This document shows positions 1 through 64,000 of a stretch of DNA of 64,000 bases, one piece after another. This stretch comes from Pseudovibrio japonicus. Lineage in GTDB: Bacteria; Pseudomonadota; Alphaproteobacteria; Rhizobiales; Stappiaceae. The stretch lies in contig NZ_BMXE01000012.1 in the NCBI RefSeq assembly GCF_014651595.1, positions 1-64,000 of the forward strand, written 5' to 3'. The translations under genes were made by a program, and so were the position numbers. Within the stretch, counting starts at the first letter, position 1; the number at the start of each line of letters is the position of its first letter. Under the pieces are notes generated by a model that was not told the DNA's origin, made no database searches, and saw nothing but the letters and a program-made list of their open reading frames with translations.

Positions 1-599
1 TATCAACCAACCAGCCTCAACAAACCACCCAAAAACCCCAGAAACAAGCCAATCACAAAACAAATCAGGCCCAATAATTAACAAAACCAAAATTTGCACA
101 GACATAGCGAAAACACCAAAACTTATACAAACCAAACCCAAGACAGAGCCAACCCGCGAAAGACCACTCCAAACGCCTGCTCTGATACTTCAGAGGACTA
201 CGTGTCGACCCCGCAAACGCCCCTGAGCTCGTTTGCGTCGGTTTGCGTTATTTGTGAGCTGAGACCCGTTAGCTTGCGTTCATATGTAGTGAGGCGAACG
301 GACAGCGCCATTCAACAGCAATTCCTAACAGAAACCGCCAGCAGCATCTTATTCCCCTCGCCCGCTACCAAAACCAGAACTTGTTCGAACAAGCAAAGTC
401 TGCACCTATCAAAACTTATCATCACCCAACGCAAATCTATCCCCCGCATCAGCAAATGCGCGAACAAACACTCACGCAGGTACCCATGAAGCAGCGAGCG
501 CTTACACTATATATGTAGGAAGGCACACCAGAACCCGCTCCTATCGGGCTTCCCCCTCTGAGATTTCCTGAAGACCTGGGCCGGACCACATGCCGTTTT
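1..599. other. Intergenic region, no gene recognised
   Basis: No convincing gene is seen. The first 180 bases are strikingly poor in G on the plus strand (mostly A and C). A perfect 14-bp palindrome, CTTGTTCGAACAAG, lies at 380-393 and could be a protein-binding site. An open frame at 94-489 is rejected: it has no ribosome-binding site and its product is rich in S, T, K and R with no domain character. The left neighbour is outside the window, so this may be the flank of an unseen gene or RNA operon. Confidence 0.4.
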
Positions 600-1457
600 C
601 TATAGAGGCGCATTCATTGGCCGGTTGGCGGTCCAGTCAAAGGTGCCTTGATCACGTTCACGAACGGCCTGCTTCCAGGACACATCTTCCGCGCGTTGCT
701 TGAAATTCATGCCTTCCGGACTGTGCCGTGTGATGCCATCGAAAAGCGTGGCGATCATCTGGGTCTGATGTAGCCCCATGGACTCGATCGCTTGGTTGAT
801 CATGAGCTTTTGCATCATCAGCTGATTGACGGGGATCCCGGCCATTCGCTCGGCGAGCCTCTCGACCTCATCATCAAGTTGGTCAGATGGTACTGCCTTA
901 TGGATCAACCCAATACGCTCCGCCTCGCGGCCATCAATCTTGTCGCCGGTCAACAACATGCGTTTCGCCCGCTCTGCACCAAGCCGGTAAACCCACATCG
1001 CGGTCGTTGGGCATCCCCAAACGCGAACGGGCATGTAACCGATATGAGCATCTTCGGCCATGACGATCAGATCGGAACAAAGGGCAATGTCCGAGCCACC
1101 CGCAACTGCATGGCCATGCACTTTTGCAATCACAGGCCGGTAGCTGCGCCATAATGACATAAACAGATCGGTATTCTGCTTCATGAAGGCATAGTCCTTC
1201 ATGGGATCCCATGGCATTTCCTGAACACCAGGATTGCTGCCCTCGGTCTCAGCATAGGCCGTTAGGTCATAGCCTGCACAAAAGGCAGGTCCGTTGCCGC
1301 CCAGCACAATAATATGCACGGTCTCATCCGAGTTAGCCCGCGCCACACAGGCTGCCAGCTCATGCGGAATATCCATATCGATGGCATTCATCACCTCTGG
1401 TCTGTTCAGTGTGATACGCGCAATGCGGCCATCTTTCTCATAAAGTACCTTAGCCAT
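600..1457 (-). CDS. Enoyl-CoA hydratase/isomerase (crotonase) family protein
   Basis: A 285-residue cytosolic protein of the crotonase superfamily, which acts on acyl-CoA thioesters through an oxyanion hole. The N-terminal pattern ITLNRPEVMNAID and the oxyanion-hole segments around PAFCAGYDL and HGHAVAGGSDIALCSD are clear. The two glutamates used by true enoyl-CoA hydratases appear to be missing: the first position is Asp (GGSDIAL) and the second lies in MPVRVWG, which has no Glu. It may therefore be an isomerase, hydrolase or other crotonase rather than a classical hydratase. The start at 1457 has GGGAGG close upstream. It is monocistronic or runs with the hydrolase upstream at 1563-2669, 105 bases away. 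It is separate from the leucine operon's own hydratase at 19640. Confidence 0.85.
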   Translation of the reverse strand: MAKVLYEKDGRIARITLNRPEVMNAIDMDIPHELAACVARANSDETVHIIVLGGNGPAFCAGYDLTAYAETEGSNPGVQEMPWDPMKDYAFMKQNTDLFMSLWRSYRPVIAKVHGHAVAGGSDIALCSDLIVMAEDAHIGYMPVRVWGCPTTAMWVYRLGAERAKRMLLTGDKIDGREAERIGLIHKAVPSDQLDDEVERLAERMAGIPVNQLMMQKLMINQAIESMGLHQTQMIATLFDGITRHSPEGMNFKQRAEDVSWKQAVRERDQGTFDWTANRPMNAPL

Positions 1458-1562
1458 GTCCCCTCCCAGTAACCACGCAACGATATCTCAGTGTTGTCTT
1501 GCAGCGGAATTGGCCAAAGGAAGTACCCGGCGACAGAACATGCTACCGGGTCTTGTCTGGTC

Positions 1563-2669
1563 TTAAAGCTTCAGCAGATTGGGCAGAGCAATACGCTCCA
1601 GCACCAGCTGTGGTGTGATCCATTGATCAGGACGACTGTAGGCACCTGCAAAAACAGTGATCACCACATCCAATGCCGGAATAACGAAGAGCCGTTGTCC
1701 ACCATTGCCAGCACCAGAGATAACCGGAAAGGCTTGGTTTGCGGCTGGCACAAAGTGCTCGGCCCAATACCATGAATTGCTGTACTGAGACCCGAAGGCG
1801 GTCCGCACCTGCGGTTTCAGATAGGTCGCCAGCCATTCTTGTGGCACAACCTGCTGCTCGTTCCATTTGCCCTCAGCCGCAACCATCTGGCCGATACGGG
1901 TCAGCCCCTCCGCAGTGAGGCGCAGGCCTGATGCGGGAGACGGCACACCATCCGAACCACGCATCCAATGAAACTGCGAGATTCCCAGCGGCGTAAATAA
2001 GTGCTCTTTTGCAAACTCTTCCAGATCTTGCCCGGTCCCTTTCGCAATCAAATAGCCCAGCAGAGCGGTGCAGCCTCCGTTGTAATGCCAGCGCACACCC
2101 GGCTGCTCAATAATCGGGCGCTCCAGAATAAAGCGGTACCTGTCAGGAGCGTTTTCCATCATGATCTCGCTGTTGCGCGGATCGTAATAAGGAAGGTCTT
2201 CGTTCCACTCCGTGCCAAGCGTCATGTTAAGTGCATTGCCGACAGTCCAGCTCGCACGTTGCGGGTCTTCTTTCAAATGTGCATAATCAGGGAAGGCATC
2301 CAGCAACGGCGCATCAGGAGCAGGCACCTTGCCCATGCTCAATGCAATCCCGTAAAGCAGGCTCGTGATGCTCTTGGTAACAGACCGCAAATCATGCAGC
2401 GTGTCACCTTGAAATCTCACGGTGCCCAGATCATCTGCCCAAGCAAAATCTGGCCCTTCAAAAAACTGCTCAAAAACCACTTTGTCGCCATGTGCAATCA
2501 TAACACCGTGCAGATCCGTCAATAGTCCGGATCGGATACCCAGCTCCAGCTTTTCAGCAAGATCACCAGCGGTGGTAAATTGCCCCTGAGCCTGAGCTGC
2601 GCCGGCCCCAGCAGCCAAGGTTATGCTTCCAACTGCCATTTTCAGCATACTCCGTCTATTCATTGCCAT
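1563..2669 (-). CDS. Tat-exported serine hydrolase (beta-lactamase/esterase fold)
   Basis: 368 residues. The first 28 residues form a twin-arginine signal (NRRSMLK followed by a hydrophobic stretch and AQAQ), so the enzyme is probably exported folded. The catalytic S-x-x-K motif is SVTK at residues 96-99. The second motif reads Y-N-G in HYNGGCTALLG, where class C beta-lactamases have Y-x-N. The C-terminal third contains SGAGNGGQRLFVIP, matching the glycine-rich strand of the penicillin-binding fold. Such proteins (EstB, 6-aminohexanoate-dimer hydrolase and relatives) hydrolyse esters or amides; the substrate cannot be read from sequence. An antibiotic-resistance role is not supported. The start could be at 2669 or two codons downstream. 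Confidence 0.85.
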   Translation of the reverse strand: MAMNRRSMLKMAVGSITLAAGAGAAQAQGQFTTAGDLAEKLELGIRSGLLTDLHGVMIAHGDKVVFEQFFEGPDFAWADDLGTVRFQGDTLHDLRSVTKSITSLLYGIALSMGKVPAPDAPLLDAFPDYAHLKEDPQRASWTVGNALNMTLGTEWNEDLPYYDPRNSEIMMENAPDRYRFILERPIIEQPGVRWHYNGGCTALLGYLIAKGTGQDLEEFAKEHLFTPLGISQFHWMRGSDGVPSPASGLRLTAEGLTRIGQMVAAEGKWNEQQVVPQEWLATYLKPQVRTAFGSQYSNSWYWAEHFVPAANQAFPVISGAGNGGQRLFVIPALDVVITVFAGAYSRPDQWITPQLVLERIALPNLLKL

Positions 2670-2838
2670 TTAAATGCCCCGTATTCCACCTGAAGTCCCG
2701 AGCCATTCGAGTTCAGCCAAGACAGGCCTGATGACGGATGCAGGATCGAGATAACAGCAGAATTTCCAATCAAAATACTAATATTCTTTCGTGAGTCTCC
2801 AAACCGAAAACCCAAAGAAAACGCCGCAAAGAATTCAC

Positions 2839-5800
2839 CTATAAGTCCAGTTGGAGTTCCCCTCCTTCATCCTTTGCGCGCGAGCAGCACAGTACCAGAG
2901 TGTCTTCCTTCGCTTTTCCGCTCAGCACAAAATCGCGATGGTCCACCTCTCCGCCACTGTACCTGGCAGTGCACACTCCACAAATGCCGTCAGAACACTT
3001 GGTCGGAACTGCAATCCCCTTCTTGTTAAGCACATCCGCAATGCTCAAATCTTGCGGAATTTCAATTCGCTCACCGGTCGAGGACAACTTCACAAAGAAG
3101 CTTTTGTTGATGTAGTCGCCCTGATCTGGAACCGAGAAATACTCTTTATGGAGGCTCTCCTCTGCCCAGCCATGTGCAGCAGCTGTATCCAGCACCCCAT
3201 CCATGAAGACATCCGGGCCACAGGTGTAAACGTGGTACCCCTCTTCATAGAGTGCGAGAATAGAATCCAGATCCGCGCGTGTTCCCTCACTTGAACAATG
3301 GATGAAAGCCCTATCGGCCCATGGTGCACCCTGAATTTCTTCAATAAAACCGGCTTTGTGACGGTGACGGAAGCAATAATGCAGCTCAAAAGGCTTCCCT
3401 AGCGCATGCAAACGATGCGCCATGGCGATCATGGGCGTCACGCCAATCCCACCACCAAAGAGCAGTGTTTTCTTGGCCCCTTCATGCAGCGGGAAGTGGT
3501 TGATTGGTTTGGAAATGAAGACCCGACGCCCTTCATGGAAGATCCGGTGCATCAAGGCGGAGCCGCCTCGTCCTTCTTTTTCTTCCAAAACACCTATTAC
3601 ATACTTGCTGCTATCGGCCGGATCGCCCGCCAGCGAATACTGGCGCAAAAACTCAGGCGCCACCACCACATCAATATGCGCGCCTGCCTCAAACACCGGC
3701 AAAGGTGAGCCGTCATCCAGCATAAACTCGTAGCGTGAAACGCCCTCCGCCTCGGCCTTCACCTTGGAAAGGCGAACCGCCAAAACAGGCGATGAACTCG
3801 CGCTCACCTTATAGACTGGAGCCAGATCGTTGGATCCAGAAGCAAGCCGCGCCTTATACTCATCTGCAGAAATCATAGCCTGATAGGCTTTGATCCCCGC
3901 CTCCCGATCCATCATGAACGGGAACGGCCACGGGTGTGGCGCAAGATTAGCGGGGTAAACCGCCAGTGTCTGGTCTTCGTATTTTAGATCAAGATCCAGC
4001 TGCAACTCACGCGCATTGGTCTCCTCTGCAATCACGTAATGGCCATCGCCACTGGCAACCAAATCCCACCACCACTTTTTGACCGGGTTGATGGACCCAT
4101 TGCCAAGTTTGTCATCCAGCTTGGCAAGAAATTTGGCAGAAGAGGGCATCTTCATTGCTGTCCAACGGAACGGCGCTTCACTAAAGATCCCCTCAAGGTT
4201 CCACGGACACGTTTTCATGCAGCGGCCACACAACGATCCCGCAGGTTGCGAAACCCGGTAACGCGCACACTTTTCTGAGTCCGACTTCCAGATTTCGTAG
4301 CCGTTGAACATACGCTTTGGCCCAGCAGTGATCGCGCCAGACGGGCACTCGCGCGCGCACTTGTTGCAACTCTCGCAAAAGCGCTGCAAACCGAAGTCGA
4401 TTGGCTTGTCGTAGGTGAAAGGCATATCCGTCGTCACCACGCCGGACTTCAGGCGTGGACCAAGATAAGGGTTCAAAATAACCTCACCAATCCGGCTCAC
4501 CTCACCAAGACCGGAAAGCAGCAGCAACGGCGGCTGCAAAACCTCGCCGTCAACAACAGAGTGGCAACGAGCCGGATAACCCAGACGGCGGATTTGCTCA
4601 GCAACAATGCCGCCAATGATAGAGGTGCGCAAATACGCCCGCATAGACTGGGCACCGGAAATCCAATCATCCCCACTGGCACCCTCCATGGTCTCATGGC
4701 CCTGATCCACCAGAATAGAAATCGCATTCTTGTGGTACGGCGTAATCGGCTCGCCGCGCGCGTCATGAGAGTAGTACGCGTAATCGGGACAGCGGGACAG
4801 CCCGACCGCATCCGCACCGAGGAAATAGAGTGCCGACTTCACATTTGCCGCATTCTTATCTGCGTCCTTCGCAGTTACGGAGACCTCTGGCGCAGTGTCG
4901 CCGTCTTGCAGCAGGATCAACGCGGCAAGTGCGCGGCGGGCGCAGTATCCCATCGGGTTCTTGGCAAGATAACCGCCATTCTTGGCAGCCTCTTGAAGCG
5001 GCTTCCCCATATCGCCAAACAGAGCACGCGCAAACATGTCCGTACGTTTAGGAACGCGCGGCACGCGAGGCTCATCGATAAAGGTCGTCGTCTCTTCGAC
5101 CCGCTTGATCTTCTCAAACGGAAACGCCCCCATATGGTAGTCACGGTTCTCAAACGGCTTGCGATTGAAGGCATTCTTAAACGTGCCCATACCCAACTGC
5201 CAAGCCGGGCCGTGAGAACTCCAGGTATCAGAGAGAGTACGCGGCGCAAGTGGCTGATCGGGCGCCAGCTCAAGCGTGGTGGTCACAGCAGCCAACGTAA
5301 ACTCGCGGCCGACATACGGGTTAGAGACAACCGCCTCGCCGTCCTTCTCGAGCACCTCCACCAGCCCGGCAGACACAGCGAGCCGGTTCAAGTCCACATC
5401 CGCGCTGCTCGTTGTATGCGCACGCGCCTCAACACCCAGCAGCCGCAAATAGTTGGCCAGAACCACGGCAACCTCCGCGGCGCGAATGGCAGAGCGCTGC
5501 TCGCAAGTGCCCGCGATCCAGTCCCCACCCGGCTCATTCATCCTGGGCTCGCGCGGATGTTCCATCAACACAACAAGCGCTGAGCCGTGATGGGTCACAG
5601 GTCCGGGGATCGCAGCCGCACTATCGCGCACATCCGCCATAGTCACATCAATACCGGCCGCCAGCGTCTTGGGTTGGAAAGTCTGCAGATCTTTCGCCAG
5701 CTTATCCAGATCAGGATTGCGCAGCGGTTGCGCCAGAAAATGCTCGGGAACCAGATCACAGGTCCCCATCATCGTCGCATCAAAGAAGTACCCAGCGGCC

Positions 5801-6063
5801 TTAAGGTGGTTGGCGCGCTCCTGCGGATCATCTGGGATCTCGGAGAGCTTGGCGTTGTGCGCCCCATCCCGGATCGCATCCATGACAGCGCTGAACGACG
5901 CCATTGAGTTACTCAGGATCTCCGGATTGTCTGCTTGAGAATAAACCGTCGGCTTGACCTTGGGCACCCGCTCCAGATCGGCGGCGCCCTGCATCCGCTT
6001 CAAGCGTTCAGAAGGATACGGCCCAAGATGAACCGCTCTGTTCTTATAGGAAAACAGACGCAT
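2839..6063 (-). CDS. Self-sufficient reductive dehalogenase: RdhA fused to a flavin/2Fe-2S reductase
   Basis: About 1074 residues, starting at 6063 because GGAGGGAG lies just upstream; an in-frame codon 33 bases earlier lacks this. Two RdhA-like lobes come first. Lobe 1 (about 1-300) and lobe 2 (about 305-640) share HLGPYPSERLKR/HMGAFPFEKIKR, GGDWIAG/GDDWISG and SNPYVG/LNPYLG. Lobe 2 ends with two Fe-S motifs, CESCNKCARECP near 562 and CARYRVSQ...CGRCMKTCP near 601-621. From about 757 a phthalate-dioxygenase-reductase module follows: RQYSLAG (flavin), GGGIGVTPM and YTCGPD (NAD(P)H), and CSDGICGVC with a distal Cys (2Fe-2S, 1024-1060). There is no Tat signal, so it is cytosolic, like the catabolic cobalamin enzymes BhbA of Comamonas and NpRdhA of Nitratireductor, which remove halogens from phenolics using NAD(P)H. 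The substrate is unknown. A respiratory role is unlikely, since no RdhB membrane anchor or signal peptide is present. Confidence 0.9.
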   Translation of the reverse strand: MRLFSYKNRAVHLGPYPSERLKRMQGAADLERVPKVKPTVYSQADNPEILSNSMASFSAVMDAIRDGAHNAKLSEIPDDPQERANHLKAAGYFFDATMMGTCDLVPEHFLAQPLRNPDLDKLAKDLQTFQPKTLAAGIDVTMADVRDSAAAIPGPVTHHGSALVVLMEHPREPRMNEPGGDWIAGTCEQRSAIRAAEVAVVLANYLRLLGVEARAHTTSSADVDLNRLAVSAGLVEVLEKDGEAVVSNPYVGREFTLAAVTTTLELAPDQPLAPRTLSDTWSSHGPAWQLGMGTFKNAFNRKPFENRDYHMGAFPFEKIKRVEETTTFIDEPRVPRVPKRTDMFARALFGDMGKPLQEAAKNGGYLAKNPMGYCARRALAALILLQDGDTAPEVSVTAKDADKNAANVKSALYFLGADAVGLSRCPDYAYYSHDARGEPITPYHKNAISILVDQGHETMEGASGDDWISGAQSMRAYLRTSIIGGIVAEQIRRLGYPARCHSVVDGEVLQPPLLLLSGLGEVSRIGEVILNPYLGPRLKSGVVTTDMPFTYDKPIDFGLQRFCESCNKCARECPSGAITAGPKRMFNGYEIWKSDSEKCARYRVSQPAGSLCGRCMKTCPWNLEGIFSEAPFRWTAMKMPSSAKFLAKLDDKLGNGSINPVKKWWWDLVASGDGHYVIAEETNARELQLDLDLKYEDQTLAVYPANLAPHPWPFPFMMDREAGIKAYQAMISADEYKARLASGSNDLAPVYKVSASSSPVLAVRLSKVKAEAEGVSRYEFMLDDGSPLPVFEAGAHIDVVVAPEFLRQYSLAGDPADSSKYVIGVLEEKEGRGGSALMHRIFHEGRRVFISKPINHFPLHEGAKKTLLFGGGIGVTPMIAMAHRLHALGKPFELHYCFRHRHKAGFIEEIQGAPWADRAFIHCSSEGTRADLDSILALYEEGYHVYTCGPDVFMDGVLDTAAAHGWAEESLHKEYFSVPDQGDYINKSFFVKLSSTGERIEIPQDLSIADVLNKKGIAVPTKCSDGICGVCTARYSGGEVDHRDFVLSGKAKEDTLVLCCSRAKDEGGELQLDL

Positions 6064-6325
6064 GTAACTCCCTCCCTCAGCCGGTCCGCCTAGCAAGGCA
6101 TCTTATTCCGGCTGTATGCACCTTTAACAGCAGCCCAGCCCTCCCCGACCAAACTACTGTGAAATTTTGTCAATCAAGTCATAGTTATTGGTGAAGTGCT
6201 GTCAACAATAAGCGCGTACATCACTGCGATTTGAAACAAAGCGACCCGGAAGGCATGAGCCATCCGGGCCAGTTGCCTACCAGGAGAGTTCGGCAGGCTG
6301 GTTGTTATTTTTGTTATTAGCGCTT

Positions 6326-7801
6326 TTAGGCTTCGGCCAGTTCCAGCTCAGCAAGATCCGCCAGATCCAGCCCAAGAGCGGTCGCAACACCCTGCCCATA
6401 CGCAGGGTCCGCCTTGTAGCAGTTCCGGATATGGCGGTGTTGTATCTCAATCCGCGCACCACCAACGGAACGGGCCGTGTTCTCAAATAGAACCTGCTGC
6501 TGCTCCGGGCTCATCAGGCGGAACAAGGCACGCGGCTGGGAGTAATAGTCATCGTCTTCACGATGGTTCCAGTGATCTGCCGTACCCTCAATCGAGAGCG
6601 GCGGTTCAGAAAAGTCAGGCTGCTCCTGCCATTCCCCATGCATGTTCGGCTCATATCCGATGCGCGAACCAGAATTGCCATCAACCCGCATCGCTCCATC
6701 GCGGTGATAGGAATGGAACGGACAACGCGGCGCATTCACCGGAATTTGCGAATGGTTCACGCCCAACCGATAGCGCTGAGTGTCACCATAAGAGAACAAG
6801 CGCCCCTGAAGCATTTTGTCTGGAGAGAAGCTGATACCGGGCACAACGGAGGACGGAGCAAAGGCAGATTGCTCAACTTCAGCATGATAGTTGTCCGGGT
6901 TCCGGTTCAACTCCAGCTCACCCACTTCAATCAGCGGATAATCAGCATGCGGCCAGACTTTGGTCAGATCAAACGGGTTGATGTGGTAACTGCCAGCATC
7001 CTTTTCCGGCATAATCTGAACAAACAGCGTCCATTTCGGGAAATCACCGTTCTCGATGCTTTCATAAAGATCCCGCTGATGGCTCTCACGATCACCAGCA
7101 ACAATCTGCGCCGCTTCCTCGTCGGTTAAGTTCTTGATCCCCTGCTTGGTTTTGAAGTGGAACTTCACCCAGAAACGCTCATTATCAGCATTGATAAAGC
7201 TGAAGGTGTGACTGCCAAATCCATCCATATGGCGGTAGGTTGCCGGAATGCCTCGATCTGACATCACGATGGTCACCTGATGCAGAGCCTCCGGCAGATT
7301 GGTCCAGAAATCCCAATTATTGTCAGCACTGCGCATATTGGTACGAGGGTCGCGTTTCACCGCATGGTTCAGATCCGGAAACTTCAGCGGGTCGCGGAGG
7401 AAAAACACCGGAGTGTTGTTGCCCACCAGATCCCAGTTTCCCTCTTCAGTATAGAACTTCAGAGCAAAGCCACGGATGTCACGCTCGGCATCTGCCGCGC
7501 CGCGCTCACCGGCTACTGTAGAAAACCGCAGGAAGGTCTCAGTCTTTTTGCCAACCTCGGAAAACAACTTAGCGCGGGTGTACTTCGTAATGTCGTGGGT
7601 GACCGTAAACGTCCCGTATGCAGCAGACCCCTTGGCATGCATGCGGCGCTCAGGAATGACCTCCCGATCAAAATGCGCCATTTTCTCAAGAAACCACACG
7701 TCTTGGAGCAAAGCCGGACCGCGCGCTCCTGCAGTCATGATGTTCTGATTGTCCGGCACCGGTGCACCAAAGGAAGTTGTCAATCTGCGTTTGTCAGTCA
7801 T
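6326..7801 (-). CDS. katA: Monofunctional haem catalase
   Basis: 491 residues from the preferred start at 7801, which has GAGGAG about eight bases upstream; the frame extends 25 codons further without homology-like sequence. It decomposes H2O2 to water and oxygen. The distal-pocket His is in [12 protein letters not shown] (residue 55), the catalytic Asn region is [11 protein letters not shown], and the proximal haem ligand Tyr lies in [14 protein letters not shown]. The length suits a small-subunit (clade 3) catalase. It is divergent from oxyR with about 100 bases between, the classic arrangement in which OxyR activates the catalase gene. The dehalogenase upstream in map order is a separate unit. 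Confidence 0.96.
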
Positions 7802-7862
7802 AGGGGGTCTCCTCAAATTCAGTAGGTCCTTTCTACGCTTGCGTTTTTCCAATGTAAAAGTT

Positions 7863-7895
7863 ATTGTTTTTATCAATACGATAAGAAAAATCTAT
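7863..7895. promoter_or_regulatory. Putative OxyR-binding region between katA and oxyR
   Basis: Two 15-bp elements of the form tetranucleotide-N7-tetranucleotide occur in tandem: ATTG-N7-CAAT at 7863-7877 (perfect dyad, T-N11-A type) and ATAA-N7-CTAT at 7881-7895. OxyR typically contacts four such ATAG/CTAT half-sites, but the classical centre-to-centre spacing is 22 bp and here it is 18 bp. The site is therefore assigned mainly on position and half-site resemblance. It abuts the oxyR ribosome-binding site, consistent with autorepression. Confidence 0.4.
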
Positions 7896-7905
7896 GAGAG
7901 GTAAG

Positions 7906-8835
7906 ATGGCTTCCTTAAGAGGGCTCTCCCTTCGGGATTTGGAATACACGCAGACAATCGCCAATGAGGGACACTTTGGGCGAGCCGCTGCGCTCTGCGG
8001 CGTGTCTCAACCCGCCATCAGTTCTCAGATCCAGAAACTCGAAGCCCGCATCGGATTTCCCATATTCGAGCGTCAGGGCAAGAGCATTTCTGTCACCGAA
8101 AATGGCCGGATCTTTCTGGCCAAAGCCGAAACAATTCTGAACGAAGCTCGCGAACTTCTTGAGCTCTCCTCCAGCCTGACATCCCCTATGGAAGGAGAAC
8201 TGCGCCTTGGGGTCATCCCCACGCTGGGACCCTATCTTCTGCCGCTCGTGCTCAAGTCCATCAAAAACGCGTATCCAAAACTACACCTCTCACTCATTGA
8301 AGAACCAACAAGTGTTCTGGAACAAATGCTTACAGACCGAAAGCTGGACATCATGGTGTTGGCAACGGAACCAAATTCAAGCAACTGTGGAATGGTTGAG
8401 CTGTTCTTCGAGCCCTACTTTTTTGCCAGCCCCTCAACGGAGGGCCTTGAGCAAGGCGCACCGGTTTCGTGGTCAAAGATCAAAAACACCAAGCTCGTCC
8501 TACTCACGGAAGAGCACTGCATGCGCAGTCAGACAATCGCCCTGTGCCATTTGATAGATGACCCCGGTCAGCGCATGGCAAGCAGTCTGGAAATGCTTCG
8601 CCAGATGGTCGCCCTTGGTGACGGCGCTGCTCTCCTGCCAGCTCTATCCGTAAATGGTCCCGATCTCTTCGGCGGCTTGGTCACCACCCATCCAATTTCT
8701 GATGGAAAATTCGGACGCACCATCTCCTTGCAGTTCAGAAACAGTGATCCAAGAGCAAATCATCTAAAACGCTTCGGAGAATTTCTGGCAGCACAGATGG
8801 ACGCTCCGGCCATGCAAAAGCACCTCAATCTATAA
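7906..8835 (+). CDS. oxyR: Hydrogen peroxide sensor, LysR-type regulator OxyR
   Basis: 309 residues. The start at 7906 is preferred over 7894 because GAGAGG (7896-7901) sits four bases before it. The N-terminal winged helix (SLRDLEYTQTIANEGHFGRAAALCGVSQPAIS) is typical of LysR regulators and is followed by the linker helix and a substrate-binding-like domain. The redox pair of OxyR is conserved as C205 and C214 in HCMRSQTIALC; H2O2 oxidises it to a disulfide that switches on antioxidant genes. Its divergent partner is catalase. It converges on the LuxR-type gene with only 15 bases between stops. Confidence 0.95.
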   Translation: MASLRGLSLRDLEYTQTIANEGHFGRAAALCGVSQPAISSQIQKLEARIGFPIFERQGKSISVTENGRIFLAKAETILNEARELLELSSSLTSPMEGELRLGVIPTLGPYLLPLVLKSIKNAYPKLHLSLIEEPTSVLEQMLTDRKLDIMVLATEPNSSNCGMVELFFEPYFFASPSTEGLEQGAPVSWSKIKNTKLVLLTEEHCMRSQTIALCHLIDDPGQRMASSLEMLRQMVALGDGAALLPALSVNGPDLFGGLVTTHPISDGKFGRTISLQFRNSDPRANHLKRFGEFLAAQMDAPAMQKHLNL

Positions 8836-8850
8836 GGCCTGCCCGAGCAC

Positions 8851-9996
8851 CTAAGGCGTTTCCTGCCGTGGCACCCGTGCTGCAAGGTCACTTGCCAGCC
8901 GCACCAGCTCACTTTGTGAGTGGACGGAGGCCTTATCCGCAATACGGGCCATATGATTGCGCGCAGTGTTGTAGCTGATTTCCAATGCATCCGAGGTCTC
9001 TGCCATAGAGGCCCCACGCACCAGATGTTGAAGCAGCTCCGCCTCCCGTTTGGAAATCCCGAAATAATTCTGCAGGATCTCCAGAGGCGCCAAAGGCTGA
9101 TCCCCCGGATCCATGAGGATGCAAAGAAGCGGCTGCACTCCGCGCACAAAGGGGGCCAGATAGGCAGGCGTTTCCGCAAACACATTAATCGGCATTACAA
9201 CAACAAACGGGTTGGGCGCCAAATCACCCTCCAGAACCAACGGCCCCAACGGCTTGCCAAAGGCGCGGCACTTGGCAATCGCATACTCAAAAATCTTGCG
9301 ATGTCCGCTAAAGTGCGAGGTCACCTCACCGCGAGAATCTACAAAAAAGCTCTTTTTGTCGGCAAACAACGCCTCTGCGGACTTGTTGGCAAAGGCAACA
9401 TGTTGCCCCTGATCCAGAATAAACGCGGCACTTGGAATCCGATCCAGCCAGAAGGCATGGGCCTGCGTCACACCCCGCCTTTTCTCCAGATGCAGCGCCA
9501 CCGAGAACGCGTTCTGAAAGTGCGGCCTGACCACCTCAAGAGCCTTATTGAGCTGTTCAGCAGAATCAGCCGGAAAGTCGGAGGGAATAGCAAACGAAGC
9601 CGTCGCAATCTCCACCCCTTGCCGGTGGATCATGAACCCCCGCAAACGGTCAAAATCGCCGTATTTTCCTAAAACACTCCCATAGAAATCCGTGTCACGA
9701 AACTCATCAGGGCTAATGAGCTGTTCAGTATTCACCACGCTGTGCATTGGCATGAACTGAGCTAGCTCGGGCAGAGGATTACTCTCCCCCGCCTCAACCA
9801 TATCCGCTTCCGCCTCGTCTCCGGCATTGAAAAAGGATAAGTGGTGGTATTTAAAAGGTTTTAGCGAAAGGACCTTGTAGCAAAACATGCTCTCGCGAAA
9901 GGATGAGAGCATCGGTTCAACCGCTCCCCCAATATCCTCGCCGAGCGCGACACGGGCATAAAGCCGCCGCACCACTTCATCATACACACGTTGCAT
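8851..9996 (-). CDS. LuxR-type transcriptional regulator with N-terminal sensor region
   Basis: 381 residues from the ATG at 9996; a TTG seven codons earlier is less likely. The C-terminal 65 residues form a LuxR/GerE helix-turn-helix (FGISKREAELLQHLVRGAS...ALEISYNTARNHMARI). The 300 residues before it are not a receiver domain: there is no phospho-Asp pattern near the N-terminus. The segment around residues 190-230 (WLDRIPSAAFILDQGQHVAF) looks PAS-like. The ligand and targets are unknown. No autoinducer synthase is nearby, so quorum sensing is not indicated. Confidence 0.8.
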   Translation of the reverse strand: MQRVYDEVVRRLYARVALGEDIGGAVEPMLSSFRESMFCYKVLSLKPFKYHHLSFFNAGDEAEADMVEAGESNPLPELAQFMPMHSVVNTEQLISPDEFRDTDFYGSVLGKYGDFDRLRGFMIHRQGVEIATASFAIPSDFPADSAEQLNKALEVVRPHFQNAFSVALHLEKRRGVTQAHAFWLDRIPSAAFILDQGQHVAFANKSAEALFADKKSFFVDSRGEVTSHFSGHRKIFEYAIAKCRAFGKPLGPLVLEGDLAPNPFVVVMPINVFAETPAYLAPFVRGVQPLLCILMDPGDQPLAPLEILQNYFGISKREAELLQHLVRGASMAETSDALEISYNTARNHMARIADKASVHSQSELVRLASDLAARVPRQETP

Positions 9997-10386
9997 ACAC
10001 CCACCCGAATCAGGCAAATCTTGCGTCTGCCCCAGCGGGAATTAAATAGTAATTTTTTCAGATATCAACTAAAGCAGATAATATTTTCTTCTAGAAACTC
10101 CAAAAACAAAGATAACACTAGATCACAAGTTAGTTACATCATAGAAATATCTAACCAATACATACAAAATACATGCAAACCAGACCACTTTAACCTATGA
10201 AATCATAAAGAAAATTCACTCATAACCGCTACTCCCACTCAAGTTACAGTTCTATAATGCATGCATCTTGTCGGTCACGAAGAGCGGTATCTCTGCCTGT
10301 CCAAAACAGCACCGGTTTACCTCAGGTGCTGCTTGCTCGTATACAGCAGTGGAGTTTACGACAGTGACGACCTGCGAGAAGCCGAT
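9997..10386. other. AT-rich divergent promoter region
   Basis: About 390 bases with no gene. It is AT-rich and must hold the promoters of the LuxR-type gene (leftward) and the OsmC-like gene (rightward). A consensus -10 hexamer TATAAT is at 10253-10258, overlapping a palindrome ATGCATGCAT at 10257-10266, and would give an OsmC leader of about 120 bases. An in-frame upstream extension of the OsmC gene starting at 10261 is judged non-coding. Confidence 0.4.
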
Positions 10387-10797
10387 ATGACGATCAAGTT
10401 GAAACCCAAGTCCTATGGCCCACTGAAGGTCGCTTCCCTGGAGCCTGCGCAGTTCAGCGTTTCCAATCAATTCGGGCATGAATACGCAGCCGGTGACGGA
10501 GACTCAGCCGAGTTCTCTGCCCCGTCAGACCTGATCATGTCAGCACTCGCATCCTGTATGGCAATTTCTTTGGAGATGGCAGCACGGCACCGCAAAGTCA
10601 CACTTGGCAGGGTCAATATCACCGTCAACGCCGACAGAGCATCCTCCCTGCCCATCCGCTTTGACAGCTTCCATCTGGAAATCGCTCTCCCCGACTATAA
10701 AGACCGCGAGCAAGCAGAAGCCCTGATCAAAGCCGCCAAAGAAACCTGCACCGTCTCCAACACCCTAAACGCTGAGATCCATCTCAAGCTGGTGTAA
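10387..10797 (+). CDS. OsmC/Ohr family protein
   Basis: 136 residues from the chosen start at 10387, the usual OsmC length; the longer frame from 10261 adds 42 residues with no family resemblance. Cysteine residues lie in ALASCMAISLEM and KETCTVSNTL, the two positions at which OsmC/Ohr proteins carry a peroxidatic Cys pair. Family members reduce organic hydroperoxides or respond to osmotic stress, but many YhfA-like members have unknown function. No MarR-type OhrR regulator is adjacent, so an Ohr assignment is not made. Confidence 0.8.
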   Translation: MTIKLKPKSYGPLKVASLEPAQFSVSNQFGHEYAAGDGDSAEFSAPSDLIMSALASCMAISLEMAARHRKVTLGRVNITVNADRASSLPIRFDSFHLEIALPDYKDREQAEALIKAAKETCTVSNTLNAEIHLKLV

Positions 10798-10905
10798 GGA
10801 CGACATTCTGGACCCGCTCCACGAAAAGCAATGACCAACACCTCAATCATCAAAGCTCTCGATAGAAGAACAGGATGGTGCCGCTGCGGTGAGCGTTCTT
10901 GAACC

Positions 10906-11529
10906 TTAAAAGCTCAGCTTGTTCTCAGTCCCTGAAAGCAGTCTGCCGATGTTAGCGCGATGTTTGGCAACCACCATAAACGCCATAACCAGCGCGAAAA
11001 TCTGGAAGTAGATCGTGTGGCTGAACACCGGAACAAAGGAAAGCACGACGAACAGTAGAGCTGCGCAGATAGAGCCGAGAGAGACAAAACGGGTCACAGC
11101 AACAATAGCGGCAAAAGACCCGAGGCAGCTCAGTGCAATAATTGGGTCCAACATGAAAAGCACGGCAGCGGCTGTCAGAACGCCCTTTCCCCCTCGGAAC
11201 CCGAAGAAAACCGGCCAATTGTGCCCAACAATCGCACCTGCCCCCGCAATCAACATGCTCACACTGTCCACCGTAGCACCGGACCCAGCATAAACGCCAA
11301 GATACAAGCCAACCAAACAGGCAACCACGCCCTTAAGGATATCTCCAGCAAGGACAAACAGCGCCGCCGGTTTACCCAGCACGCGTAGCGTATTGGTGAG
11401 CCCGGCAGACTTACTGCCATACTCACGGATATCCTTGCCATAGGCTTTCCCAACCAGCACCGCAGTGCTGATGCTACCCAGCAGATACCCTGCGCCCAAA
11501 GCTGCAATTAGCTTAATCAGATCAACCAC
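10906..11529 (-). CDS. plsY: Glycerol-3-phosphate acyltransferase PlsY
   Basis: 207 residues with about five hydrophobic segments. It transfers acyl groups from acyl-phosphate to glycerol-3-phosphate, the first step of phospholipid synthesis in most bacteria, at the inner membrane. The three PlsY motifs are visible: GSISTAVLVGK near the N-terminus, GSKSAGLTNTLRVLGK (a variant of the G-S-G-N-x-G-A-T-N motif) and GHNWPVFFGFRGGKG. The partner PlsX is not in the window. It lies 12 bases downstream of the TetR gene and may be cotranscribed with it. Confidence 0.93.
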   Translation of the reverse strand: MVDLIKLIAALGAGYLLGSISTAVLVGKAYGKDIREYGSKSAGLTNTLRVLGKPAALFVLAGDILKGVVACLVGLYLGVYAGSGATVDSVSMLIAGAGAIVGHNWPVFFGFRGGKGVLTAAAVLFMLDPIIALSCLGSFAAIVAVTRFVSLGSICAALLFVVLSFVPVFSHTIYFQIFALVMAFMVVAKHRANIGRLLSGTENKLSF

Positions 11530-11541
11530 AACAACAGCCCC

Positions 11542-12132
11542 TCAACCCACAACACCCTGCAACACCAGCTTCTGGTGCACGTCGATAATCTCATCGATAC
11601 TAAGACGCCCATCGGGACGATACCAGAAGCAGACGCCGGTTAGCATTGCGATGATGGCGAAAGCCGCGACTTCCAGATCCACCTTGGGAAACACCCCTGC
11701 CTTAACACCATCAGACAGAATACGCCGCAGATTGGCCTCGTACTGGCTGCGCTTGGTCACCACGTCAGCACGGTATTCTTCACCAAGTGACCGCAGCTCC
11801 AGATTTGCGATCACAACATCCGCGCGGCGTTCAATGTGGTAGCGAATGTGAAAGGCAACAAACGCCTTCAGACGGGAGACAGGGTCCTCCCCCTTGCCCT
11901 CCAGCTTCTCCCAATTCTCAATCAGGCTGATCATATGCTGATTCATCAGCGCCTGAAGCAGCTCATCCTTGCTCTCCACATAGCGATAGACAGAACCCGC
12001 CTGCACACCAACCTCGGCGGCAAGCTGGCGAAGGGTCATTGCCTCAAAGCCCTTGGCCTCAATCAGCTTTTTCGCTGCTGCATAAATCGCAGTTTTTGTG
12101 TCTGCGCCGACGGAGCCTTTGGTTCGTGCCAC
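11542..12132 (-). CDS. TetR-family repressor, probable regulator of leucine catabolism
   Basis: 196 residues from a GTG at 12132, chosen because AAAAGG lies eight bases upstream; a longer frame reaches 12219. The N-terminal helix-turn-helix is clear (AAEVGVQAGSVYRYVESKDEL), followed by an all-helical ligand domain with typical TetR content (RADVVIANLELRSL, TGVCFWYRPDGRLS). It is divergent from the isovaleryl-CoA dehydrogenase operon with a 28-bp palindrome between them. By position it probably represses that operon and itself and is released by an acyl-CoA intermediate, as known for TetR regulators of acyl-CoA pathways. Ligand and targets are inferred. Confidence 0.85.
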   Translation of the reverse strand: MARTKGSVGADTKTAIYAAAKKLIEAKGFEAMTLRQLAAEVGVQAGSVYRYVESKDELLQALMNQHMISLIENWEKLEGKGEDPVSRLKAFVAFHIRYHIERRADVVIANLELRSLGEEYRADVVTKRSQYEANLRRILSDGVKAGVFPKVDLEVAAFAIIAMLTGVCFWYRPDGRLSIDEIIDVHQKLVLQGVVG

Positions 12133-12271
12133 GATCTGAGCCTTTTGTAAGTCTACACAGGACACATTAGCTGGCGGCGCTCCTCCGACGAATGCCTTGC
12201 AATCTTCGGAAGTAAACACGCTACTGGAAATGCGCCCTAAGGGTTATTGCATACTAGCCCATGCCCTGCTA

Positions 12272-12299
12272 TTAATCAAACGAACGTTCGTTTAATTAA
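12272..12299. promoter_or_regulatory. Palindromic operator between TetR gene and leucine operon
   Basis: A perfect 16-bp palindrome AAACGAACGTTCGTTT (12278-12293) extends to a 28-bp dyad (12272-12299) with a single mismatched pair. Size and symmetry fit a TetR dimer-pair site. It lies 69 bases before the ivd start and 139 before the TetR start, so a bound repressor could block both promoters. Confidence 0.75.
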
Positions 12300-12367
12300 A
12301 TTATGATCCACTGGGAAGCTCCATCAAGAGTGTGGGTCCAAGAACTTCGGAAGCAGGAGGAAGCGCG

Positions 12368-13531
12368 GTGTTTGACGCTGTAATGAATTTTGGTCTTGGT
12401 GAAGATATTGACGCTCTGCGCGAAACCGTTCGCCGTTGGGCACAAGACAAGCTCGCGCCGCGCGCCGCCGAGATTGACGAAACCAACGAGTTTCCCAACG
12501 ATCTTTGGAAAGAGATGGGCGACCTCGGCGTGCTGGGTATGACAGCAGACCCGGAATACGGTGGCACCGGCATGGGCTATCTCGCCCACGTTGTTGCGGT
12601 TGAGGAAATCTCCCGCGCCTCCGCATCCGTCGGCCTGTCCTACGGCGCCCACTCCAACCTGTGCGTGAACCAGATCAACCGCCACGGCACACCTGAGCAG
12701 AAAGCCAAGTACCTGCCAAAGCTGTGTTCCGGTGAGCATGTTGGCTCTCTGGCCATGTCCGAACCGGGCGCTGGCTCCGACGTTGTTTCCATGAAGCTGC
12801 GAGCCGAAAAGCGCAACGACCGCTACGTGCTCAATGGCAACAAAATGTGGATCACAAACGGCCCGGACGCCTCCACTCTCGTCGTCTACGCCAAGACCGA
12901 TCCGGATGCTGGCTCAAAAGGCATGACGGCCTTCATCATCGAAAAAGGCATGAAGGGCTTCTCCACGGCGCAAAAGCTGGACAAGCTCGGCATGCGCGGC
13001 TCCAACACCTGTGAGCTGGTCTTTGAAGACTGCGAAGTACCCTATGAAAACGTCCTTGGTGAAGAAGGCAAAGGCGTCAACGTGCTGATGTCCGGCCTGG
13101 ACTACGAGCGCGTTGTTCTCTCCGGCGGCCCTCTGGGCATCATGGCAGCGGCCATGGACATCGTCGTGCCTTACATCCACGAGCGTAAGCAATTCGGCAA
13201 GTCCATCGGCGAGTTCCAGCTGATGCAGGGCAAACTCGCTGACATGTACACCCTCATGAACGCGTCCCGCTCCTACGTGTACGCAGTTGCCGCATCGTGT
13301 GACCGTGGCGAAACCACCCGTAAGGACGCCGCTGGCTGCATCCTCTATTCCGCAGAAAACGCAACCAAGCTGGCGCTGGAAGCAATCCAGTCCCTCGGTG
13401 GCAATGGTTACATCAACGAGTACCCAACCGGCCGCCTGCTGCGTGATGCAAAACTCTATGAAATCGGCGCCGGCACTTCAGAGATCCGCCGCATGCTGAT
13501 TGGTCGTGAGCTCTTCCAGGAAACCAAATAA
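12368..13531 (+). CDS. ivd: Isovaleryl-CoA dehydrogenase
   Basis: 387 residues starting at a GTG with an ideal AGGAGG seven bases upstream (12355-12360). An FAD acyl-CoA dehydrogenase that oxidises isovaleryl-CoA to 3-methylcrotonyl-CoA, passing electrons to electron-transfer flavoprotein. The family motifs [14 protein letters not shown] and WITNGPDA, and the C-terminal [13 protein letters not shown] and [17 protein letters not shown] are clear. The catalytic base of isovaleryl-CoA dehydrogenase, a Glu in helix G, is seen in [17 protein letters not shown], distinguishing it from short/medium-chain enzymes. It is the first gene of the operon; its stop overlaps the next start by one base (TAATG). 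Confidence 0.96.
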
Positions 13532-15138
13532 TGGCAGTTATCAAGTCTCAGGCTGCAACGGGTTCGGAAAGCTACAAAAACAACCGCGCCCAGCACCTCG
13601 CTGCAATGGACGAGGTCCGCGCCGCAAGCCAGCAAGCCCTTTTAGGCGGCGGCGAAGGCCCGCGCGAGCGGCACGTATCCCGTGGGAAGATCCTCCCGCG
13701 CGAACGTGTTGCCCGTCTGATCGACCCCGGTTCCCCGTTTCTGGAAGTCGGTCAGTTCGCAGCCCATAACATGTATGACAACGCCTCACCTTCCGCTGGC
13801 ATTGTCACCGGCATCGGTCGGGTCAATGGCATTGAGTGCATGATCGTTGCAAATGATGCCACCGTGAAGGGCGGCACCTATTACCCGCTGACGGTCAAAA
13901 AACACCTGCGTGCCCAAGAAGTTGCCATGGAGAACAATCTCACATGCATTTACTTGGTGGACTCTGGCGGCGCCAACCTGCCCCAGCAGGATGAAGTTTT
14001 CCCGGACAAAGAGCACTTTGGCCGCATCTTCTACAATCAGGCCAATATGTCTGCAAAAGGCATTCCGCAGATCGCGGTGGTCATGGGTTCCTGTACCGCT
14101 GGCGGCGCTTATGTACCTGCCATGTGTGATGAAACCATCATCGTAAAAGAGCAAGGCACCATCTTCCTCGCCGGTCCTCCACTGGTGAAGGCCGCCACGG
14201 GCGAAGTGGTCTCTGCAGAAGATCTGGGCGGCGGGGATGTTCACACCCGCCTCTCCGGTGTGGCAGACCACTTGGCCCGTGACGATGCCCATGCGCTCGC
14301 ACTGGCCCGTCAGGCCGTGTCGAACCTCAACCGCCGTAAACCAGACCAGCTCCTGCTGCAAACACCGGAAGATCCGCTCTACGATCCGGAAGAAATTCTC
14401 GGCGTTGTGCCAGCAGACCTGAAAACACCATACGACGTGCGCGAAGTCATCGCCCGTGTGGTGGACGGCTCCCGCTTCGACGAGTTCAAGGCCCGCTACG
14501 GCACCACCCTCGTCACCGGTTTTGCTCACATTCACGGCATGCCCGTCGGCATCATCGCCAACAACGGCATCCTGTTCTCAGAAGCGGCGCTGAAAGGCGC
14601 CCACTTTGTTGAGCTATGCTGCCAGCGTAAAATCCCGTTGGTCTTCCTGCAAAACATCACCGGCTTCATGGTCGGCCAGAAGTATGAGGCAGGCGGCATC
14701 GCAAAGGACGGCGCCAAGCTCGTCACCGCAGTGGCGTGTGCTAAGGTTCCCAAAATCACCATGCTCATTGGCGGCTCCTTCGGCGCTGGCAACTATGGCA
14801 TGTGTGGCCGCGCCTACTCACCGCGCATGCTCTGGACATGGCCAAGCTCCCGTATTTCCGTCATGGGCGGCCCTCAGGCAGCTGGCGTACTGGCAACCGT
14901 GCGCCGCGACGGCATCGAGCGCAAAGGCGGCACATGGTCAGCTGAAGAGGAAGCCACCTTCAAGCAGCCGATAATCGATCAGTTTGAAGAGCAAGGCCAC
15001 CCGCTCTATGCCTCCGCACGCCTCTGGGATGATGGCATTGTCGACCCGCGCAAAACCCGCGACGTCCTGGCCCTGTCCATCGCGGCAAGCCTCAACGCAC
15101 CAATCGAAGACACGCCATTCGGCGTCTTCCGCATGTAA
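13531..15138 (+). CDS. mccB: Methylcrotonyl-CoA carboxylase, carboxyltransferase (beta) subunit
   Basis: 535 residues, the standard length. It moves CO2 from carboxybiotin on MccA to 3-methylcrotonyl-CoA, giving 3-methylglutaconyl-CoA. The N-terminal crotonase-like half carries [18 protein letters not shown] and the C-terminal half [20 protein letters not shown] and [18 protein letters not shown], all diagnostic of methylcrotonyl- rather than propionyl-CoA carboxylase. It overlaps ivd by one base, so the two are probably translationally coupled. Confidence 0.96.
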
Positions 15139-15149
15139 GGGGGCTTGGT

Positions 15150-17138
15150 ATGTTCAAGAAAATCCTTATCGCAAACCGCGGTGAAATTGCTTGCCGTGTT
15201 GCACAATCCGCCAAAGCCCTCGGCATCAAAGTCGTTGCGGTCTACTCGGACGCTGACCGCGACGCCCACCACGTGCAAATGGCAGATGAAGCCTACCGCC
15301 TTGGCCCTGCGCCAGTGGCAGAAAGCTACCTCAACATTCCTGAGCTGCTCAACGCCGCTAAAACCAGCGGCGCAGACGCGATCCACCCGGGCTACGGGTT
15401 CCTTTCGGAAAATCCTGAGTTTGTAGAAGCAGTTGAAGCTGCTGGCCTTGTCTTCATTGGCCCTCCTGCCGACGCCATCCGTGCCATGGGGCTAAAGGAT
15501 GCTGCGAAGAAGCTCATGGAAGAATCCGGCGTACCTGTGGTGCCGGGCTATCACGGTGACAATCAGGACGCTGAGTTCCTGAAAGCCGAATCCGACAAGA
15601 TCGGCTATCCGGTGCTCATCAAAGCTCGCGCAGGTGGCGGTGGCAAAGGCATGCGCCGCGTGGATGATCCAACCAACTTCTTTGAGGCTTTGGAAGGCGC
15701 ACAACGCGAAGGCCAGTCCAGCTTTGGCGATCCGCGTGTGCTAATTGAGAAGTACATCCTCTCACCGCGCCACATCGAAGTGCAGGTCTTCTGTGATGGC
15801 CATGGCAATGCCGTTCACCTGTTCGAGCGTGACTGCTCCTTGCAGCGTCGCCACCAGAAGGTGATCGAAGAAGCCCCTGCCCCCGGTATGAGCAATGAAA
15901 TGCGCAATGCCATGGGTGAGGCCGCCGTCAAAGCAGCCCAAGCCGTGGGCTATGAAGGTGCTGGCACTGTTGAATTCATCGTTGATGGCTCCAAAGGCCT
16001 GCGTCCGGACCGCTTCTGGTTCATGGAAATGAACACCCGCCTTCAGGTGGAACATCCGGTCACCGAGGCCATCACCGGTCAGGATCTGGTCAACTGGCAG
16101 CTCTCCGTCGCAGCTGGCGGCACATTGCCTTTGATGCAGGACGAGCTCACCATTTCCGGCCATGCCTTCGAAGCACGTATCTATGCAGAGGATGCAGAGG
16201 CAGGCTTCCTGCCAGCAACCGGAACACTGAACGAGCTGAAACTGCCGGAACTCTTCGCCCGCATCGACAGCGGTGTCCGCAAAGGTGATACGATCACCCC
16301 CTACTACGATCCAATGATCGCAAAAGTGATCTGCCATGGCGAAACCCGTGAAGCAGCTCTGACCAAGTTGTCTCTGGCACTGGAAAAGAGCCACGCAGTC
16401 GGCTGCACCACGAACATCACTTTCCTTCACCGGCTGTGTAACCACGACACCTTTGTAAAAGGCGAAATGGACACCGGCCTTATCGACCGCGATCTGGCAA
16501 CACTCACCAAGCCAACCGCACCAACCAAACACGCCCTCGCAATGGCTGCTCTCATCGAGCTGGGTTTCGCATCCGAAACTGCAGTGGTTAAGATTGATCC
16601 TTGGGCGAGCCTGACAGGTTGGCGTCATTGGACGGCGGCAAAGCAGTATTCGCACCTTTCATGGCGCGGGGATGTGACCGAAGTCGTCGCCAGCCGTCAT
16701 CACGATGGCAGCCTGACTGTTACAGTTGATGGTGAAGACTTCAGCCTGCAGATCCTGTCGGTAGACAACAACCACATGCGCGTGGATTTCTCCGGTCAGA
16801 TCACGTCAGCTGACTTCTTCGCCGAAAACGGCAACCTCACCCTTTTCTGCGATGGGGTGACTTGGCGCTTCGATCTGCCGGACCAACTGGCAGAACAGGA
16901 CGACAGCGCAGCCTCTGGCAATGCGATCACCTCGCCAATGCCGGGCCTTGTGCGCGCAGTAAACTGCAAGCCGGGTGATAAGGTGAGCGAAGGCGACACA
17001 CTGATTGTCACCGAAGCCATGAAAATGGAACACTCTCTCAAAGCACCACGTGATGGAGTCGTGGCGGAAGTGATGGCCTCCGCAGGTGACCAGGTAGAAG
17101 AAGGTGTTATTCTCCTCACTCTTGAGGAGGAGGATTAA
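15150..17138 (+). CDS. mccA: Methylcrotonyl-CoA carboxylase, biotin-carrying (alpha) subunit
   Basis: 662 residues with AAGGGGG upstream. Three parts are seen: biotin carboxylase (1 to about 450; FKKILIANRGEIACRV, ATP-grasp loop RAGGGGKGMRRV, catalytic EMNTRLQVEHPVTE), a linker/BT domain, and a C-terminal biotinyl domain with the biotinylated Lys in TEAMKMEHSLKAP. It carboxylates its biotin with ATP and bicarbonate and works with MccB, whose gene ends 11 bases earlier. Confidence 0.96.
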   Translation: MFKKILIANRGEIACRVAQSAKALGIKVVAVYSDADRDAHHVQMADEAYRLGPAPVAESYLNIPELLNAAKTSGADAIHPGYGFLSENPEFVEAVEAAGLVFIGPPADAIRAMGLKDAAKKLMEESGVPVVPGYHGDNQDAEFLKAESDKIGYPVLIKARAGGGGKGMRRVDDPTNFFEALEGAQREGQSSFGDPRVLIEKYILSPRHIEVQVFCDGHGNAVHLFERDCSLQRRHQKVIEEAPAPGMSNEMRNAMGEAAVKAAQAVGYEGAGTVEFIVDGSKGLRPDRFWFMEMNTRLQVEHPVTEAITGQDLVNWQLSVAAGGTLPLMQDELTISGHAFEARIYAEDAEAGFLPATGTLNELKLPELFARIDSGVRKGDTITPYYDPMIAKVICHGETREAALTKLSLALEKSHAVGCTTNITFLHRLCNHDTFVKGEMDTGLIDRDLATLTKPTAPTKHALAMAALIELGFASETAVVKIDPWASLTGWRHWTAAKQYSHLSWRGDVTEVVASRHHDGSLTVTVDGEDFSLQILSVDNNHMRVDFSGQITSADFFAENGNLTLFCDGVTWRFDLPDQLAEQDDSAASGNAITSPMPGLVRAVNCKPGDKVSEGDTLIVTEAMKMEHSLKAPRDGVVAEVMASAGDQVEEGVILLTLEEED

Positions 17139-17141
17139 ACG

Positions 17142-18773
17142 TTGTTGCCATCTGCGAAAACCTATGAAGAGCTCCGAGAAAAATTTCAGTGGGACATCCC
17201 GGAGTTCTTCAACATTGGCGTAGATATCTGTGACAAGTGGGCGGCCAAAGATGCCGCCCGCGAAGCACTCATTTTTGCCGAAGAAGATGGACCGACAACC
17301 ACCTACACCTTTGGCGACCTTAAGAAATTCAGCAATCAGCTGGCCAATCTGCTTGTTTCTCAAGGTATTACACGCGGCGACCGAGTCGGTATCCTGCTGC
17401 CACAAGCACCAGAAACAGCCTTCTCCCACATCGCCATACACAAACTCGGCGGCATCTCCATTCCACTGTTCTCGCTGTTTGGCGAAGAAGCACTGGAATA
17501 CCGCCTGCAAAACTCCGGCGCAAAAGCCCTCATCACCAACAATGCAGGGGCAGAAAAGCTTGCGAAAATCCGCAAAAGACTGCCAGAGCTTGAACTTATC
17601 CTGAACATCGAAGGCACAGGCTTCGGCACCCGCTCGCTTCACGCTGAAATGGCAGGGCAGAGCGAGGACTTCACCCCAGTGAAGACCAAAGCCGAAGACC
17701 CCGCCATCATCATCTACACCTCCGGCACCACCGGCCAGCCCAAAGGCGCCCTGCACGCCCACCGCACCCTGCTCGGCCACTTGCCCGGCGTAGAGATGCC
17801 GCACAACATGTTCCCCAAAGAAGGTGACCGCTTCTGGACGCCAGCAGATTGGGCATGGATCGGTGGTCTGATCGACGTACTCCTGCCAAGCCTGCACCAC
17901 GGCATACCCGTCGTTGCCTGCCGCTTCAAGAAATTCAGCGGCGAAGCAGCGTTCCAGCTGATGCAGGACCACAACATCCGCAACGCCTTCATCCCGCCAA
18001 CGGCGCTAAAGATGATGCGTACCGTGGAGAATCCGAAAGAACGTTGGAACTTCTCCCTCCGCTCCATCGGCAGCGGCGGCGAAGCTCTTGGCGCTGAACT
18101 CATCCAATGGGGCCGCGAGACCTTTGGTCTGACAATCAATGAGTTCTACGGCCAGACCGAGTGCAATCTGGTGGTATCCACCTGCTCCGAGCTGATGGAA
18201 ACCCGCCCCGGCGTCACCGGCAAAGCCGTTCCGGGCTTCGATGTGCAGATCGTGGACGACAACGGCACCATTCTGGAAGCAGGGCAACTCGGCAACATCG
18301 CCGTTCGTACACCAAACCCGGTCATGTTCCTGAAATACTGGAACAACCCGGAAGCCACCAGAAACAAGTTCTCCGGCGACTTCCTCATCACAGGCGACAA
18401 AGGCGTGATGGATCAGGATGGCTGGATCCAGTTTGTTGGCCGCGATGATGACGTCATCACCTCATCCGGCTACCGTATAGGCCCCGGCGAGATTGAAGAC
18501 TGCCTACTGAAACACGACAGGGTCGCCATGGCAGGCGTCATCGGCAAGCCGGACAAACTGCGCACCGAGATCGTCAAAGCCTACATTGTGCTGAAGGAAG
18601 GTGTTGAGCCATCTAATGAGCTGGCCAAAGAACTCTCCCAGTTTGTGAAGCAGCGTTTGGCTGCCCATGAATATCCCCGAGAACTCGAATTTGTCGAAGC
18701 CCTGCCAATGACAACAACCGGTAAGGTAATCCGCAGAGAACTTCGCGCCCGCGCTATAGACGAGGAGGCTTGA
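17142..18773 (+). CDS. AMP-forming acyl-CoA synthetase of the leucine operon
   Basis: 543 residues with a TTG start, three bases after the mccA stop; the GAGGAGGAGG run at the end of mccA is the ribosome-binding site. It activates a carboxylic acid as an acyl-adenylate and then the CoA thioester. The P-loop IIYTSGTTGQPKGALHAH, the EFYGQTECN motif, the hinge region ITGDKGVMDQDGW and the catalytic Lys in TTTGKVIRREL are all intact. In this context the substrate could be acetoacetate released by HMG-CoA lyase, or isovalerate feeding the pathway. Sequence alone does not decide. Confidence 0.9.
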   Translation: MLPSAKTYEELREKFQWDIPEFFNIGVDICDKWAAKDAAREALIFAEEDGPTTTYTFGDLKKFSNQLANLLVSQGITRGDRVGILLPQAPETAFSHIAIHKLGGISIPLFSLFGEEALEYRLQNSGAKALITNNAGAEKLAKIRKRLPELELILNIEGTGFGTRSLHAEMAGQSEDFTPVKTKAEDPAIIIYTSGTTGQPKGALHAHRTLLGHLPGVEMPHNMFPKEGDRFWTPADWAWIGGLIDVLLPSLHHGIPVVACRFKKFSGEAAFQLMQDHNIRNAFIPPTALKMMRTVENPKERWNFSLRSIGSGGEALGAELIQWGRETFGLTINEFYGQTECNLVVSTCSELMETRPGVTGKAVPGFDVQIVDDNGTILEAGQLGNIAVRTPNPVMFLKYWNNPEATRNKFSGDFLITGDKGVMDQDGWIQFVGRDDDVITSSGYRIGPGEIEDCLLKHDRVAMAGVIGKPDKLRTEIVKAYIVLKEGVEPSNELAKELSQFVKQRLAAHEYPRELEFVEALPMTTTGKVIRRELRARAIDEEA

Positions 18774-18779
18774 TCAGCA

Positions 18780-19643
18780 ATGAGCAAGAAACTCACTATT
18801 TTTGAAATGGGCCCGCGCGACGGCCTGCAGAACGAAAAAGCATTGATCCCGACTGCAAACAAGATCGAACTGATCAACCGCCTCTCCGAGTGCGGGTTTG
18901 AAAAGATCGAAACCTCCAGCTTTGTGTCCCCCAAATGGGTGCCGCAAATGGCCGATGCTGCGGAAGTCTTTGCAGGCATCACCCGCAAACCCGGCATCCG
19001 CTACACCGCGCTAACCCCAAACATCAAAGGCTACGAGCGCGCCAAAGCATCCGGCGCCGACGAAGTTGCAGTTTTTGCCTCCGCCTCCGAAGGCTTTTCG
19101 CAAAAAAACATCAACTGCTCCATCGCAGAAAGCTTCGAGCGCTTCGCCCCGATTGTGGAAGCAGCAAAAGCCGACGGCATTCCGGTTCGCGGCTACGTCT
19201 CCTGCGTGGTTGAGTGCCCATACGATGGCGCGACACCACCAGAAAACGTAGCCAAGGTCTCCGAGCGCCTGCTGCAAATGGGCTGCTACGAGGTCTCCCT
19301 CGGCGACACCATTGGAGCCGCTGCGCCGGAAACCACCGAAGCGATGCTTGATGCGGTCCTAAAAGTCGTTCCGGCACAGCAACTTGCAGGCCACTTCCAC
19401 GACACCAGAGATCTGGCACTCGCCAACATCATGTCCAGCATCAAGATGGGCCTGCGCACCTTCGATTCAGCCATCGGCGGTCTGGGCGGCTGCCCTTATG
19501 CACCTGGTGCTAAAGGCAATGTCAGCACGCTGGCCGTCGCTAAAATGGCAAAACTGCTCGACTACGACACCGGCCTTGACATCGAGAAGCTGGAAGAAAC
19601 GCAAGAGTTCATTCTCTCCATCAAAGAGGCCGCAGCCGCATGA
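18780..19643 (+). CDS. mvaB: Hydroxymethylglutaryl-CoA lyase
   Basis: 287 residues. It cleaves HMG-CoA into acetyl-CoA and acetoacetate, the last step of leucine breakdown. The DRE-TIM barrel signature FEMGPRDGLQNEK, the metal-binding HFHDTRDLALAN and the active-site Cys loop GGLGGCPYAPGAKGN are present. GAGGAGG inside the end of the preceding gene lies 11 bases before the ATG. Its stop overlaps the next start (ATGA). Confidence 0.96.
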   Translation: MSKKLTIFEMGPRDGLQNEKALIPTANKIELINRLSECGFEKIETSSFVSPKWVPQMADAAEVFAGITRKPGIRYTALTPNIKGYERAKASGADEVAVFASASEGFSQKNINCSIAESFERFAPIVEAAKADGIPVRGYVSCVVECPYDGATPPENVAKVSERLLQMGCYEVSLGDTIGAAAPETTEAMLDAVLKVVPAQQLAGHFHDTRDLALANIMSSIKMGLRTFDSAIGGLGGCPYAPGAKGNVSTLAVAKMAKLLDYDTGLDIEKLEETQEFILSIKEAAAA

Positions 19644-20425
19644 CCTATCAGACCATCCGCATCGAAAAGGCAGAAAACGGCATCACCACGCTCTGGCTGG
19701 CACGCTCTGAGAAGCACAACGCCATGAGCGCCCAGATGATGGACGAACTCACATCAGCAGCCGACGAGCTGGATAACTGCGAACAAACCCGCGCCGTCAT
19801 CCTGGCCGCAGACGGCGATACCTTCTGCGCTGGCGGTGACCTCAAGTGGATGCAGGCACAGGCTGAGAAAGACCGCATCGGCAAGATGCAGGAAGCCAAC
19901 CGTCTGGCAGGCATGCTCAAGCGACTGGACAACCTGAAGAAACCACTGATCGCCCGCGTTCATGGCCCTGCCTATGGCGGCGGCGTTGGCATGCTCAGCG
20001 TGTGTGATCTTGTGGTCGCAGCTGATAACACCAAGTTCGCACTCACAGAAACCCGCCTCGGCCTGATCCCCGCAACCATCGGCCCCTATGTGGTTCGCCG
20101 ACTTGGCGAAGGCAATGCACGGCAGGTCTTTATGAACGCACGCCCGTTTGGCGCTACACGAGCCCACCACCTTGGTCTTGTATCAGTGGTGACAACAGCA
20201 GAAGACCTGGTGAAAGTAACGCAAAAAGAGGCAGAAGTTTATCTGAACTGCGCACCGGGTGCCGTGGCCGACGCAAAAGCACTTTGCCAGAGCTTGGCGC
20301 GCATGCCGGTAGAAAATCAGATCGACTACACCGCAAATGCCCTAGCGGACAGATGGGAAACTTCTGAAGCACAGGCAGGCATTTCTGCTTTCTTCGCCAA
20401 AGAAACACCACCATGGCGTAAATAA
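19640..20425 (+). CDS. liuC: Methylglutaconyl-CoA hydratase (crotonase family)
   Basis: 261 residues, overlapping the lyase gene by four bases. In the pathway it hydrates 3-methylglutaconyl-CoA to HMG-CoA. Crotonase features are TLWLARSEKHNAMS, the oxyanion-hole GDTFCAGGDLKWM and GPAYGGGVGMLSVCD, and the Glu in ALTETRLGLIPATIGPYV. The first Glu of two-base hydratases is Gly here (GGGVGML), as is common in bacterial LiuC-type enzymes. It is the last gene of the operon, which supplies every step from isovaleryl-CoA to acetyl-CoA plus acetoacetate. Confidence 0.92.
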   Translation: MTYQTIRIEKAENGITTLWLARSEKHNAMSAQMMDELTSAADELDNCEQTRAVILAADGDTFCAGGDLKWMQAQAEKDRIGKMQEANRLAGMLKRLDNLKKPLIARVHGPAYGGGVGMLSVCDLVVAADNTKFALTETRLGLIPATIGPYVVRRLGEGNARQVFMNARPFGATRAHHLGLVSVVTTAEDLVKVTQKEAEVYLNCAPGAVADAKALCQSLARMPVENQIDYTANALADRWETSEAQAGISAFFAKETPPWRK

Positions 20426-20533
20426 GACTTCAAGCACTTTTTTTGACCTGCGGCATATGCACAAATGCTGAGTTTTTTCTTTACTTGCTGGGTTCCTTTG
20501 TTACATAGCATTTAACGAAAAAACGAGTAATGA

Positions 20534-21778
20534 ATGCTGCCGGCACTCCAATCCATCAGGTCAAAACAGGATTTTCATACCCTTGTCTTCATTGCAGGGA
20601 CTGTTTTGCTAAATGCGATCGGTGCTGGGTTAATCATTCCGGTAACCCCCGCACTGGTCGCACAGCTCAGCCAAACCACCATCGCAAACGCAGCTCTGTG
20701 GGGCGGCTACATCGCTGCAAGCTATGCCGCCATGCAGTTTCTCTTCGGCCCCGCAGTCGGCGCTATCTCTGACAGGTTTGGGCGCCGTCCAGTCCTCTTA
20801 ATCTCTCTCGCCGTCCTGACAGTCGACTACCTGATCATGACCTTCGCAGGCTCTCTCTGGGTCCTGTTTATCGGCAGATTACTAGCCGGAATCGCCAGCG
20901 CGACTTACGCCACAGCCTATGCTGCCATCTCGGATATCTCCGGTAACGGCAAACGCGCAACCCGCTTCGGCATGGTCGGCGCCTCCATCGGCTTTGGCTT
21001 TGTGATCGGGCCTGTTATCGGCGGCTCACTGGCGCTCTTCGGTGTCCGCGTTCCGTTCTATGTTGCAGGACTCCTGATCGCCATAACCTTCGCCTACGGA
21101 CTGTTTTATCTGCCTGAAACACTGCCCAAATCAGCCAGAAGAGCGATCCGCTGGCGCCGCGCCAACCCCGTCGGCGCAGCTCTGGATATCGCCCAGACAC
21201 CGGTCCTGATGTGGTTCTTTATCGCCCTCTTCCTGTTTGAGATGGCAAACTTCGTTTATCCGGCAATCTGGCCATACTACACCATTGAAGCCTTCCACTG
21301 GACAACAGCTCAGGTCGGCCTCTCGCTTGCCATCGTAGGCCTCGGCTTCTCCACTGTGAAAGGTGGTCTTATTCGCTGGATCATCCCACGCAAGGGCGAA
21401 GCCAAAACAGTGCTCTATGGCTTCTTCTTCGCAGTAATTTCGCTACTCGGTTTTGCGTTCGCGCCCAACACACTAACAGTCATTCTGCTGCTGCCACCAG
21501 CCGCTCTGGGCGCCATGATCCCGCCTGCCATGATCGCACTAATGAGCCATCATGTCTCGCAGGACAAACAAGGCCGCCTTCAAGGCGCGCTCACCAGCAT
21601 CATTGGACTGACGCTGGTGCTTTCCACATTGGCAATGACACAGCTGTTCACCCGCTTTACCGCAGATGGGACAGATCTTTACTACCCCGGCGCACCTTTC
21701 CTGCTGGCGGCAACATTCATGTTGCTCGCCATTGGACCATTCTGGATGGGCCTGAAGAAGATTAGGGTCGGCAGCTAG
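20534..21778 (+). CDS. MFS transporter, TetA/multidrug-exporter type
   Basis: 414 residues with about twelve hydrophobic helices, an inner-membrane proton antiporter by family. The MFS motif A between helices 2 and 3 is GAISDRFGRRPVLL, and SATYATAYAAISDI with GASIGFGFVIGPVIGG matches motifs in the TetA/Bcr-like group. The substrate is unknown and tetracycline resistance should not be assumed. Its stop overlaps the convergent isochorismatase stop in a shared CTAG. Confidence 0.88.
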   Translation: MLPALQSIRSKQDFHTLVFIAGTVLLNAIGAGLIIPVTPALVAQLSQTTIANAALWGGYIAASYAAMQFLFGPAVGAISDRFGRRPVLLISLAVLTVDYLIMTFAGSLWVLFIGRLLAGIASATYATAYAAISDISGNGKRATRFGMVGASIGFGFVIGPVIGGSLALFGVRVPFYVAGLLIAITFAYGLFYLPETLPKSARRAIRWRRANPVGAALDIAQTPVLMWFFIALFLFEMANFVYPAIWPYYTIEAFHWTTAQVGLSLAIVGLGFSTVKGGLIRWIIPRKGEAKTVLYGFFFAVISLLGFAFAPNTLTVILLLPPAALGAMIPPAMIALMSHHVSQDKQGRLQGALTSIIGLTLVLSTLAMTQLFTRFTADGTDLYYPGAPFLLAATFMLLAIGPFWMGLKKIRVGS

Positions 21779-22335
21779 GCGACTGAAGCCCGCTCCAGAT
21801 ACTCTTTGGTTGAAACGATATTACTGCAGACAAAGGAAAGCGATGCCATAATCGCGGCCTGAACAAACTCCCGCGGTGAAGACGTGTCGCTAGACCCCGG
21901 TTCCCGCGTCGCACACGCATCATAAATAATGGTAATCGGATACCCAAGCTCGGTCGTGGCATGTGCTGCCGCCGCGATGCAGTCCTTACTCATAGAACCG
22001 CAGATCACCAGCTGTTCCACCTCCTCCTCATCCAGAATTTGCTTGAGGTTGTTGTTAAGAAAGATGTTGGAGGTGTACTTCGTCACCACAGGCTCATCTC
22101 CCAGCGGCTTCACCATCTCATGGATCTCAGCGCCGGGCGTACCTTCCACGGTAAACGGAGCATCTTCCTCTTTGAAGTGATGCCGAACATGCACGATGGT
22201 TTGGGCCTGATCGCGCGCTTTTTCAAGTAACATCTGGATATTGGTTGCAGCTTCCAACTGCCCCTCCAGCTCACATTTCCCACCTGGGAAGAAATCATTT
22301 TGACAGTCAATTATGAGCAGCGCAGTTGTCGTCAT
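21775..22335 (-). CDS. Isochorismatase-like cysteine hydrolase, copy 1
   Basis: 186 residues from the ATG at 22335 (GGAGGGG upstream; an upstream extension of ten codons is less likely). The catalytic triad of the family is D10 (LIIDCQNDFFPGG), K86 and C119 (GSMSKDCIAAAAHA). Members hydrolyse amides such as nicotinamide, N-carbamoylsarcosine or isochorismate; the substrate is not evident. It is a paralogue of the gene at 22741-23289: the triad sits at identical positions and the sequences align throughout (FFPGG, EEDAPF/EAGDAPF, DACAT). Confidence 0.88.
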   Translation of the reverse strand: MTTTALLIIDCQNDFFPGGKCELEGQLEAATNIQMLLEKARDQAQTIVHVRHHFKEEDAPFTVEGTPGAEIHEMVKPLGDEPVVTKYTSNIFLNNNLKQILDEEEVEQLVICGSMSKDCIAAAAHATTELGYPITIIYDACATREPGSSDTSSPREFVQAAIMASLSFVCSNIVSTKEYLERASVA

Positions 22336-22521
22336 TTTTCGTTCAACCCCTCCGGTGGCAGGCAATTATCGGAGATACTCTAATTGAGAGTGGTTGACTG
22401 AACCGGGCCAGAAACAGTCGTATTCATTACAAATTCTAAGCATATGCAACCAAACAGATGCGCCCTCTGCACCGGCATCTCCAATGCAACTGCCAAGACA
22501 AGTGCACACTCAATACGTTGA

Positions 22522-22671
22522 TCAGACCCCGGCCCTGCTCTGCAGAAACTCGTCAGTCACAATCACATTGCTGTGAGCAAATCTAAGTGAGGCCATCATC
22601 GCGCTTTGAACGTGGCTAGCAGAAACAACCACACCCTTGAACTCAAGGACTTCCGTTGCACAGGCATCCAT
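22522..22671 (-). pseudogene. Remnant of a third isochorismatase-like gene (C-terminal part only)
   Basis: The minus-strand frame from 22671 to the stop at 22522 reads MDACATEVLEFKGVVVSASH and continues with AMMASLRFAHSNVIVTDEF. This aligns with the last third of both flanking isochorismatase-like proteins (DACATLDMKHNGEVVPAKY..., AFMAALAFAYGKVISTEE). The upstream two thirds, including the catalytic D, K and C, are absent. It is in the same orientation as its intact relatives, so a tandem triplet lost one member by deletion. A purine-rich GGGAAGGGAAGAG precedes the ATG, so expression of a 49-residue stump is possible but no function is expected. Confidence 0.75.
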
Positions 22672-22691
22672 CTCTTCCCTTCCCCCCGGAA

Positions 22692-22720
22692 CAGAAGCCA
22701 GCTGCGTTTACTGGCTTCTG
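22692..22720. terminator. Perfect 10-bp hairpin downstream of isochorismatase copy 2
   Basis: CAGAAGCCAG and CTGGCTTCTG pair perfectly around a nine-base loop. It lies 20 bases beyond the stop of the gene at 22741-23289. There is no clear T-run on the minus strand, so it may protect the 3' end or act as a weak terminator. Confidence 0.5.
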
Positions 22721-22740
22721 AAAGCATTATACCAACGGTT

Positions 22741-23289
22741 CTAGCCAGCTAGATGTTCCTCTGTGCTGATTACTTTGCCATAAGCAAATGCAAGCGCCGC
22801 CATGAAGGCACCATGGACATATTTAGCTGGAACCACTTCACCATTGTGCTTCATATCCAATGTCGCACAGGCATCCTCAATGATTGTAGCGGTATAGCCC
22901 AGATCAACTGCTGCACGGACTGTCGCATCAATACAGTTGTGAGACATGGAACCCACAACAACCAGATGCTCAATACCCTGCTCATCAAGCAGTTCTTTCA
23001 GATTGGTTTCCAGAAAACTATTCGCGAACTGTTTCGTCACAAGCGGTTCACCATCCTGCGGCAAAACACTCTCGTGGATTTTCACACCTTCAGTACCTAC
23101 GTTGAAAAACGGCGCATCTCCAGCCTCAACCACGTGCTGAATATGTACGATAGGCGTACCCTTGCTGCGACTATCTTCGAGCAAACGTTTAACGTTCTGT
23201 GCGGCCTCAACCTGCCCATTCAGTTCCCACGCTCCACCAGGAAAGTAGTCATTTTGAACATCAACGATAACCAGTGCGGACTTGGACAT
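22741..23289 (-). CDS. Isochorismatase-like cysteine hydrolase, copy 2
   Basis: 182 residues from the ATG at 23289, with GGAG six bases upstream. The triad residues D10 (VIVDVQNDYFPGG), K86 (LVTKQFAN) and C119 (GSMSHNCIDATVRA) match copy 1 exactly in position. It is divergent from the GlxA-type regulator, about 100 bases away, which is therefore its likely regulator. The substrate is unknown. Confidence 0.88.
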   Translation of the reverse strand: MSKSALVIVDVQNDYFPGGAWELNGQVEAAQNVKRLLEDSRSKGTPIVHIQHVVEAGDAPFFNVGTEGVKIHESVLPQDGEPLVTKQFANSFLETNLKELLDEQGIEHLVVVGSMSHNCIDATVRAAVDLGYTATIIEDACATLDMKHNGEVVPAKYVHGAFMAALAFAYGKVISTEEHLAG

Positions 23290-23352
23290 CTGTATCTCCA
23301 TAAGTTTGTTCTTGTCGCCAATAAACTTATTCAACGCACCCAAACCACTCGA

Positions 23353-23383
23353 TTGGCATTTGCGACATAAAACATGCTATAAT
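23353..23383 (+). promoter_or_regulatory. Promoter of the GlxA-type regulator, possibly giving a leaderless mRNA
   Basis: A perfect -10 hexamer TATAAT at 23378-23383 is preceded by TTGGCA at 23353-23358 (19-base spacer, longer than ideal). Transcription would begin about 23389-23391, that is, at the ATG of the regulator itself, and no ribosome-binding site is present before that ATG. Confidence 0.5.
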
Positions 23384-23389
23384 TGCCAA

Positions 23390-24325
23390 ATGAGTAACTC
23401 GAAGCAGCATCACCGCATCGGGATCGTGTCGTACACAGGCGCACAGCAATCTGCGGTTTATGGCCTCATCGACATGTTCGAGGCAGCAAGCAAGAACGAC
23501 AAAAACAGCCTTCAAGCGATCATGCTTCAGGACGACCTAATCGCACCTGTGGAACCTGCTACATTCTCAGCAGTGATCCTTCCACCAAGCCTTGTCAGCG
23601 ATCATCCAACAATCCCTGCCTCCGTCACCCAATGGCTGAAACAACAACACAAAAGCGGGGCCATCCTTTGCTCAATCTGCGTTGGTGCAATGTTGCTGGC
23701 AGAAACGGGCATACTGGATAACAGACCCGCGACGACCCACTGGGCAATCACAGAAGATTTCGCGAAAAAATTCCCGCAGGTGAAACTCGACACAGACAAA
23801 ATGATTGTCGATGAAGGCGATATTATCACCGCTGGTGGCATCATGGCATGGACAGATCTGGGCTTGCGCCTCATCGATCATTTTGCGGGCCATACCACTA
23901 TGCTGGAAGTTGCTCGCAGGTTCCTGATTGATCCTGCTGGACGGGAACAAAAGAACTATCGCCGCTTCTACCCAAATCTTTCACACGGCGATCAAGCCAT
24001 TCTCAAGACACAACATTGGCTCCAGACCGCCTACAAGCAAAAGCTAACAGTTCCGCAAATGGCTGAAAAAGCCGGACTGACGGGCAGAACATTCCTCCGC
24101 CGCTTTGAAGTCGCAACAGGCCATACGCCCAATGCTTACCTGCAACAACTGCGCATAGCCGAAGCCCGTCAGCAACTGGAACAATCCAAACGTTCATTCA
24201 ACGAGATAGCATGGGACGTAGGCTACGAAGACCCAACCGCATGTCGCCGCGTTTTCATCAAAATTACAGGTCTTAGCCCCGGTCAGTATCGGCAGAAATT
24301 CAGCTATCAAAGCACCACCGCTTAG
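23390..24325 (+). CDS. GlxA-family regulator: DJ-1/PfpI-like domain plus AraC helix-turn-helix
   Basis: 311 residues starting at 23390, where homology-like sequence begins (RIGIVSYTGAQQSAVYGL); the frame is open upstream to 23282 but that part overlaps the divergent gene. The N-terminal 190 residues form the amidotransferase-like domain with the nucleophile-elbow cysteines in GAILCSICVGAMLLAETG (C94, C97). The C-terminal 100 residues form the AraC double HTH (MAEKAGLTGRTFLRRFEVATG, IAWDVGYEDPTACRRVF). Regulators of this type commonly control catabolism of small nitrogenous compounds, which fits the adjacent cysteine amidohydrolases. The effector is unknown. Confidence 0.9.
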   Translation: MSNSKQHHRIGIVSYTGAQQSAVYGLIDMFEAASKNDKNSLQAIMLQDDLIAPVEPATFSAVILPPSLVSDHPTIPASVTQWLKQQHKSGAILCSICVGAMLLAETGILDNRPATTHWAITEDFAKKFPQVKLDTDKMIVDEGDIITAGGIMAWTDLGLRLIDHFAGHTTMLEVARRFLIDPAGREQKNYRRFYPNLSHGDQAILKTQHWLQTAYKQKLTVPQMAEKAGLTGRTFLRRFEVATGHTPNAYLQQLRIAEARQQLEQSKRSFNEIAWDVGYEDPTACRRVFIKITGLSPGQYRQKFSYQSTTA

Positions 24326-24398
24326 TGCGTTCCCGCCAAAACTCACCTCAGATCAGTCCGGAATTGCCGCACGTAAGCATCAGTCGTGGCTCCTTTCC

Positions 24399-24743
24399 TC
24401 AGGAAGCCTTCTGCGTGCCCTGATGGTAAATCAACTGCCATCGATCATCTGCCAACCGCCAAATGGAGGTCCGGCGCGTGTCGTCCTCGACAACCTCATA
24501 GAACACCTGAATCAGAACGTCACTCAGCCTACGGCAGTGGTATCCCTTGATGGTCCGCCTCGGATACCCCACAGGCTTGGGAGCCAGCTCAGCCATAACC
24601 CGCGCACGATCTGTAAAATGACCGCTCCCACCAATCTCGACAAACTCATCATGCAACAACAACTCAAGCTGTTGCCGGTTCCCCCAGACAAAGTGCTCCC
24701 ATAACTGATTTTCGAGGTTCTCAAGCGTGGTTAAAAGAGACAT
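24399..24743 (-). CDS. SnoaL/DUF4440-like protein, copy A
   Basis: 114 residues from the ATG at 24743. A small protein of the NTF2-like (DUF4440/SnoaL) fold; the core is LLLHDEFVEIGGSGHFTDR...QVFYEVVEDDTRRTSIW...WQLIYHQGT. It is a clear paralogue of the gene at 24878-25222: same length, with DTRRTSIW and IYHQGT identical. Family members include ketosteroid-isomerase-like enzymes and proteins with no known activity; none can be assigned. Confidence 0.82.
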   Translation of the reverse strand: MSLLTTLENLENQLWEHFVWGNRQQLELLLHDEFVEIGGSGHFTDRARVMAELAPKPVGYPRRTIKGYHCRRLSDVLIQVFYEVVEDDTRRTSIWRLADDRWQLIYHQGTQKAS

Positions 24744-24877
24744 CTGGACACTCAACTTAGTGAAATTTACAGGCCTGCAATCTAAGCTCAAAACCATTTA
24801 GCCGCCGCGCACGCAAACACTCGGATTTTAGTGAAAGCAGAGCGGCAGCAGATAAACGACGGATGCCACTGCTTGCC

Positions 24878-25222
24878 TCAGGCTTCTTTCCGCGTCCCTT
24901 GATGATAAATCATAGACCACTGCCCACTCCCAAGCTTCCAGATGGACGTCCGGCGCGTGTCGTTTTCGATGATCCGATAAAACACCTGAACCAGATTCTC
25001 GCTCAACTTTCGGAGTTGAAAGTCCGCAATCGTCCTCGGCGGATAATCATCAGCGTCAACCAGAAGCGCCTCAACAATCTCCAAGCGGTCATACACTCGA
25101 CCACTCGCCCCGATCTCGATGAAGTCTGGATGTAGGAGCTGTTCAAGTTCTTGCCGTGATCCTCGAATAGCGGGATCTAGGAGTTCGTATTCGAGAACTT
25201 CAAAGGACTTAGAATTATACAT
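24878..25222 (-). CDS. SnoaL/DUF4440-like protein, copy B
   Basis: 114 residues from the ATG at 25222, eight bases after the stop of the membrane-protein gene, with a weak purine-rich site (AAAGACGAG). It shares the fold and the motifs HPDFIEIGASG, DTRRTSIWKL and MIYHQGTRKEA with copy A. The two copies probably arose by tandem duplication and have diverged well beyond their conserved core. Function unknown. Confidence 0.8.
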   Translation of the reverse strand: MYNSKSFEVLEYELLDPAIRGSRQELEQLLHPDFIEIGASGRVYDRLEIVEALLVDADDYPPRTIADFQLRKLSENLVQVFYRIIENDTRRTSIWKLGSGQWSMIYHQGTRKEA

Positions 25223-25229
25223 CTCGTCT

Positions 25230-25760
25230 TTAAAAATCTGGTTCGACCCGTTCCTTAATGCGTTTTGTTTTATACCCTTCAAGACCATCAGTTCCATCAT
25301 GAAAGTGATTATCGGGATCTTTTCTCATACGCCGGAGATACACCGCACCTAACCCCCAAAGCGCCAGCCAGATTACAAAGAACTTAATAACACCCAAGAT
25401 AGTTCCACCCAATATAGCAATCTCGAGTACCTCGTCCGCCCGGCTGCCGACCAGACGCTTGAACTCAGCATATTGGAACATAAAAACCATCGCCTCCACC
25501 AAAGCAGCAGACAAGGCACAAAGCAGCGATAAGGTAAACAAGCGCCACCCTTTGGGCCGCTGGAACGTCTTTTCAACAATCCGGTTTACTGTAAATCCTG
25601 CAGCAAGTATGGAAACTACCGTACCCATTCCTCTTATCTGAATATCCATACCGGACTGGGTCAGCAGTTTTCCAATGATCGCCAGCAGAGCCAAGAACAG
25701 ACAGTAATAGAACAGGAACGAAAAGGCTCCAGCCCAGACACTAAACGTTTTGCGACGCAT
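25230..25760 (-). CDS. Four-helix inner-membrane protein of unknown function
   Basis: 176 residues from the ATG at 25760 (GGGAGGCGAG upstream). Four hydrophobic segments are visible, at about 9-30, 42-58, 70-92 and 115-140, followed by a charged C-terminal tail. No catalytic motif is recognised. Overall it resembles the small ABZJ_00895-type membrane proteins. Probably cotranscribed with SnoaL copy B. Confidence 0.7.
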   Translation of the reverse strand: MRRKTFSVWAGAFSFLFYYCLFLALLAIIGKLLTQSGMDIQIRGMGTVVSILAAGFTVNRIVEKTFQRPKGWRLFTLSLLCALSAALVEAMVFMFQYAEFKRLVGSRADEVLEIAILGGTILGVIKFFVIWLALWGLGAVYLRRMRKDPDNHFHDGTDGLEGYKTKRIKERVEPDF

Positions 25761-25900
25761 CTCGCCTCCCTGAGGCATTCACGACTTTGACGTACAAAAC
25801 ATTAAACACAGAGATCCGAAGGAACAAACCCGGATTTCACCCACTGAAATCAAGAAGAACTCCGCTCAGCAAGTGTCGCACACCCTCGTCCTAGGCCAAC

Positions 25901-25929
25901 AAAAAACCCGATGCCTCTCGACACCGGGT
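25901..25929 (-). terminator. Rho-independent terminator of the nqr operon
   Basis: On the minus strand, a 10-bp stem (with two G-U pairs), a GAGA loop and then TTTTT follow the nqrF stop by about 30 bases. The stem is 25906-25929 and the T-run 25901-25905. Confidence 0.9.
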
Positions 25930-25957
25930 CTTTCAATTCTCTCAACTATCTCAGCGC

Positions 25958-27181
25958 TTAACCGCCGAAGTCGTCCAGCATGATGTCTTCACGTTCCACG
26001 CCCAGATCAACCAACATGTTGATCACGGACTGGTTCATGATTGGAGGACCACACATGTAGTATTCGCAGTCTTCTGGCGAAGCATGGTCCTTCAGGTACT
26101 CGTTGTAGAGCACATTGTGAATGAACCCGGTGTAGCCGTCCCAGTCATCATCTGGCTGAGGATCGGAAAGCGCCACATGCCATGTGAAGTTCGGGAACTC
26201 TTTCGCCAGCTGGTCGAAGTCCTCAACAAAGAACATCTCTTTCTTGGAACGAGCGCCGTACCAGAAGGTAATCTTACGATCACGGTTCTCAAGACGCTTC
26301 AGCTGATCGAAGATGTGTGAGCGCATAGGCGCCATACCAGCACCACCACCGACAAACACCATTTCCTTGTCGGTTTCGCGAGCAAAGAACTCACCAAACG
26401 GACCGGAAATAGTCACCTTGTCACCCGGCTTCAGGTTGAAGATGTAAGAAGACATCTTACCGGCTGGAATGCCTGAGGTGCCCGGAGGTGGAGAAGCAAC
26501 ACGAACGTTCAGCATGATCATGCCTTTTTCGTCCGGGTAGTTCGCCATGGAATAAGCACGTTCAACTGGCTCGTCCACAACGGACTCATACTGCCACAGA
26601 TTGAACTTGTCCCAGTCCTCACGGTACTGTTCTTCAATGTCGAAGTCGGTGTATTTCAGCTTGTGAGCCGGAGCTTCAATCTGAATGTAACCACCAGCAC
26701 GGAAGTTCACATCTTCGCCTTCAGGCAGGTCCAGAACCAGCGCCTTAATGAAAGTTGCAACGTTCTCGTTGGAGCGAACAGTACACTCCCACTTTTTCAC
26801 GCCGAACACTTCTTCAGGAACTTCGATCTTCATGTCCTGCTTTACAGCAACCTGACAGGAAAGACGATCACCACAGCGTGCTTCACGCTTAGTGATATGG
26901 CTTTCCTCGGTCGCCAGAATGGAACCACCACCCTCGTGCACTTTCACGCGGCACTGAGCACAGGTACCACCGCCACCACAGGCGGAAGGAACGAAGATCT
27001 TCTGATCCGCCAGCACGTTGAGAAGCTTGCCACCCGCCGGAACGGAAATGGTCTTCTCACCGTTGATTTCGATGTTAACGTCGCCGGAAGCAACCAGCTT
27101 GCTGCGTGCCATAAGAATGACGATCACCAGCGCAAGCACGATCAGAGTAAAGAGCGTAATGCCCCAGGTAAAGTCTTGCAT
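25958..27181 (-). CDS. nqrF: Na+-translocating NADH:quinone reductase subunit F
   Basis: 407 residues. The electron entry subunit: it takes hydride from NADH on FAD and passes electrons through a 2Fe-2S cluster. One N-terminal membrane helix (about 7-25) is followed by a ferredoxin domain ([11 protein letters not shown], then C in [10 protein letters not shown]). The flavin domain (RAYSMANYP) and NADH-binding motifs ([21 protein letters not shown]) follow. Last gene of nqrABCDEF. Confidence 0.97.
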
Positions 27182-27194
27182 CTACTCGTCCCCC

Positions 27195-27803
27195 TTACAG
27201 CTTCACGCCTGAGAATGCCATGAAGCCCATGGCCATCAGACCAGCAGTGATGAAGGTGATGCCAAGACCCTGCAGCCCATCAGGAACATCAGAGTACTTC
27301 AGCTTTTCACGCACACCAGCCATCGCAGTAATCGCCAGCGCCCAACCAATACCGGAAGAAATACCGTAAACGGAAGATTCTGCCAGATTGTAGTCACGCT
27401 CTACCATGAACAAAGAACCACCCATGATCGCGCAGTTCACCGTGATCAGCGGCAGGAAGATACCCAGCGCGTTGTAAAGCGCAGGCACATAACGATCGAG
27501 GAACATCTCAAGGATCTGCACCACAGCAGCGATAACACCGATGTAGGAGATCAGACCAAGAAAGCGCAGGTCAGTGCCTTCAAGACCTGCCCATGCCAAC
27601 GCACCGTCATTAAGCAAAGTGGTGTAAAGGATGTTGTTGATTGGCACGGTCAGGCCCTGCACAACAACAACGGAGATACCCAGACCAAGCGCAGTCTCAA
27701 CCTTCTTGGAAACCGCAAGGAATGTACACATTCCAAGGAAGAAGGAGAGCGCAAGGTTTTCGATAAAGATCGCCTTTACGGCGAGGGAAAGAAGCCCTTC
27801 CAT
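27195..27803 (-). CDS. nqrE: Na+-NQR subunit E
   Basis: 202 residues with six membrane helices. NqrE and NqrD are homologous, inversely oriented membrane subunits that hold an intramembrane 2Fe-2S centre. The pattern [17 protein letters not shown] in helix 1 and [11 protein letters not shown] in helix 4 carry the expected cysteines. It starts three bases after the nqrD stop. Confidence 0.97.
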
Positions 27804-27805
27804 AA

Positions 27806-28461
<656 letters not shown>

Positions 28462-28462
<1 letters not shown>

Positions 28463-29283
28463 TACGCCTCTCCTTTTTTCAGATTGTCGAGGAAGGTCTT
28501 GAAGCCCTGATCACCCATCCAGAATTTGACGAGGTTATCGACACCACGGGAGGTCAGTGTCGCACCCGCAATCGCATCAATGTGGTACTTGGAGCCATCA
28601 ATGCCTGCTGGAACAGCTTTGTCGACACCAATGTCAACAGAACCGTCTTCGCCGTAAACCAGCTTACCTGGCCACTGCGCCATCCATTTCGGATTATCCA
28701 CTTCCGCGCCAAGACCCGGGGTCTCACCGTGAGAGTAGAAACGCAGACCATAAATCTCGTTGCCGTCCGCATTCAGAGCGATGAAGCCATAAAGCGTGGA
28801 CCACAGACCGTAACCATGGATCGGCAGGATTATGCGCTCGATCTGATCTGCATCATCACGAAGCAGATAAACCGAAGCCAGCTTTGCCTGACGTTTGATG
28901 GAAGCCGGATCATTGACCAGAGCAATGGAACGAGCCGGATCTTTAGCAGCAGCTTGCTGATCGTAAGTCTCAGGATCAGCGGCATTGGAGAACTTGCCAG
29001 CTGCCACATCAACAAGACGCGGTTCAAAAGCGCTGAACGCCTTCTCAACGTCAACACCGTCTGTGTAAAGGCCAGCAACCTTCAGGATGTTGGTCTTCTT
29101 ATCCAGTGTCTTGTTGATCTCCTGCTGAGGCTTCAACATCACCGCAGCACCAGAAACAATCATGGAACAGACCAGACACAGCGCTACAGCAACTGTGATG
29201 GTGCGCGGAGCGGAGTCCAGAGGCATCGCATTGAAGCGCGCCCACAGACCTTTTGGAGCTGTTGTGTTTTCAGCATTAGGCAT
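28462..29283 (-). CDS. nqrC: Na+-NQR subunit C
   Basis: 273 residues with one N-terminal helix (about 27-50) and a periplasmic FMN domain. FMN is attached by a phosphoester to a Thr in the motif [SA]GATxT; here it is [13 protein letters not shown] near residue 240. Attachment needs ApbE, encoded at 32372. It overlaps the nqrB end by eight bases. Confidence 0.97.
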
Positions 29284-30484
29284 GGCGCTTCATCCTCCGT
29301 GTGATGTTCGCCTTCACAACGAAGTAGTCGATCAGCGGAGAGAAGATATTCCCGAACAAGATTGCCAACATCATACCTTCAGGGAAGGCCGGGTTGATAA
29401 CGCGGATGAGAATACACATCACACCAATCAATGCAGCGTAGATGTAACGGCCCGGATTGGTCATCGCAGCTGTCACAGGCTCGGTCACCATAAACACCAG
29501 ACCGAACATGAAGCCGCCAGTGACAAGGTGCCAGTACCAAGGCATTGCAAACATCGGGTTGGTGTCAGAGCCAATCAGGTTCAGCAACAAGGTGAAGCCG
29601 ATCATACCGCCCAAACAACCAAGAATAAGTCGGTAGTTCGCGATACCGGTGCTCACGAGGAACACACCGCCAATGGCAATTGCAATCGTAGAGGTCTCAC
29701 CAAAGGAACCTGGAATGGTGCCGATGAAGGAGCTCATCCATGTGATACCGTTGTTGGCCAGACCCTGCATGCCGTCCGCAGCAGCAACACCAAGTGCAGT
29801 CGCACCGGAGAAGCCGTCAACTGGCGTCCACACCGTGTCACCAGACATCGCTGCCGGATAAGCGAAGTAGAGGAACGCACGACCAACAAGCGCCGGGTTC
29901 AGGAAGTTTTTGCCTGTACCGCCAAACACTTCTTTACCGATGACCACACCAAACGCGATCCCCAGACCAACCTGCCATAGCGGCGTCGAAGCGGGTAGGA
30001 TCAGCGTGTACAGCATGGAAGAAACGAAGAAGCCTTCGTTCACTTCGTGGCCACGCACAATGGCGAACAGCACCTCGAAGACACCGCCAACGGCAAGCGT
30101 TACGATGTAGATCGGCAGGAAGTACAATGCACCATGCGCCATATTGGCGAAGATGCTGTCAGGGTTGAAACCAATACCCAGCAGCGAGAGGATGAACGCT
30201 CTCCAGCCTGCTGGCTCGGTGATACCCATGGAAGCCAGTGCAGCGTTTGTCTGCAGGCCGGTGTTGTACATACCAAACAGGATCGCAGGGATCGTCGCCA
30301 GCACAACATAGGTCATGACACGCTTAAGGTCTGCGTGGTCACGAGCGTGCGGCGCAACGCTGGTCACTGTTTTTGGTGTGTAGATGAAAGTGTCCACCAT
30401 CTCGTAGACGGCGTAAAACTTTTCGTATTTGCCACCCTTTTCAAAGAGCGGCGCAACACGATCAAACTTATCGCGCAAACTCAC
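29276..30484 (-). CDS. nqrB: Na+-NQR subunit B
   Basis: 402 residues with about ten membrane helices. This is the large membrane subunit, carrying riboflavin and covalent FMN and forming the Na+ path. The FMN-anchoring Thr lies in DGFSGATALG near residue 225. VGLGIAFGVVIGKEVFGGTGKNFLNPALVGRA-type family sequence precedes it. It lies three bases after the nqrA stop. Confidence 0.97.
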   Translation of the reverse strand: MSLRDKFDRVAPLFEKGGKYEKFYAVYEMVDTFIYTPKTVTSVAPHARDHADLKRVMTYVVLATIPAILFGMYNTGLQTNAALASMGITEPAGWRAFILSLLGIGFNPDSIFANMAHGALYFLPIYIVTLAVGGVFEVLFAIVRGHEVNEGFFVSSMLYTLILPASTPLWQVGLGIAFGVVIGKEVFGGTGKNFLNPALVGRAFLYFAYPAAMSGDTVWTPVDGFSGATALGVAAADGMQGLANNGITWMSSFIGTIPGSFGETSTIAIAIGGVFLVSTGIANYRLILGCLGGMIGFTLLLNLIGSDTNPMFAMPWYWHLVTGGFMFGLVFMVTEPVTAAMTNPGRYIYAALIGVMCILIRVINPAFPEGMMLAILFGNIFSPLIDYFVVKANITRRMKRHA

Positions 30485-30487
30485 GGG

Positions 30488-31840
30488 TTAGCCCTCTTTC
30501 TCGATCTTATCAAGATTTGCACGCAGCGCAGCTCCGTATTCATTCTTGGAATGGCAGATGAAGGTGCACAGCGCCAAATCTTCTTCGTCCAGCTCCAGAG
30601 CGCCAAGCTTCTGCGCCATGTCAGTGTCCAGCACCACAAGGGCGCGGAGCAGCTGGGTTGGAAGAACATCAAGCGGCATCACCTTCTCATAGGTACCCAA
30701 TGGAACGATCGCACGGATGGAACCGTTCTTGTTGGTACCAAACGGGAACTTCAGCTTGCTGCGGAAGAAACCGGAAGGATGCACATTCAGGTTGGACCAC
30801 TTGGTCATGAACGGGCGAACCCAGCCAACGACATCTTGCTTGTGGTCTTCTTCCATCAGCGTCACCTGAGTGTGGTAACGACCGAGGAAGGCAAACTGCT
30901 CAGCGGCAATCGTGCCGGAGAGGATGGAACCGGAAACCACACGGGCCGGAACACCCGGCTGAACTTCACCAGCCAGCAGATCAGTCAGATCCGCACCAAC
31001 GCGTGTTGTAACAAGACGCGGCTTGGAAGCCAGCGGCCCTGCAACAGACACAACGCGGGAAACGTCCAGCTCACCTGTCAGGAACAGGTTACCGATTGCG
31101 ATGACATCCTGATAACCGATGGTCCAGACTGTCTTGTTTTCGTTAACCGGGTCGAGGAAGTGAATGTGAGTACCCGCGTTACCCGCTGGGTGCTTACCTT
31201 CAAAGCTTTCCATCTGCACACCAGCAACGCCTGCACCCGGAAGATTATCTTTCGGAGCATGGCACACGAATGTGCGGCCGTCGGTAAGTTTGGAAACAAC
31301 CTGAAGCCCAGCTTCAAACGCGCCAGCATTCGCATTGATGATCACACCAGCATCCGCTGCAAGCGGGTTGGTGTCCATCGCAGTTACGAAAATGGAACGC
31401 GGCTGCGTTTCAAAAACGGGAACCTTGGAGTATGGGCGGGTACGGAAACTTGTCCAAAGACCAGACTTGGCAAGCTGCTCACGAACGACAGATGCGTCCA
31501 GAGTTGCCAAAGCGCTGTTTTCAAACTTTGAGAAAGCGATCTGTTCTTCATTGCCGTCATCCAGTTTAATGACGATGGTTTCCAGAACGCGCCGTGCACC
31601 ACGATTGACTGCTTCAACAACACCAGCACCCGGAGCAACATAGTTGATTTCTGGAGAACTTTTGTCGTTGAAAAGAGGTTGACCCTTTACGACGCGGTCG
31701 CCTTCAGCAACCAGCATCCGTGGCTTCAACCCATTGTAATCCCCACCATTCACGGCAACACGACGAACCGTCTGACCCTTGTGGATCTCCTGGTTCGGAG
31801 CACCGGTGATCGGTAGATCCAATCCTTTTGTAATCTTCAT
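30488..31840 (-). CDS. nqrA: Na+-NQR subunit A
   Basis: 450 residues, soluble, cytoplasmic face. It is RnfC-related but lacks the 4Fe-4S cysteines of RnfC, which supports NQR rather than Rnf. Family features are LDLPITGAPNQ at the start, a barrel-sandwich/quinone-associated region and EDLALCTFICHSKNEYG near the end. First gene of the operon; the promoter must lie in 31841-31950. Confidence 0.97.
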   Translation of the reverse strand: MKITKGLDLPITGAPNQEIHKGQTVRRVAVNGGDYNGLKPRMLVAEGDRVVKGQPLFNDKSSPEINYVAPGAGVVEAVNRGARRVLETIVIKLDDGNEEQIAFSKFENSALATLDASVVREQLAKSGLWTSFRTRPYSKVPVFETQPRSIFVTAMDTNPLAADAGVIINANAGAFEAGLQVVSKLTDGRTFVCHAPKDNLPGAGVAGVQMESFEGKHPAGNAGTHIHFLDPVNENKTVWTIGYQDVIAIGNLFLTGELDVSRVVSVAGPLASKPRLVTTRVGADLTDLLAGEVQPGVPARVVSGSILSGTIAAEQFAFLGRYHTQVTLMEEDHKQDVVGWVRPFMTKWSNLNVHPSGFFRSKLKFPFGTNKNGSIRAIVPLGTYEKVMPLDVLPTQLLRALVVLDTDMAQKLGALELDEEDLALCTFICHSKNEYGAALRANLDKIEKEG

Positions 31841-32371
31841 CCCTTACCCTGTCAGGCTTCTTTAGGGCAACCAATAGATGTTTGCGGGATATCTGCGGGT
31901 AAATGCTGCTAAGTCATTCTGCTATGTACAAAATGCCGCGCACGCGGATTATTGACTTTGAAAAGTCGAACCGAGATAAATCCCCCCACAGATCGCTGTT
32001 TCAGCAACAAAGCCCGAGCATTGCTGAACATCACTCATCCATGGCTCCGGTTTGGAGTAACCGCTCGCATACCACTAAAGTGCGGATCGGTCAGCTATTC
32101 CTACGGATTTATGCGGGCCAATACCCTGATATACCGCAAATTTCAATAGGGATTCGCAATATTGACGTAACGGCAACAATGCTGTTTAGCGAAATATTTT
32201 TCTCAAATAAGTTTTCCCCTAACTTTTCACATACACGCAGTTCTACGTACCATTTTCTTCGTTTTCATCTATCTCTGATCTTAGCTGGCACAGTATCAAA
32301 CTCTATTTAACTTGACACAAAACTAGAATAGGCCGATTACGCAGGGAAATGAAAAAAACTCTGAGGCCGAA
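31841..32371. other. Divergent promoter region of nqrABCDEF and apbE-nqrM
   Basis: 530 bases with no gene. A TTGACA -35-like hexamer is at 32312-32317, 60 bases before apbE, but the -10 at standard spacing is poor. An open frame at 31903-32310 lacks a ribosome-binding site and family character and is not accepted. The shared region could allow joint control of structural and maturation genes. Confidence 0.4.
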
Positions 32372-33400
32372 ATGCGCTTCCTCATTACAGCTCTCGCACT
32401 CATCTTTGTCACAGCATGTGTACCCAATGACCAAAGCCGAGAGGAGATTATCCTTCACGGCAAGACCATGGGCACAACATACAATGTCAAAGCCATCAAA
32501 GGGTCGTCCTCTGTAACAGAGCAGGAATTGCAGCAGCAAGTTGACGAAGCTCTTGTTGGTGTAAACAAGGCGATGTCCAACTGGGATAAAGAGTCGGAAA
32601 TCAGCCGCTTCAACCGTTCCACCAGCACAGAATGGACGCCGATTTCCCGCGACTTCAGCATCGTGATGCAGGAGTCCCTGCGCATTCATAACCTGACCAA
32701 CGGCTACTTCGACGTAACCCTCGCCCCCCTCATCGAGCTGTGGGGCTTTGGAACCAAGCAGGACACTCCTCCGCAGCCAAGCCCACTTGAGATCCGCAAC
32801 GCGCTGGACTCCGTCGGCATGAGCACCATGCTCGAGTTTGAGACTGATCCACCGGCACTGCGCAAGGTCAACACAGACACCACTGTCAACCTCTCCGCAA
32901 TCGCAAAAGGCTTCGGCATCGATAAGGTCGCCTCTGTTCTGGCAGACAACGGCATCGACGAGTATCTGGTCGAAATCGGCGGCGATCTGGTCACCAGCGG
33001 CAACAACGCTAAAGACGAACCTTGGGTCGTCGGCATCGAAAAGCCGGACTCTGGTGCCCGTACCGTTCAACACGTTGTCCGGGTAAGCGGCAAGGGCATG
33101 GCAACCTCCGGCGACTACCGCATTTACAAGGAAGTCGACGGCGTACGCTTCTCACACATTATTGATGCTGCATCCGGACGCCCGGTCACGCACAAGCTTG
33201 CATCAGTGACCGTAATTGCTGACAATGCAATGCGTTCTGATGGTCTGGCAACAGCTCTCCTGGCAATGGGTGACAAGCGAGGCATGGCTCTGGCGGAGCG
33301 TGAAGGGATTGCCGCATTCTTCATTGTGCGCGAAGGCGACCACTTCATTACCCGGTCGTCCAGCGCATTTAGAAAATTCGAGCAGTCGACAGAGAAATAA
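32372..33400 (+). CDS. apbE: FAD:protein FMN transferase (lipoprotein)
   Basis: 342 residues. The first 16 form a lipoprotein signal (MRFLITALALIFVTAC, lipobox Cys16), placing the enzyme at the periplasmic face. It transfers FMN from FAD to Thr in [SA]GAT motifs of NqrB and NqrC. ApbE motifs are KTMGTTYNVKA, VNLSAIAKGFGIDKVA (flavin and Mg2+), YLVEIGGDLVTSG and HIIDAASGRPV. GAGG precedes the ATG. It runs with nqrM, 12 bases downstream. Confidence 0.95.
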   Translation: MRFLITALALIFVTACVPNDQSREEIILHGKTMGTTYNVKAIKGSSSVTEQELQQQVDEALVGVNKAMSNWDKESEISRFNRSTSTEWTPISRDFSIVMQESLRIHNLTNGYFDVTLAPLIELWGFGTKQDTPPQPSPLEIRNALDSVGMSTMLEFETDPPALRKVNTDTTVNLSAIAKGFGIDKVASVLADNGIDEYLVEIGGDLVTSGNNAKDEPWVVGIEKPDSGARTVQHVVRVSGKGMATSGDYRIYKEVDGVRFSHIIDAASGRPVTHKLASVTVIADNAMRSDGLATALLAMGDKRGMALAEREGIAAFFIVREGDHFITRSSSAFRKFEQSTEK

Positions 33401-33412
33401 CGGAATATCGAA

Positions 33413-33646
33413 ATGGCAACTTTCATCATCGCGTTTATCATGCTGATCCTGATTGTAGCAGGAATGGCAATTGGGGCCGTTTTCAGAAACAAGCCAATCA
33501 CTGGCAGCTGTGGCGGCCTGAACGCCATTGAAGGTGCAGACCACTGCGTCGTCTGTAAGCGTGAAATTGACCCGAACAGCCCGCTTCGCGAAAAGCTGCA
33601 GCCTTGCAAATCCAAGCAGCCAATCGAAGAGCACAGCGCAGCTTAA
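33413..33646 (+). CDS. nqrM: NQR maturation factor NqrM
   Basis: 77 residues: one N-terminal membrane helix (4-24), then a small domain with four cysteines, C33 (GSCGGL), C45 and C48 (HCVVC) and C65. NqrM is the small protein required to deliver iron to the NqrD/NqrE centre, and these cysteines are its signature. Its place behind apbE and opposite nqrA puts both accessory factors with the complex they mature. Confidence 0.95.
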   Translation: MATFIIAFIMLILIVAGMAIGAVFRNKPITGSCGGLNAIEGADHCVVCKREIDPNSPLREKLQPCKSKQPIEEHSAA

Positions 33647-33670
33647 CAATGCACCATTTCAAGATATTTT

Positions 33671-33693
33671 AAGGGGCCGCAAGGCCCCTTTTT
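33671..33693 (+). terminator. Rho-independent terminator after nqrM
   Basis: AAGGGGCC, loop GCAA, GGCCCCTT, then T. It ends the apbE-nqrM unit 25 bases after the stop; the A-rich side may let it also serve the convergent gene at 33702. Confidence 0.9.
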
Positions 33694-33701
33694 CATGCCT
33701 G

Positions 33702-34151
33702 CTATGGGTTCTTGCTGTAGTCGCGCGCCGCATCAGGCCCTTCACCGCCAAACAGCTTAGCAAAGAACCCGGCAATAATTCCGAACAGAACGCCAATCAC
33801 AACAAACCCAATGCCGAGGAACAGACTTCCAAGCGTTGGAAAGATCCCCTGCCCAATCGACGTCAAGCTGTCTCCACTAATCAGCCACAGCAGTAAGTTC
33901 ATCCATCCGCAGACATAACCACCGGAGAACCAGCTCGGCATACTGGCCTTGAGCAAGGGGTGATAATTGATCAGACCGATTAGGGCGACCAAACCACCAA
34001 GCGTCACGCACCACAGAAGCAATCCGAACTGGACCACAAAGGAAACATTCAGATTTAACCAGCTGATGAGGTAGAGGCACAAGAGCCCGAACGCCAGCCC
34101 AAACAGCTTGGCTGTAACACCTCGTCTGAACAATGATGGCTTCCCAAACAT
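33702..34151 (-). CDS. Small multi-helix membrane protein, unknown function
   Basis: 149 residues from the ATG at 34151 (GGAG seven bases upstream). Four hydrophobic segments, at about 14-35, 38-60, 78-92 and 103-130, are followed by a short polar tail. No motif is recognised. It may be cotranscribed with the small membrane-protein gene at 34248, about 100 bases upstream. Confidence 0.7.
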   Translation of the reverse strand: MFGKPSLFRRGVTAKLFGLAFGLLCLYLISWLNLNVSFVVQFGLLLWCVTLGGLVALIGLINYHPLLKASMPSWFSGGYVCGWMNLLLWLISGDSLTSIGQGIFPTLGSLFLGIGFVVIGVLFGIIAGFFAKLFGGEGPDAARDYSKNP

Positions 34152-34247
34152 TCTCTTGGCTCCTATAGGTTGCACCCGGCAGGCTTCTGCCAGGTGAGCT
34201 CTAGGATAACCCAAGGGTCTTAAAACTAGTTTTCCGCAACCATAAAG

Positions 34248-34463
34248 TTATTTGCTCGCCCAACCAAAGTCGAAAACGCCAAGAACCATCAGCAAAAAAC
34301 TGATGAGAGCAATCAGTCCGAACACCCAGCATCGCAACTTCCATCTCGCCCCTTGCCCCTTCCAGGCATCCCGAAACAGACGGCCACTCAAGACAAAGAC
34401 AACCAGAAAGATCACGCCGACCCAAGAAGGCATTACACCAATGAAGTTTGAGAGCTGGTCCAT
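34248..34463 (-). CDS. Very small two-helix membrane protein
   Basis: 71 residues from the ATG at 34463, with GGAGG five bases upstream. Two hydrophobic helices (about 9-27 and 46-66) flank a basic loop (RLFRDAWKGQGARWKLR). No family recognised. The good ribosome-binding site and membrane topology support a real gene. Confidence 0.65.
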   Translation of the reverse strand: MDQLSNFIGVMPSWVGVIFLVVFVLSGRLFRDAWKGQGARWKLRCWVFGLIALISFLLMVLGVFDFGWASK

Positions 34464-34586
34464 TTCGCCTCCGCTTGATTTTTGCCTCTCTTTAGTTCCG
34501 CACCACAAAAAAGGCAAATATTCAAAGCAGTAAAGCCCGCCTCCTGCTGACTTTAATAGTCAAAGCCCTCTATTCCTCGACAGCAC

Positions 34587-34790
34587 CTAAAAGACAAACA
34601 TCCAATTTCCGTTCACGTAAACAGTGATACATGTCTCTCCAAAACCGATAGTCTCACCAATCTTGCAAAGCTTCTGGCTGTGAGACACTGCAAACTTACA
34701 TGTACCTTTCATATCTATTTTTGTTATTTCGTTGACCTTTCCACCAAGGCAGACTACAAGGCCCACGAAGACAAAGAGCTCGCTTGCCAT
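34587..34790 (-). CDS. Possible small Cys-containing exported protein
   Basis: 67 residues from the ATG at 34790 (GAGG six bases upstream). A hydrophobic start (MASELFVFVGLVVCLGG) resembling a signal or anchor precedes a polar stretch with Cys in GTCKFA, KLCKIG and ETCITV. No family recognised. It lies opposite the leader of the helicase gene, where the plus-strand frame is judged non-coding. Ribosome-binding site and composition favour it; lack of homology and small size leave it uncertain. Confidence 0.4.
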   Translation of the reverse strand: MASELFVFVGLVVCLGGKVNEITKIDMKGTCKFAVSHSQKLCKIGETIGFGETCITVYVNGNWMFVF

Positions 34791-34886
34791 TTGCCGCCTC
34801 ATGACCCCATGAGTGAGCGGAAGCGATGGGTAGGGCAACAAAGCTCTTGCTTTACAGATAATGACCCTCCTCGAAAGAAATACTAC

Positions 34887-36713
34887 ATGACGATACCTGA
34901 AGGGGTTGCCCCGGCGCTTTCTACCGCACTAGAAAAGCGCGAATACACGTCTCTCACTCCGGTCCAGACCGCCGTACTCAACGAAGACCTGAAAGGCAAA
35001 GACCTTTTGGTTTCTGCTCAGACAGGCTCTGGTAAAACAGTTGCATTCGGCATCGCAATCGCGCCGGAACTGCTGGGTGACGCAGATCGTATGGGCCGGG
35101 CAAACGAACCTCTTGCATTGTGTGTTGCGCCAACCCGCGAACTGGCGATCCAGGTCTCCAGAGAGCTGGAATGGCTGTACGGCGAAGCTGGCGCGCGTAT
35201 CACCACCTGTGTTGGTGGCATGGATATGCGCCGCGAACGCCGCAACCTTTCTGCAGGCGCACACATCGTAGTTGGCACCCCAGGCCGCCTGCGTGACCAT
35301 ATCGAACGTGGCTCCTTTGACACCTCCTCACTGCGCACAATCGTCCTCGACGAAGCAGATGAGATGCTGGATCTCGGCTTCCGTGAAGACCTCGAATTTA
35401 TTCTTGGTGCAGCACCGAAAGAACGCCGCACTCTGCTGTTCTCCGCAACCGTTCCTCAGCAGATTGAAAACCTTGCAAAGCGCTTCCAGCGTGATGCACA
35501 GCGCATTTCAACAGTCACCAACCGCGAGCAGCATACCGATATTGAATATCGCGCCATGCAGGTCGCTCCCAACGACCGCGAAAACGCGATCATCAACGTC
35601 CTGCGTTTCTACGAAGCACAGAACACCATCATTTTCTGCGGCACCCGCGAGATGGTCAAACACCTCTCCGCACGCCTCGGCAACCGTGGCTTCGCAGTGG
35701 TTGCCCTGTCCGGTGAGCTGAGTCAGGCCGAACGTAACCACGCCCTCGGTGCCATGCGTAATGGCCGTGCCCGCGTTTGTGTGGCGACCGACGTCGCAGC
35801 ACGCGGTATCGACTTGCCAAACCTGGATCTGGTGATCCACGCAGACCTGCCAAACAACGCAGAAACATTGCTGCACCGTTCTGGCCGTACTGGTCGCGCA
35901 GGCCGTAAAGGCGTGTGTACGCTGGTTGTCCCACACACCCGCCGTCGCACTGCATCCCGCCTCCTGAGCTTTGCAAAGGTGAAGGCAGAGTGGGGCCCAG
36001 CTCCGACTGCACAGCAGATCCGCGACAAAGACCGCGAGCGCATCCTTGCGTCCTCCGATCTGCAGGAAGCACCGAGCGAAGAAGATCTGGATATGGTGAA
36101 AGAGCTTCTCGAGAAGTTCTCTCCAGAACAGATCGCAGCAGCTTACATGCGTCAGATCCATCAGGGTCTGCCTGCACCGGAAGAACTGCTGGCATCCAGC
36201 GCCAACTTCAACGAAGATAAAGAGCGCCAGCCACGCAAGAACTTCGACAATGGTGTTTGGTTCCGCCTCAACGTCGGTCGCAAGCACAACGCTGAACCAC
36301 GTTGGTTGCTGCCAATGATCTGCCGTGCAGGTCACATCACCAAGAAAGACATCGGCTCCATCCGCATCTTTGATGCAGACAGCCGCTTCGAGCTCGACGC
36401 AAAACTCGCAGATGCCTTCTTGGAAACCGTCAAAGAAAACGGCACTGGTGAAAAATCAATCACCATCACCCGTATTGAAGGTAATCCAGAACGCAGCAGC
36501 AGCGGTCGTCCGGGTGGCAGACGCAATCACCGTAGCGGCGGTGGCGGCGGTTACCGTGGTGAAGGCGGACGCGGCGAAGGTGGTCGTGGCCGTGGTCGTC
36601 GTGAAGGCGGCGGTGGCGGTGGCTACCGTGGTGGCGAAGGTCGTGGTCGTGGACGCGGCGAGGGCAAACCCGGTGGCGGCAAAAGCTTCCGCGACAACCG
36701 CGGCGGCGAATAA
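34887..36713 (+). CDS. DEAD-box ATP-dependent RNA helicase with RGG tail
   Basis: 608 residues from the ATG at 34887; the frame is open 69 codons further but that part is not helicase-like and lacks a ribosome-binding site. The motifs are in order: Q motif (TPVQTAVL), I (AQTGSGKT), Ia (PTRELAIQ), II (DEAD), III (SAT), IV-VI (FCGTREM, ATDVAARGIDLP, HRSGRTGRAG). A DbpA/CsdA-like RNA-binding domain follows (about 450-560: VWFRLNVGRKHNAEPRWLLP). The last 60 residues are almost only G, R and E in RGG-type repeats. It probably acts in ribosome assembly or mRNA unwinding in the cold, as DeaD/CsdA does. Confidence 0.93.
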   Translation: MTIPEGVAPALSTALEKREYTSLTPVQTAVLNEDLKGKDLLVSAQTGSGKTVAFGIAIAPELLGDADRMGRANEPLALCVAPTRELAIQVSRELEWLYGEAGARITTCVGGMDMRRERRNLSAGAHIVVGTPGRLRDHIERGSFDTSSLRTIVLDEADEMLDLGFREDLEFILGAAPKERRTLLFSATVPQQIENLAKRFQRDAQRISTVTNREQHTDIEYRAMQVAPNDRENAIINVLRFYEAQNTIIFCGTREMVKHLSARLGNRGFAVVALSGELSQAERNHALGAMRNGRARVCVATDVAARGIDLPNLDLVIHADLPNNAETLLHRSGRTGRAGRKGVCTLVVPHTRRRTASRLLSFAKVKAEWGPAPTAQQIRDKDRERILASSDLQEAPSEEDLDMVKELLEKFSPEQIAAAYMRQIHQGLPAPEELLASSANFNEDKERQPRKNFDNGVWFRLNVGRKHNAEPRWLLPMICRAGHITKKDIGSIRIFDADSRFELDAKLADAFLETVKENGTGEKSITITRIEGNPERSSSGRPGGRRNHRSGGGGGYRGEGGRGEGGRGRGRREGGGGGGYRGGEGRGRGRGEGKPGGGKSFRDNRGGE

Positions 36714-36733
36714 GCCTCACATACCAGAATTTG

Positions 36734-36759
36734 AAACGGGCCTTCGGGCCCGTTTTTTT
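36734..36759 (+). terminator. Rho-independent terminator of the RNA helicase
   Basis: AAACGGGCC, loop TTCG, GGCCCGTTT and a T-run, 20 bases after the stop. Confidence 0.93.
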
Positions 36760-37338
36760 ATGGTACACGTCCCGTTTCAACAAACACAAATACCACCACA
36801 TGGTCTCCCATGCAGTGTTGAAGCGGTAATCCCGTAAGACGGGTGGAGCAAGGCGAACAGGCTCTGCCTGCGCTACTTGTTAAATTAGTTTCTTCGGCAT
36901 CAGCTACTCGCCTCGCCCGGGTCTTTTATCATGAACGCGCGGGTTCCTTCTCGAACAGACGTGACTGACACATTGCTGTGCCATTGGCAGTTTCCTGCCA
37001 CCGCCGGACGCCCTTCGGAACGATCTCATTTCCCCTATACCACTGCGGTCTCAAAAGGGGACGCTTCACCGGACCTCCCGACACAATACGTTACCTCGCG
37101 CCGGTAGCCCAACCCCACCCACGCCGAGGGATGGACGGTCCACCCCTGCCCGATTGCGTGGGCACGAAAACCAAGATAAGCCCAGAAAACACAAGGGGGA
37201 TAAGTTTTTTACACACTCACCCTCCCCGTCATCCCGCACAAGCGCAACGCGATGCGGGATCCAGAGCTGCACAGCGCAACCTGACTGACTTACACCCCGG
37301 AACACCAGCACCACGTCAGTGCTCCGATATCCCAAACG
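36760..37338. other. GC-rich structured intergenic region, possible non-coding RNA
   Basis: 580 bases without a convincing gene. The part at about 36810-37160 is GC-rich with many short inverted repeats, for example CCCGT-AAG-ACGGG at 36831-36843 and TGCCA-TTGGCAGTTTCC-TGCCA-type pairings near 36981-37000. Its composition resembles structured RNA rather than coding sequence. It does not show the conserved cores of RNase P RNA, tmRNA, SRP RNA or a cobalamin riboswitch. An open frame at 36978-37376 runs through the repeat and into the next gene and is rejected. Confidence 0.35.
37231..37260. repeat. Palindromic intergenic repeat (ATCCCGCA...TGCGGGAT type)
   Basis: ATCCCGCA (37231-37238) and TGCGGGAT (37253-37260) form an 8-bp perfect stem, flanked by CCCGTC and CCAGAGC. 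Elements reading GTCATCCCG...CGGGATCCAG are common dispersed repeats in alphaproteobacteria. Only one copy is seen in this window. Confidence 0.55.
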
Positions 37339-37815
37339 CTACACGGCAAATCCCTGACGTTTCAGCTGTTGGATAATCTGGTCGATCTTCTGCAGAAACT
37401 GAGAACGGTCTTTGGGGGAGAATGGTCGCGGACCGGAGGTCTGCTCACCGAAGCTGCGTAGGTCTTCCATCAGGTTACGCGTTGCCAAGGCCATTCCGAT
37501 GGATGCCTCGTCAAACACTTTTCCTTTTGGAGACAGCGCGATCGCCCCTGCTTTCACCACCCGGTCAGCCAGCGGGATATCCTGCGTGACAACAATGTCA
37601 CCCGGCACAGCCCGGTCTGCAATCCAGTCATCAGCAACATCAGGGCCTTCCGGCACAATCACCCGCTCAATATCCATATCCCGAGGCGTATTGATGAAAC
37701 TGTTGGCGACTACAAACACCTTCAGGCGATAGCGGTCAGCAACCTTGTAAACCTCGTCTTTAACGGGGCAAGCATCGGCATCAATGTAAATAATAATCTT
37801 CTTTGCGCTGGTCAC
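37339..37815 (-). CDS. YaiI/YqxD (UPF0178, DUF188) family protein
   Basis: 158 residues. The family signature [20 protein letters not shown] at the N-terminus and [20 protein letters not shown] in the middle are unmistakable; the fold is PIN/NYN nuclease-like with conserved acidic residues (DADACP, TQDIPLA). The biological role is unknown. It follows the amidase gene by 22 bases and may be cotranscribed with it. Confidence 0.93.
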
Positions 37816-37837
37816 AGCGGCTCTTCTCCTGCGTTTA

Positions 37838-39175
37838 TCAGTGCTTTAGTCGCGCAGGAGAGATCACCTTGTCAATGAGGCTGGCCATTTCAAGCACATG
37901 CCAATCCGTTCCGGCCTGTCCAAACAACATCAATCCTGTTCCCGGCGTGCCATGCGCGTTCATCGGAATGGTCGCAGCACATCCATCTACCCAGTTCACG
38001 GCACTGGTGTTTTGCGAAAGGCGGGGACCAAATTTACCTGGATTATCACGCGCATCATCAAATAGAGGCGCAACGACGGGAACGGTCGGTGCAATCAAAA
38101 CATCGAACTTGCAGGCCATCTCTTTGAACGCACGTATGGCCTCTGCCCGTTTAGAACGGGCTTCCTCTACGTCTTTACTGGTTACCTCCGCAGATTTAAG
38201 AATACAGTCAAGCACATAAGGATCACACGTCTCTCGAAGGCCTTCCAGATAGCCACCAATCAGAGCCATGGTCTCATAGCCAAAAATGGTGCCGAAAAAG
38301 GTTGCACTATGCGACAGAACCGGCTCTGAGACCGGCGCAATAATACCGCCCGCATCCCGAATGGCCTGAAGTGACCGGTCAAAATCCACACTGACCTGCG
38401 TATCCAGACCGACAGCCATTGGGGAAGCCACAAGCCCCACATGCAATCCATCAAGGCTCTTAATCCGGCGAGGTGCCGGGCATTGGCCGGAAAGCACCGC
38501 ATACATCCGTGCGCACATATCAAGCGAACGCGCAATCGGACCAAGCGTGTCAAACGATGGAGAAAGCGAGAAAAGTCCTCTGGTTGAAATGCTCGCACGC
38601 GTTGGCTTAAAGCCATAAAGCCCGTTAAGCGCTGCCGGAATACGAACTGACCCACCTGTGTCGGTGCCAATCGCAGCATCGCACAAACCCAGCCCAACAC
38701 TCACCGCCCCACCGGAACTAGAACCGCCGGGAATGCGCAGCGGATCACTCACGTTCGGCGGCGTCCCATAATGCGGGTTTATCCCAAGGCCGGTATAGGA
38801 CATCTCACTCAAATTGGTTCGTCCAAACGGCACAGCCCCCGCAGCACGCAACTGAGAAACAATCTTGGCATCCTCACAGGCCGGCGACCGCTCCCGCAGG
38901 AAGGCAGCGCCGGCGCTGGTCACTACGCCTTGCTCATCAACCATGTCCTTAATAGAAACAGTCACACCGTGAAGCGGAAGATCGCGGTGGAACGCCTGCA
39001 CATTCTCATCAGCCTGCCGCGCCTGCCGCGCAATGCGCGCTGCATCAAACTCGATAAAGATGCTCTCGATAATGCTATCGGGAAGATCCATAACCAGATC
39101 AATACAACGCCGCGCCTTATCTTCAGCCTGAAAGAAAATGCGTTTTTCACGCGCTGATCTGGAAAAGCTGCTCAT
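37838..39175 (-). CDS. Amidase signature family hydrolase
   Basis: 445 residues from the ATG at 39175 (AGGAAG upstream). The Ser-cisSer-Lys triad is complete: Lys in [11 protein letters not shown], cis-Ser in [12 protein letters not shown], nucleophile Ser in that loop, and the glycine-serine segment [14 protein letters not shown]. It hydrolyses an amide to acid and ammonia; family members include indoleacetamide hydrolase, AtzF and GatA. No gatB/gatC is adjacent, so it is not called as GatA. Substrate unknown. Confidence 0.9.
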
Positions 39176-39289
39176 CCAAAGCTTCCTGAAAAGAACCCTA
39201 TGCAGCTTGATTGTTGGCCAGTTTGGCAGCAAAACACAATCAGTTGTCTCGGTAAGACCTACCAGTCTCTTAATGTGGTGCCTGAAAAC

Positions 39290-39323
39290 AAAAAGGAGCC
39301 CGCCAGCACGACTGGCGAACTCC
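39290..39323 (-). terminator. Rho-independent terminator after tex
   Basis: On the minus strand GGAG-TT-CGCCAG, a five-base loop, CTGGCG-GG-CTCC and TTTTT, 24 bases beyond the tex stop. Confidence 0.9.
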
Positions 39324-39346
39324 CTGAAATTGTATCGGATACGAGC

Positions 39347-41788
39347 TTATCGCTTCGGCTTGTTAAACGCCGCTGCCAATGCCGCCGCCATCGCATTGTT
39401 TGAACCAGAGCTGGTATCCGCTGGCTTCTTGCTACCACGAGGACCACCACCACGGTTTCCGCCATTCGAGCGATTGCCGCCACCCGGACGACCACCCTGA
39501 TTGCGGTTGCCACCACGATCTGCCTGACGTTCCCGCGCACTTTCGCGCGCATCCGCACTGTCCTTGCGCATGGTCAGACCAATGCGTTTGCGGGCAATGT
39601 CCACCTCAACAACCCGCACCTTCACAATATCACCCGCCTTCACCACCGTATGCGGATCATCCACAAAGCGATCCGCCAGCTGGGACACATGCACTAGACC
39701 GTCCTGATGCACGCCGATATCCACGAAGGCACCGAAGTTGGTCACGTTGGTAACCGTCCCTTCCAGCATCATACCGGGCTTAAGATCCTGCATGGTCTCA
39801 ACACCATCCTGGAAGGAGGCGGTCTTGAACTCAGGCCGTGGATCACGCCCCGGCTTTTCAAGCTCGGAGAAGATGTCCTTCACAGTCGGCAGACCAAACT
39901 TCTCATCGGTGAACTCTTTCGGGTCCAAAGAGCCAAGCATATTGGAACCCATGATCTCACGGATATCACGCCCACACGCCTTAATGATTTTTTTAGCCAG
40001 AGGATACGCTTCTGGGTGAACAGAGGACGCATCCAGCGGATTGTCACCATCCGCAATTCGCAGGAACCCCGCACACTGCTCAAATGCCTTTGGCCCAAGC
40101 CGGGAAACCTTCAGCAACTGTTTGCGGTTCTTGAACACACCAACCGTGTCCCGATACTCAACCACCGCCTTCGCAAGGCTCTCCGTCAGGCCGGAGATAT
40201 GTGCAAGCAACGGTGCTGATGCGGTGTTGAGGTCAACCCCAACCGCGTTCACCGCATCTTCCACCACACCTTCCAGCGAACGCACCAGCTTGGTCTGGTT
40301 CACATCATGCTGATACTGCCCGACGCCAATTGACTTCGGCTCAATCTTCACCAGTTCCGCCAACGGATCCTGCAAGCGCCGCGCAATGGATGCCGCCCCG
40401 CGCAGCGACACATCAATGTCCGGCATTTCCTTCGCCGCCAGTGCAGAGGCAGAGTAAACCGACGCACCCGCCTCATTCACCATCACCTTAGTCGGGCGAT
40501 GCTCAGCCGGAATGTCCTTGAGCAGATCCGCCGCTAGGCGATCCGTCTCACGGCTGGCAGTCCCATTGCCAATCGCAATCAGGCTCACACCATGCTTGGC
40601 TACCAAAGCCCGCAGTGTCGCAAGCGAGCCCTGAATGTCATTGCGTGGCTGGAAGGGGTAGATCGTCGCCGTATCCACCAGCTTGCCGGTCGCATCCACT
40701 ACAGCCACCTTCACGCCGGTCCGAATACCCGGATCCAGACCCAGCGTTGCACGCGGGCCAGCAGGCGCCGCCAGCAACAAATCCTTCAGATTCCGAGCGA
40801 AGACTTTGATGGCCTCTTCTTCCGCCTTGTCACGCAGCTCGCTCATCAAATCCAGCTCAACGTGAAGGCCAATCTTCACTTTCCATGTCCAACGACACAC
40901 ATCAGAAAGCCACTTATCAGCAGGACGGCCCTTATTCTCAATCCCAGCCGCATCTGCAATCATCTGCTCAACCGGCTTAACGGCGGAAACGTCATCCTCA
41001 TCCACCTTAAGGTCCAGCGCCAGAACGCCCTCGTTCCGCCCACGCAACAGCGCCAGCGCGCGGTGACTTGGAATGTTCTTCCAGTTCTCGGAATAGCCAA
41101 AATAGTCAGAGAACTTCGCCCCTTCCTGCTCCTTGCCAGCAACAACTTCCGCTTTCACAGCCCCCTGACGGGCCACATAGTTCCGCAGTTTACCAACCAG
41201 CTGAGCATTTTCCGAGAACCGCTCCATCAAGATCTGGCGTGCGCCATCCAGAACAGCCTTGGTATCCGCAAAGCCCTTCTCCGCATCGATAAAACTGGCA
41301 GCTGCGCTTTCAGGTGTCTTGTTTGGATCACCCAGCAGCAAATCCGCCAATAGCTCAATGCCAGCCTCACGGGCAATCTGCGCCTTGGTGCGGCGTTTCT
41401 TTTTGTAAGGCAGATAGAGGTCTTCAAGTGTCGCTTTGTTATCCGCACCAGCAATCTGCTTTGCCAGCTCGTCGGTAAGCTTGCCCTGCTCCTCGATAGA
41501 TTTCACAATCGCTTTGCGGCGATCTTCCATCTCACGCATATAGATCAGGCGCTCTTCCAACGTACGCAGCTGCGTATCGTCCAACCCACCTGTCGCCTCT
41601 TTGCGGTAACGCGCAATAAACGGAACCGTAGACCCGTCATCCAGCAACTGCACCGCAGAATTCACCTGCCCCGGCGCACAGCCAATCTCTCCAGCAATTC
41701 GCTGGGAAATCCGCAATGCAATATCCGCAGGCACCGCACCCGCTTTTGCAGAAGCGGAGGAAGAAGCAACAGAGGTCAGATCAGACAT
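39347..41788 (-). CDS. tex: RNA-binding transcription accessory protein Tex
   Basis: 813 residues. Tex is a conserved cytosolic nucleic-acid-binding protein related to Spt6. In order: N-terminal helical region ([32 protein letters not shown]), YqgF-like RNase-H domain ([17 protein letters not shown]), helix-hairpin-helix ([17 protein letters not shown]) and an S1 domain ([20 protein letters not shown]). After S1 there is a 70-residue tail rich in G, N and R ([14 protein letters not shown]), longer than in many Tex proteins and reminiscent of the nearby helicase tail. Confidence 0.95.
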
Positions 41789-41932
41789 TCAGCACTCTTG
41801 ATTATGTTAAAACAGAGTACTCACAGTAGGTCTGCAATGCGGGCAAAACTAGGTGCGATAGAGGAATACGCACAGGGAAAGATTATGAGGAAATAGCGCG
41901 GCGTGGTGAAGGAAAACGCCCACAGCTTCAGT

Positions 41933-43210
41933 TTAAAAGAAGTTCCTCAGGATCGCCGAAACCGTAACAAGCCCGGCAATGGTTACGAAGATGTTGGACA
42001 GCGCACCTCTGTATTTGGCCAAGGCTGGGACAGTTCTAATGGCATACATCGGCAGCAGGAATAAAATGATAGCAATGAAAGGCGCAAACAGATCCCCAAT
42101 TACACCAATTAAGGGCAGTTCAATGATTGCCGCGAGCCATATTGTTCCAAAGAAGAAAACAAACAAGACAGCACTGATTTTCCTCTCTCCAACAAGATTG
42201 ACCACCTCTGGTGATCCCACTTTCAAAAGCCCGGTCAAGGCTTCCTTTGAGCCAAGATAGAAGGCGAGGAACGAGGAATAAATTGCCGTGATAGTAATAA
42301 TTGGGCCGACCACTGAAATAACAGGTAAATCGAGGGTATTTGCGAGAAAGCTGAGAATGGTAATATTTTGCGATTTTGCCAAAGCGAGTTGTTCGGGTGA
42401 AGTCGCTAGCACGCAGCTCAGGACGAAAAACATCATAAATGCAAACAGCATTATCGAGGAGAATTTCAGCGTTCGATCAGATACTTCCTCCGCCTTATCT
42501 CCGTGGGTATGCCGCAGCACATACGCCATTATCGGGATCGCCGGAGCATAAAATAAAGCGAACACCATTATCGGCAGCGTCCTATAAACCTGATCCACGA
42601 TAGTTCCAGCGCTAGGCATACTTCCAATCTCTACCGCAGATAAGGACCACTGCGGAATGAGGTAAATAGAGATACCGAATAGAACCAGAATGAGCGGGAA
42701 AACCAAAACCTTAAAGGCCTCCAGAACATACCTGAGGCCAAAGAAAGTTGGAGCAAACATTATAAGCAGGATTATGCCTGAAAGCTGCCAGCGGACTAAG
42801 GGGCTGCTTCCCAATTGTGTTACCAGAATATCGTCAATCGTATTGGTCATGGAGGGGCCATAGACCAATATGTATGGGTACAAAGAAAAGAAATAAAACA
42901 GGGTAATCACTAAACTTACTTTGGCACCGAAATGCTCTTGCAGCACGCCAGAGAAATCAGCAGCTTTGTTTATCGAGGATAAGGCAAAGCGACCAAAGGC
43001 TAAATGGGGGTAATAAGTTAAAGGAGCTGCAAGGACGGCGATAATAATCAGCGGCCAAATTCCCTGTAGCCCCGCCTGAATAGGCAAGAACAATATGCCC
43101 GCACCAACGGCTGTTCCAAACATGGAGATGGGCCAGACAAGCTTTTCCGAGTTCAGAAAGCCCGCAACCTTTCCCCGTTTTGGAGAATAAGAAGTCCTCG
43201 TGGCATCCAT
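41933..43210 (-). CDS. Amino-acid permease, HAAAP-like (serine/threonine or aromatic)
   Basis: 425 residues with about eleven membrane helices. The N-terminal GTAVGAGILFLPIQAG and helix-3 sequence fit the hydroxy/aromatic amino-acid permease family (SdaC/TdcC/YhaO), which import amino acids with H+ or Na+. The exact substrate cannot be read. Codon use is visibly more AT-rich than in the neighbouring tex gene (many ATA, TTA, AGG and AAT codons), shared with the region to 44748, suggesting acquisition. Confidence 0.85.
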   Translation of the reverse strand: MDATRTSYSPKRGKVAGFLNSEKLVWPISMFGTAVGAGILFLPIQAGLQGIWPLIIIAVLAAPLTYYPHLAFGRFALSSINKAADFSGVLQEHFGAKVSLVITLFYFFSLYPYILVYGPSMTNTIDDILVTQLGSSPLVRWQLSGIILLIMFAPTFFGLRYVLEAFKVLVFPLILVLFGISIYLIPQWSLSAVEIGSMPSAGTIVDQVYRTLPIMVFALFYAPAIPIMAYVLRHTHGDKAEEVSDRTLKFSSIMLFAFMMFFVLSCVLATSPEQLALAKSQNITILSFLANTLDLPVISVVGPIITITAIYSSFLAFYLGSKEALTGLLKVGSPEVVNLVGERKISAVLFVFFFGTIWLAAIIELPLIGVIGDLFAPFIAIILFLLPMYAIRTVPALAKYRGALSNIFVTIAGLVTVSAILRNFF

Positions 43211-43713
43211 TGTTTTTCTTAGTTTTTGATGGGAAGCGGAGATGCTTCCCTGCCTGGATTTTATTTAGTCTTGCTCACAAAGCAGAAGGATTCGGACCTC
43301 TTCGTTAGCCCGTTATCCATGGTAGTTATCTCAAAGAACCAGCTAAGTTACAAAAAAGGCTAGTATATGACGCAGTAATTCCGCTCAAATCAAAGCCAAT
43401 AAATCTTATTCAATACTGTTAATTAGAATTATCTTTAATATAATATAGAGATTGGCTTGCCAATTACTTCAGTATTTTTATAATTTATAATAAATAATTA
43501 CGAAAACGGAGACTCCCGTACGCTCAGGAACTTTATCTTGCAAAGCAATATTACGTTACTCACTCAAGATACCAATATAAGTAATATCTCATCTCCGTTT
43601 GACCAAAACTAAAATACAGTGTCATTCAAATCATGAACCTATCGGGGAGGGGCATGAGCTGCGGTTTGATCTGTTCTATCAAAGGTTGGAGCTATCAGCG
43701 AAAAGGATATTCT
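43211..43713. other. AT-rich intergenic region
   Basis: About 500 bases, strongly AT-rich at 43380-43510 (long runs of TAATTA-type sequence). It must hold the permease promoter on the minus strand. No RNA gene or repeat family is recognised. An in-frame start at 43633 ahead of the small frame at 43714 has no ribosome-binding site. Confidence 0.35.
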
Positions 43714-43821
43714 ATGTACCTTAATAGGCGGCTTCTCATGGATCTATGTGATTACATTAGCAGGACGCGAGGTGGGTTTGCAGAGCCCATTGAAGATCTC
43801 GATACTAGCTCATTAATCTAG
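43714..43821 (+). CDS. Possible 35-residue small protein upstream of a phosphoesterase
   Basis: ATG at 43714 preceded by AAAGGA (43702-43707) at six bases. The product begins MYLNRRLLMDLCDYISRTRG and ends in an acidic stretch. No family recognised. It precedes the phosphoesterase by 54 bases and could be a leader or small protein. Evidence is limited to the ribosome-binding site and position. Confidence 0.3.
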   Translation: MYLNRRLLMDLCDYISRTRGGFAEPIEDLDTSSLI

Positions 43822-43875
43822 CTTGCACCAGACTAAATATTTGAAATATATAAGTGATATTTCGACATTTCAGAA

Positions 43876-44748
43876 ATGGACTCCTCAATGAGTACTTATA
43901 GTGACCGTCTTTTGAAGCTCATCGTGATGAGTGATATTCACCTATTACCAAGGGGCGAGGTGAAACGAGGATTGGACACAGCACCCCGCTTTGATGCAGC
44001 GCTTGATAGTGTCCAGGCATTTCACATGGATGCAGACCTGTGTGTCTTTGCAGGGGATCTTACGGAGAAATCCGATGTCAAGGCGTATGAGCTCTTTGAT
44101 AACCTGCGCTCACGGATCGACCTGCCCCAGAGAGTTCTATTAGGAAATCATGATGATCGCGATGTCTATATACGTTGTGCTAAGGAGCCTATGCAGGATG
44201 AAAATGGATTCATCGAAGGCTATGAGGATATCAAGGGACATCGTGTCCTAATGCTCGATAGCTCCGAACCGGGAAAGACACGTGGCGGATTTTGCGACAA
44301 ACGCCTCACCTGGGTGGTGGAGCGCCTAGCTGAAGCCAAGTCGGCAGGCCTGAAGGTAATCATTTTATTGCATCACAATCCATGTGCTTTGCAAATGCCC
44401 GTAGACACCTACCGGCTGTCGGAGCCGGAAAAGTTATTGGCTGTATTACATGATAGTAAAGCAGAAATCATCCAGATAGTAGCCGGTCATTGCCATATAA
44501 CTTCAGCGGGTAGCTGGGGCGGTTACCCATGCGCCACGATTTCCGGTAACCAGCACCGAGTTGAGCCATTTTTGCGTGGGCGCAGTGGCCAACAGGCATG
44601 TTATGAAGACCCTGCCCAATATGCGGTGCTCCTGTCTGACGGAACAAACTGTGCGGTGCACTTCCAAAACTATATCGACCAAAGCACGGTGATGGATCAG
44701 CTATTGTTTCCGGCAAAAATGAATCAGGAGTTCGAGAAGCTGGATTGA
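43876..44748 (+). CDS. Calcineurin-like metallophosphoesterase (CpdA/Icc type)
   Basis: 290 residues. All five metal-binding blocks of the superfamily are present in order: SDIHLL, AGDLTEKSD, GNHDDRD, LLHHNPC and GHCHITSAG. The closest described group is class III cyclic-AMP phosphodiesterase (CpdA/Icc), but nucleotide or phospholipid substrates are equally possible. Starts at 43876 and 43888 are both feasible; neither has a good ribosome-binding site. It lies in the AT-rich block with the permease. Confidence 0.88.
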   Translation: MDSSMSTYSDRLLKLIVMSDIHLLPRGEVKRGLDTAPRFDAALDSVQAFHMDADLCVFAGDLTEKSDVKAYELFDNLRSRIDLPQRVLLGNHDDRDVYIRCAKEPMQDENGFIEGYEDIKGHRVLMLDSSEPGKTRGGFCDKRLTWVVERLAEAKSAGLKVIILLHHNPCALQMPVDTYRLSEPEKLLAVLHDSKAEIIQIVAGHCHITSAGSWGGYPCATISGNQHRVEPFLRGRSGQQACYEDPAQYAVLLSDGTNCAVHFQNYIDQSTVMDQLLFPAKMNQEFEKLD

Positions 44749-45046
44749 TAAGACGGTACACTGGAACCAAACTCCATAAGGAAACCTGATTTGAACGACG
44801 GCTTTGTTTCAATAGGATACCTTGACCGCGCTTTAATGGGTTACCGTCTACACCTCAGGTCTGTTGGAAACACGCACAATCAGAACTAGGATGAACGTAA
44901 AACATTGAGAGCCCTACACTCAGGCGAATGGCAGGTATAGTCACCAATCGCCATACCGCACTTGCGAATACGTGTGCACCGATTGCAGCTACTATGGGCC
45001 CAAAGCACCCTGACTTCTGCAGCTTAAAGCCGGAGACAGGCTCCCG
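44749..45046. other. Intergenic region between convergent genes
   Basis: About 300 bases between convergent genes. No clear terminator hairpin with T-run, repeat or RNA gene is seen. A frame at 44928-45161 overlaps the end of the helicase gene antisense and is not accepted. Confidence 0.35.
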
Positions 45047-46156
45047 TCACCGAACAACCGTAATCTTCTGCGCGGCACGGGTTACAGCCGTATACAGCCA
45101 TCGTGTCTTGTGCTCGCGGAAGGCCCAGCTCTCGTCGAAGAGCACCACGTCATCCCACTGAGAACCCTGAGATTTATGTACGGTCAGGGCATAGCCGTAG
45201 TCGAACTCGTCGGCGCGGCGGCGGATGGCATAAGGGAGTTGCTCGCTACCTTCCTCAAACATCGCAGGCAGCACCTTCACCCTAATCGCCTTCTTGGAGA
45301 GATCATCCTCTGACATTACATCAAAGCGCAGCGTGTTACCGCGTGGCGGACGCAGGCGGGAAACCTCCCACAAGCCACCATTCAGCAGGCCCTTGGTTTT
45401 ATCGTTGCGCAGGCAGACCAGCTTATCGCCAACAGAAGGCATCTGCGTCGTGATACCCTTAAGGTCGCGGATACGGCTGTTATAGAGCCGGCGCGTCTTG
45501 TTGGTCCCTACCAGCACCTGATCAGAGGCAAGGATGCGTTCCTTGTCGATGTCCCGGCGCGAAATCACGGAGCTGTCGCCATACTGGCCGAAATCCAACT
45601 CCTGACCGTCACGAATATCCATGGACATACGCACGATCGGATTGTCTTTCGCCTGCCGGTGAACTTCGGTGAGCATGAGATCCGGCTCTGCCTCCGTGAA
45701 GAAGCCACCCCCACGCACAGGCGGCAGCTGAGCAGGATCACCCAGCACCAGCACCTTCTTGCCAAAGGAAAGCAAATCGCGGCCCAGCTCTTCATCCACC
45801 ATCGAACATTCATCAATGATGATCAGATCAACCTTTGCCGCAGGGCTATCGCGGTTGATTGCAAACTGCGGGCTTTCATCCTCATCATCATCGTCTTTCT
45901 TGGTGCCCTTGGGGCGGTAGATCAACGAGTGGATGGTGGAAGCATCTTCACAGCCCTTCTGCCGCAGCACATGCGCGGCCTTGCCGGTAAAGGCGCCAAA
46001 GGCAACCTCGCCGTCAAACCCTTCTGCCAGATGACGCGCCAGAGTGGTCTTGCCGGTACCAGCGTAACCAAACAAACGAAACACCTGCGGGCCATGTGAG
46101 CGCATCCAGCGCGCAACTTCAGTCAGGGCATCATCTTGTTGGGGAGACCAATCCAT
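45047..46156 (-). CDS. ATP-dependent DNA helicase, RecD/Dda-like (superfamily 1B)
   Basis: 369 residues. Motif I GYAGTGKTTLARHL, Ia, motif II IIIDECSMVDEELG, motif III VLGDPAQLPPVRGGG, motif IV and motif VI (ALTVHKSQGSQWDDV...LYTAVTRA) are all intact. It is short, lacking the N-terminal extensions of RecD2 and the accessory domains of RecBCD RecD, and looks like the compact Dda-type helicases. No recB or recC is nearby. It probably works as a 5'-3' helicase in repair or replication restart. Confidence 0.9.
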   Translation of the reverse strand: MDWSPQQDDALTEVARWMRSHGPQVFRLFGYAGTGKTTLARHLAEGFDGEVAFGAFTGKAAHVLRQKGCEDASTIHSLIYRPKGTKKDDDDEDESPQFAINRDSPAAKVDLIIIDECSMVDEELGRDLLSFGKKVLVLGDPAQLPPVRGGGFFTEAEPDLMLTEVHRQAKDNPIVRMSMDIRDGQELDFGQYGDSSVISRRDIDKERILASDQVLVGTNKTRRLYNSRIRDLKGITTQMPSVGDKLVCLRNDKTKGLLNGGLWEVSRLRPPRGNTLRFDVMSEDDLSKKAIRVKVLPAMFEEGSEQLPYAIRRRADEFDYGYALTVHKSQGSQWDDVVLFDESWAFREHKTRWLYTAVTRAAQKITVVR

Positions 46157-46334
46157 TCCAGACCACCTGTAATAACTTCCTCAAACGAACTTGAGTAATA
46201 AACGAAGCTGAGCTGAAACGCCCCCGTTTTCTTAAAAAGGTCAACAGGACACTCCAAATTGAATTTGTAAAACTTACGTGGAATTCAGGCACTGTCGCTA
46301 GGGTTGCGCCAGCCAATCAATTTCGGAGCACCCC

Positions 46335-47711
46335 ATGCCACTGTGGAAGAAGAGTTCCAGCAAAAGCCCTGACGTTTACACCACAACACACGCTATACAG
46401 GGCCTTGCCAAAGACCACATTCCCGAAACCGGAATGAGCCCGGAAGAAGCATACAACCTTGTCCGGGACGAGCTGTACCTGGACGGCAACGCACGACAGA
46501 ACCTCGCCACGTTCTGCACCACATGGGTGGAAGACGAAGTCCACACACTCATGGCCGATTGCATCGATAAAAACATGATCGATAAGGATGAATACCCGCA
46601 AACGGCAGAAATTGAGGCCCGTTGCGTCCACATAATCGCCAGTCTTTGGAACTCTCCGGAAGCTGAAGATACAATTGGCTGTTCCACCACCGGTTCGTCA
46701 GAAGCTGCCATGCTGGGTGGCCTCGCCCTCAAATGGGCGTGGAGAGACCGCCAGAAGAAGGCAGGCAAGCATCACGATAAACCCAATATTGTCTGCGGCC
46801 CCGTCCAGGTGTGCTGGCATAAGTTTGCCAAGTACTTCGACGTCGAACTGCGCCAGATCCCGCTCACCGAGGGCTCGCTCCACATGCAGCCCGAGCAGTT
46901 GAAAGACTACGTGGATGAGAACACAATCTGCGTGGTCCCAACCCTTGGCGTAACATTCACCGGCGTGTACGAACCAGTCAAGGAAGTCTGTCAGGAGCTC
47001 GACAAGATCCAGTTCGAAACCGGACTAGACATCCCCGTCCATGTGGATGCGGCATCCGGTGGCTTCGTTGCCCCCTTCCTGCACCCCGAGTTGGTGTGGG
47101 ATTTCCGCCTTGACCGCGTAAAATCCATCAACGCTTCCGGCCACAAATTTGGCCTCGCCCCTCTGGGTGTTGGCTGGGTAATCTGGCGCGATAAGAAAGA
47201 GCTGCCAGCTGATCTGGTGTTCAACGTTGACTATCTGGGCGGCAACATGCCCACGTTTGCCCTCAACTTCTCTCGCCCCGGCGGGCAGATCATCATCCAG
47301 TACTACAATTTCATGAGATTGGGTTACGTAGGCTACAGAGCCATCCAATTGGCCTGCGCAGAAAACGCGCACTATCTGGCCAAGAAACTCTCTAAACTGC
47401 CAGAACTGGAGGTCCTTTACGACGGCAAAGGAGCCCTGCCCTGCGTGTGCTACCGTCTGAAAGAACCGAAGAAAGCCCACTACACGCTCTACGATTTGTC
47501 AGAGCGGGTGCGCATGAGCGGATGGCAAATCGCCTCATATCCTCTGCCAGCGGACATGCAGGACACAATCGTCCAGCGCATCATGGTGCGCCACGGCGTT
47601 TCCCACGATTCTGTCGAACAGCTCTTTGAGGATATTCGGAAAGCCCTGAACTATCTGGGCAAAAACAACATCAAATGGTCCGAGGCAGGCCCAAGCTTCT
47701 CTCACGGGTAA
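46335..47711 (+). CDS. gadB: Glutamate decarboxylase
   Basis: 458 residues, the length of bacterial GadA/GadB. It converts glutamate to GABA and CO2 with PLP, consuming a proton. The PLP-binding Lys is in [17 protein letters not shown], the substrate-side motif [14 protein letters not shown] and [13 protein letters not shown] are intact, and the C-terminal HGVSHDS is present. GGAG precedes the ATG by six bases. No GABA antiporter (gadC) is adjacent, so it may serve GABA metabolism as much as acid resistance. Confidence 0.95.
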
Positions 47712-47725
47712 AACGCTCCGTGAGA
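47700..47725 (+). terminator. Hairpin at the end of gadB
   Basis: TCTCACGG and CCGTGAGA form an 8-bp stem that overlaps the stop codon, followed after seven bases by TTTT. A plausible but weak terminator. Confidence 0.5.
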
Positions 47726-47740
47726 GAATGAGTTTTATGG

Positions 47741-48700
47741 TCAGGCCAGCTGCTCAAGCAGCTGCGCCAGATACTCCGGCTCATCTAGATGGTTGTCCAC
47801 CATCAGCTCAAACTCTTTGTAAGTCGTCACATACTGGACAGCGCCGATCAAATCCCGCGTCTCGCTTTCACGAGAAGCCAGCGGATGAGATGACCCATTC
47901 AGCCCCGCAAAGTAAGCCTCAACAAAGGCCTCACCCAGAGACTGGTCGATCTCGCAGAGGAACGGATAGACACCAACCACATCGTAGACCGGCAAATCCC
48001 AGCGGCATTCATCCCAATCCAGAAGGCCAACCAACTCGCCAGTGCTTTTGTTGATCAGAGTGTTCCCCGGACCATAATCACCATGGATCAGATGCTTGGT
48101 CTCATTCAGGCTTCCAAGCTTACCCAGCACCTCATCCAGAGCCCTGTCCACATCCGCCCAATATGCGGTGCTCAGGTACTTTGCATCAATGCTCTTGGAG
48201 GCTTCCAGCTCGGAAAGCGCCGCCAGCAGGCCTGTCCCGGACTTTAGGGTCTGTTTGCTCACACCCGGACGCTCGTTCTCCGAAAACCGAAACACATCCC
48301 GCTCCTCCCAAAGCTTGATGTGCACGTTTGCCAAGGCCTGACCGGCTTGCCTGCAGGTCTCAACCTTATCCAGCGCAGGTGTCTCACCTTCAATCAGCTC
48401 AAAGAGAGAGTAGTGCGCACCCTCCACTTCAGTAACGCGCTCCTGATTAACACCGTAAAGTGCCTTCGGAACCTCATAGCCAACGATATTCTGAAGCAAA
48501 TCCAGACATTTGAATTCCGAAAGGATCTGCGCCTCGGTCTTGTTTGGGTTATGACGACGAAGCACAACAGACTCCTCGCCGTCTAGTTCTCCCAACCATG
48601 TTTCGTTGGCATGGCCTTCTCCAAAAGAGGACCACTTAGTATCTTCCGGCAAGGCAAAAGCTTCATCAAGGAGCTTGATTTCCTGCTTATTCATTTGCAT
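47741..48700 (-). CDS. APH/ChoK-like small-molecule kinase
   Basis: 319 residues of the aminoglycoside phosphotransferase/choline kinase-like fold. The catalytic loop HLIHGDYGPGNTLI and the metal-binding Asp in GLLDWDECRWDLPVYDV are clear. The family phosphorylates small hydroxylated or amino substrates (homoserine, choline, methylthioribose, aminoglycosides); nothing here supports antibiotic resistance. It overlaps the end of the P1 peptidase gene by 14 bases (8 if the second ATG is used), so the two are translationally coupled and may act on the same compound. Confidence 0.82.
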   Translation of the reverse strand: MQMNKQEIKLLDEAFALPEDTKWSSFGEGHANETWLGELDGEESVVLRRHNPNKTEAQILSEFKCLDLLQNIVGYEVPKALYGVNQERVTEVEGAHYSLFELIEGETPALDKVETCRQAGQALANVHIKLWEERDVFRFSENERPGVSKQTLKSGTGLLAALSELEASKSIDAKYLSTAYWADVDRALDEVLGKLGSLNETKHLIHGDYGPGNTLINKSTGELVGLLDWDECRWDLPVYDVVGVYPFLCEIDQSLGEAFVEAYFAGLNGSSHPLASRESETRDLIGAVQYVTTYKEFELMVDNHLDEPEYLAQLLEQLA

Positions 48701-49730
48701 CCCCCATTAAATCGCCAAACTCTCCCAGTGCATAACGGGTATTGCCATCGCGACCCGTTACACGTTCCGCATTCAACATTGAATTGACAATGGCTTCTTC
48801 TGTAGCTTCTGCAGCCGCTCTAAACACCCTGTCAATTCGCCGCTCATCCACTTGTTCCACCGAATGAGTGCGTTTTCTGCTCTTTGTGTCGACAGGGTCC
48901 GCGGTTGTGAATGCCAAAGCTATATCGCCACTTCCGTGACCAAGAAATGAACCTGTTCGTACAAGTCCTACAGATGTGCGCGCGGCAACCCGCTTCAGCT
49001 GCCGTTCACTCAACGGCAGATCGCTGCCGATAATCATGATGATCGAGCCCTTCTCCGGCCCGCTTTCATCACTGACCAACTGCTGTTCAATCTGCGGCCC
49101 AACATGTTGGCCACCCAGAACCAAATCGGGCAGGCGGCCCATGTTGGCAAGCACCAGCGCACCCACATGATAGACGCGCTTGCCAACCTTCACCTGGCGA
49201 GAAGCACTGCCAATACCGCCCTTCAACCCATAACAGGACATGCCGCGTCCGGCACCAACAGCACCTTGCGCAAACTCTTCCGACACGGCATCAATCGCCT
49301 CCTCGGCATGATGCGGTCTCACCTTTAACGCACTGATCTTATTCAGGAAGGCATCATTGCATTCAAACACCACCGGATTAATCGTAGCCTTCATCAAATC
49401 GATTTCCGGCGTTTGCTCAAGCGTGTGCCGGATCAATCCTTCACTCACCGCACCAACGCTAAGCGTATTCGTCAGCAGGATCGGCGTTTCCAGCTCGCCC
49501 AGTTCCTCCACCTGCACCAACCCGATGCTTTTGCCAAACCCGTTAAACACATGGGAGGCAGCACGCGTTCTCACCTCAAACGCATTCTCGTCGCGCGTGG
49601 TGATTGCAGTAACGCCAGTCTGGCAGTCTCCATCGGCAAGCGTCACATGCCCAACCTTGACACCCGGAACATCACAGAGTGTGTTCCGCTGCCCTTTTGG
49701 CAATGACCCGATAGTGATTTCCTGAAACAT
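48687..49730 (-). CDS. P1-family N-terminal-nucleophile aminopeptidase (DmpA type)
   Basis: 347 residues from the ATG at 49730 (AGAGG five bases upstream); the open frame continues 28 codons earlier without family resemblance. DmpA-type enzymes cleave themselves before a Ser that then acts as nucleophile; the cleavage loop is GSFLGHGSGDIALAFTTAD. Other family features are CDVPGVKVGHVTL, TNTLSVGAVSEG and GAGRGMSCYGLKGGIGSASR. They release L- or D-amino acids or beta-amino acids from short peptides or amides. Confidence 0.9.
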   Translation of the reverse strand: MFQEITIGSLPKGQRNTLCDVPGVKVGHVTLADGDCQTGVTAITTRDENAFEVRTRAASHVFNGFGKSIGLVQVEELGELETPILLTNTLSVGAVSEGLIRHTLEQTPEIDLMKATINPVVFECNDAFLNKISALKVRPHHAEEAIDAVSEEFAQGAVGAGRGMSCYGLKGGIGSASRQVKVGKRVYHVGALVLANMGRLPDLVLGGQHVGPQIEQQLVSDESGPEKGSIIMIIGSDLPLSERQLKRVAARTSVGLVRTGSFLGHGSGDIALAFTTADPVDTKSRKRTHSVEQVDERRIDRVFRAAAEATEEAIVNSMLNAERVTGRDGNTRYALGEFGDLMGDANE

Positions 49731-50084
49731 TCCAACCTCTGGCACAAACTCTATTCCACTCAGGGGACACCATTCCGATTTTACCGCCAGCATGCAATCA
49801 GCATCACCAGCCAATCAAACGATCTCTCCTCTTAAATCCCTAATATTTTCAATAAGGTCGACAAATATAAACGTAGGTGGATAATTGTAAATTGCCATAA
49901 TAAATCGGAGAGTGGTCAGCTAACTAAAGATCATTCCATTCCAAGCATCCGAATCTTCCTGCATCATAACAACAGCTCTGAGCGCTGGAAACTAACGCAG
50001 CTGCCCCAAAGTGACGCATACTGTCTGCGGCATCTAACAGGCAGATATGGGGGAGCCCCCTCGCACAGATACTAGCGAACGCCC
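49731..50084. other. Intergenic region
   Basis: 354 bases holding the promoter of the peptidase-kinase pair and the 3' flank of the GntR gene. It is AT-rich at 49840-49900. No repeat, RNA gene or strong terminator is seen. Confidence 0.35.
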
Positions 50085-50777
50085 TTATTTGAACTGATCA
50101 CCAAAGAAGCCGATATGGTTGCGCATTTCGCGGCGCGCCGCTTCCGCGTCCCGCGCCTTGATCGCATCCCGAATTGCCTTGTGCTCTTCAATACCATGCC
50201 GGTGAGCAAACTCCGGTAAAAGCGGGTACAGCCCCTTACTCATGTTCATGCCCACCAAAATCTGTGGCTTCATGAGATCATAAACAGCCGCCGCATAGTC
50301 ATTCTTGGCCGCACGGATCACAGCACAGTGGAACCGCATGTCACCATCAACCGTACTGACAGAATCCAACCCGTCGCGGTGGATCTGCGCGAGCGCCGCA
50401 TCCAGCTCCGTCATCTCCTCATCCGTCCAGCGTTCCGCAGCAAGGGCCGCCATCTCGCCTTCAAACACCATGCGTGTTTCTTGGCATTGAATTACATCGC
50501 CAATACCGGAAATCTCAAACTTGCCCAGTGTGGGGGCAAACGGGGTTGGGGTGACGTGCTCTTTAATGACAAAGCTGCCAGAGCCGCGCACCGTTTTGAT
50601 GTAGCCGTCTTTTCGCAAGCGCTCCATGGCGCCGCGCACGACAGGACGCGAAACACCGTACCGCTCACAAAGCGCACTTTCAGTGGGAAGCTTTAACCCT
50701 TCAGGGAATTCTCCGGAATCGACAGCTTCTTTCATCTTGTCGTAAACCGCATTCGAGAGGTTTGCTGGACGGGCCAC
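50085..50777 (-). CDS. GntR/FadR-subfamily (FCD) transcriptional regulator
   Basis: 230 residues. N-terminal winged helix (GLKLPTESALCERYGVSRPVVRGAMERLRKDGYIKTVRGSG-type sequence, residues about 5-75) and a C-terminal all-helical FCD domain (RMVFEGEMAALAAE, MRFHCAVIRAAKND, EHKAIRDAI) with the usual metal-binding D/H residues. FCD regulators respond to organic acids and sugar acids. It is divergent from the small membrane protein and the 2-hydroxyacid dehydrogenase, its probable targets. Confidence 0.92.
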   Translation of the reverse strand: MARPANLSNAVYDKMKEAVDSGEFPEGLKLPTESALCERYGVSRPVVRGAMERLRKDGYIKTVRGSGSFVIKEHVTPTPFAPTLGKFEISGIGDVIQCQETRMVFEGEMAALAAERWTDEEMTELDAALAQIHRDGLDSVSTVDGDMRFHCAVIRAAKNDYAAAVYDLMKPQILVGMNMSKGLYPLLPEFAHRHGIEEHKAIRDAIKARDAEAARREMRNHIGFFGDQFK

Positions 50778-51087
50778 CGCTCACACTCCAATTATTTTTG
50801 TTTTTCTCAGCTGTTTGCAGCCAGTTGGATACTATTGACTTACAACAACCACCCTAACCTAACAAGCTTGCTACCCTAAGCCGAACCCAGCCCGACCTCA
50901 CAACAACATCCATTAAAATTAACCATTAAATTCATAGGGTTAAACCAAACACAAACAGTCTTGTATAAACAAACAACCGTGTCCTATTACGTAACTGCGA
51001 CATTATGTAGTCTACTTATTTACAGGTCTTCTAACTAATATTTCAGGTAGAGATTCAAAGTCTCTACACGGTATAGGGGGGAATATT
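50778..51087. promoter_or_regulatory. Divergent regulatory region with two dyads
   Basis: 310 AT-rich bases between the GntR gene and a small ORF. TTGT-ATAA-ACAA at 50961-50972 is a symmetric site of the size FCD regulators bind. GTAGAGA (51047-51053) and TCTCTAC (51061-51067) form a perfect 7-bp hairpin shortly before the small ORF's ribosome-binding site, which could modulate its translation. Confidence 0.4.
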
Positions 51088-51201
51088 ATGCGTCGACTTC
51101 CTGTCAAAACTATTCAAGGTGCAGCAACCGACTTTGGCGGTACTTTGATCGTAACCAGCATTCTGGTAGGCGTGCTTTATCTGATTTTCACTTTTACATA
51201 A
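51088..51201 (+). CDS. 37-residue single-helix membrane protein
   Basis: A strong AGGGGGG site lies just before the ATG at 51088. The product begins MRRLPVKTIQGAATDFGG and ends with a hydrophobic helix (LIVTSILVGVLYLIFTFT), giving positive-inside topology with a single membrane span. No family recognised. It lies 89 bases before the 2-hydroxyacid dehydrogenase and opposite the GntR regulator. Confidence 0.6.
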   Translation: MRRLPVKTIQGAATDFGGTLIVTSILVGVLYLIFTFT

Positions 51202-51290
51202 GACCTGCTGGATTACAGCGCATACGGGCAAAGGCAACTGTTGGAGAGTAACAACTCTCTACTGGCGAACTTCTGCAAGTTGAGGCACTC

Positions 51291-52274
51291 TTGGCGAATG
51301 CACTCAAGCAATCTGCAGATGACCGTTCAATGATTGATGTTTTACAACTGACCCCTTATGCGCCCGACGAAATAAACGAGCAGCTGGAAAACCGCTTCTC
51401 GGTTGCGCGTTATTGGGAGCTTCAGCAGAATGATGCTCTTATGGCCCGAGTTCTGCCAGATATTCGTATTGTCGCCACCAAGGGGGATTTCGGGCTCTCG
51501 GGCGAGCTGATGGCGACCCTGCCAAACCTTGAGCTCATCGCCGTCTATGGGGCTGGCTTCGACAAGATTGATCTGGCACAGGCACGTGGGCGTAACATCA
51601 TCATCACAACCACACCGGACGCTCTCACTGAAGCCGTAGCCGACCATGCCGTCGGCCTCGCACTGGCCTCCTCGCGCCGGATTGCCGAGGGCGACCGATT
51701 TATTCGCAGCGGAGACTGGCGCACGCAAAAGCTCGGCATGGGGTACAGCCTGCGCGGCAAGACACTTGGCATCTTTGGCTACGGGCGTATAGGCAAAAAG
51801 ACTGCGGAGATTCTGGGCGGCACATTTGGGATGACCGTCTTGTATTGCGACCACAATGCCGCCCCCATGCAGAACGAGCAAAGCCGCGCCACATCTCTGG
51901 AATTGGCTAAAGACACCGATGTATTCCTCGTCGCGGCACCGGGCAGTCCTGAGACAGAAAACGCGATCGATCTCGAGGTCATGGAGGCACTGGGCCCTAA
52001 CGGCTTACTCATCAACGTCGCCCGTGGTTCACTGGTCAACATGCAGGACCTGATCACAGCCATTGAAAGCAGAAAACTTGGCGCAGCCGCGCTTGATGTC
52101 TTTCCCGATGAACCCAACGTGCCGGATCAGTTGATCACATCCCCCTTCACAACACTCACACCCCACATCGCAAGTGCCACATTCGAAACCAGACTGGAAA
52201 TGGGACGCCAGATGATGCTCAGCATCGCAGCCTGGCAGGAAAAGAAAGAGGCGTACAACCAGCTCCTGTTCTGA
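51291..52274 (+). CDS. D-2-hydroxyacid dehydrogenase (glyoxylate/hydroxypyruvate reductase-like)
   Basis: 327 residues from a TTG at 51291 with GAGG five bases upstream; the ATG at 51330 is an alternative without a ribosome-binding site. It interconverts a 2-hydroxyacid and a 2-ketoacid with NAD(P)H. Rossmann motif GIFGYGRIGKKTAEI, then the catalytic Arg (INVARGSLVN), Glu (DVFPDEPNVP) and His (LTPHIASAT). The cofactor-selecting residue after the glycine motif (LYCDHN) hints at NAD. The substrate is not settled. Confidence 0.9.
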   Translation: MANALKQSADDRSMIDVLQLTPYAPDEINEQLENRFSVARYWELQQNDALMARVLPDIRIVATKGDFGLSGELMATLPNLELIAVYGAGFDKIDLAQARGRNIIITTTPDALTEAVADHAVGLALASSRRIAEGDRFIRSGDWRTQKLGMGYSLRGKTLGIFGYGRIGKKTAEILGGTFGMTVLYCDHNAAPMQNEQSRATSLELAKDTDVFLVAAPGSPETENAIDLEVMEALGPNGLLINVARGSLVNMQDLITAIESRKLGAAALDVFPDEPNVPDQLITSPFTTLTPHIASATFETRLEMGRQMMLSIAAWQEKKEAYNQLLF

Positions 52275-52353
52275 CCCCACCTGCAAACTTGCAGAACAGA
52301 CAGAGCCGCATCCAACAGCACGCGGCACTTCCGGATTTAAGATCACAATGCCA

Positions 52354-53322
52354 CTACTCGGGACGCGGTTCGTCCCAGAGATTTTCCCAGGTGTAAGGGC
52401 TCCCAGGCAGGAAATAGTTGGAAGCCCCGGTCGCCCGACGGCGCTTCCTATCCAACTGCGCAATACGCGCCATGTCATGCTCATCAAGATCATACTCAAG
52501 CGTAGCGATGTTCTCCGCTAAACGTCCTGGATTACTGGACTTCGGCACCACAATAATACCGTTCTGAATTGACCATTTCAAAGCTACCTGAGCTGGTGTG
52601 GCACCATGCTTCTCGGCAATTTCCTCAATCACAGGATGGGTCAGAACCACATCTGTCCTCTTTGACTCAGACAAGTCAGCAGGCACCCCCCGTGCAAGAG
52701 GGAAAAACGCGGTCAGTGCGATGTTGTTATGCAGGCAATAGGAGCGTAGATCGTTCTGCTGGAAGAAGGGATGCAGCTCAACCTGATTGACTGCCGGCGC
52801 AACCCTCGCCTCCATAATAAGACTATCCAGCTTCTGGGTACTAAAATTGGCAACACCAATCGTGTTTACCGAACCATCATCAAAACAGTCTTCCAGCGCC
52901 CGCCATGTATCCATCAGGGGCACCTCATCCAGCGTGAGATAATCCTCAGCACTTCGAGGCTTCAGCACACCTTTCCTCAAAGCCACCGGCCAATGCATCA
53001 GGTAGAGGTCCAGATAATCCACCTGCAAGTCAGCAAGAGACTTCTCGAGTCCCTCTCTCACATCCTCAGGTTTATGAAAGCTGTTCCAAAGCTTGGAGGT
53101 GATAAAGAGGTCACTGCGCTTGATGCCGTCTTCCTTCATCACATCTGCGATCGCCTGACCAATCTCAGCTTCATTGCCGTACATGAACGCACAATCGAAA
53201 TGGCGATACCCAGCCTTCGACGCTGCACGAACCGCAGGATAGGTCTCACCCTCTGCAAAGCCCACCGTCCCAAGGCCGATCATTGGCATCTTGTAGCCGG
53301 TAGAAAGCGTCTTTGATCGCAT
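52354..53322 (-). CDS. Aldo/keto reductase
   Basis: 322 residues. The AKR catalytic tetrad is seen: Asp in HFDCAFMYGN, Tyr in the same segment (CAFMYGNEAEIG), Lys in FITSKLWNSF and His in LYLMHWPVAL. The C-terminal NADPH-binding IVVPKSSNPGRLAENI is present. It reduces aldehydes or ketones; substrate unknown. Confidence 0.92.
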   Translation of the reverse strand: MRSKTLSTGYKMPMIGLGTVGFAEGETYPAVRAASKAGYRHFDCAFMYGNEAEIGQAIADVMKEDGIKRSDLFITSKLWNSFHKPEDVREGLEKSLADLQVDYLDLYLMHWPVALRKGVLKPRSAEDYLTLDEVPLMDTWRALEDCFDDGSVNTIGVANFSTQKLDSLIMEARVAPAVNQVELHPFFQQNDLRSYCLHNNIALTAFFPLARGVPADLSESKRTDVVLTHPVIEEIAEKHGATPAQVALKWSIQNGIIVVPKSSNPGRLAENIATLEYDLDEHDMARIAQLDRKRRRATGASNYFLPGSPYTWENLWDEPRPE

Positions 53323-53337
53323 AATGTCCCCTGTCTC

Positions 53338-53369
53338 AAAAAACCTGCCAACACAGGCTGGCAGGTTTT
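53338..53369 (-). terminator. Rho-independent terminator after the HEAT-repeat gene
   Basis: On the minus strand AAAACCTGCCA, an eight-base loop, TGGCAGGTTTT and more T. A perfect 11-bp stem located about 70 bases beyond the HEAT-gene stop; it ends the Idr/HEAT transcription unit before the aldo/keto reductase start. Confidence 0.85.
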
Positions 53370-53437
53370 CTTATACCGTATGCAACAACAGATAAAGACC
53401 ACGAGATAAGGCCCCGTCTTGCTTCAGAAGAGAACCC

Positions 53438-55807
53438 TTAAGCCAAGTATTTGTTAAACACCTCAAGAGCAGCCAGCTTACGCGAAAGATTTCCATCCAG
53501 CCATTGCTCCAACGCGCCAAGAACACTTTCCTGAGCATAGCAGCGCAGGCACAACGCAGCCCTCGGAATAAGGACACCGTTTTCCATCTGCGCAGCCTCG
53601 AAGATCTCACCCAATGCATTCACATCTGCATCCGCACTCACAAGCTCCATCGCGGCTACACGTAAACCACGTCGCGTGCTCTTCAGATAGCTACATACAT
53701 CGATGTTAGCCTCAGGCTTTCCGGCCAAAATTTTCAGAGCTGAGGCAGAAACAGCATCGGTCTTGTCATTAAGCGCAGCAATCACAACAGCTTCAGCCTC
53801 AGGGTTGTACGAGGTACCAAGCAGCTCAACACGCATCGCACGCACAGCAACATCGTTCTCAGGCGGCAAGGCCAGAATACGCGCGATTGCCTCTTCAGAA
53901 AGCTCCAACCCATTATCAACCAGATGGACAAGGCTCTGACTGGCTGCAAAACGCACCTGCATTTGACGATCAGACAGTGCAGAAATCAGCGCATCAATCA
54001 ACTCTGGACGCTTTGCATCCCCACAGATGCGCAGAGCCAGCAACCGAATGTCCAATGCCGGATCATCCGGACGCCCCGGCACAACCCGCTTCTTCTCGAT
54101 TAGATCATTCGCAAGCTCAAGAAAACGCATGTCTTGCTTGCCCAGCTCCACCGGCTCTTCCGCCAGTTTCTCGATTTCCTCATCGGTGTTCAGGATCGCA
54201 CCAAGCGTGGAACCTGGGAAGGCAACAACGTTGTCAGGCAGATCTTCCACACGCTCAATCGCCCCGTCCGGCACCTCATCAGCAACAGCAGGCTCCGCAC
54301 CGGCAGTCACACTGGCCACCAGCTCCTCAGTAGAACGCTCTTCTACAACAACCTCCTCTTCCGCGACCGCTTCAACAGGGGCAGCCTGAGGTTCAATCAC
54401 GTTGCCTTCGCGGTCGATCTGAACGCGCGGTGGCTTGTCCTCTCCCTTACCGTTATCACCAAGGTCAGAGGGATCCTTCTCCTTTGCACTGTCCAGAATA
54501 TCCTGCTCATGCGCTTCAGGCATCAGCTTGCCGGAAACAGCCCAGACCAACTGCACAGCCGCATTGTCCGCAATATCCCCTTCCCCGTCAGAGAGCTTGG
54601 CAAGCGAGTTCAGTGCAGCAAGACGGATTTCCTGTTCTGCACTCGTCACCTGCTCTTGCAAGATAGCCAGCCCTTCAACGCACGGCTTCTCACCATGCAG
54701 CACAATGAAGGCTTTCAGAACAGGTTCTTCCTTGCGGTGCGTCGCAATCTCGGTCAGCAACGTCTCCGTTGTCTCATTCTCGATCTTAGCAAGCACAGGG
54801 ATCAGCGCTGCAACAAACACATCGCTTGCACTACGCAAGGATCGCTCAATACGCTCAATCAGTGCCTCCGGCTTGGCGATCTCACCAGCAGCCATCCGCT
54901 CAAGTGCCATCACGCGCAAGGTGTCTTCCTCATCCTCAAACGCCACTTTCTCCAGTTTTGAGAACGAGAGTTTACCCAGAGCCTTTAGCGCCAACCGACG
55001 CATTTGCGGCGCACTGTCAGCAAGCAGCACAGCCAGATCCGCTTCTTCACCACGTGCCATCAGCACTTCCGCAGCAGCAACACGCACATCCGGATCCGCA
55101 TCCGCAAACAGAACGCGCAAAATCTCGCCAACACGCTCATCCTGTACAGTAGAAAGCGCACGCGCAGTGTGTTCCCGCACCCGAGCCGACGCATCTGTTG
55201 CGAGTGTGGCCAGCTCAAGCAAACCAGCGGCCCCCATCTCGGAAAGCGCCACAGTCACTTCGGGCCAGACCTCCTGACCAAACGGATCGCGCGCGGCCTC
55301 CAGCAAAGCGGCAGCCGAGGCTTCACACTTCAGCGTGCCCAGCGCCAGAATAGCTTTACGCTGCACATCCAGCCAATCATCCCACTCAGCCCCGTAGCCA
55401 TCCCACGCCACCTCATCCTCGCAGCGGTCCTTAACGAGCTTTGTCAGCCATTCCTCAGCAACCGCACCGCCCACAAGGGCAAGCCCGTCAATCGCAGAAA
55501 GCTTCACCTCCAGCACAGGATCATTCAGCAGGCTCCACAACAGCACATCAGCATCCAACCCCTTGTCCGCGCGGATCAAAGACTCAATCGCATCACTGCG
55601 AACATCTTCACCCTCATCCCGCAGCGCGCTGGCAAGCGCTGCCTGAGCAGCCGAAGTACCAAATTTCCCCAGTATCTGAGCGGATAAACACTTTTCTCGC
55701 TCTTCGCCATTTGCAAGCAACTCACAAAGGATCTTCACGAGCTTATCGCTCGCTTCGCTTGGTTCGCTCACAAAGTCCTGATCCAGATGCCTGGTGGAAA
55801 CCGTCAT
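53438..55807 (-). CDS. Large acidic HEAT-repeat protein downstream of the Idr operon
   Basis: 789 residues. Repeated helical pairs of HEAT type cover about 25-400 and 560-789 (for example VRSDAIESLIRADKGLDADV, VRVAAAEVLMARGEEADLAV, VRFAASQSLVHLVDNGLEL), separated by an acidic, low-complexity linker at about 440-540. No signal peptide or catalytic motif, so it is a cytosolic binding or scaffold protein. It follows idrA on the same strand, 156 bases away with a hairpin between, and a strong terminator follows it. Position suggests a chaperone or assembly role for the cofactor-loaded subunits before Tat export. That role is inference; homologues elsewhere could be unlinked. Confidence 0.75.
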   Translation of the reverse strand: MTVSTRHLDQDFVSEPSEASDKLVKILCELLANGEEREKCLSAQILGKFGTSAAQAALASALRDEGEDVRSDAIESLIRADKGLDADVLLWSLLNDPVLEVKLSAIDGLALVGGAVAEEWLTKLVKDRCEDEVAWDGYGAEWDDWLDVQRKAILALGTLKCEASAAALLEAARDPFGQEVWPEVTVALSEMGAAGLLELATLATDASARVREHTARALSTVQDERVGEILRVLFADADPDVRVAAAEVLMARGEEADLAVLLADSAPQMRRLALKALGKLSFSKLEKVAFEDEEDTLRVMALERMAAGEIAKPEALIERIERSLRSASDVFVAALIPVLAKIENETTETLLTEIATHRKEEPVLKAFIVLHGEKPCVEGLAILQEQVTSAEQEIRLAALNSLAKLSDGEGDIADNAAVQLVWAVSGKLMPEAHEQDILDSAKEKDPSDLGDNGKGEDKPPRVQIDREGNVIEPQAAPVEAVAEEEVVVEERSTEELVASVTAGAEPAVADEVPDGAIERVEDLPDNVVAFPGSTLGAILNTDEEIEKLAEEPVELGKQDMRFLELANDLIEKKRVVPGRPDDPALDIRLLALRICGDAKRPELIDALISALSDRQMQVRFAASQSLVHLVDNGLELSEEAIARILALPPENDVAVRAMRVELLGTSYNPEAEAVVIAALNDKTDAVSASALKILAGKPEANIDVCSYLKSTRRGLRVAAMELVSADADVNALGEIFEAAQMENGVLIPRAALCLRCYAQESVLGALEQWLDGNLSRKLAALEVFNKYLA

Positions 55808-55919
55808 GATTGGCTCTTCTCCTCAAGCGTGTTCCCGGAAAGTGGAGACCAGTTCTCAGGCAACAGTACGCAAAAACTAAAACTGGAAGCGGCTTGGATA
55901 AGCCCCTTGGCACAGACAA

Positions 55920-55952
55920 AGAAAAGTACTGGCGGGGTTCAACCCCCGCCAG
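55920..55952 (-). terminator. Terminator or attenuator between idrA and the HEAT gene
   Basis: On the minus strand CTGGCGGGG, a six-base loop, CCCCGCCAG and then TACTTTTCTTT. The perfect 9-bp GC stem and T-rich tail 12 bases after the idrA stop should end or reduce transcription into the HEAT gene. Confidence 0.75.
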
Positions 55953-55963
55953 CTCGTGTGTTC

Positions 55964-58639
55964 CTATGCAATATCGCGACGTGCGAAAGACATGGACCGG
56001 AAACTATCCTTGTATGGGCTTGTGCCGATCTTCTTGATCCGGCCAACACCCATCTTGTAGTTGTAGTTCCCGCTGATCCAGTCCACCACACGGCCAGACA
56101 AAGCGTTCGCTGGCTGTGCAGTGTGCAGGAAGTCCATGTAAAGCATACCCTTCTTCAGCGCCGGGGTAACAATGGCTACCGCAGTAATCGCTGCTTCGGT
56201 CAACTCGATATGGCCGGCTTCCATCAGTTTGGTGAAGGTGAAGTCATCGCCCTCAATGCCCACAGTGGTGTCTGTCTGCACCGGAATACGGTCAGAGTAG
56301 AGCATCACGTAGTCACCGTTCTCGATACCGCGCTCTTTGGCGTCATCTGGATGAATTTCAACCCAGTTCTCAGGCCAGCGCTGCACGATGTAAGGACGAC
56401 GGCGGTCATCATAACCGGACTGCCAACGCTCGTTGATACGACCGGAAGTCACCCAAAGCTCATCATCCTTAGGCTTCATCCATGCCCAGTAATCGGAGAA
56501 CAGGCTCCATGGGCTCTTTTGGATGTTGCACTTACCCGTTTGAGAGTTGAAGTGAGTGAGCTTCTTGTTGTAGCGATTGGAACCACTTGGACCAGTCTCG
56601 GACAGCTCACGGGTTGTGTCATGCAGACGCTTGGTCCCCTGCAGGGTGCCATCTTCAAGCATAACAACCGGACCCTGAATACCGTCCGTGCCGAACTCGG
56701 CAAACTTTTCGTGAAGTGTCTTGCCTTCCTTCTGCGCAGCAACCTTCAGCATAAAGAAGTCTTTGCGGCTGCCACGGGAGAATCGAGCCGCTTCTTCAAG
56801 CACTTCGTTGGAGTTCTTCCAATCGTAGCCCTTAAAGCCCATCTTCTTCGCAAGGTTCGCAACAATCCACCAATCCGGTTTCGCTTCACCCGGTGCATCG
56901 TAAAATTTTGGATACAGCCGCAGACGACGCTCACCGTTTGCACGGGTGAATGTGTCTTCGCCCCAACCAGCAGCCGGGAACACGATGTCTGCGAAACGTG
57001 CGCCAATCGGATCTACGAGGTAGATGTCCTGGTTCACAACAACCATGCCACCGCTATCGACACGCTTCTTCAGCGTATTGATGATCGCTTGCTTGTCGTA
57101 GGAACGCACCTGATGCGGGTTCTGAACAGTCAACTCCTCAAACTTCGCTGCAAGAGACTGGGACCCACACATGGACTGGATCCAAGTGTTACCAATCACA
57201 TGAGCAAAGCGGGTGTGTCCACTCATCAGATACCGGTCCGTATCCATTGCACGGCGCCGACGGCCCGGCAGCTTTTCAGGAGACTTGTTGCGTGGGTAAG
57301 ACCCACCCTTCAGGCCACCACGCTGGTGACCACCAGCACGGCCAATAACCTGACCCGGACGACCACCACAGCCACAGATAATACCAAGCGAAGAAATCGC
57401 ATTGGTGTTACCAGTGTTATTGGACCAGTAGAAGCCCTTCTCGATCATGATGGACGTCTTAGGGCGAGACCCATCTTCACGTGGTTTCGCCATCCACTCA
57501 GCCGCCTTGTAGATTTTCTCTACATCGATCTGAGCAATCTCGGCAGCAGCTGTTGGTTCAAACTCGTCCTGTGCCATCAGCCACTTAACGAAGTCATCGT
57601 AGCCGTCGGTCTGGAACATGCCCCATGTGGTCCGCCACTGCCAGGGCGTGTTACGTGTCCCCTGGCCGAAACCTGAAGAGCTTTCCCACTTGTTGTTGAC
57701 CCAATCACGGATCCATTCAGCGTCCTGCCAGCCATTCTCGATGATCACACGAGCAATCGCATTCACAACAAGAAGGTCGGTTCCCGGCTGAATGTCCAGC
57801 CACAAACCACCATTCTTCTCGGCATACGCCACACCAGCGGTCTTACGCGGGATCATGAAGATGGTCTTCTGACCATTCTGGATTGCAGGCATCATCCAGT
57901 CAGTGAACAGGATGGTTTTGGACTCGTAAGGGTCCGTACCGCACACCAGCAGCGTCTCGGCATCCTTCCAGTCCTGATAGGACGGACCGAAGTTGTCGAA
58001 CCCGGCGTCCCTAAAGCCCGGCGTGGACGTCACATCAGACGGCGTGTCGTGGAATGTGAAGTTCGCGGTGCTGACAGAGCGCAGAGCATACTTGGAAATC
58101 GCGTAGGTGTTTTCCATGTAGCCGTAGGAGAATGTCTTCACGCAGAAAGCATTCTCACCGTGCTTCTTGATGACGTGCTTACCAACTTCCGCAGCAATCT
58201 CCAGAGCCAGATCCCAAGTGACGGGCATCAAAGTGCCGAACATGCGGATCATCGGTGACTTCAGGCGATCGCGGGTTGGGGTCTGCGGGTTGTAAACCTT
58301 CTTCGCCAGCGCACCACCACGGATAGAAGAATTACCATTGATGTTTACATGCTTGGTATCTTTATCCGGAATGATGATTACATGGTGAGGTTCACCCTTG
58401 TGCAGCACAACGTTGTACTGGTTAGGAGCAACCCATGGACCCAGCGGATCAACCGGGAAGTCGACGCCAAAGGCATTTTCAGCAGCTTTCTCGCCGCCCA
58501 CCTTGCCGCCCTTCACAGGCCAGCGATAGATCTTGTAACCACACGCTACGATACAATAATCACATGCAGTGGAAAGAACATCAGCATCTACCGGAGGCAG
58601 CGGAATGTTTGTCCCAGGAATGTAGTAGGGAGTTGACAT
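55964..58639 (-). CDS. idrA: AioA-like molybdopterin oxidoreductase, probable iodate reductase catalytic subunit
   Basis: 891 residues with GAGGAG upstream. A DMSO-reductase-superfamily enzyme that would hold a bis-MGD Mo centre and one 3Fe-4S cluster. The cluster motif is CDYCIVACGYK (C26, C29, C33), in the arsenite-oxidase clade pattern. Further features are TFSYGYMENTYAIS, CGTDPYESKTILF, CGCGGRPGQVIGRAGGHQRG and VDPIGARFADIVFPAAGWGE. It has no signal peptide and would be exported with its Tat-bearing Rieske partner. Arsenite oxidase (AioA) is the alternative; two di-heme peroxidase genes in the same operon and absence of aioXSR or a cytochrome c552 gene favour iodate reductase (IdrA), as described in Pseudomonas sp. 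SCT and Denitromonas. Confidence 0.82.
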   Translation of the reverse strand: MSTPYYIPGTNIPLPPVDADVLSTACDYCIVACGYKIYRWPVKGGKVGGEKAAENAFGVDFPVDPLGPWVAPNQYNVVLHKGEPHHVIIIPDKDTKHVNINGNSSIRGGALAKKVYNPQTPTRDRLKSPMIRMFGTLMPVTWDLALEIAAEVGKHVIKKHGENAFCVKTFSYGYMENTYAISKYALRSVSTANFTFHDTPSDVTSTPGFRDAGFDNFGPSYQDWKDAETLLVCGTDPYESKTILFTDWMMPAIQNGQKTIFMIPRKTAGVAYAEKNGGLWLDIQPGTDLLVVNAIARVIIENGWQDAEWIRDWVNNKWESSSGFGQGTRNTPWQWRTTWGMFQTDGYDDFVKWLMAQDEFEPTAAAEIAQIDVEKIYKAAEWMAKPREDGSRPKTSIMIEKGFYWSNNTGNTNAISSLGIICGCGGRPGQVIGRAGGHQRGGLKGGSYPRNKSPEKLPGRRRRAMDTDRYLMSGHTRFAHVIGNTWIQSMCGSQSLAAKFEELTVQNPHQVRSYDKQAIINTLKKRVDSGGMVVVNQDIYLVDPIGARFADIVFPAAGWGEDTFTRANGERRLRLYPKFYDAPGEAKPDWWIVANLAKKMGFKGYDWKNSNEVLEEAARFSRGSRKDFFMLKVAAQKEGKTLHEKFAEFGTDGIQGPVVMLEDGTLQGTKRLHDTTRELSETGPSGSNRYNKKLTHFNSQTGKCNIQKSPWSLFSDYWAWMKPKDDELWVTSGRINERWQSGYDDRRRPYIVQRWPENWVEIHPDDAKERGIENGDYVMLYSDRIPVQTDTTVGIEGDDFTFTKLMEAGHIELTEAAITAVAIVTPALKKGMLYMDFLHTAQPANALSGRVVDWISGNYNYKMGVGRIKKIGTSPYKDSFRSMSFARRDIA

Positions 58640-58649
58640 GATTTACTCC

Positions 58650-59246
58650 TCACCCTTTGAGATTGTCGTAGCGGCCATAGATCAGCCCGAACATACCGAC
58701 GGCATAAACATCATCACCATCCAGCTCGAGAAGGACCTGAGGTAGGCTCTGGTAAGCCTGACCGGAAATAAAGATACCGTGGCGGGTTAGGTCAAAGGTG
58801 GTCAGGTGAAGGGGGCATGGGCCCAGCGCCTTATCACCTTTTTGATAAGTCCCCTGAAGCGGACCACCCTGATGCGTACAGGTGTAGTTGAACGCCACAA
58901 TGTCCTTGTCAGCCCCAATACCGCCGCCAGCTTCCCTGCCCAGCTTCACAATCATGGACTCGCAATAAGCGCCTTCGTCCGGATAGTTGAAGTCGAGCGG
59001 CTCATCCTCTTTCAGATCAGAAAGCTTACAAATGAACTTGCGCTCATACGTGGAGACCATGGCAGGCATCTTCGCGGAGGAAGGACCAGACTTGAGAGCC
59101 ACCATAACGGTGAAGGTAGAAATACCGGAAGTCAGCAGAAACTGACGGCGTGTCATCACACAGCGCTTGCCGGTTTTTGCGATTTCCTCTGGGCCGTTAA
59201 CGACCTCAACCATCTCAGGAGAGACGGACTTAGGTTGATGTGTCAT
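58650..59246 (-). CDS. idrB: Rieske subunit of the AioA/IdrA-type enzyme
   Basis: 198 residues from the ATG at 59246; the ATG two codons earlier sits directly on the AGAGGAG site. A long cytoplasmic N-tail leads to a twin-arginine signal (TRRQFLLTSGISTFTVMVAL), which carries the complex to the periplasm. The Rieske 2Fe-2S ligands are CTHQGGPL (C123, H125) and CPLH (C144, H147). The position that can carry a disulfide Cys in Rieske proteins is Gly. It passes electrons between the quinol/cytochrome side and the molybdoenzyme. Ten bases separate it from idrA. Confidence 0.85.
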   Translation of the reverse strand: MTHQPKSVSPEMVEVVNGPEEIAKTGKRCVMTRRQFLLTSGISTFTVMVALKSGPSSAKMPAMVSTYERKFICKLSDLKEDEPLDFNYPDEGAYCESMIVKLGREAGGGIGADKDIVAFNYTCTHQGGPLQGTYQKGDKALGPCPLHLTTFDLTRHGIFISGQAYQSLPQVLLELDGDDVYAVGMFGLIYGRYDNLKG

Positions 59247-59258
59247 CTCCATCTCCTC

Positions 59259-60401
59259 TTAATTCGTTACAGCCGGAAGTGGCTCATACTCAGGAAGATC
59301 AGGTGTCTCCATGGTAAGACGCTCGCCAGAGAAGCTCTCTACGAAAGCAACCAGATCAGCTTTCTCATCGTCGGTCAGACCAAGAGGCTTAATCAGGTCA
59401 GTTTTTGTTGCTGCCCAGTCATTGGTGCCACCACCCTGATTGTAGAACTCGACCACATCTTCAAGAGTCTCCAGCATGCCGTTGTGCATGTAAGGAGCGG
59501 TGTATTTGGTGTAACGCAGAGACGGCACACGGAACTTGCCCAGATCGGCTTCTTGCTTTGTCACGAAGTAAAGGCCCGGATCATCCTTCCACTTGCGGTA
59601 TTTCTCTTCCGTGGACCCCTTTGCTAAAAGCTCAAACCGGAAGGTGATCTGCGCAAGCTCGTCTGTTTCCCAGCCGTCATAAGCTGGAACGCCGAGGTTG
59701 TAGTACTTCTGGTTGGAGATCAAAGCACCATCGTGACAGGTGGAACAGCCAGCCTTACCGGTGAAAAGCTCCATGCCCCGCTTCTGCTGATCACTCAGAG
59801 CATCATCATCACCCAGCATATAGAGATCAAACGGAGTATCACGCTGAACGATAGACCGCTCAAACGCAGCAATCGCCATATAAGCGTCACGCATCAAAGG
59901 ATATTCGGTGCCGAACACATCGTTAAAGCGCTCACGATACTCAGGAATAAACGCAAGGCGCGCTTCCATCATGTCGTCTTCACCGTTACCAGCAACACCA
60001 CCACGCGCAGCGGTGCGGGCTTCAGCTTCCAAAGACTTGGAAATACCAGTCCAGAACAGGTTACCGTAATAAGCGGTGTTCACGATGGTGGGCGAGTTAC
60101 GCCAGTGAACTGTACCCGGGTAGCCCAGAGAGATCTTGTCTGGGAAGTCCCAGCCAAGTTCTGGTAGGTGACATGCCGAGCATGGCATGGAACCGTTACC
60201 GGACAGGCGTGGATCAAAGAACAGCAGCTTACCCAGCTCAACCTTTTCAGGTGTCATCGGGTTATCTGGTGGAGAAGGCGGCTCTCCCAAAGGAGCCAAT
60301 TCCGCAGGGCGTTGTTCTGCAGCTTGAACACCAGCTGCAACTGCAACAATAGAAATACCAGCAAGTGCAATCACACCAACGGTTCTTTTGAATATTGTCA
60401 T
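59259..60401 (-). CDS. idrP1: Periplasmic di-heme cytochrome c peroxidase of the Idr operon (nearer idrB)
   Basis: 380 residues with GGGGG upstream. A Sec signal (1-27, ending VQAA) leads to two haem c sites, CSACH (C74-H78) and CSTCH (C219-H223), in the bacterial CCP/MauG pattern. APYMHNGMLETLEDVVEFYN is the conserved block near the second haem. In Idr systems the paired peroxidases are thought to detoxify H2O2 made during iodate reduction. A paralogue of the next gene. Whether this one corresponds to P1 or P2 is assigned by adjacency to idrB only. Confidence 0.83.
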   Translation of the reverse strand: MTIFKRTVGVIALAGISIVAVAAGVQAAEQRPAELAPLGEPPSPPDNPMTPEKVELGKLLFFDPRLSGNGSMPCSACHLPELGWDFPDKISLGYPGTVHWRNSPTIVNTAYYGNLFWTGISKSLEAEARTAARGGVAGNGEDDMMEARLAFIPEYRERFNDVFGTEYPLMRDAYMAIAAFERSIVQRDTPFDLYMLGDDDALSDQQKRGMELFTGKAGCSTCHDGALISNQKYYNLGVPAYDGWETDELAQITFRFELLAKGSTEEKYRKWKDDPGLYFVTKQEADLGKFRVPSLRYTKYTAPYMHNGMLETLEDVVEFYNQGGGTNDWAATKTDLIKPLGLTDDEKADLVAFVESFSGERLTMETPDLPEYEPLPAVTN

Positions 60402-60413
60402 CTTAGCAGCCCC

Positions 60414-61487
60414 CTAATTCTTCTTGTTCCGCCAGTCTTCGATCAACTCGTAAGAGTAGTCGTCGGCTGCCCAAACGTATTCAGGAGTGTCGAAGCTGTC
60501 GCCAGACAAGGCCTTCAGGAACGCAACCAGATTGGCCTTCTCGCTGTTCTTCAAATTGAGTGGCTTCAGACGTGCATCTTTGTTGACATCATCACCGCCG
60601 CCTTGGTTGTAAAACTCTACAACCTCTTCAAGGGTCACCAGCATGCCGTTGTGCATGTAGGGCGCGGTATAAGTCAGCTCACGAAGAGTAGGCGTCAGGA
60701 AGGACCGTTTGGCCTCTTCCTTATGATCCCGGATGAACGCCCCCTGATCCTCGCGTAGGTTCATGTAGTTGTTCACCCCCATGAACTTCGCGTAGGTCAC
60801 ATAGGTGATGTGACGTAGCGGGTCCGACCAGATCTCAGGGTTGTTTGGAACACCGATATTGTGCGGTTGATCATCTGTGAAGCGGTTGCCGGAGTGACAG
60901 GAAGAACATCCTGCTTTGCCCATAAACAGCTCATAACCGCGTCTTTCCGAAACAGTCAGCTCGCCACGGTCAAACCCGGAACCTTTTGATCTAATGGATT
61001 TAAGAAAAGCTTCTAATGCACTGCGAGCACCACCATTGGATGGTTCTCCCTTACCCGCAGCTTCAAACATTTTAACGTAAACCGGATCCTGCTTCAGACG
61101 CTCCTGCATGATCCGCATATCCATGTTCATGATGTAGGTCTCGGTGATCATGCCACGAGACACATCGTTTAGGTTTGTTCCCAAACGACCATCATGCATC
61201 CAGGCTTCCCGGAGCCCGACATTCGCCAGTGTTGGCGTGTTACGGAAACCCTCTGTCCCAGAATATGCGGTAGAGAGCTGTTCGCCATCCGTGAACGCCT
61301 TAGCTGGTTCATGACATGTTGAACAGCTAAGGTTGGTGTCACCAGATAAGCGGCTATCAAAAAATAAACGTTTTCCAAGTTCCACGAGAGCAGGATTCTG
61401 CTCAATCTTTGCAACAGGCCCCAAATCTGTTGCAAATGCCGCAGTGCTCGTCATCAAAGCAATCGATATACTGACGAGAAGGCGCAT
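60414..61487 (-). CDS. idrP2: Periplasmic di-heme cytochrome c peroxidase of the Idr operon (first gene)
   Basis: 357 residues from the ATG at 61487 (GGGGG upstream; the open frame extends 14 codons earlier). Sec signal 1-19 (MRLLVSISIALMTSTAAFA), haem sites CSTCH (C55-H59) and CSSCH (C194-H198), and APYMHNGMLVTLEEVVEFYN. Promoter-proximal gene of the four-gene unit; the FNR-type box at 61591 lies about 100 bases upstream. The two peroxidases share architecture but differ enough to have distinct roles. Confidence 0.83.
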   Translation of the reverse strand: MRLLVSISIALMTSTAAFATDLGPVAKIEQNPALVELGKRLFFDSRLSGDTNLSCSTCHEPAKAFTDGEQLSTAYSGTEGFRNTPTLANVGLREAWMHDGRLGTNLNDVSRGMITETYIMNMDMRIMQERLKQDPVYVKMFEAAGKGEPSNGGARSALEAFLKSIRSKGSGFDRGELTVSERRGYELFMGKAGCSSCHSGNRFTDDQPHNIGVPNNPEIWSDPLRHITYVTYAKFMGVNNYMNLREDQGAFIRDHKEEAKRSFLTPTLRELTYTAPYMHNGMLVTLEEVVEFYNQGGGDDVNKDARLKPLNLKNSEKANLVAFLKALSGDSFDTPEYVWAADDYSYELIEDWRNKKN

Positions 61488-61590
61488 TGTTACCCCCAAT
61501 TTGCCTAGGATGACGCCGGCGAGACTCAATATCAGGACAGCATCGATCCGCTAATACCCGCCATTTCTGCATGGGGTTGGACTGCTTTCA

Positions 61591-61604
61591 TTGATTACAA
61601 TCAG
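61591..61604 (-). promoter_or_regulatory. FNR-type box upstream of the Idr operon
   Basis: TTGAT-TACA-ATCAG matches the FNR/Anr consensus TTGAT-N4-ATCAA at nine of ten positions. It is the nearer box to idrP2, centred about 110 bases before its start codon, which is right for activation with a leader of about 70 bases. Confidence 0.65.
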
Positions 61605-61689
61605 GAGTTAGGTACAAGAGTTCCAAACAACGAAATTTTTCTCGCTTGTTCGGGTAAGAAAACATTGAATAAAAGTAATCCGTAGAATA

Positions 61690-61703
61690 TTGATTTATAT
61701 CAA
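61690..61703 (+). promoter_or_regulatory. Perfect FNR-type box upstream of the Crp/Fnr regulator
   Basis: TTGAT-TTAT-ATCAA is a perfect FNR/Anr consensus and is flanked by A and T extending the dyad to 16 bases. Its centre is 65 bases before the regulator start, suggesting autoregulation or cross-regulation by the housekeeping FNR. Confidence 0.8.
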
Positions 61704-61761
61704 TGTCCACGAGAACTGGGGACTTTACGCCAAATCACGCAAAAAGCGGGGAGCTTAACGC

Positions 61762-62529
61762 ATGTCGGGGACAACCCCTCCAAAGATAGTGTCATCACCT
61801 GACCAACTTTCTTTTGAGTGTGTTCAGGAGTCCTGCGGATTTGAGGGCGAAGAGTGCATTTGTCGCCCGATGCATCTCCATTTTGACAAAGCTGAATTAC
61901 GCTCCGCCAGAACCATCGAATTGAACGAAGGGGACCAGCTCGCGCCGGAAGATTTTCCCGAGCCTGTCGTCTTTGCAGTTCTCAATGGTGTAATCGCTAT
62001 CGAGAGCCACCTGAGTGATGGCCGCCGCTCTCTTCTCACGCTCCGCTTCCCGGGCGAATATCTGGACATGAACCGGGCGGATCGGCACGCCTCAGGTGAA
62101 GTGGTCGCGCTCGCGCCAACAAGTGTGAAGCTTGTTCCGCTCAGCATCTTTGAAGAGTTGCTTCTGAAGGATTCCAATCTGCGCCGCATCTACTGGCGTC
62201 GCGCAACCGACATCATGCACCAACAGTTCGACCATTCCTCTGATCTGGGCAAAAAGACCCCGACAGAACGCATGGCCTCCTTTATCTTCGAGCTCCGCAA
62301 CCGCATGAGCATCCCGCGCTTTGTAGAGGAGTTCACACTCCCAATCTCAAGGCAGTCCATCGCGGATTATCTTGGCCTGCGCGCAGAGACCGTAAGCCGT
62401 GTTCTCAAGGGTCTGGAAAAAGAAGGCGCCGTCAAGCTGATCGGCAAACACAAGATCGCGATTCTCGATTTCAAAGGCCTGCGCATGATCGCGAACGGCT
62501 CCCGCCCACGCCTGTCCAATCACCGCTGA
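61762..62529 (+). CDS. Crp/Fnr-family regulator with an unusual N-terminal cysteine cluster
   Basis: 255 residues, GGGGAG eight bases upstream. Four cysteines occur at C20, C25, C32 and C34 (C-x4-C-x6-C-x-C) and nowhere else; classical FNR uses three N-terminal cysteines plus one at about 122. The cyclic-nucleotide-like beta-roll follows (FAVLNGVIAIESHLSDGRRSLLTLRFPGEYLDM). The HTH is ISRQSIADYLGLRAETVSRVLKGLEKEG; its E-x-x-S-R recognition residues predict binding to TTGAT-type FNR boxes, two of which lie upstream. It probably senses oxygen, NO or redox by an Fe-S cluster and activates the divergent Idr operon. Confidence 0.9.
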   Translation: MSGTTPPKIVSSPDQLSFECVQESCGFEGEECICRPMHLHFDKAELRSARTIELNEGDQLAPEDFPEPVVFAVLNGVIAIESHLSDGRRSLLTLRFPGEYLDMNRADRHASGEVVALAPTSVKLVPLSIFEELLLKDSNLRRIYWRRATDIMHQQFDHSSDLGKKTPTERMASFIFELRNRMSIPRFVEEFTLPISRQSIADYLGLRAETVSRVLKGLEKEGAVKLIGKHKIAILDFKGLRMIANGSRPRLSNHR

Positions 62530-62636
62530 TCAATCCTTGCAGCGCTAAGAGCTGGAAACCACACCAGCTCTTCCAAGCTCTCCTCACCTTCCACGGTATC
62601 ATCGGGCACAGCGCCCTCGCCAAATCGGGCGTAGGA

Positions 62637-63785
62637 TCACACCGCCATCTCTTCAACGCCAACCAGTTCAAAAGAGCCCAGTGGAGTCTCAACGCCATTG
62701 AGCAGCACGGCCAGCCTGTGCTCACCCTCATAATACCGGCGTGTCGTAATTGGCCTGATGTTATGCTGCCCCACAACACTGAGAGTCTGGCCGGCTTTCA
62801 ACGTCCCGCGCTTCAGCTTAAAAACCTTGGGCGCCAGCTTACCGTTGGCTTTGCGGTGGTACAATATGAAGTCCAGCATGTAGGAGGTCGCCTTATCTGA
62901 TGAGTTCTCAATCTCCACTGAGAACCCCAGCTTCGATCCAAACTCTACCCGATTATCTCTCAAGGTCCCCGAAACCACCTTCACATGCTCCGGGTCATAC
63001 CCCAACACCGCAAGGCTCGGTAAATGCGCTGCCTTCACATTGCTCCGCAGCGCATGACGCACCAGCCGCTCTGTCTGCACAGAAGGCTTTTCAAGCCACC
63101 TCCCACAAACCTCCGCGACCAAATCCGGATGATCCTTGGAAATATCGTTGAGGTGATTAGCAACAGAGCGGCGCACATATTCCGTCTCATCGTCCTTGAG
63201 CTTCTCTAATAACGGCAGACACTTCTCCGGCGCCTCAATGAAACCTTTCAGTCGAAGCCCCCAGGGCAGTCGCGGCCGCGTTCCTTCGGAAACAAGTCGC
63301 CGCACATGCGCGCTCTCATCCTCGGCCCATTCAGTCAGTAGAGTCATGGCTTCCGCCTCGTATCGCTCAATGAAAGGCCGAATAGCAAACTCGGCTGAAA
63401 ACCGGCAGGTCATCTCCTTCATGGCGGACATAGAAAGCTCAAAGTCCTCCAAACCATAAAGCAGCACGTAGTCCGTAAACGGCATGGTGATGAAGCCGGA
63501 AAGCCCACTGGACCGACTATCCCACAGCGGCTCATCATCCATAGCCAGCGGCGCCGAAAGCGTAGCCAGCATAATCCTCAGGGCTACGCTATAGTCCTCA
63601 GGCAGATGCCGCCGCAAACACCGAGCCAGATGGAACGACCGCTCCTTCAGCTCCAGATCACTCAAGCCATCCATCGCGTCAACAATGAAGCCAGCTGCAT
63701 CAAAACCGGAATGAACCTCTGCTAACGCAGAGGCCATCCGTTCAATCGCGGCTTGATTAAATAACTCTTTGAAAGGTTCAGCCAT
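62637..63785 (-). CDS. DNA alkylation repair protein, AlkC-like
   Basis: 382 residues. A HEAT-like helical domain (about 1-255) with HVRRLVSEGTRPRLPWG and ETEYVRRSVANHLNDIS, typical of AlkC/AlkD-type glycosylases, is followed by an Ig-like beta domain (about 260-380: VEFGSKLGFSVEIEN, YYEGEHRLAVLLNG), the arrangement known for AlkC. Such enzymes remove 3-methyladenine and related lesions from DNA. Its start overlaps the end of the next upstream gene by eight bases. Confidence 0.85.
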   Translation of the reverse strand: MAEPFKELFNQAAIERMASALAEVHSGFDAAGFIVDAMDGLSDLELKERSFHLARCLRRHLPEDYSVALRIMLATLSAPLAMDDEPLWDSRSSGLSGFITMPFTDYVLLYGLEDFELSMSAMKEMTCRFSAEFAIRPFIERYEAEAMTLLTEWAEDESAHVRRLVSEGTRPRLPWGLRLKGFIEAPEKCLPLLEKLKDDETEYVRRSVANHLNDISKDHPDLVAEVCGRWLEKPSVQTERLVRHALRSNVKAAHLPSLAVLGYDPEHVKVVSGTLRDNRVEFGSKLGFSVEIENSSDKATSYMLDFILYHRKANGKLAPKVFKLKRGTLKAGQTLSVVGQHNIRPITTRRYYEGEHRLAVLLNGVETPLGSFELVGVEEMAV

Positions 63786-64000
63786 ACGTTCCCACCACTT
63801 GGAAGAATTCCATCGCCCCCGCTTTACGCGGCTGGTGCTCGCGGGCGCTGTCTAGCAGAGAAAAATAAGCCTGCCCCGCTGCATGATCCCCTGCCGCAGC
63901 AACAGCTTTCTTGCTGGCACTGTCGTTCGCCCACACCACAATATCAGCATAAGCACCATCCGCATGCTTTACCAGAGAGCGCCGCACAAACCCCTCAAAC
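63778..64000 (-). CDS. Partial gene, dimeric alpha/beta-barrel-like protein (5' end outside window)
   Basis: The C-terminal part, about 73 residues, of a gene that continues beyond base 64000. Visible sequence includes SLVKHADGAYADIVVWAND and QAYFSLLDSAR, resembling small stress-responsive or antibiotic-monooxygenase-like (ABM fold) proteins. Function unknown. It overlaps the AlkC-like start, so the two are cotranscribed. Confidence 0.65.
   Translation of the reverse strand, partial: FEGFVRRSLVKHADGAYADIVVWANDSASKKAVAAAGDHAAGQAYFSLLDSAREHQPRKAGAMEFFQVVGTYG

Follow-up and report, generated by a model that had tools for sequence, protein, structure and literature searches.

The question raised by this locus is which oxyanion is handled by a molybdopterin enzyme that protein family models label as an arsenate reductase, but that is encoded, together with a Rieske subunit, directly behind the genes for two di-haem c proteins. 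The DNA comes from Pseudovibrio japonicus (GCF_014651595.1, contig NZ_BMXE01000012.1), of which positions 1 to 64,000 were analysed as a single stretch of 64 kb, referred to here as the window. The operon is, with a probability of roughly 0.9, an iodate reductase (Idr) of the marine alphaproteobacterial type, an activity predicted from sequence. The wider reading, which joins to this operon the linkage with a HEAT-repeat gene, an FNR-type control and a revised view of the IdrP proteins, is very probably the best explanation of the locus as a whole.

The four idr genes

The genes idrP2, idrP1, idrB, and idrA, all open and intact, follow each other on the minus strand from 61487 to 55964, with gaps of 12 nt (idrP2-idrP1), 6 nt (idrP1-idrB), and 10 nt (idrB-idrA). 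The first, idrP2 (60414..61487, minus strand), encodes an exported di-haem c protein of 357 aa from the CCP_MauG superfamily, with CxxCH motifs at 55 and 194 and Tyr293 at the axial-Met position. Its ATG start lies behind a GGGGG stretch, and an in-frame TTG is found 42 nt upstream. A second exported di-haem c protein, of 380 aa, is encoded by idrP1 (59259..60401, minus strand) and holds CxxCH motifs at 74 and 219 and Tyr320 at the axial-Met position. The Rieske subunit is the product of idrB (58650..59252, minus strand; 200 aa), with the Tat motif TRRQFL at 34 and the cluster motif CXHX18CX2H at 125. The molybdopterin catalytic subunit, encoded by idrA (55964..58639, minus strand), has 891 aa and a mass of 100 kDa (100.1), carries the 3Fe-4S motif CX2CX3CX70S at 26 and, judged by eye, has no signal peptide. 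The signal peptides of the other subunits (Tat on IdrB, Sec on the IdrPs) were judged by eye and hydropathy. Pfam models agree with these assignments: CCP_MauG matches both di-haem proteins (1.8e-39 and 6.9e-38), Rieske matches IdrB (2e-6), and IdrA is matched by Rieske_3, Molybdopterin, and Molydop_binding. Because the genes are long and the family matches strong, chance is of no concern for these four. The earlier note had described a tight unit of four genes at 55964..61487 in the order idrP2-P1-B-A, with a Tat-exported Rieske protein and a C-x2-C-x3-C cluster motif in the molybdoenzyme, and each of these points stands, the strand being minus.

These four genes, arranged alike, also make up the IdrABP1P2 systems of Pseudomonas sp. 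SCT, Denitromonas sp. IR-12, and Azoarcus sp. DN11, whose published name, idrABP1P2, lists the gene order backwards. Since P2-P1-B-A is the canonical order (PMC10989891), it was rejected as a novelty. As expected of an Idr system, two di-haem CCP/MauG genes lie directly before idrBA on the same strand; the 3Fe-4S and Rieske motifs are identical to those given for DN11, and the Tat signal on IdrB and the Sec signals on the IdrPs agree as well (PMC10149662). Among the best 80 of 593 matches, the order is kept in 71 of the 75 loci where all four queries matched, while the other four (L025, L028, L037, L071) begin at a contig end and have both IdrP queries on the one remaining gene. The locus is also of the same class as the idr genes of marine aerobic Alphaproteobacteria described in PMC11445184, with an IdrA of 99.4 kDa there against 100.1 kDa in P. 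japonicus. In a difference from the systems of SCT, IR-12, and DN11, neither cytochrome c551 nor moaA is found among the seven gene products scanned between 53.4 and 63.8 kb. A chlorite-dismutase step was considered and rejected, as the genome has no PF06778 match at E 0.001 in a search that matches 7 of 14 control genomes.

Distinction from arsenite oxidase

AioBA, both that of the arsenite oxidiser NT-26 and the one encoded on contig 3 of this genome, resembles Idr in its domain families and in having a Rieske subunit, and an arsenite oxidase with two adjoining peroxidase genes would explain why NCBIfam places both subunits above cut-off as 'arsenate reductase (azurin)' (430 against 359 bits and 115 against 96 bits) and why the best PDB matches of the catalytic subunit are AioA. 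This label cannot separate Idr from Aio, however, because the record of an Azonexus plasmid with the idr gene order gives the same arsenate reductase label to its IdrA-like protein.

Tree placement of the 891-residue protein, which the earlier note had named as the check, puts it outside the AioA clade: all 28 IdrA rows fall on one side of a branch with an SH-aLRT of 99 and 10 AioA rows on the other, in a quick tree that carried a warning of long branches and used 39 of 100 aligned rows. The tree was built without the experimentally proven IdrA of Pseudomonas SCT and Denitromonas IR-12, neither of which is among the best 80 of 593 matches. The underlying alignment holds 88 IdrA, 11 AioA, and one NapA-like outgroup, named by inspection, and excludes duplicates, proteins shorter than 780 aa, and loci L084 and L088. 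The nearest neighbour of the P. japonicus protein is that of P. denitrificans, and the starred set of 11 rows to which it belongs includes Thalassovita taeanensis, listed in PMC8692401 as Litorimicrobium taeanense (the same taxon), and an Aliiroseovarius MAG.

The sequence marks divide the two groups in the same manner. SYxxxEN and GGHQ[RC]G are present in 88/88 IdrA and 0/11 AioA, while GGHQEGY shows the reverse (0/88 and 11/11) and the DHGG pattern occurs in 0/88 IdrA and 10/11 AioA, the eleventh AioA (L124) having DHGG with a different end. The P. japonicus IdrA carries SY and a four-residue deletion in place of DHGG, and GGHQRGG in place of GGHQEGY. All 88 IdrA differ from AioA at both of these active-site marks (the His of DHGG; GGHQEGY), to which belong the roles of AioA His195, Glu203, Arg419, and His423. 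Identity to arsenite oxidase is about 30%. Within IdrA, the Azonexus/Thiothrix type, which we suppose to be nearer to the betaproteobacterial strains with proven growth on iodate, shows about 52% identity to the P. japonicus protein.

The separate aioBA pair of the same genome, outside the 64-kb window, provides a further argument. Its AioA groups with that of NT-26, to which it is 74% identical, and its AioB has a shorter Rieske spacer than IdrB (15 against 18 residues). AioBA also has no di-haem neighbours, and 11 AioA loci, each spanning 10-20 kb, contained no IdrP-like gene (E 1e-6), in line with the earlier claim that a coupling of CCP/MauG genes with an aioBA-like pair is not typical of arsenite oxidase. 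The arsenite oxidase identity was rejected by the tree and the sequence marks and, with spacer and neighbours also unlike those of AioA systems, is very improbable. The iodate-reductase-type assignment of the earlier note is supported by tree, marks, motifs, and gene order.

The predicted iodate reaction

Electrons would leave the quinol pool and, in the periplasm, pass through a c-type cytochrome and the Rieske cluster to IdrA. Following the published model (PMC8692401), IdrA would reduce iodate to hypoiodous acid, which disproportionates into iodide and iodate, and the two IdrPs may handle the reactive product or take part in electron transfer.

Enzymes of the DMSO-reductase family are often promiscuous, and an Idr-type enzyme could have another main oxyanion (e.g., bromate, chlorate, or nitrate), with iodate as a side substrate. 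Iodate reduction has been published for the idr-bearing Roseovarius azorensis, Aliiroseovarius sediminilitoris, and Notoacmeibacter marinus, and the observation that the aerobes tested did not grow anaerobically with iodate would fit such a side activity (PMC11445184). That the three alphaproteobacterial strains tested neither grew nor reduced iodate in N2-filled bottles (given there as data not shown) also speaks against the iodate reductase reading itself. Against it, 0.1 uM iodate induces idrA in R. azorensis, static cultures of this strain with iodate reduce it, and growth of Denitromonas on iodate needs idrA, as stated in the same paper (PMC11445184). A different main substrate is therefore improbable, and iodate reductase is kept as the reading of the operon.

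The di-haem proteins IdrP1 and IdrP2

The only two CCP_MauG proteins of the genome are those of the idr operon. They were compared, among the best 80 of 593 matches, with all IdrPs long enough to align (74 IdrP1 and 71 IdrP2, P. japonicus included), using stretches of 1eb7, 1nml, 1iqc, and 6e1c as references. All 145/145 proteins have Tyr in place of the axial Met, Tyr again in place of the activating His, and neither the distal Pro nor the distal Glu; the distal Gln is kept in 67/74 IdrP1 and in 0/71 IdrP2, and 68/71 IdrP2 have His for the inter-haem Trp. The residue set of a bacterial cytochrome c peroxidase (axial Met, activating His, distal Gln-Pro-Glu) is thus not found. The two CxxCH motifs and the signal peptide of each protein, which the earlier note had described, are confirmed.

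For the MauG type the residues give a mixed picture. MauG and BthA have Tyr-His ligation, comparable to the Tyr at the axial-Met position in all 145 IdrPs, but they keep the distal Gln-Pro-Glu (PMC6405878), of which no IdrP among these matches keeps all three. NCBIfam models for MauG and MbnH match the IdrPs below their cut-offs. In the 'di-heme enzyme' 6e1c (MbnH), Tyr occupies the axial-Met position, and the activating-His position holds a residue other than His.

Published models treat IdrP1 and IdrP2 as ordinary H2O2-scavenging cytochrome c peroxidases (PMC8692401, PMC10149662), a role that agrees with the CCP_MauG fold and the two haems. Conserved acidic residues (E116 and D123 of IdrP2, E141 and D143 of IdrP1) could substitute for the missing ones, and BthA, despite its Tyr-His ligation, is able to reduce H2O2 (PMC6405878). 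Because of the Tyr in place of the axial Met and the incomplete distal set, this role is open to doubt, although it retains a substantial chance, and on their residues the IdrPs are probably not ordinary H2O2 peroxidases.

The HEAT-repeat gene behind idrA

A feature that separates P. japonicus from SCT, IR-12, and DN11 is the HEAT-repeat protein gene that follows idrA (53438..55807, minus strand; 789 aa, predicted from its N-terminus to be cytoplasmic). The gap of 156 nt makes co-transcription putative, but the linkage of this fifth gene to idr is consistent: it is the next gene behind idrA, in the same orientation, in 71/71 alphaproteobacterial loci among the best 80 of 593 matches. This count was obtained by plain tblastn, an ORF rule giving 68 (without L037, L038, and L066). 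It includes L065, labelled only as Proteobacteria, while L084 is cut within idrA, and L024 was left uncounted, although the 243 nt that it has after idrA already code for the beginning of a HEAT-family protein. The gene is present in 16/16 idr-positive and 0/45 idr-negative relatives and, with matches over 70 bits, in 11/12 against 0/325 genomes of a class-wide sample. In a phylum-wide sample it is found in 2/5 idr genomes, one of the three without it being an alphaproteobacterium (G616, IdrA 51%), and it lies directly downstream of idrA in 0/10 non-alphaproteobacterial loci, one of which (L080) shows 334 nt only. Because of these idr genomes without it and its absence downstream of idrA in these non-alphaproteobacterial loci, the HEAT gene is not needed for the iodate reaction as such.

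The gene could simply be a neighbour, unrelated or purely regulatory, inherited along with the locus. In favour of this, the alphaproteobacterial idr loci are interrelated, and several idr genomes lack the gene. However, the other flanking genes vary between families while the HEAT gene remains; in one genome two cytochrome modules precede it, and it lies 13.5 kb downstream of idrA in the same orientation; and 5/6 gammaproteobacterial idr genomes hold a HEAT-family gene elsewhere than downstream of idrA. Moreover, 15 residues are invariant in 34 HEAT sequences, 32 of which are 22-32% identical to the P. japonicus protein. Inheritance as a passenger is possible but somewhat doubtful, and a role as maturation helper is tentatively proposed, at slightly under even odds.

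The genes narJ and torD are encoded next to the catalytic subunit of their molybdoenzymes, and the HEAT protein resembles TorD/NarJ/DmsD-type chaperones in being an all-helical cytoplasmic protein encoded beside such a subunit. It differs from them in being a HEAT solenoid, the single PF02613 match of the genome lying on another contig. Among the 50 Foldseek matches listed for its model are importins, CAND1, PP2A scaffolds, the spliceosome, and designed repeat proteins, with TM-scores by query length of 0.37 at most, and a sequence search of solved structures was likewise generic. A literature search for a HEAT-repeat chaperone of molybdoenzymes, or for HEAT repeats and iodate, found nothing relevant.

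Probable regulation by an FNR-type factor

Divergent from the operon lies the gene for a Crp/Fnr-family regulator (61762..62529, plus strand; 255 aa), with E209-T-V-S-R213 in its helix-turn-helix and an N-terminal four-cysteine motif. FNR itself has four essential cysteines in a set spacing and an E-SR recognition helix. Among the best 80 of 593 matches, E..SR is found in 15/15 Crp-linked regulators and the four-Cys motif, spaced other than in FNR, in 13/15 (absent in L026 and L067); NCBIfam models for FixK, FnrL, and Fnr match the P. japonicus regulator below cut-off. Two predicted FNR-type boxes lie between regulator and operon: TTGATATAAATCAA (61690..61703), the sole exact box in the 64-kb window, and CTGATTGTAATCAA (61591..61604), read on the minus strand with one mismatch.

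Boxes with at most one mismatch occur, among the same best 80 of 593 matches, in 12/15 Crp-linked upstream regions, 11 of them with two, against 4/18 loci beside a two-component system and 9/32 others, none with two; random stretches gave 48/1280. The Crp-linked loci L014, L016, and L018 have 2-mismatch boxes only. A Crp/Fnr-type regulator with predicted FNR-type boxes is thus linked to idr in a subset of families, 13 of the 15 loci belonging to Pseudovibrio or Roseibium/Labrenzia. In DN11, the corresponding place is taken by a sigma-54 regulator together with a sensor kinase, and the fnr mentioned in PMC8692401 concerns nitrate reductase. Low-oxygen control of the operon by an FNR-type factor is likely, the divergent regulator, or another FNR/FixK protein, being predicted to bind the two boxes under low oxygen and switch the operon on. 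The low-oxygen induction reported for marine aerobic Alphaproteobacteria fits these boxes (PMC11445184).

Implications

A literature search on idr found no description of the HEAT gene, of the Crp/Fnr regulator and its boxes, or of the IdrP residue changes, and the main text of PMC11445184 mentions none of HEAT gene, boxes, and regulator. Literature joining iodate with MauG gave nothing relevant among the titles listed, and for iodate with Pseudovibrio a conference volume was the sole match. The earlier note is silent on the HEAT gene, on the regulator and its boxes, and on the separate aioBA pair. A bolder proposal, which we consider unlikely, is that marine Alphaproteobacteria have a five-gene iodate unit. 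In it, IdrA would be matured by a dedicated HEAT solenoid with an invariant tryptophan cluster, which would make this a new class of molybdoenzyme chaperone, and the IdrPs would be Tyr-His di-haem enzymes other than peroxidases, with an iodine intermediate or IdrAB itself as their target.

Pseudovibrio is a culturable genus associated with sponges and ascidians, and is therefore a tractable host for idr work. The regulator and its two boxes make oxygen control directly testable, and the HEAT gene offers a testable candidate for a missing piece in the assembly of Idr. The standing model of H2O2 detoxification is directly challenged by the IdrP residues. Which marine bacteria make iodide, and when, bears on the loss of ozone at the sea surface (PMC11445184).

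Operon layout and identity

The idr operon lies on contig 12 of the 4.96-Mb genome and consists of four minus-strand genes running from 61487 to 55964, exactly the span given in the earlier note, separated by 12, 6 and 10 nt and each preceded by a purine-rich stretch. By family matches and motifs, the products are two exported di-haem proteins (IdrP2 and IdrP1), a Tat-type Rieske protein (IdrB), and a 100-kDa molybdoenzyme (IdrA). The best 80 of 593 IdrA matches include that of Pseudovibrio denitrificans JCM 12308 (99% identity). The idrP2-P1-B-A order that the note had read here is borne out, and is found on one strand in 71 of the 75 loci with matches to all four queries; the remaining four begin at a contig end, where the IdrP1 and IdrP2 queries both match the single gene left. 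Among these 71 are loci of Alphaproteobacteria and Gammaproteobacteria as well as one on a plasmid from Azonexus (Betaproteobacteria). Being so common, and being stated for Pseudomonas sp. SCT and Denitromonas sp. IR-12 in the available text of PMC10989891, the order is not new.

The NCBIfam models name both IdrA and IdrB after arsenite oxidase, so a separate test of identity was needed. Contig 3 of the same genome offers a control in the form of an AioBA pair; this AioA shares 74% identity with the AioA of NT-26, an arsenite oxidiser, but 30% with the IdrA of the window. A tree of 39 proteins, drawn from the 100 aligned, was made by a quick method, with a program warning about long branches, that of the outgroup in particular; in it, one branch (SH-aLRT 99) splits 28 IdrA from 10 AioA. 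This check, proposed in the earlier note, places the window protein on the IdrA side, next to P. denitrificans and apart from AioA; the control AioA groups with NT-26. An 11-row set starred in the tree contains, among others, the window IdrA, an Aliiroseovarius MAG, and Thalassovita taeanensis, which appears in the available text of PMC8692401 as Litorimicrobium taeanense.

The CX2CX3C cluster motif is present in 87 of 88 IdrA, the sole exception (L111) lying at the end of its record with the N-terminus missing. All 11 AioA hold DHGG, a stretch of the arsenite site (10 fit the search pattern, and L124 differs at its end); all 88 IdrA have SYxxxEN in its place, with a four-residue deletion in the alignment rows shown. 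Likewise, GGHQEGY in 11 of 11 AioA becomes GGHQ[RC]G in 88 of 88 IdrA. The CX2CX3CX70S and Rieske CXHX18CX2H motifs published for Azoarcus sp. DN11 (available text of PMC10149662) are those of the window, whereas the Rieske spacer of the genome's own AioB is 15 instead of 18. No match to IdrP1 or IdrP2 was found at E 1e-6 in 11 AioA loci of 10-20 kb. Judged by sequence, the operon core is a known enzyme, iodate reductase, in a host for which no report was found among the papers available.

The activity has been described in other strains. According to the available text of PMC11445184, three marine aerobic Alphaproteobacteria reduced 2 mM iodate almost fully in static culture and 0.1-0.5 mM when shaken, with both static growth and 0.1 uM iodate acting as inducers. 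In N2-filled bottles they neither grew nor reduced iodate, although R. azorensis cells that had been induced statically and then washed were able to reduce it under anaerobic conditions. Crude extracts gave no detectable activity, and IdrA was the top protein in the gel slice cut at the R. azorensis activity band (same source).

Two further observations concern other loci. About 20 kb from aioBA (L117:6550-9549) on contig 3 lies a protein labelled NapA-like (periplasmic nitrate reductase) by inspection (L116:7186 onward). In two loci of the same genus (L100 and L101, genomes G013 and G011), idr belongs to another lineage, at 77-79% identity, that groups with Ruegeria and Cohaesibacter, which suggests replacement or separate gain by transfer.

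The di-haem proteins

The genome has no CCP_MauG matches other than IdrP1 and IdrP2. In the literature, as far as the available texts go, IdrPs are viewed as H2O2-removing cytochrome c peroxidases (PMC8692401, PMC10746228, PMC12535851). When 71 IdrP2 and 74 IdrP1 were aligned with hand-typed stretches of four solved relatives, the positions of the axial Met and of the activating His were both Tyr in every sequence. The distal Pro and Glu are found in none of the 145 (the Glu of structure 6e1c aligned to a gap and was left out of the comparison), and the distal Gln in 67 of 74 IdrP1 and 0 of 71 IdrP2. Tyr-His ligation is the hallmark of MauG and BthA; the peroxidase activity of BthA requires its distal Glu, and a Tyr-to-His variant keeps H2O2 reduction intact (available text of PMC6405878). 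Taken together, the aligned residues and the BthA findings indicate that IdrP1 and IdrP2 are probably not ordinary peroxidases, although conserved acids nearby could substitute for the missing distal residues.

A HEAT-repeat gene after idrA

Downstream of idrA, on the same strand, a single-copy gene (53438-55807) codes for a 789-residue HEAT-repeat protein. Among the best 80 of 593 IdrA matches, a HEAT match stands next to idrA on the same strand in all 71 alphaproteobacterial loci whose sequence continues for more than 243 nt past idrA; in the 68 placed by an ORF rule, its start lies between -23 and +209 nt relative to the stop of idrA. It is downstream in 0 of the 7 non-alphaproteobacterial loci of that set and in 0 of 3 plasmid loci. 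One genome, G347, has it 13.5 kb downstream on the same strand, beyond two cytochrome modules.

Its co-occurrence with IdrA was also counted across genomes, in searches that scored only few candidates per genome, so that weak relatives may be missed. In a set of 61 genomes grouped around that of the window, it is present in 16 of 16 with IdrA and 0 of 45 without, eight of the latter having only an AioA-type protein. Among 337 alphaproteobacterial genomes, it occurs (at least 74.8 bits) in 11 of 12 with IdrA and none of the 325 others, eight of which give weak partial matches (42-53 bits, C-terminal repeats only); in the twelfth (G119), IdrA breaks off at a contig end. Across 398 genomes of the phylum, it accompanies only 2 of 5 IdrA; the other three share 66, 52 and 51% identity with the IdrA of the window (the last from an alphaproteobacterium), and partial matches (43-65 bits) turn up in 18 IdrA-negative genomes. 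Five of six gammaproteobacterial idr genomes encode a family member, either elsewhere or divergently upstream, whereas the sixth and one deltaproteobacterial MAG lack it. The IdrA genomes of the phylum sample without HEAT argue against a general need for it.

The family consists of more than its repeats: 15 residues, including W135, W142, W145 and Q149, are invariant in 34 sequences, 32 of them only 22-32% identical to the window's, and 62 of 63 full-length members match a pattern for the W135-Q149 stretch. Hydropathy gives no signal peptide or membrane stretch (maximum over 19 residues 1.53), and the AlphaFold model (mean pLDDT 82) shows two helical lobes, at about 18-425 and 557-788, with a low-confidence linker between them. 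Regulation, synthesis, insertion of the cofactor, and Tat proofreading are the steps of the Idr pathway that take place in the cytoplasm, and genes for molybdoenzyme chaperones often lie beside that of the catalytic subunit; on these grounds, the HEAT protein may be a maturation helper, at a probability of roughly 45%.

A second repeat-type protein (62637-63785; DNA_alkylation family, 1.2e-5) lies beyond the regulator; four Pseudovibrio loci (L009-L012) encode such a protein close to idr.

Regulator and electron-transfer candidates

A Crp/Fnr-family gene (61762-62529, plus strand) diverges from the operon. Scored against the FNR-type consensus, the interval between them contains an exact box, unique as such within the 64 kb, and another that departs from the consensus at one position. 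Over 65 upstream regions, allowing at most one mismatch, 12 of 15 linked to Crp/Fnr genes have at least one box and 11 have two; a single box is found in 4 of 18 beside a two-component system and 9 of 32 others, and two in none. Of 1280 stretches of 400 nt chosen at random from these loci, 48 have a box; with mononucleotide shuffling of the upstream regions, a mean of 0.86 and a maximum of 4 of the 65 do. Regulator type and boxes thus travel together, in loci that are not independent (13 of 15 are Pseudovibrio or Roseibium/Labrenzia). All 15 regulators hold E-T-V-S-R, and 13 hold an N-terminal four-cysteine motif with spacing unlike FNR; in the proteins of Pseudovibrio and Roseibium, this motif might serve to sense oxygen, redox state or iodine.

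A possible quinol-to-Idr electron route is offered by a module that lies beside idr-HEAT in L039, L063, L064, L065, L128 (2923-15881, where it occurs twice) and other loci, several of them from marine MAGs. It combines a cytochrome-bd-like subunit I protein with c-type cytochromes and an EB_dh-type cytochrome. A candidate electron donor is encoded near idr in L014-L019, L022, L043, L044 and others (several Roseibium, Ruegeria and other loci), assigned to the azurin/plastocyanin family from one scanned member, L022.

No published report of idr in this host or of these surroundings was found among papers that include few subscription titles and not the original SCT study, so novelty is provisional. 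On that footing, it is the surroundings of the operon that make the idr of P. japonicus an undescribed variant.
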